Origin: Candidatus Nanoarchaeia archaeon
Lineage (GTDB): Archaea > Nanoarchaeota > Nanoarchaeia > SCGC-AAA011-G17 > JAFCDX01
Direction: 5' to 3'
Length of the DNA: 17,581 nt
Assembly: GCA_028717785.1 (NCBI GenBank)
Contig: JAQUND010000019.1
Coordinates: forward strand, 9,156 to 26,736
Below are positions 1 through 17,581 of this stretch, piece by piece. Both the position numbers and the translations under genes were made by a program. Position 1 is the first letter of the stretch. Each line of letters starts with the position of its first letter. The notes under the pieces were generated by a model that saw only the letters and a program-made list of their open reading frames with translations, was not told the DNA's origin and ran no database searches.

Positions 1-854
1 TCCTCTTCTTCATCATCCTCCTCTTCTTCATCTTCATCTTCTATATCTTCATCATCATCTTCTATATTTTCATTATCCTCTTCATCTTCTTCATCTTCTT
101 CATCTTCCCCATATAAAATCTTTTTTAATTCATCATAAGTATGAACAATTAATAATTCATCAAAAGACACTGTCTTTTTTATAAGTGATTCTTCTATGGG
201 TTCATCTCTTTCAATAAAATCAAAAGATTTAAATTCCATAAAAGTTACTTTCTTTCCATTAATTAAAGAATCTGTATCAGATGCTCTAAATACAATAGTT
301 TTTCCATCATCAATATCTACAAAATCTACTGGTTCCCCATCTTCTCCTTTAAAAAAAGCTTCTTCTATTAATTCTTTTTCAAATAAGAAATGAGAAATAT
401 TCCATACTTGTAAAGTATCAGGATCATTTTTTACATCTTGAATATTATAAAAACAAGTTCTCTTTGGCTTTAATGCTCCTGCTTCATCTCTTTTTCCTTC
501 GTTATAATATTGCTGTCTTAATTCACATATAGGACAGGGCTTTCCGTATGTTTCTTTTAAACAAACTACTTGAGCTTGAGTAGGTCCTATATTATTATGG
601 AAGTAAACATCTAACATATAGGATTCATCGCCAACTTTAGCATCATTAGTTTTTACTAAAGGATCATTTTTTGTTTTAATTAAATATGGAATAATATTTA
701 TTTTATTTTTTCCTTCCTTAGGCTTATAAAATTTAATATCATCAATTTTCTTCCAATCCATAGCAGAAGATCTACTTCCTGCCCCCCTTTCTCTAGTATC
801 GTATGATTTTTTTAATCTATCCCTTAGAGAATTTGATTTCTTTTTAGCTTTCAT
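1..854 (-). CDS. gp32-like single-stranded DNA-binding protein, 3' end outside the window
   Basis: I read an open frame from the ATG at 854, preceded by AGGAG, through the window edge, giving at least 284 residues. It probably coats ssDNA during replication and recombination. Residues 86-110 carry H86-x11-C98-x8-C107-x2-C110, nearly the zinc-site spacing of T4 gp32 (H-x12-C-x9-C-x2-C, from memory). The N-terminus is basic (MKAKKKSNSLRDRLKKS), and a KINIIPYL stretch and a CFYN segment are typical of phage proteins of this class. From about residue 249 the chain becomes almost pure Asp/Glu, the acidic tail that SSBs use to recruit partner proteins; the tail is still running at base 1. It is the last gene of the block, after the UvsY-like gene, which suits a recombination/replication role. 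About 10 of 33 Lys codons are AAG, so codon use is only mildly shifted. Confidence 0.8.
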   Translation of the reverse strand, partial: MKAKKKSNSLRDRLKKSYDTRERGAGSRSSAMDWKKIDDIKFYKPKEGKNKINIIPYLIKTKNDPLVKTNDAKVGDESYMLDVYFHNNIGPTQAQVVCLKETYGKPCPICELRQQYYNEGKRDEAGALKPKRTCFYNIQDVKNDPDTLQVWNISHFLFEKELIEEAFFKGEDGEPVDFVDIDDGKTIVFRASDTDSLINGKKVTFMEFKSFDFIERDEPIEESLIKKTVSFDELLIVHTYDELKKILYGEDEEDEEDEEDNENIEDDDEDIEDEDEEEEDDEEE

Positions 855-862
855 TTTTTCTC

Positions 863-1048
863 CTATTTTCCATTATTTGACATTTGGTATTTTCTATAAT
901 TTTGTGTAGCTTTATCTAATGCTTTTAAAACATCCTCAGGTTTTTGGTCTTCAGCTACTGTAGCTACAAATCCAATATCTTCAGTTTCATAATTACCTAA
1001 ATTAAACTTTCTTGAAAAATGTACTTCTGTTATTTTTATATTTTTCAT
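863..1048 (-). CDS. Small conserved-looking phage protein (NLGNYE type), function unknown
   Basis: This 61-residue protein starts directly after the stop of the upstream UvsY-like gene and 8 bases before the SSB gene, so the three are probably co-translated. The N-terminal half reads as a beta-strand hairpin containing FSRKFNLGNYE (residues 11-21), followed by GFVATVAEDQKPEDVLKAL. I remember similar short proteins with a NLGNYE motif in many phages and mobile elements next to SSB or recombination genes, but no function that I can name. No transmembrane segment or Cys motif is present. Confidence 0.7.
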   Translation of the reverse strand: MKNIKITEVHFSRKFNLGNYETEDIGFVATVAEDQKPEDVLKALDKATQNYRKYQMSNNGK

Positions 1049-1528
1049 TTACTTCCTCTTATTTAATTTATCCCTTATTACTCTTCCTCCTTTTTCTACA
1101 CTAGCATTACTTTTTCCAGCATTTGGAGCAGAATAGAATCCTCCTATTAATAATTTAATTTCATTGTCTAGCATAGCTTTTTTATGTTCCATAGCAGATA
1201 CACTAGCATTTAAAATATTTACTTCATGTTGACATTTCATATAATTTTCTTTAGCCTTTCTAACTTTTTCATCAGCAGCTACTTTTCCAGATATAGAACC
1301 TTCTGTTTTCTTTCCCCAGTTAGTTTCATCCCAATTTTCTCTATAATTAGTATCTACTTCCGCAGTGATTAATTTTAAAGAATCTTCAGTATCTAATAAA
1401 TTATTTTTATATTGAGCTAATTTATTAGTCCAATACCAAAAAATAGAAGGGTGCTTTTCACATTCAACATCTAATTTAAATTTATTTATTTTTATATCTT
1501 CTTCAAATGACCTTTCTTCTTTACTCAT
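1049..1528 (-). CDS. UvsY-like helical protein, putative recombination mediator
   Basis: This 159-residue protein is mostly charged helix. It has a pattern that I recognise from a phage family sometimes annotated as UvsY/recombination mediator: a WYWTNKLA segment near residues 31-38, a long helix with DTNYRENW (59-66), then a second helix ending in HKKAMLDNEIKLLIGGFYSAP (about residues 113-133). UvsY in T4 loads the recombinase on SSB-coated ssDNA. The position two genes before a gp32-like SSB fits this. The ribosome site is AAGGAAG, 8 bases before the ATG. A strong hairpin lies only 25 bases upstream, so expression may depend on read-through or processing. The family assignment rests on pattern memory; the length and all-helical nature agree, but another helical DNA-binding role is possible. 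Confidence 0.55.
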   Translation of the reverse strand: MSKEERSFEEDIKINKFKLDVECEKHPSIFWYWTNKLAQYKNNLLDTEDSLKLITAEVDTNYRENWDETNWGKKTEGSISGKVAADEKVRKAKENYMKCQHEVNILNASVSAMEHKKAMLDNEIKLLIGGFYSAPNAGKSNASVEKGGRVIRDKLNKRK

Positions 1529-1544
1529 ATTTATTCTTCCTTTT

Positions 1545-1585
1545 TAAAAATAAAAGGGATTACTCTTATAAAGAAATAACCCCTT
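1545..1585 (-). terminator. Rho-independent terminator or processing hairpin
   Basis: On the minus strand an 11-pair stem, AAGGGGTTATT with AGTAATCCCTT (bases 1575-1585 and 1554-1564, two G-U pairs), has a 10-base loop. It is followed by TTATTTTT. It lies 16 bases after the stop of the Lys/Asp/Glu-rich gene and just before the UvsY-like gene. It is the strongest stem I found in the window. Confidence 0.75.
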
Positions 1586-1600
1586 AAATAAAATATTTAA
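1584..1600. repeat. Perfect 7-bp AT-only inverted repeat
   Basis: TTAAATA-AAA-TATTTAA directly follows the stop codon at 1601 and touches the terminator stem. It has no GC pair and may be chance in such AT-rich DNA, but it could extend the secondary structure at this 3' end. Confidence 0.4.
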
Positions 1601-2062
1601 TTATTCATCCTCTTCATCATCGTCAAAATCATCATCATCAAATTCATCTTCCTCTTCGATATCTTCCTCCTCTTCATCACCGTCATCCGCTATAAAGTCA
1701 TCATCTTCTAGTGGCTTATCCTTCTTACTAACATACTTCTTCTTTGTCTTTTCTTCCTTTTCCTTTACTACTTCCTTCTTTTCAGTCTTAGACTTCCCCT
1801 TAGTCTTAGGCTTTTCTTTAATTTTAGTTTCCTTTACTGGCTTTTCCTTCTTTGTTTCTGCTTTAGCTGCCTTCTTTTCAGCCTTTTCCTTTTCAAAAGC
1901 AGCAGCTACCTTTTTAGCTTCAGAAATAATAGAAATACATTGCTTAGGCTTAAAATCTGTTCCTTTTCTTCCTCGGGGAAGTTCAAAGCCCTTGTTCTTT
2001 GCAGCTTGTCTAATAAAGGCTACATCCACTCCAGAATCTTCTGCCATCTCCCTACAAGTCAT
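1601..2062 (-). CDS. Lys/Ala-rich protein with acidic tail and HTH-like N-terminus, function unknown
   Basis: This is a 153-residue, three-part protein. Residues 1-50 (MTCREMAEDSGVDVAFIRQA and on) look like a small helix-turn-helix or Rho-N-like helical head. Residues 50-115 are a Lys/Ala/Glu repeat-like linker (KAEKKAAKAETKKEK type). Residues 118-153 are almost pure Asp/Glu. A basic linker plus an acidic tail suggests a nucleic-acid or protein-recruiting factor, perhaps a mimic of the SSB tail. The start has AGGAG about 8 bases upstream. It stands out by codon use: I count 29 AAG against 5 AAA for Lys, whereas neighbouring genes use AAA almost always. It is flanked on both sides by hairpins (2077-2104 and 1545-1585), so it may form its own transcript. 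I do not recognise the family. Confidence 0.7.
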   Translation of the reverse strand: MTCREMAEDSGVDVAFIRQAAKNKGFELPRGRKGTDFKPKQCISIISEAKKVAAAFEKEKAEKKAAKAETKKEKPVKETKIKEKPKTKGKSKTEKKEVVKEKEEKTKKKYVSKKDKPLEDDDFIADDGDEEEEDIEEEDEFDDDDFDDDEEDE

Positions 2063-2076
2063 AATATATTCTCCTA

Positions 2077-2104
2077 TAAAAAAATTATCTATTCATACGA
2101 ATAG
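2077..2104 (-). terminator. Possible weak terminator between two small genes
   Basis: After the stop at 2108, the minus strand reads CTATTC-GTAT-GAATAG (bases 2104-2089, a 6-bp stem with a 4-base loop), then ATAATTTTTTT. The stem holds only two GC pairs, so it may be a partial terminator. The ribosome site of the next gene follows the T run directly. Confidence 0.45.
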
Positions 2105-2107
2105 TTT

Positions 2108-2377
2108 TTAATTAGATAAAATTACTTCGCCTTTAAACGGAGTATTTTTAAATTTATTCATATCCCAACCATTAGAATAATAACCAATATAATAACTATA
2201 ACCTAAATCAAAAGATGAATCACAATCAATTACTTTATCTTTATTTAAAGATACTATAGTTCCAACTCCAGGACCTACAAAAAAAACAATAAAATGATCA
2301 TCTTCTTTTGATTGAAGTAATACTGGAACTTTTAATTTATCTTCTTTTTCTTCATCTAATTTAACTATACTTTTCAT
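2108..2377 (-). CDS. Small acidic beta-rich protein, function unknown
   Basis: This 89-residue protein has an AAGGAG ribosome site 12 bases before its ATG. It alternates hydrophobic and charged stretches (VPVLLQSKEDDHFIVFFVGPG, then YSYYIGYYSNGWDMNKF), which reads as a small beta fold with an aromatic patch. The C-terminus KNTPFKGEVILSN has no targeting signal. I do not recognise it. It is set between the clamp loader and the Lys/Asp/Glu-rich gene, and a 16-base AT element shared with another gap (2399-2414) lies before it. Confidence 0.6.
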   Translation of the reverse strand: MKSIVKLDEEKEDKLKVPVLLQSKEDDHFIVFFVGPGVGTIVSLNKDKVIDCDSSFDLGYSYYIGYYSNGWDMNKFKNTPFKGEVILSN

Positions 2378-2396
2378 TTATTTATTCTCCTTACTT

Positions 2397-2414
2397 ATAT
2401 ATTATATAGTATCT
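2397..2414 (-). promoter_or_regulatory. Recurrent AT element upstream of the 89-aa gene, possible promoter
   Basis: The minus strand reads AGATACTATATAATAT, with a TATAAT hexamer, immediately before the ribosome site AAGGAG. The same 16 bases occur at 15443-15458, and related elements lie at 10001-10017 and 6981-7000. I see no clear -35 box (TGCAAT lies 17 bases upstream), so a phage-specific promoter or chance AT richness are both possible. Confidence 0.35.
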
Positions 2415-2416
2415 CT

Positions 2417-3349
2417 CTATAATATTGCATTAAAACTGTTTAAAATAATACCAAATTTACCAGTATTATATGTATTTTCTTTAAAACAATCCATTACTAC
2501 AGCAGCCCTTTCATTTCTACTTTTTAATAATACGGCTGACATATAACCTAATATAATATATCTAACTGTTTCCGGTTCATCTAATTTATTATTTTCCTTC
2601 AATTTTCTTAATACTTCTGAAACATCTCCCCATTTACTTTTTATATTTAATAATACTCTACATAATTCTATTATTTCTGGATCATCATCAATATTAGTAT
2701 TACTATTTAAATATTTTAATTGGTCTTTTTCTTTTTCTATTTCAATAATACTTTCTAATAATACTAAGGACTTTCTAGGACTTCCATCAGCTTTTTCTGC
2801 TATAGTTTCTATAACTTCATCTGATATTTTTACTTTTTCTAATTTACATACTCTTTTTATAACTAATATTAATTCTTCTATTTTTAATTGTTTAAACTTT
2901 ATTTCTGTACTTCTATTCCTAATTGTATTTATTATTTTATTAGGTTCTGTAGTACATATAAAAAAGTAACAATGTTCTGGAGTATCTTCTAAAGCTTTTA
3001 ATATAGCATTCATAAAATTATTATTAAGTTTATGAGCTTCATCTAAAATAAAAACAGTAGAATTTCCATCTGTAGGAGAATACCTCATTTGATCTATAAT
3101 TTGTCTAGCTGTATCAATTCCTCTATCTGATGAAGAATTAATTTCATTAATAGATAATTCTCCAGCATTTAAAATATATTTAGCCATTATTCTAGCAACT
3201 GTAGTTTTACCACATCCAGATGGACCTGATAAAAGAAAAACATGGCTATGGTTCTTTTTATTTAAAATACTTTTTAATGAAAGTATAGCTTCTTTATTCC
3301 CTTCCATTTCTTCAAAAGTTGATGGCCGATATTTAGTATATAATGTCAT
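2417..3349 (-). CDS. DNA polymerase clamp loader large subunit, AAA+ ATPase (DnaX/RFC/gp44-like)
   Basis: This 310-residue protein loads the sliding clamp (the gene at 7032-8093) on primed DNA using ATP. The whole AAA+ core is present: Walker A GPSGCGKTT (42-50), Walker B VFILDEAH (99-106, DEAH), sensor 1 CTTEPNK (132-138), an NRSTEIKF segment (145-152) at the place of the clamp-loader SRC arginine-finger motif, and sensor 2 GSPRKSL (189-195). The N-terminal TLYTKYRPSTFEEMEG is the typical clamp-loader opening (YRPxxFxE). After residue 210 an all-helical collar domain follows. Length matches T4 gp44 (about 320) rather than full bacterial DnaX. No separate small subunit is recognisable in the window. 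The start has AAGGAG 8 bases upstream. Confidence 0.92.
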   Translation of the reverse strand: MTLYTKYRPSTFEEMEGNKEAILSLKSILNKKNHSHVFLLSGPSGCGKTTVARIMAKYILNAGELSINEINSSSDRGIDTARQIIDQMRYSPTDGNSTVFILDEAHKLNNNFMNAILKALEDTPEHCYFFICTTEPNKIINTIRNRSTEIKFKQLKIEELILVIKRVCKLEKVKISDEVIETIAEKADGSPRKSLVLLESIIEIEKEKDQLKYLNSNTNIDDDPEIIELCRVLLNIKSKWGDVSEVLRKLKENNKLDEPETVRYIILGYMSAVLLKSRNERAAVVMDCFKENTYNTGKFGIILNSFNAIL

Positions 3350-3367
3350 TAAATACTCCTTATTATA

Positions 3368-3667
3368 TTATATATAAACTCTAAATTTTTTTCGCAATCT
3401 TTTCATAATTCTTACATATTTTTTATTCTTATATGTATCTATTAATTTTGAATTATAAATATATCTTAAATGTTCTATATTAGTTTCTACATCAGCTATT
3501 TCTTTTATTATATTATTTTCATCATAATTTTTATTTAAATGTTGAAGAATAGCTAATGATAATTCATTACATTCTTCTGCTAGTTTAGATAGTATCCATT
3601 TTTTACTATTCACTTTTATATTTATTTGTATAATTTCTTCTTTTTTATTTTTATCTAATAATTTCAT
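3368..3667 (-). CDS. MazG-like nucleotide pyrophosphohydrolase, all-alpha NTP-PPase
   Basis: This 99-residue protein should cut the alpha-beta bond of NTPs or dNTPs. The family's Mg-binding pattern EExxE...ExxD is visible as E31-E32-x2-E35 and E56-x2-D59, with helical spacing and no disruptive insertion. The C-terminus is strongly basic (KNKKYVRIMKRLRKKF). Its ATG overlaps the stop of the upstream, second MazG-type gene by 4 bases (ATGA), so the two are translationally coupled and probably act on the same nucleotide pool. In phages such enzymes shape dNTP pools or lower host alarmone levels; which substrate applies here cannot be read from the sequence. Confidence 0.75.
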   Translation of the reverse strand: MKLLDKNKKEEIIQINIKVNSKKWILSKLAEECNELSLAILQHLNKNYDENNIIKEIADVETNIEHLRYIYNSKLIDTYKNKKYVRIMKRLRKKFRVYI

Positions 3668-4176
3668 CCATTTTCCTTTTCATAAATAGCTTGTCTTAAA
3701 TACATAACTAAATCTAAAGCTTCTTGATATGCATCCATTAAACTATTCCTACCGTTATGAGTTAATAAATAAGTATCATATTTTTTATTTCCTTGTTCAG
3801 CTCTATCTTTTAAATCTTTTTCAACTAAATCTAAAACTTTTATACTTTTTTCTGTTTTAATTGGATCTGGTTCATGAAGAGCAGCTTTATTTTCCTTTTT
3901 AATATTTATTTCAAAATTATTATACCATGAATTATTACAATAACTTTTTCCTAAACCATTATCTTGAAATAATGCAAAAGTAATATCATTTCTTAGTCCT
4001 TTTTGATCACTACCACATTCTGGACATTTATCTTTACATTCATCAAATAATATTTTTTTATGTTTAGAATATAAATGTTTTATATTATCTTCATCATTTA
4101 AACTTTTTTTAAAATCACAAAATTTACATATTCCATCTTTAAAATAAAGATACCAGTAAAAATTAGCATATCTCAT
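3664..4176 (-). CDS. Zinc-finger/MazG-type fusion, putative dNTP pyrophosphohydrolase
   Basis: This 170-residue, two-part protein starts with a metal-binding head: C17-x2-C20-x13-H34-x4-H39, followed by C47-x3-C51-x2-C54 (CKDKCPEC). The C-terminal part, residues 115-165, holds DRAEQGNKKYDTYLLTHNGR and then DAYQEALDLVMYLRQAI. This is the hallmark of a phage MazG-like family with a G-x-x-x-Y...NGR...DAYEEALD signature, some members of which are called dATP/dGTP diphosphohydrolases (MazZ-like). It would hydrolyse dNTPs to dNMPs. AAGGAG lies before the ATG. Fusion with a zinc domain suggests tethering to DNA or a partner. It is coupled to a second MazG-type gene by an ATGA overlap. Confidence 0.75.
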   Translation of the reverse strand: MRYANFYWYLYFKDGICKFCDFKKSLNDEDNIKHLYSKHKKILFDECKDKCPECGSDQKGLRNDITFALFQDNGLGKSYCNNSWYNNFEINIKKENKAALHEPDPIKTEKSIKVLDLVEKDLKDRAEQGNKKYDTYLLTHNGRNSLMDAYQEALDLVMYLRQAIYEKENG

Positions 4177-4194
4177 TTTATTTCTCCTTTATTA

Positions 4195-4377
4195 TCAAAA
4201 TTTTTTTATTGTTTTTATTTTATTTTTTGGTGAATTATTAATAATTTTAATTAAACAGTCTATACAAAAAATATGAACATTTCCTATTATATCTTCAATA
4301 TGAACAGTTAAATTATTTTTACTATCACAAATATCACATTTTGATTCGTTATCATAAAATAATACTTTATTTTCCAT
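4195..4377 (-). CDS. Small zinc-ribbon-like protein, function unknown
   Basis: This 60-residue protein has two CxxC pairs, C14-x2-C17 (CDIC) and C38-x2-C41 (CIDC), which together would bind one zinc. The tail is basic (NNSPKNKIKTIKKF). Its ATG lies 11 bases inside the end of the polymerase gene, and AAGGAG sits about 10 bases upstream in the polymerase 3' end, which supports the start. A nucleic-acid or polymerase-accessory role is a guess from context. Confidence 0.65.
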   Translation of the reverse strand: MENKVLFYDNESKCDICDSKNNLTVHIEDIIGNVHIFCIDCLIKIINNSPKNKIKTIKKF

Positions 4378-6970
4378 TTAATATAACTCCTTTAGACATA
4401 TTAGCCCAATTCCCATTAATATCTGAAACACCTTTTTCTATTTGTAAAGGAACTATAAGCCAATCCCAATACTCTCTTATTTTCTGTGTTCCATAATACC
4501 ATATTAAATAATCTAATTCTTCTTCCTCCTCTGGTGGAAAATCTGGATAAATACTATCATGAATTTGCCCATCTATAATAGTTTGCATTCTACGTTTTTT
4601 TATTTGTTCTAATAATTTAATTAATGTCCATAATAAACAATGAAAAGCTGGACCTTGTACTTGATAATTTAATATTTCATTATTAGTCATAGGTCCTTGA
4701 AATCTAAATCCATTTAAAGTATCTATATATCCATTTTTATTATATGTCTTTACTGTTTTTTCTTTCCATTCATATCCTACATTAAATTCATTCCAAAAAT
4801 CTTGTTCTACTTTTTTTACATGATTAATATAATCATCTAAATTATATATTCCTTGTTTTTTTAAATATATTCTAGTTTCTTTTTCACAATTTTCATATAA
4901 TTGAGAAGCTGTATTTTTATACCATGATCCATAAAAAGTAGGAAATATAAAACTATTTTTAGTTACATATCTAACATTTTTAGAATATCCTTCATTTTTC
5001 ATTACTTCATCAATAGACATTAAAAATAATTTAGCCGCAAATCCTCTATGGGGATCTTTTCCTGATTCTATATATTTAATTAAATTAGGGTCTTTATTAC
5101 AACAAGCTATTATTTTTACTTCCATAGCTCCGTAATCATATTCTCCTAATATATTTCCTTTTCTGGGACCTAACAATTTTCTTAATAGTTTAGCAGCTTC
5201 TTCATCATGTTTAGGTATATTTTGAAAATTAGGATCAGAACTAGATGATCTAAAAGAGCTAACAAAATTAAGATTATAAAAAGAATGTAATATATTATTA
5301 TGTGATTCTCTAATAAATCCTTTTAAATAAGTATTATTTATTTTTTGCCATCTCCTCCATTCTAAGCAATCTTTTACTATAGGTATTTTATATTTTTTTA
5401 ATGATTCTATGTCACTTTTAGGTTTATTTGATTTTAAAGTAGTTTCTTTTACTTCATATTTTAAAATATTAAAAAGTAAATGAGTAATATCCTGGGGAGC
5501 ACTTATTCTGAATTGTTTATCTTTATCCCATTTTTTTAATTCTTCTGATTTTAATATTTTTTGTTCTATTAAATCCATTTTGTTTTGTAAGTTATCATAT
5601 TCTTTTTTAGCTTCTATTTCATTAAATACTATTCCATTTTGTTCTAATTCTGATAATGCCATAGAGCCTTTAAAAAAGAATTTAGCTCCTTTTCTTAAAT
5701 GGGGTTCTAAATGTTCTTTTTGATATTCATATTCTTTAAATGTAAATAAACTATCAGCAGCATTATATAATAATTTTTTATCTAACGGAGATTCATCTAT
5801 TCTATTTATTGCATTAGCTCCATATATTTCTACTTCTTTTGGTAAAGCTTCTAAATAAGGATCAATATCAGAATCATATCCTAATACACCAAAATGAATA
5901 TAAGTATAAAACTTTAGATTAGTCTTTTTATTATTATATAAAGAATGCCCCCCTAACATAGTATCCCAATAAAAATTATTTATTTCTATTCCTTTAGTAT
6001 CATTAAATCCTCCACGTACTATACTCCATAAGTTTTCAAACTTTCCATTATGGCATATTTTTTTTACATTACTATCTAAAAATTGAATAAATCTTTTTCT
6101 AAACTTTTTATCATTAAAATAAGGAAAAGAATATGAAAATAAACCATCTGATAATGAAACACAACTAATATGATGGCCTTCTCTATGTGGTTTTTTCCCT
6201 GTAGTTTCATAATCAAAAGATACATATTCTTTATTAGTAAATTCTTCTATTATTTCTATTGCTTTATCTTTATCATAAATAGGAATACAATCCGATAAAT
6301 AATTACTACTATAAAAAGGTTGCTTTGATAATTCTATAGCTTTTTGTATAGTATTTTTTATTTGGTTTTTTATTATTAAATCTTCTCTATCTTCATTTTT
6401 TCCTTTTTTATATACTGATAATAAATCCCAAGTTGGACATATCCATTTTTTTAGTTCCTGATCTGGTATAAATGTATTTACCCAATCTACTATAGAACAT
6501 CCTGAAATCCTTCCTTGTAGTCTATGTCCTATTAAAGCTTCTATAGAAACTTTTCCTAAAGTTATTATTACTTTAGGATTAATTCTTTCTATATCTTTTT
6601 GCAAATATTTTCTACAAGCATTTATTTGTATATTAGTAAGTTTATTAGTTGTATGGCATTTTACAGCATTAGTAAAATAAAAATCATCATATAAATCATA
6701 TCTTAATTCTAAAATAATATTTTTTAATAATTGTCCTGTTTTTCCACTAAATTGTTTATTTTTTTCGTCTTCTGTTTTTCCTGGATTTTCATTTATAATT
6801 AATATTCCTAATTTTCCATTTCCCGATAATTTCATTTTAGGAGAATTACAAGTATTAGATAATCCACATTTAGAACAAGAATAAATCACTGGTTTTTTTA
6901 TTTTAGATTTTACAATTTCATCTCCACGAATTATAGATGTTTCTTTTATATCAAAAAATCCTTTTTTCAT
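4367..6970 (-). CDS. Family A DNA polymerase with N-terminal UDG-like domain and 3'-5' exonuclease
   Basis: This 867-residue replicative polymerase joins three modules. Residues 30-215 resemble family 4 uracil-DNA glycosylases: C32-x2-C35-x69-C105-x13-C119 matches the FeS ligand spacing, and NENPGKTED (60-68) and TNAVKC (100-105) match its motifs. The HPS catalytic motif appears as PTWDLLS (179-185), without His. Residues 245-410 are a DEDDy exonuclease: FDYETTG (D253, E255), HNGKFE (307-312, Glu where Asp is usual) and YNAAD (402-406). The polymerase domain has motif A EYDYGAMEVKIIA (D612), motif B R667-x3-K671 leading to FYG (679-681), and motif C IHDS (803-806). A UDG-like domain fused to a family A polymerase is known from SPO1-type phages. 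It follows its sliding clamp gene, with the ribosome site AGGAAG. Confidence 0.93.
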   Translation of the reverse strand: MKKGFFDIKETSIIRGDEIVKSKIKKPVIYSCSKCGLSNTCNSPKMKLSGNGKLGILIINENPGKTEDEKNKQFSGKTGQLLKNIILELRYDLYDDFYFTNAVKCHTTNKLTNIQINACRKYLQKDIERINPKVIITLGKVSIEALIGHRLQGRISGCSIVDWVNTFIPDQELKKWICPTWDLLSVYKKGKNEDREDLIIKNQIKNTIQKAIELSKQPFYSSNYLSDCIPIYDKDKAIEIIEEFTNKEYVSFDYETTGKKPHREGHHISCVSLSDGLFSYSFPYFNDKKFRKRFIQFLDSNVKKICHNGKFENLWSIVRGGFNDTKGIEINNFYWDTMLGGHSLYNNKKTNLKFYTYIHFGVLGYDSDIDPYLEALPKEVEIYGANAINRIDESPLDKKLLYNAADSLFTFKEYEYQKEHLEPHLRKGAKFFFKGSMALSELEQNGIVFNEIEAKKEYDNLQNKMDLIEQKILKSEELKKWDKDKQFRISAPQDITHLLFNILKYEVKETTLKSNKPKSDIESLKKYKIPIVKDCLEWRRWQKINNTYLKGFIRESHNNILHSFYNLNFVSSFRSSSSDPNFQNIPKHDEEAAKLLRKLLGPRKGNILGEYDYGAMEVKIIACCNKDPNLIKYIESGKDPHRGFAAKLFLMSIDEVMKNEGYSKNVRYVTKNSFIFPTFYGSWYKNTASQLYENCEKETRIYLKKQGIYNLDDYINHVKKVEQDFWNEFNVGYEWKEKTVKTYNKNGYIDTLNGFRFQGPMTNNEILNYQVQGPAFHCLLWTLIKLLEQIKKRRMQTIIDGQIHDSIYPDFPPEEEEELDYLIWYYGTQKIREYWDWLIVPLQIEKGVSDINGNWANMSKGVILNGK

Positions 6971-6980
6971 TATACTTCCT

Positions 6981-7000
6981 ATACTATTATTATATACTTT
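6981..7000 (-). promoter_or_regulatory. AT element before the polymerase gene, possible promoter
   Basis: The 61-base gap between clamp and polymerase genes holds AAAGTATATAATAATAGTAT on the minus strand, with TATAAT, close before the ribosome site. It is related to the elements at 2397-2414, 10001-10017 and 15443-15458. The rest of the gap is A/T runs without a strong hairpin. No -35 box is clear. Confidence 0.3.
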
Positions 7001-7031
7001 TTTAAATATTTTTTTAAATAAAAGTTTTTAA

Positions 7032-8093
7032 TTATTCTTCATCATCTTCAAAAGTATTTACTATTTGTACTCCATCATTATGGATAAATACAATTTTAGA
7101 TGGTTCTTTGTCTTTACACTTTAAATAAAAATTATTACTAAATTTTAAACCTTGCTCTAAGAATGTATAATCAATAAGAATACTAATATTAGGTATATTT
7201 TTTATAGGTTCATCCCATTTTACTTTTTCACTATATTTACCACTGGATCTTTCACTATATACTTCAATATAATCATTAGTAAATATTAATTTAATACTAT
7301 TAAATAATTCAATATTCATTGATAAAGCAGAAGCTCTATTAATAGCGTCCCATAAATTCTTAGGTAAAGTTCCTTTTATATCATTTTTTTCTTTTTTATT
7401 TTCTGACACTATTCTTTCTATAGTAGTATAAGGAAATAAATCACTTTGTAATTTTTTACAACTAAATATAGTTCCATCTTCTGATTGAAAATGCACCCAT
7501 GAATTATCTATAAAATAATTAGTAATATTAGGTAATTTTATTAATTCCTTTGTAACTTCATCACTAATCCAAAACTGTTCTTTTATTACTGAATCTAATT
7601 TAAACCAATTTATTCTTATTTCATCTGTTGATATCATAATATCTTCATTTAAAAATATTCCTGATAAACTTGATTTACTAGAAGAAAATAAACAGATATT
7701 AATAGCATCAAAAAACTTTTCTGGTAATTTATTCCATTTTGGTTTATTAGGAATTAATTTTTCAATATGTTCAAAAATATTATTTTCTAATAAAATTAAT
7801 TCAGCTCTAGCAGATTTATTTTTTATTATCCATTTATTTTCTTTTTGTATAATTTTTATAGTATCAGATTTAAACCTATTAATTAAATCATAAAAATCTC
7901 TTGCTTTAATAGAACCTTGAAGAGAATTATCTAAATTAAATGGAACAGTTATAGATATATTGTCATTATAACTATGTATATAGTTATCTTTAAATATAAA
8001 TGTATCAGCCCCCTCTAAAATAGTGTTTCCAGTTTCTACACCTGGAAGTGCTTTTCCCATAGCATTTAATAAATCGTTTCTGTTAATTTCCAT
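7032..8093 (-). CDS. DnaN-like sliding clamp (DNA polymerase processivity factor)
   Basis: This 353-residue protein has no enzymatic motif and shows the alternating beta-strand/helix pattern of a DnaN-type clamp with three repeats. The N-terminal LLNAMGKALPGVE (9-21), the mid LPEKFFDAINICLF and LPKNLWDAINRASAL segments that open repeated domains, and IDYTFLEQGLKF followed by SKIVFIHNDG near the C-terminus resemble the last-domain strands of clamps. Length is close to bacterial beta clamps (about 370). It lies just upstream of the polymerase, with a clamp loader gene in the same block, which supports the call. The terminus is acidic (FEDDEE). The start has AGGAG. Sequence similarity is remote, so a structure prediction is the right test. 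Confidence 0.75.
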   Translation of the reverse strand: MEINRNDLLNAMGKALPGVETGNTILEGADTFIFKDNYIHSYNDNISITVPFNLDNSLQGSIKARDFYDLINRFKSDTIKIIQKENKWIIKNKSARAELILLENNIFEHIEKLIPNKPKWNKLPEKFFDAINICLFSSSKSSLSGIFLNEDIMISTDEIRINWFKLDSVIKEQFWISDEVTKELIKLPNITNYFIDNSWVHFQSEDGTIFSCKKLQSDLFPYTTIERIVSENKKEKNDIKGTLPKNLWDAINRASALSMNIELFNSIKLIFTNDYIEVYSERSSGKYSEKVKWDEPIKNIPNISILIDYTFLEQGLKFSNNFYLKCKDKEPSKIVFIHNDGVQIVNTFEDDEE

Positions 8094-8113
8094 TTTTTAC
8101 TCCTGTACTAATA

Positions 8114-9169
8114 TTATTTTAGTATTGTATTATATATATTTTCAGCTATAGCTTTCATTAATAATGGTGGAACTGCTCTTCCTAATCTTTCTATTTTATT
8201 TTTATAATCTTCTCCTAAATAATAATCATCAGGAAATCCCATTATTCTAATAGCCTCTTTTACTGTAAATTTTCTATTATCCCAATGACATATAGAAGCA
8301 GCCCCAATATTTGACGCCATTGCTACTAGTGTTTTGGCTGGTAAATATGGGGAGCATTTTTTTAAATTAAAACGCTCCTTATAATCTTCCCCATATTTTA
8401 GTGCACATAATCGTTTATAAATTGAATATTTTTCTATATTCACCTCTAATAAATCAGCTTCTGTGTTCTCTATAGTAGAGAAGGCTTCTTTTAGTGTTAT
8501 TATTTTCTTATTTCCTTTTGGAAATGTAATTTTTTTATTTATGTCATTACGAACTCCTATTATAATAATTCTACTTCTATTTTGTGGGGTATTAAAATAT
8601 TTAGCATTTAATACTTTATACATAACTTTATAACCAATTTTATTAAAATTATTTATAATAGTATTATTATCTTTAAATAAAGATAAATTACTACCTAATA
8701 TATATTTTGATTTTCCTATAGTAAGTCCTTTTACATTTTCACATACTATTACTTTAGGTTGTATTTCATTTGCTATTCTAATAAATTCAAAAAATAAATC
8801 GTCTGTTCTTTGAATTGTATCAGAATATTTTTTTTCTTTTCCCCATAATTTATCTATTTTACCAGATGTAGAAAAAGAAGCGCATGGTGGAGAGCCATCT
8901 AAAATATCTAAAGATCCTTTTTGTATTCCTATTTTTTTTATAATTTTATTTCCAGTTAATTTTCTAATATCATCAATAAATATTTTAGTATCAGGATAGT
9001 TTTTTTTGTAAACATCATAAGCATTTTTTATAAATTCATTAATAGCTAATATATTTCCTCCTGCTAATTTGTATCCTGTAGAACTTCCTCCACATCCAGC
9101 AAATAAAGATATTACATTAAATAATTTTTTACTACTAGCTTTATATACATCTTCTAAATAATATATCAT
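8114..9169 (-). CDS. DNA C5-cytosine methyltransferase with GR in place of GN in motif X; candidate carboxymethyltransferase
   Basis: This 351-residue enzyme adds a one-carbon or larger group to C5 of cytosine in DNA. All core motifs are in order: I FAGCGGSSTG (23-32), IV GSPPCASFS (92-100, catalytic C96), VI ENV (144-146), VIII QNRSR (196-200), IX FTVKEAIRIMGFPDDY (301-316) and X GRAVPP (330-335). The recognition region (about 203-285) is short, and the target sequence cannot be read. The odd point is motif X, where family members have GNxVPP but this one has R331 (AGA codon at 8177-8179). A basic residue at this Asn allowed an engineered CpG enzyme to use carboxy-SAM (from memory). The ATG overlaps the stop of the CmoA-like gene by 4 bases (ATGA) and has only a weak GGA site, so translation is coupled. 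No restriction nuclease is nearby. Confidence 0.93.
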   Translation of the reverse strand: MIYYLEDVYKASSKKLFNVISLFAGCGGSSTGYKLAGGNILAINEFIKNAYDVYKKNYPDTKIFIDDIRKLTGNKIIKKIGIQKGSLDILDGSPPCASFSTSGKIDKLWGKEKKYSDTIQRTDDLFFEFIRIANEIQPKVIVCENVKGLTIGKSKYILGSNLSLFKDNNTIINNFNKIGYKVMYKVLNAKYFNTPQNRSRIIIIGVRNDINKKITFPKGNKKIITLKEAFSTIENTEADLLEVNIEKYSIYKRLCALKYGEDYKERFNLKKCSPYLPAKTLVAMASNIGAASICHWDNRKFTVKEAIRIMGFPDDYYLGEDYKNKIERLGRAVPPLLMKAIAENIYNTILK

Positions 9170-9786
9170 TTTATTATTAAATATCCTTTAAAGTTTAATA
9201 TTTGCCAAAACAATGTTATAGAACTAAATCCAATATCTTTTATCATATTAATAATATCTTGTTCATATAATAATTTCATATTTAAACGTAAATCACGCTC
9301 CTTATGAAATAATTCATCTATAGTAAAATTATTAGATTTAAAATCATAAAAACTAAAACTAAATATTTCTTGTACTTTTCCTATAGGTTGGTATACTTTT
9401 TCACATAAAAACAGTACTCCATTCTTAATAAGACTATTATATATAGTTTTAAGATAATGATATTTTTTATAGGGTTGTAAAAATTGCATAGTAAATATAG
9501 AATATATAATACAAGCATTATCTAAATTAGATATATTATTTAAATCATCATTTAAAAAATTAGTTTCTTGTGGCAAAAGATTAGAATTATCAATTCCTAT
9601 TTTTTTACATTTGGTATCTAATGATTTTAATAATTTTCCTGTACTACATCCTAAATCATATATATTCATATCTTCTATATAAAAATATTCACTCATACTT
9701 TTAATTAAATCTATTAGTAAAGAATATCCCGGTATACTTTTATTAATATGATCATCAAAATTATTAATAGTATTAAAATCAAACAT
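9166..9786 (-). CDS. cmoA: CmoA-like carboxy-S-adenosyl-methionine synthase
   Basis: CmoA turns SAM and prephenate into carboxy-SAM, normally used with CmoB to make cmo5U34 in tRNA. This 206-residue protein follows CmoA along its length: INKSIPGYSLLIDLI (14-28; SIPGYS is characteristic), SAM motif YDLGCSTG (43-50), IGIDNS (63-68), FTMQFLQP (98-105), SLIKNGVLFLCEK (118-130), SFYDFKSNNF (145-154), KERDLRLNMKL (162-172) and GFSSITLFWQILNFKGYLIIK-like end (186-206). R164 appears to align with E. coli Arg199, which binds the added carboxylate (alignment from memory). It is shorter than E. coli CmoA (247), mainly at the N-terminus. AGGAG precedes the ATG. No CmoB is seen; instead the gene is coupled to a C5-cytosine DNA methyltransferase, which suggests DNA as the target. 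An ordinary class I methyltransferase is the alternative. Confidence 0.82.
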   Translation of the reverse strand: MFDFNTINNFDDHINKSIPGYSLLIDLIKSMSEYFYIEDMNIYDLGCSTGKLLKSLDTKCKKIGIDNSNLLPQETNFLNDDLNNISNLDNACIIYSIFTMQFLQPYKKYHYLKTIYNSLIKNGVLFLCEKVYQPIGKVQEIFSFSFYDFKSNNFTIDELFHKERDLRLNMKLLYEQDIINMIKDIGFSSITLFWQILNFKGYLIIK

Positions 9787-9788
9787 AT

Positions 9789-9983
9789 TTAATCTCCTTT
9801 TTCTTTATTATTAAATTGACATTCTTTTGGAATTATAATATTATTATAAAAATAATTTTCTTCTATAAAAAATTTCCATCTAGTACAATATGAATAATGA
9901 TTTAAATCACTATTATAAATATTTGAAATCCATTTTGAATAATAAGGACATTCATTACAATAATTAATTTTAATATATATCAT
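9789..9983 (-). CDS. Small Cys-rich, probably metal-binding protein
   Basis: This 64-residue protein carries C9-x2-C12 (CNECPYY), C33 (YCTRW) and C55 (IPKECQF), a four-Cys set able to bind one zinc or an FeS cluster, in an aromatic-rich chain. I remember similar short CxxCP...C...C proteins scattered in phages and bacteria, without a function. The start is supported by AAGG upstream and by the AT element at 10001-10017. The stop is 2 bases before the CmoA-like gene, so it is co-transcribed with the modification pair. Confidence 0.6.
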   Translation of the reverse strand: MIYIKINYCNECPYYSKWISNIYNSDLNHYSYCTRWKFFIEENYFYNNIIIPKECQFNNKEKGD

Positions 9984-10000
9984 ATACTTAAAAACCTTAT

Positions 10001-10017
10001 AATATATTATATACTAT
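10001..10017 (-). promoter_or_regulatory. AT element upstream of the 64-aa/CmoA/methyltransferase group, possible promoter
   Basis: The minus strand reads ATAGTATATAATATATT, then ATAAGG and the 64-aa start. A perfect 14-base palindrome TATAATATATTATA covers 9998-10011. The core TATATAATA is shared with three other gaps in the window. It sits where a promoter for the cytosine-modification genes would be expected, but AT richness alone could produce it. Confidence 0.35.
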
Positions 10018-10018
10018 T

Positions 10019-10690
10019 TTACATATTTTTTAACGAAAATGGATTATAATTTATATTATAATCATATATATCAATACCTTCTTTTATTTTTACATATTTA
10101 ATTATTTTATATGTTATAGGAGTAAATATTATTTCTATAACAGTTTTAAATAAATAATTTGAAAAAATCATAATTAATAATATATTTATAGAATAAATTC
10201 CTAAAAAAGCAATAAATACAAAAATAATACTATCTAATAATTCTCCGATTAATGTTGATCCTATTGTTCTGATCCATAAATATTTTCCTTTAGTAAATAT
10301 TTTTATTTTAGATAATATAAAAGAATTTGAAAATTCTCCTGAAAAATAACCTATTAAACTAGCTAAAACAATTCTAGGAACTAACATTAAAATATTATTA
10401 TAATCATTTTGATAAATCCATGTTTCCTCAGCTGGAAGAATACCAATAATCCATATATTTATAGACATTAATATAATCATAAAAAAACCAGTCCATATAA
10501 CTTTTCTAGATGCTTTATATCCATATACTTCTGTTAAAACATCTCCAAAAATATAAGATAAAGGGAATAATAAAGTACCTCCATCAAATACAAATGGACC
10601 TAATTGAATCATTTTACTAGCTAAAATATTAGATAAAATTAATACTCCTACAAATATTCCAGTAATAATTGGTAATAATTTTTCTTTCAT
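10019..10690 (-). CDS. yhhQ: YhhQ/QueT-like queuosine precursor (preQ0/preQ1) transporter, membrane protein
   Basis: This 223-residue integral membrane protein of the Vut_1/YhhQ family (ECF-type or stand-alone preQ0/preQ1 uptake) has about six hydrophobic segments: 8-27, 36-52, 66-88, 103-118, 150-172 and 174-196. The family hallmark FPLSYIFGDVLTEVYGYKAS (42-61) and the segment SGEFSNSFILSKIK (116-129) with KGKYLWIRTIGSTLIGELLD (134-153) are clear. It would import 7-deazaguanine precursors across the host membrane. It lies next to a TGT/DpdA-like gene, with a radical SAM gene farther upstream, so the imported base probably feeds DNA or tRNA 7-deazaguanine modification. AGGAG precedes the ATG. 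Confidence 0.88.
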   Translation of the reverse strand: MKEKLLPIITGIFVGVLILSNILASKMIQLGPFVFDGGTLLFPLSYIFGDVLTEVYGYKASRKVIWTGFFMIILMSINIWIIGILPAEETWIYQNDYNNILMLVPRIVLASLIGYFSGEFSNSFILSKIKIFTKGKYLWIRTIGSTLIGELLDSIIFVFIAFLGIYSINILLIMIFSNYLFKTVIEIIFTPITYKIIKYVKIKEGIDIYDYNINYNPFSLKNM

Positions 10691-10708
10691 AAAATATCTC
10701 CTTTTTAT

Positions 10709-11536
10709 TTAAAATAAATGGTAATTTTTTTTATTTTTTATTATAAAATTATTACTTTCATATTTATTATTAAAATAAATTACTGAAAGTATAAATCTTT
10801 TTATTGCAGATTGTTGATTAAACAAACAAAGTTCTTCTAATGTGTATCCTAAATTATTTACATAATTAGATACTTTTTTTATTCCTTCTTTAGTTCGCCA
10901 TTTAGTCATTCTTTTATTTTGTTGCATATTTAAATTTATCCATCCAAAATTAGGAAAATAAAAATCTCCACTTATAGCGTGCTTTGCTATTGTTGTGGAA
11001 TCTACAGATTTAAATGGAAATTGTTCAAATAAATTAATACTAAATACACCAAAACCGTGAAAATTAGTTTTATATCTTTTAAATATATCATTAAAAAATA
11101 ATAATCTAGCTTTATTACTTTTATATGCTACAGCCCCTAATCCTATATATTTTGAATTGTCCATATAATAATCCATTATTTTATAATCTTCACCATCATG
11201 ATAAACAGGTATAGGTGTAAAATTATTTTTAAGCATTATTTTATAATTTTTTAATGATTCTTTACCATCTATCACTTTATCTAAAGAGGCATAAAGGTCT
11301 ATTTTATTCTTATTATTTTCTAAGAATTGCATATAATCATTTATAGAAATATAAGTACCTTTTGTATCATTAGAAAAAGCTCCAGAATCCATAAATAACT
11401 TATTTATATTTTTTGGGCGATTTAATTCTTTTTTACTATTTTGAAATTGTTCAAAAGACATCATAATGTTTATACTTATATTTTTTTCTGTTAATTCTTT
11501 TTTTAATCCAAATCCCATACCATAATATATATCCAT
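10709..11536 (-). CDS. TGT/DpdA-like 7-deazaguanine transglycosylase (phage type)
   Basis: This 275-residue protein resembles phage DpdA-type proteins of the tRNA-guanine transglycosylase fold, which swap guanine for a 7-deazaguanine base in DNA. Visible marks are LFMDSGAFSN (47-56; TGT has DSGGFQ with catalytic Asp, here D50), YASLDKVID (82-90), PIPVYHDGED (108-117), YIGLGAVAY (130-138), FHGFGVFS (159-166) and SVDSTT (177-182, D179 a candidate second catalytic Asp). These follow the strand order of a TIM barrel. It lacks the TGT zinc site, as expected for DpdA. It is followed by the YhhQ transporter gene. RNA rather than DNA as the substrate cannot be excluded. The ribosome site AAGGAT lies in the end of the upstream gene. 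Confidence 0.7.
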   Translation of the reverse strand: MDIYYGMGFGLKKELTEKNISINIMMSFEQFQNSKKELNRPKNINKLFMDSGAFSNDTKGTYISINDYMQFLENNKNKIDLYASLDKVIDGKESLKNYKIMLKNNFTPIPVYHDGEDYKIMDYYMDNSKYIGLGAVAYKSNKARLLFFNDIFKRYKTNFHGFGVFSINLFEQFPFKSVDSTTIAKHAISGDFYFPNFGWINLNMQQNKRMTKWRTKEGIKKVSNYVNNLGYTLEELCLFNQQSAIKRFILSVIYFNNKYESNNFIIKNKKNYHLF

Positions 11537-11539
11537 TTT

Positions 11540-13762
11540 TTAATCCTTAAATACACTTTCACCAATTAAACTCATTTTTCTTTTTTTATTAGCCATTTCT
11601 AAGTTTTTAACAGCTTGGTTAAAATAAACTTCTTTTAATTCTATACCTATAAACTTTCTTTCTTGTAATAAAGATACATAGCCTTCACTCCCTATTCCAG
11701 CATAAGGGGAAAGAACTGTTTCTCCTGGATTAGTCCATAATTGTAAAGCTCTTTCTATAACTTGTAATTGTAATGGGCAAATATGTTTTTCATCTTTTTC
11801 TTCTCTAACCGATCTAAATTGTAAAGTATATGATTGATTAATATCAAACCATACTGGACTAGCATATCTTTGCCATACTTCTACTGGAAAAGTTTCATTA
11901 GTATGCTTTACTGGTTCTGTATTGTCTCCCGGCTTCCTCATAGTAATTAAATAATCAGGAATTCCTTGAGCACATCTAGAAGAATCTTTTTTAATTTGTT
12001 TATGTAGTAATGTTAAAGATTTTGTACGTTGCATAGCTACAACTGGATCTTTCCATATACAAACTTCTGAATGAAAAATAAAACCTTCTTTAATAAACAT
12101 TTGAATTAATATTCCTCTAAAATCCCTTAGTCCTATATATCCTTCTTTCCCTTTATTAATTTGTAAATTAGCACAATGAAAAGATAAAAGTCTACCAGGT
12201 TTTAATACTCTATATAATTCTGGAATTATAAATTTAAAATGCTCTTGAAATTGTTTAACATCTCTACAATTCCCCATATCCCTAATTGAATTAGAATAAG
12301 TATATAATGATGCAAATGGCGGACTAAAAATAGAATAATAAATACTATTATCTTTTATTTCTTTTATTTTTTCTACACAATCACCTAGTTTCATTTCCCA
12401 GTTCTTACCCATTATACTTTTCTCCTTATATTCATCTTTTATATTTTCAGTTTTAAATACATCTTGATATATTTTCATATACTTTAACATACCCTCTTGC
12501 ATTTTTTGTGCTTGCTTTTCTTTTCTATTTAAATTTTGAACTATAGGACCCTCTATATCAGCAGATATAAAATATGCATTTACTTCTTTTTCTTGGCCAA
12601 ATCTCCATTCTCTTCTCATAGCTTGATATGTTAATTCATAACTATGATCTGTAAAAACAAATATCATATTATGACAAAATTGTAAGTTTAAACCAAAAGC
12701 TCCTATTTTCTTTTTAGTAATTAATACTTTATATTTTCCATCTATAAATCCATTTAATCTTTTTTCCTTTTCTTCTACTGAATCTTTACCAGCTACCTGA
12801 ATAGAATTATCAATTATTTTTTCTAATAAATCACCTTCACTATTTAATCCGCACCATATTATCCATTGTTCATCTGATTTATTTACTATTTCAGCACATT
12901 TATCAATTCTTATTTTTATAGTTTCTTTTTTTACTTGTCTTTGATCTTCTAAAGTGGAAGCTTTATAATCAAATAATTTATTTTTACTTGAATTTAATTT
13001 TATATTTGTAGGTATAGTTATTTGTTTTATATTTAATTTAGGTAAATTATAACCTTCATCTGAAAATCCTATATCAGAAGGTTTTCTAATCATAACAGCC
13101 CAGGAACAAATCCATTTCCAAAAATCTTCTTCCGCATGTCCTTTTAGTTTCCATTGAGAAGTATGACCAGCATCATGAAAAAAGTATTTAGCTAACATTT
13201 CAGTATAAGTCATGATACCTAAAAACTCAGAATGATTTCCTAATTCCATAAAATCATTAGGTGATGGAGTAGCAGTACAAGCTAATCTATATTTAACATT
13301 ATTAAATTTATTTATTATTAAGTTTCTAGTTTTTCCATCAAATGATTTAATTATACTCGATTCATCAATAACTATTCCTATATAATTATCAGGATTAAAT
13401 TTATCCAGCATTTCATAATTAGTAATAGTTATTTTATCTTTTACTTTTCCATCTCTAGATTGAGCTTCATGTTTAAAATGAAATTTATTACCTTCCCTTA
13501 AAGTTTGATATGAAACTGATAATGGTGTAACTATTAAAATATTTCCATTTGTTTCTTTTACTATAGCATCTGCCCAAGCTAATTGCATTAAAGTTTTACC
13601 TAAACCACAATCGGCAAATATAGCAGCTTTTCCTTTTTGTAAAGCCCATTCTACTATAGCTTTTTGAAAAGGAAATAAATATTTATTTAATTTATTTGGT
13701 TTAAATCCTACTCCTATAAATTCGCTATTTTTACTTTTAAGGAAATCATTATAAGAATTCAT
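11540..13762 (-). CDS. SNF2-like helicase fused to a DNA N6-adenine/N4-cytosine methyltransferase
   Basis: This 740-residue fusion starts with a DEAD/SNF2 motor: Walker A ADCGLGKT (50-57), DESS (133-136), TATP (163-166), helicase C ITKKKIGAFGLNLQF (348-362) and motif VI QAMRREWRFGQ (380-390). Residues 452-722 form an amino-methyltransferase of the beta order, with motif IV SPPF (480-483) before motif I SPYAGIGSEGY (685-695) and FIGIELK (704-710). Blocks such as IFSPPFASLYTYS, SEVCIWKDPVVAMQRTK and LHKQIKKDSS are those of a common phage DNA methyltransferase that usually stands alone. No nuclease motif is visible at the N-terminus. A motor plus a methyltransferase suggests translocation-coupled methylation of phage DNA, perhaps against Type I/III restriction. 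The DnaB-like gene is 18 bases upstream. Confidence 0.9.
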   Translation of the reverse strand: MNSYNDFLKSKNSEFIGVGFKPNKLNKYLFPFQKAIVEWALQKGKAAIFADCGLGKTLMQLAWADAIVKETNGNILIVTPLSVSYQTLREGNKFHFKHEAQSRDGKVKDKITITNYEMLDKFNPDNYIGIVIDESSIIKSFDGKTRNLIINKFNNVKYRLACTATPSPNDFMELGNHSEFLGIMTYTEMLAKYFFHDAGHTSQWKLKGHAEEDFWKWICSWAVMIRKPSDIGFSDEGYNLPKLNIKQITIPTNIKLNSSKNKLFDYKASTLEDQRQVKKETIKIRIDKCAEIVNKSDEQWIIWCGLNSEGDLLEKIIDNSIQVAGKDSVEEKEKRLNGFIDGKYKVLITKKKIGAFGLNLQFCHNMIFVFTDHSYELTYQAMRREWRFGQEKEVNAYFISADIEGPIVQNLNRKEKQAQKMQEGMLKYMKIYQDVFKTENIKDEYKEKSIMGKNWEMKLGDCVEKIKEIKDNSIYYSIFSPPFASLYTYSNSIRDMGNCRDVKQFQEHFKFIIPELYRVLKPGRLLSFHCANLQINKGKEGYIGLRDFRGILIQMFIKEGFIFHSEVCIWKDPVVAMQRTKSLTLLHKQIKKDSSRCAQGIPDYLITMRKPGDNTEPVKHTNETFPVEVWQRYASPVWFDINQSYTLQFRSVREEKDEKHICPLQLQVIERALQLWTNPGETVLSPYAGIGSEGYVSLLQERKFIGIELKEVYFNQAVKNLEMANKKRKMSLIGESVFKD

Positions 13763-13780
13763 TTTACATCCTTTATATTA

Positions 13781-15232
13781 TTATACATTCTTTCTAATAT
13801 ATTTTTTACTTTTTACTTCATTTTGTATAGAACTATATCCATATACTTCTTTTTTCATTTTACTTTCTGTACAAGCTTTTCCTAAATCTAAACATTGCAA
13901 ACAAACTACTTGATCACTGACTGCCCTCCCTTCTCTTATTTCCATTAAACCTAATCTAATTATATTATTTTCTTTTTCTTGATTAGTTGCATTTAAACTA
14001 ACTGCCATAGTAACATGATTTATTTTTCTTATATCTTCTGAAGCATGTTTAGTTTTTATATCAGTATCAAAAGTACTTTTTTCTGTATGACTTGCGGTAA
14101 TAATAGCTATTTTTCTTTCATTAGCAAAATCTCTCAAACCTTTCCAAATATTATTAATTATTTGTCGATTATCATTATTTTTAAATCCTTTAGAAGGTTC
14201 CATATAATCGGCATAATCAATAATAATACAATCAGGAATAAAGTTTTCATAATAATATAAATTATCACAAGTACTTTTTATCATTTCCACAGTAGCTCCA
14301 ACCATAGGAATTATTTTTATTCTTCCTTTTCTATATAACCTTCTTAATTTTTTTTGAAATAAATCTATTTTACTAATATCAAATCCTTTTTTATGATTTT
14401 TTTCTTGTACTATTTTATATAAATTACTTTCTTCATCATATTCAAAATAAGCTAATTTTATATCTCTATTATATAAAGGATATCCTGTTATAGATGGCCA
14501 AGCTCTTTTTATAATTTCCGTTTCTGTCATTTCTAAAGGAATATAAATAACTTTACACCCTTGTGACATTGCTACTTCTGCACTATACCATAACCAAAAT
14601 GATTTTCCTCTTTTAGCTGGACCAAAGAAACTAACAAAATCCCCTCTAGAAATAGGTTGAATAATTTTCCCTAAATCTCCTGGAAACTTTATTATTATAG
14701 AATTTTCAATAGTTAAAGCTTCTAATATTTTATTATTATCATGTAATAAATCAACTCCTTGCCCTGTTGGTTTTTCTATTCTTTTATATTGAGATATAAT
14801 AGTATCTATTTTATCCCCATTATTAATTAATATAGCATCCTCTAATTCTTCTTTTATTAATTCTCCTGATCTTACTTTTAAATAATTTTTAGCTTCATCT
14901 ATTAAAAAATCTATATTAGTTTCTTCTGTAATTTCTTCATAATTTTTACTTAAATTAGTTAAAAATAATTTAATATTATCATTATCAGAATCATTATTTT
15001 CTTTTTCTAAAGTTTTATATTTAGATATATATAAATCTTGGATATTCTTTTTAGGAGCACATTTATATTGTTCATAATATTCTAAAATCCAAGATGCTAT
15101 AGTTTTAGAATATTTTCCTTTTAAATATTTAATTCTAAAAATAGGTATTATTTCTGTTAAATACCTATCATCTACTATCATATAAGTAATGATATTTTTT
15201 TCTTCATTTAACTTTATTGTTTCTCTTTTCAT
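13781..15232 (-). CDS. DnaB-like replicative DNA helicase (RecA-fold ATPase)
   Basis: This 483-residue ring helicase unwinds DNA at the fork. The N-terminal 1-150 is helical, like DnaB N-terminal and linker regions. The motor starts at about 185 with RGDFVSFFGPAKRGKS (Walker A 204-211), then LEMTE (233-237, catalytic Glu), Walker B CIIIDYADYM (335-344), IITASHTEK (377-385, sensor) and a C-terminal HVTMAVSLNATNQEK followed by IREGRAV (432-438). The last part KACTESKMKKEV has an unusual Cys pair (C444, C447, C454). The start overlaps the stop of the 69-aa gene (ATGA) without a good ribosome site, so it is translationally coupled. No primase gene is visible in the window. Confidence 0.88.
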   Translation of the reverse strand: MKRETIKLNEEKNIITYMIVDDRYLTEIIPIFRIKYLKGKYSKTIASWILEYYEQYKCAPKKNIQDLYISKYKTLEKENNDSDNDNIKLFLTNLSKNYEEITEETNIDFLIDEAKNYLKVRSGELIKEELEDAILINNGDKIDTIISQYKRIEKPTGQGVDLLHDNNKILEALTIENSIIIKFPGDLGKIIQPISRGDFVSFFGPAKRGKSFWLWYSAEVAMSQGCKVIYIPLEMTETEIIKRAWPSITGYPLYNRDIKLAYFEYDEESNLYKIVQEKNHKKGFDISKIDLFQKKLRRLYRKGRIKIIPMVGATVEMIKSTCDNLYYYENFIPDCIIIDYADYMEPSKGFKNNDNRQIINNIWKGLRDFANERKIAIITASHTEKSTFDTDIKTKHASEDIRKINHVTMAVSLNATNQEKENNIIRLGLMEIREGRAVSDQVVCLQCLDLGKACTESKMKKEVYGYSSIQNEVKSKKYIRKNV

Positions 15233-15438
15233 ATTTTAATTATTTTTCCATTATAAACTAAAGATGCTTTTTGTGCTGTTTTTTCTGAAATGTATTTATG
15301 AGCTTTATTTTTACTTAATGTTAGTATTACTCCATCCCATCCTTTTTTATAAGAAAAAACTTTATAAATAAAACAAGTAATATGTTTATTAGAAGAAAAT
15401 ATCTGTTTTTTTATTTCTATAATATATTTTATTTTCAT
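15229..15438 (-). CDS. Small basic protein coupled to the helicase, function unknown
   Basis: This 69-residue basic protein (13 Lys) has probable beta-strand structure (MKIKYIIEIKKQIF at the N-terminus, HITCFIYKVFSY in the middle). It ends in an ATGA overlap with the DnaB-like helicase gene, so its translation probably drives that of the helicase. I see no purine-rich ribosome site before its ATG. Instead the 16-base AT element lies there (15443-15458). No family is recognised. A helicase loader would be larger, so I do not propose one. Confidence 0.6.
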   Translation of the reverse strand: MKIKYIIEIKKQIFSSNKHITCFIYKVFSYKKGWDGVILTLSKNKAHKYISEKTAQKASLVYNGKIIKI

Positions 15439-15442
15439 ATAG

Positions 15443-15458
15443 ATATTATATAGTATCT
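15443..15458 (-). promoter_or_regulatory. Recurrent AT element upstream of the 69-aa/helicase pair, possible promoter
   Basis: AGATACTATATAATAT on the minus strand is identical to 16 bases at 2399-2414 and contains TATAAT. The element overlaps the SNF2 gene's last codons and lies 5 bases before the 69-aa ATG, which is too close for a normal ribosome site. A leaderless or very short-leader transcript starting here is possible. Confidence 0.35.
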
Positions 15459-16834
15459 TTATTATTTTTTACTAATTTTTTTACTAAATTAGTATAATTA
15501 AATATTTCATCATTATTTTTATTATCCAATAATTTACCAACTATTTCTTGTTTAATATTTATCATTTTTATTATGTCCTTTTCGATAGTATTGGGGGCTA
15601 TTAAATAGTAAGCAAATACTGAATCTGCTTTTTGACTAATTCTATGTACTCTATCTTCTAATTGGTAGTGATCTGCTGGAGTCCATGCAAATTCTACTGT
15701 ACAAGTAGCATTAGCAGCTGTTAAAGTTAATCCTGGAACAGTTAATATTTGGCATATTATTAATTTTATTTTTTTATTATTTTGAAAATTATTTACAGCT
15801 TCATTTCTTTTTTCTCCTGTAATAGAACCATCAATATAAATACTATCTTTTTTAAAATAATTATATAAATCATTTAAAGTATTTTTATGGTAAGTTGCTA
15901 CAACTAATTTATTATCAGATTTAATATAATCTTCTATCCATTTTATAACATTGTTTCTTTTACTTAAATAAGCCAATTGTTTTAATCTATCTATATTTTG
16001 TTGAATTTCTAATCCTTTATTTATATGATCATTAGCCCATAATATAAATTGTTTTGTAGCTTTCTTATAATTTTCTAAAGCGACTTTATCAGTTTCTAAA
16101 GGAATTATTATTCTTTGTTTTGGAGGAAGGTCTTTTAAAACTTCATCTTTTACCCTTCTTAACATTAATGGATTGATTAATTCTTGTAGTTTATTTAAAT
16201 TAGTAGCTCCATTAAAAGTCCAGCCAAATCCATTATATTTAGGTCCACAAAAAGTATGTAAATATTTCCATCTATTATTAAATATATTTGAATTAAGTAA
16301 ATTAAGTATACTAAAAAATTCAGCTGGTTTATTTTTTATAGGAGTTCCAGATAAACCTATTATTTTCATAGAAGGATTTAATTTTTTTAATGTATGGATA
16401 GCTTTAGTTCTTATTGCTTTATTATTAGATATATTTTGACATTCATCAAGAATTAAAAGTTTTATATTTAAGGAAGCTAATTTAAAAATCCAAGATGTGT
16501 TATTTAATATTTTTTTATTATTTACTTTTATTTCTTGTGCTAAAATATCATAATTAATTATATAAAATGGATAATTAATAATAGGAGTATATTTTTTTCC
16601 ATATAATATTAAAGCTTCTTCATTATTCCATTCTTTTATTTCTTTTTGCCAATTCATTTTTATAGTAGCTGGACAAACTATTAAAACTGATCTAATTTCT
16701 GGATTTATAAATGTATAACCTAAAGCTTGTATAGTTTTACCTAATCCCATTTCATCAGCAAGTAATCCAATCCCATCTACTGAATCTAACCAAGAGATTC
16801 CTTTTTTTTGAAAGTTATATAATTTATTTTTCAT
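15446..16834 (-). CDS. Compact SNF2-family ATPase/helicase (SMARCAL1-like minimal form)
   Basis: This protein has about 462 residues from the ATG at 16834 (a GTG at 16852 would add six residues, MMYLNY). Numbering below uses the longer form. It is an ATP-driven DNA translocase: Walker A DEMGLGKT (33-40), DECQ (136-139), SGTP (168-171), RRVKDEVLKDLPPK (232-245) and motif V-VI ITVPGLTLTAA-like segment (about 368-380) with QLEDRVHRISQ (397-407). It contains only the two RecA-like lobes, as in phage and bacterial short SNF2 proteins. Likely roles are fork remodelling or displacement of DNA-bound proteins. The start overlaps the end of the upstream 95-aa gene, and neither candidate has a strong ribosome site. 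I prefer the ATG at 16834 because the overlap is only 11 bases. Confidence 0.9.
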   Translation of the reverse strand: MKNKLYNFQKKGISWLDSVDGIGLLADEMGLGKTIQALGYTFINPEIRSVLIVCPATIKMNWQKEIKEWNNEEALILYGKKYTPIINYPFYIINYDILAQEIKVNNKKILNNTSWIFKLASLNIKLLILDECQNISNNKAIRTKAIHTLKKLNPSMKIIGLSGTPIKNKPAEFFSILNLLNSNIFNNRWKYLHTFCGPKYNGFGWTFNGATNLNKLQELINPLMLRRVKDEVLKDLPPKQRIIIPLETDKVALENYKKATKQFILWANDHINKGLEIQQNIDRLKQLAYLSKRNNVIKWIEDYIKSDNKLVVATYHKNTLNDLYNYFKKDSIYIDGSITGEKRNEAVNNFQNNKKIKLIICQILTVPGLTLTAANATCTVEFAWTPADHYQLEDRVHRISQKADSVFAYYLIAPNTIEKDIIKMINIKQEIVGKLLDNKNNDEIFNYTNLVKKLVKNNKDTI

Positions 16835-17111
16835 ATAATTTAAGTACATCACAAAAACAAGCTATAGCATCTAATTGTTGAGATTCAAAAATTATTTCTT
16901 TCTTTTCATTATCAACTATAACTCTAGTAATATAATCATTATCTTTTACAACATAAATTATATATTTATTTAATAATTTACAATATTTTATAGTGTTATA
17001 ATCTATCCACCATTTTATACCTTTTTCATTTATAAAATCAGGTTCTTGATTTTCCCACCAGAGTAAAGTATTTTTTATTGTTTTATTAATATTATTATTT
17101 TCTTTATTCAT
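16824..17111 (-). CDS. Small protein of unknown function, coupled to the radical SAM gene
   Basis: This 95-residue protein starts on a TAATG overlap with the radical SAM stop, so it is made by re-initiation. The N-terminus is Asn/Lys-rich (MNKENNNINKTIKNTLLWW). The core has aromatic and hydrophobic strands (WWIDYNTIKYCKLLNKYIIYVV), then acidic and hydrophobic residues (RVIVDNEKKEIIFESQQLDAIACFCDV). No known motif or membrane segment is seen. Its 3' end overlaps the SNF2 start by 11 bases (29 if the GTG at 16852 is used). A partner role for either neighbour is only a guess. Confidence 0.6.
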   Translation of the reverse strand: MNKENNNINKTIKNTLLWWENQEPDFINEKGIKWWIDYNTIKYCKLLNKYIIYVVKDNDYITRVIVDNEKKEIIFESQQLDAIACFCDVLKLYEK

Positions 17112-17581
17112 TATATTTGTATTTTATTTATTCCAGGATTTAACACTTTAAAATCTTCATTTTTAGGAATAGGACAATTTTTAAGCCATTTTATATTTTT
17201 TATTTCCCAAAAAACATAAGTATTTTTTAATCTAATATTATCAAATATATTTAATCGTAATGATTTATATTCTAATTGATTTTCTATTATTTTTTCTGAT
17301 AAATTATAAAAAAAATCAATATCTTTCTCTTCATGAATAGTAAAAGTTATACCATCTGATAAAATAATAATTCTAATCAAATAATCAATATTACTAGAAT
17401 AAGCAGTATATATAAAAATAGGAGATTCGCAAGCCATTCTAATTTTTTTAATTAATTTAATTAATTGAATAGGATATAGTAATGGTTCACCTCCTGTTAA
17501 AATTATTTCTTTATAATCAGAATAATTATTTTTAAATATATATTTTGGATTATTTAAATCAAAAGATTTATTACAGCATAA
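17111..17581 (-). CDS. Radical SAM enzyme, 5' end outside the window (QueE-like candidate)
   Basis: The frame stays open from the stop at 17111-17113 to base 17581, giving 156 visible residues; the ATG at 17437 is internal. Near the visible N-terminus it reads LCCNKSFDLNN, the end of a Cys cluster of the CxxxCxxC type. It continues with EIILTGGEPLLYP, in which TGGEP is the SAM-binding GGE motif of radical SAM enzymes. QueE (7-carboxy-7-deazaguanine synthase) has the same C(D/N)...TGGEPLL arrangement. The YhhQ transporter and the TGT/DpdA-like gene downstream make a deazaguanine role attractive. The C-terminal part, from DGITFTIHEEKD to SLRLNIFDN and CPIPKNEDF, is not one I can match to QueE, so another radical SAM activity is possible. 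Confidence 0.8.
   Translation of the reverse strand, partial: LCCNKSFDLNNPKYIFKNNYSDYKEIILTGGEPLLYPIQLIKLIKKIRMACESPIFIYTAYSSNIDYLIRIIILSDGITFTIHEEKDIDFFYNLSEKIIENQLEYKSLRLNIFDNIRLKNTYVFWEIKNIKWLKNCPIPKNEDFKVLNPGINKIQI

Follow-up and report, generated by a model that had tools for sequence, protein, structure and literature searches.

A predicted CmoA-CmoX cassette for cytosine carboxymethylation in a phage locus that also carries DpdA- and YhhQ-like genes

Introduction

What do two overlapping phage genes, one encoding a relative of the carboxy-SAM (Cx-SAM) synthase CmoA and the other a cytosine C5-methyltransferase (C5-MTase) with an Arg in motif X, write on DNA? The preliminary description of this locus proposed that the phage places 5-carboxymethylcytosine in its DNA, and held that no such natural pair was well described. 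The latter statement was overtaken in December 2025, when natural CmoA-CmoX chemistry was published for Synechococcus phage S-B43 (PMC12783734). According to passages of that paper, SpCmoA turns SAM and prephenate into Cx-SAM, and SpCmoX, for which Cx-SAM is the only donor, forms 5-carboxymethylcytosine (5cxmC) at GC. Arg350 of SpCmoX holds the carboxylate; wild-type SpCmoX did not use SAM, the R350N mutant uses neither donor, and treatment with SpCmoX blocks HhaI. The carboxymethyl group serves as a handle to which the ligase CmoY adds glycine, and the same passages report the glycine amide in S-B43 DNA, where 5cxmC in its bare form was absent. They also describe 5,615 candidate CmoX sequences selected by SPPC and R350, and pose the question whether SAM depletion affects the host. 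No further paper on a natural CmoA-CmoX pair was found in the literature searched, which left aside most subscription journals and bioRxiv. The pair analysed here is thus a well-supported addition to a kind already published. The more novel part of the locus is its DpdA- and YhhQ-like neighbours, which were absent from the finding of the preliminary description.

Results

Gene content of the locus

The window, that is the whole 17.6 kb stretch of DNA analysed, is part of a phage genome; a 26,736-base contig is listed as carrying the same CmoX protein. Viral scans with the window's CmoX, CmoA, PolA, DpdA and YhhQ proteins recovered no copy of this contig. The window genes form a neighbourhood of phage replication and DNA modification, and those considered here all lie on the minus strand. 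A hel gene (15446-16852) and a DnaB-like helicase gene (13781-15232) are followed by a 740-residue SNF2/DEAD-type helicase fused to an N6/N4 amino-methyltransferase domain (11540-13762; Pfam SNF2-rel_dom and N6_N4_Mtase), a predicted DpdA-like DNA guanine transglycosylase of 275 residues (10709-11536) and a YhhQ-like transporter of the queuosine precursor preQ0, of 223 residues (10019-10690). The cassette itself (8105-9994, as delimited by blastn blocks against the related contig L070) is headed by a cysteine-bearing 64-residue ORF without family match (9789-9983). Beyond it lie genes for a DnaN-like sliding clamp (7032-8093), a family A polymerase (4367-6970) with an N-terminal domain of the uracil-DNA-glycosylase superfamily (Pfam UDG, 5.3e-20), and a clamp loader (2417-3349). 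The helicase-methyltransferase fusion might make N6-methyladenine or N4-methylcytosine, a third possible modification. Homologues of this fusion lie directly upstream of ParB-CmoA-CmoX in three loci that look like near copies of each other (L003, 5417-10036; L005; L061).

Within the cassette, cmoA (9166-9786, 206 residues) and cmoX (8114-9169, 351 residues) share four bases, ATGA on the coding strand at 9166-9169, which combine the TGA stop of cmoA with the ATG start of cmoX and likely couple the translation of the two. The genes had been described as fused by overlap; the overlap is present, but the genes are separate and encode no fusion protein. The window contains no tRNA gene, and no CmoB-like ORF was seen in this part of the phage genome, in agreement with the preliminary description: all ten window ORFs of at least 200 residues are otherwise assigned.

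CmoX resembles SpCmoX at the position of Arg350

The CmoX match to Pfam DNA_methylase (3e-60, residues 17-346) spans profile positions 1-323 of 324, so that the protein is complete; both ORFs of the pair lie where first reported. CmoX carries GSPPC at residues 92-96, ENV at 144-146 and GRAVPP, motif X, at 330-335. Its best solved relative is SpCmoX (8YF3, E 2.7e-73), the next solved relative standing at 3e-22, and 8YF3 is the top solved match by fold as well as by sequence, ahead of any solved 5mC methyltransferase. R331 aligns with Arg350 of SpCmoX. The SPPC motif and the R350-equivalent Arg are therefore both present, together with a genomic partner in the CmoA relative that overlaps by four bases. 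Arg occupies the R331 position in all of the best 120 of 5,655 database relatives, one of which is the window's own protein, and Arg331 is hence not a chance substitution. NCBIfam assigns CmoX to the dcm-type MTases. PADLOC matches of CmoX to type II methyltransferases and DruM were rejected as signs of a defence system, since they reflect the shared C5-MTase fold.

As in the natural enzymes, a basic residue in place of Asn permits the use of carboxy-SAM in M.MpeI N374K (cited in PMC12783734). According to the passage concerned, that enzyme is engineered, CG-specific and without a dedicated CmoA partner, whereas the Arg of the window CmoX is natural.

CmoA is a divergent member of its family

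The match of the window CmoA to NCBIfam TIGR00740 (4.6e-30, 105 bits) does not reach the curated cut-off of 193.3, which makes the protein a divergent CmoA relative and not an NCBIfam equivalog. Its relative from another viral contig, L075, likewise remains under the cut-off with 116 bits. The window protein scores 150 bits against phrog_4752 and matches the solved CmoA structures 1IM8 (4.5e-22), 4IWN and 4GEK. Identity to the biochemically proven SpCmoA is only 29-31%; residues common to both are K130, K150, K162, E163, R167 and F199, and K162 does not vary among the 38 aligned rows. The position of E. coli CmoA R199, a residue which we take to be functionally important, is Glu in the window protein and also in SpCmoA.

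The window and S-B43 have in common the two enzymes, SPPC, the Arg in GRxVPP and the placement in one gene cluster, the CmoX proteins being about 42-46% identical. Unlike the window, in which no CmoY was found, S-B43 has CmoY between CmoA and CmoX, and its whole genome has no DpdA match. Synechococcus phage S-CRM01 (HQ615693) resembles the window in its overlapping CmoA and CmoX genes, with no CmoY between them and with clamp and clamp-loader genes nearby; unlike the window, it is a T4-like cyanophage genome, of 178.6 kb, and gives no DpdA match.

The motif X Arg goes with a nearby CmoA gene

The preliminary description suggested a search for the same gene pair with a conserved motif X residue. 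We collected CmoX relatives from viral contigs, with a single-protein query and an alignment query, and from bacterial genomes with an alignment query; alignment query A1 consisted of Arg-type proteins only, and the best 80 of 592 matches were taken from viral contigs and the best 80 of 326 from bacterial genomes. CmoX ORFs shorter than 250 residues or not above 100 bits were left out of the count, as were L058 (truncated and misaligned) and the loci obtained with CmoA as the query (L071-L090) or taken from phage records (L064-L069). From the three collections, the two alignment-based ones being their best 80 matches each, 229 CmoX-like ORFs were kept, with Arg (135), Met (69) or Asn (25) in the R331 column. 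CmoA lies within 4 kb of 116 of the 135 Arg-type ORFs and of none of the 94 others (kinship uncorrected). After removal of near copies the figures are 102/121 and 0/84, again uncorrected for kinship. An earlier small tally gave Arg in 25 of 26 CmoA-bearing rows, the exception being Staphylococcus phage F1. The search thus bears out the link between pair and Arg, with exceptions in Staphylococcus phages. On a thinned tree of 138 rows, the Arg/non-Arg state changes at least four times and the presence of nearby CmoA at least 11 times.

For nineteen of the 135 Arg-type ORFs, no CmoA gene lies within 4 kb. Ten such records were searched whole with phrog_4752, counting only matches above 165 bits because this family is unspecific at low scores (matches in 14 of 14 control genomes). 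A strong CmoA match was present elsewhere in three of them (L244, L099 and L126), and seven gave none above 165 bits.

Several loci depart from the common pattern. In Methylophilales phage Melnitz-3 (L068, 4010-5227), Leu (GLMVAP) appears inside a 20-row group that otherwise has Arg throughout, and the complete 141 kb record gives no CmoA match; this looks like a joint loss of Arg and CmoA, or a change of donor. A distant C5-MTase with SFPC instead of SPPC, about 24% identical to that of the window, adjoins CmoA in L074 (1352-2957) and L076 (8209-10630) and carries Arg in motif X (GRSICVP). These two loci are 96% alike and count as one observation; in L076 a CmoY-like gene also adjoins the pair. 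Judged from sequence, the Arg of this distant lineage beside CmoA suggests convergence, and a search requiring SPPC would miss it. In Staphylococcus phages F1 (L067, 5974-8492) and PhiSepi-HH3 (L258, 2959-4658), CmoA is near a C5-MTase that has GG (GGVINQ) instead of GR, so that the Arg is not universal; in F1 an Asn_synthase-type gene lies between the two. These enzymes either bind Cx-SAM in another way or have another role.

In a sister clade of C5-MTases (e.g. L017, L028, L045 and L062), Met takes the R331 position (GMSVPP); a ParB-like gene usually lies immediately upstream, and none of the rows counted has CmoA within 4 kb. In L001 (9290-14531), one CmoA gene precedes a tandem row of four CmoX-like genes; each of the four has GR in motif X, and together they may cover four target specificities. 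Erwinia phage Y3 (L255, 2935-4603) has CmoA followed by an asparagine-synthase-like gene, and no methyltransferase is annotated within 3 kb. CmoA-CmoX pairs also occur in bacterial genomes (Verrucomicrobiota, Actinomycetota, Bacteroidota, Endozoicomonas and others). We rejected the reading of Arg-type pairs as bacterial host systems: the two loci inspected, out of 30 Arg-type bacterial ORFs, resemble prophages (L101, Hymenobacter; L117, Verrucomicrobiota), as judged from terminase genes within a few kb and, in L117, from portal and head protease genes as well.

A related phage contig lacks the cassette at the corresponding site

L070, a viral contig fetched through DpdA, has the same order of hel, DnaB, helicase/MTase, DpdA, YhhQ and clamp genes, with 81.5% nucleotide identity to the window over 5.7 kb (blastn). 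The match on the YhhQ side ends at window position 9995 and resumes on the clamp side at 8104. Between these flanks L070 has 30 bases where the window has 1,890, comprising the 64-residue ORF, CmoA and CmoX. The pair is therefore absent at this site in L070, and either came in or dropped out as one unit; L070 is an 8-kb fragment, and CmoA-CmoX could lie elsewhere in that phage. In L070 (4786-6261) an in-frame TAA splits the DpdA gene into two open pieces, and the match of YhhQ to the window protein begins only at residue 45 of the latter. Both genes look damaged, with which sequencing error, decay and recoding are all compatible. A more distant relative, L091, has hel, DnaB, clamp and PolA genes with no modification genes between them.

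DpdA- and YhhQ-like genes adjoin the cassette

The DpdA-like protein matches phrog_887 (2.9e-34). Its phage relatives (tblastn, best 40 of 222 records) are mostly annotated as queuine tRNA-ribosyltransferase or the like, some as 7-deazaguanosine inserting enzyme, and include Seurat/CAjan-type enzymes. In the predicted model (pLDDT 85.3), the top two Foldseek matches are tRNA-guanine transglycosylases (E about 7e-4, TMq 0.60-0.61, 9-11% identity), other TIM barrels following from E 2.7e-3. D50, D86 and D179, which we take to be the catalytic Asp residues, do not vary in the 17 aligned rows. The YhhQ-like protein matches Pfam Vut_1 (2.2e-52) and, with 122.9 bits, stands above the TIGR00697 cut-off of 50.95; the viral scan yielded no viral relative of it. 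Both genes are intact in the window, where no preQ0 synthesis genes were seen.

The window protein shares membership of the DpdA transglycosylase family with the Seurat/CAjan/9g-type phage enzymes (PMC6884629), at about 25-31% identity in the phage records listed (best 40 of 222). Unlike those systems, the window shows only a YhhQ-like transporter and no preQ0 synthesis genes, and a CmoA-CmoX cassette adjoins. Passages of PMC6884629 describe YhhQ as a preQ0 transporter carried by some phages, and 7-deazaguanines in the DNA of phages such as 9g. In the same passages, Hutinet et al. consider that DpdA phages without synthesis genes might depend on their host or on uptake, and that the modification status of those without preQ0 synthesis genes is hard to predict.

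DpdA (phrog_887) was found in none of 40 CmoA-bearing records, while L070, included as a 41st record and positive control, matched. It was likewise found in none of five further phages with a tblastn CmoA match, in a search in which nothing matched, controls included; the sixth record of that search was Melnitz-3, which is without CmoA. Conversely, CmoA (TIGR00740) was found in none of 80 DpdA-relative records (best 80 of 450), the positive control L075 matching. Many records in these searches are fragments and some are near copies. In the literature searched, PMC12783734 was the one paper to name both DpdA and CmoA, and its passages mention DpdA solely as an example of another system. A YhhQ-like transporter lies within about 2 kb of the DpdA relative in five of 80 viral loci, L260 to L264, with apparent near copies in L260/L261 and in L263/L264; DpdA and YhhQ thus recur as a pair in the absence of CmoA. 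What is uncommon about the locus is that the cassette stands in a phage lineage equipped with DpdA and YhhQ as well.

Search for a downstream ligase

No AMP-forming amide ligase of the CmoY type was found in the 17.6 kb window with Pfam on 18 of the 24 listed ORFs, the other six having at most 88 residues, and three CmoY-type queries matched none of the window ORFs. Asn_synthase-like genes occur in at least 11 of 41 records searched. This count is a lower bound and the Asn_synthase negatives are soft, since the Pfam model missed the SpCmoY-like ORF of L002. The complete 178.6 kb genome of S-CRM01, which has both CmoA and CmoX, gave no Asn_synthase match, and this soft negative makes bare 5cxmC possible as an end product.

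Discussion

The pair at 8114-9786 is very probably a CmoA-CmoX cassette that carboxymethylates cytosines of the phage's own DNA at C5, its activities and carboxylate contact being assigned by homology. By analogy with SpCmoA, CmoA would convert SAM to Cx-SAM with host prephenate. CmoX, translated in step with it, would flip out cytosines; the Cys of GSPPC would attack C6, and the carboxymethyl group would move to C5. Arg331 likely holds the carboxylate, as Arg350 does in SpCmoX, and would select Cx-SAM over SAM; the target may resemble the GC of SpCmoX. The mark would shield phage DNA from restriction, as SpCmoX treatment does against HhaI. The proposal that CmoA makes carboxy-SAM for an Arg-type MTase thus coincides with the mechanism that passages of PMC12783734 report for the closest solved relative. 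Counted against our assignment are the divergence of CmoA from SpCmoA, its TIGR00740 score below the cut-off, the Glu at the R199 position, the GG of the F1 and PhiSepi-HH3 enzymes, the 19 of 135 Arg-type ORFs without nearby CmoA and the 11 or more changes of CmoA on the tree.

It is very improbable that CmoA instead serves tRNA or drains SAM beside an ordinary 5-methylcytosine enzyme. The best-known role of CmoA is indeed cmo5U synthesis with CmoB (according to passages of PMC10491745), an effect of SAM depletion on the host is raised in PMC12783734, and the dcm-type label of NCBIfam would suit a 5-methylcytosine enzyme; yet the window shows neither a CmoB-like ORF nor a tRNA gene, the Arg331-type residue and CmoA co-occur across very different phages, and the wild-type SpCmoX of PMC12783734 is reported not to use SAM. 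Carboxymethylation of cytosine remains our reading of the pair, and a further question concerns its end product. The earlier proposal that the phage writes 5-carboxymethylcytosine is very likely right for the carboxymethylation step, but in S-B43 the group is a handle for the glycine ligase CmoY. A CmoY-type or other ligase encoded elsewhere could join glycine or another amine to 5-carboxymethylcytosine as an intermediate, which is compatible with our reading up to that step. We regard this as rather unlikely. It would accord with the glycine amide as the only modified form reported for S-B43 DNA in passages of PMC12783734, with the Asn_synthase-like genes in at least 11 of 41 records and with the longer contig to which the window belongs, but not with the lack of a ligase-like ORF in the window (Pfam and CmoY-type queries) or with the S-CRM01 result.

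As for the neighbouring genes, the YhhQ-like protein would import a 7-deazaguanine base, likely preQ0, which the DpdA-like enzyme would place in the same DNA, and the DNA of this phage probably bears two base modifications of different kinds. That these genes act on host tRNA queuosine or are decaying, leaving the phage DNA with a single modification, appears unlikely. The PHROGs name of the DpdA family (queuine tRNA-ribosyltransferase), the small margin by which the predicted fold favours tRNA-guanine transglycosylases over other TIM barrels, and the damaged look of both genes in L070 would fit such a role, as would the difficulty, noted by Hutinet et al. in passages of PMC6884629, of predicting modification in phages lacking preQ0 synthesis genes. 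Against it, both genes are intact in the window and DpdA lies in a replication and modification neighbourhood; moreover, its phage relatives include Seurat/CAjan-type enzymes and some annotated as 7-deazaguanosine inserting, and passages of PMC6884629 report 7-deazaguanines in the DNA of phages such as 9g. The fuller scheme built on two modifications is one that we put forward tentatively, as somewhat short of probable: on a single 3.5-kb island, G would be disguised by imported preQ0 through DpdA and C by 5-carboxymethylation through CmoA-CmoX, the CmoA-CmoX cassette having joined a lineage that already had the DpdA system, and bare 5-carboxymethylcytosine being the end product.

The pair extends predicted 5-carboxymethylcytosine modification to an AT-rich phage lineage unlike the S-B43 cyanophage. 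The link between the motif X Arg and CmoA offers a simple rule to call carboxymethyltransferases from sequence, and the Staphylococcus exceptions are places to seek a second solution to the binding of Cx-SAM. Together with DpdA, the presence of the pair in the window and its absence from L070 form a case in which the stacking of unrelated base modifications by phages can be tested. Such stacking would bear on the need of phages for several marks, and on the way polymerases and type IV restriction enzymes handle these.
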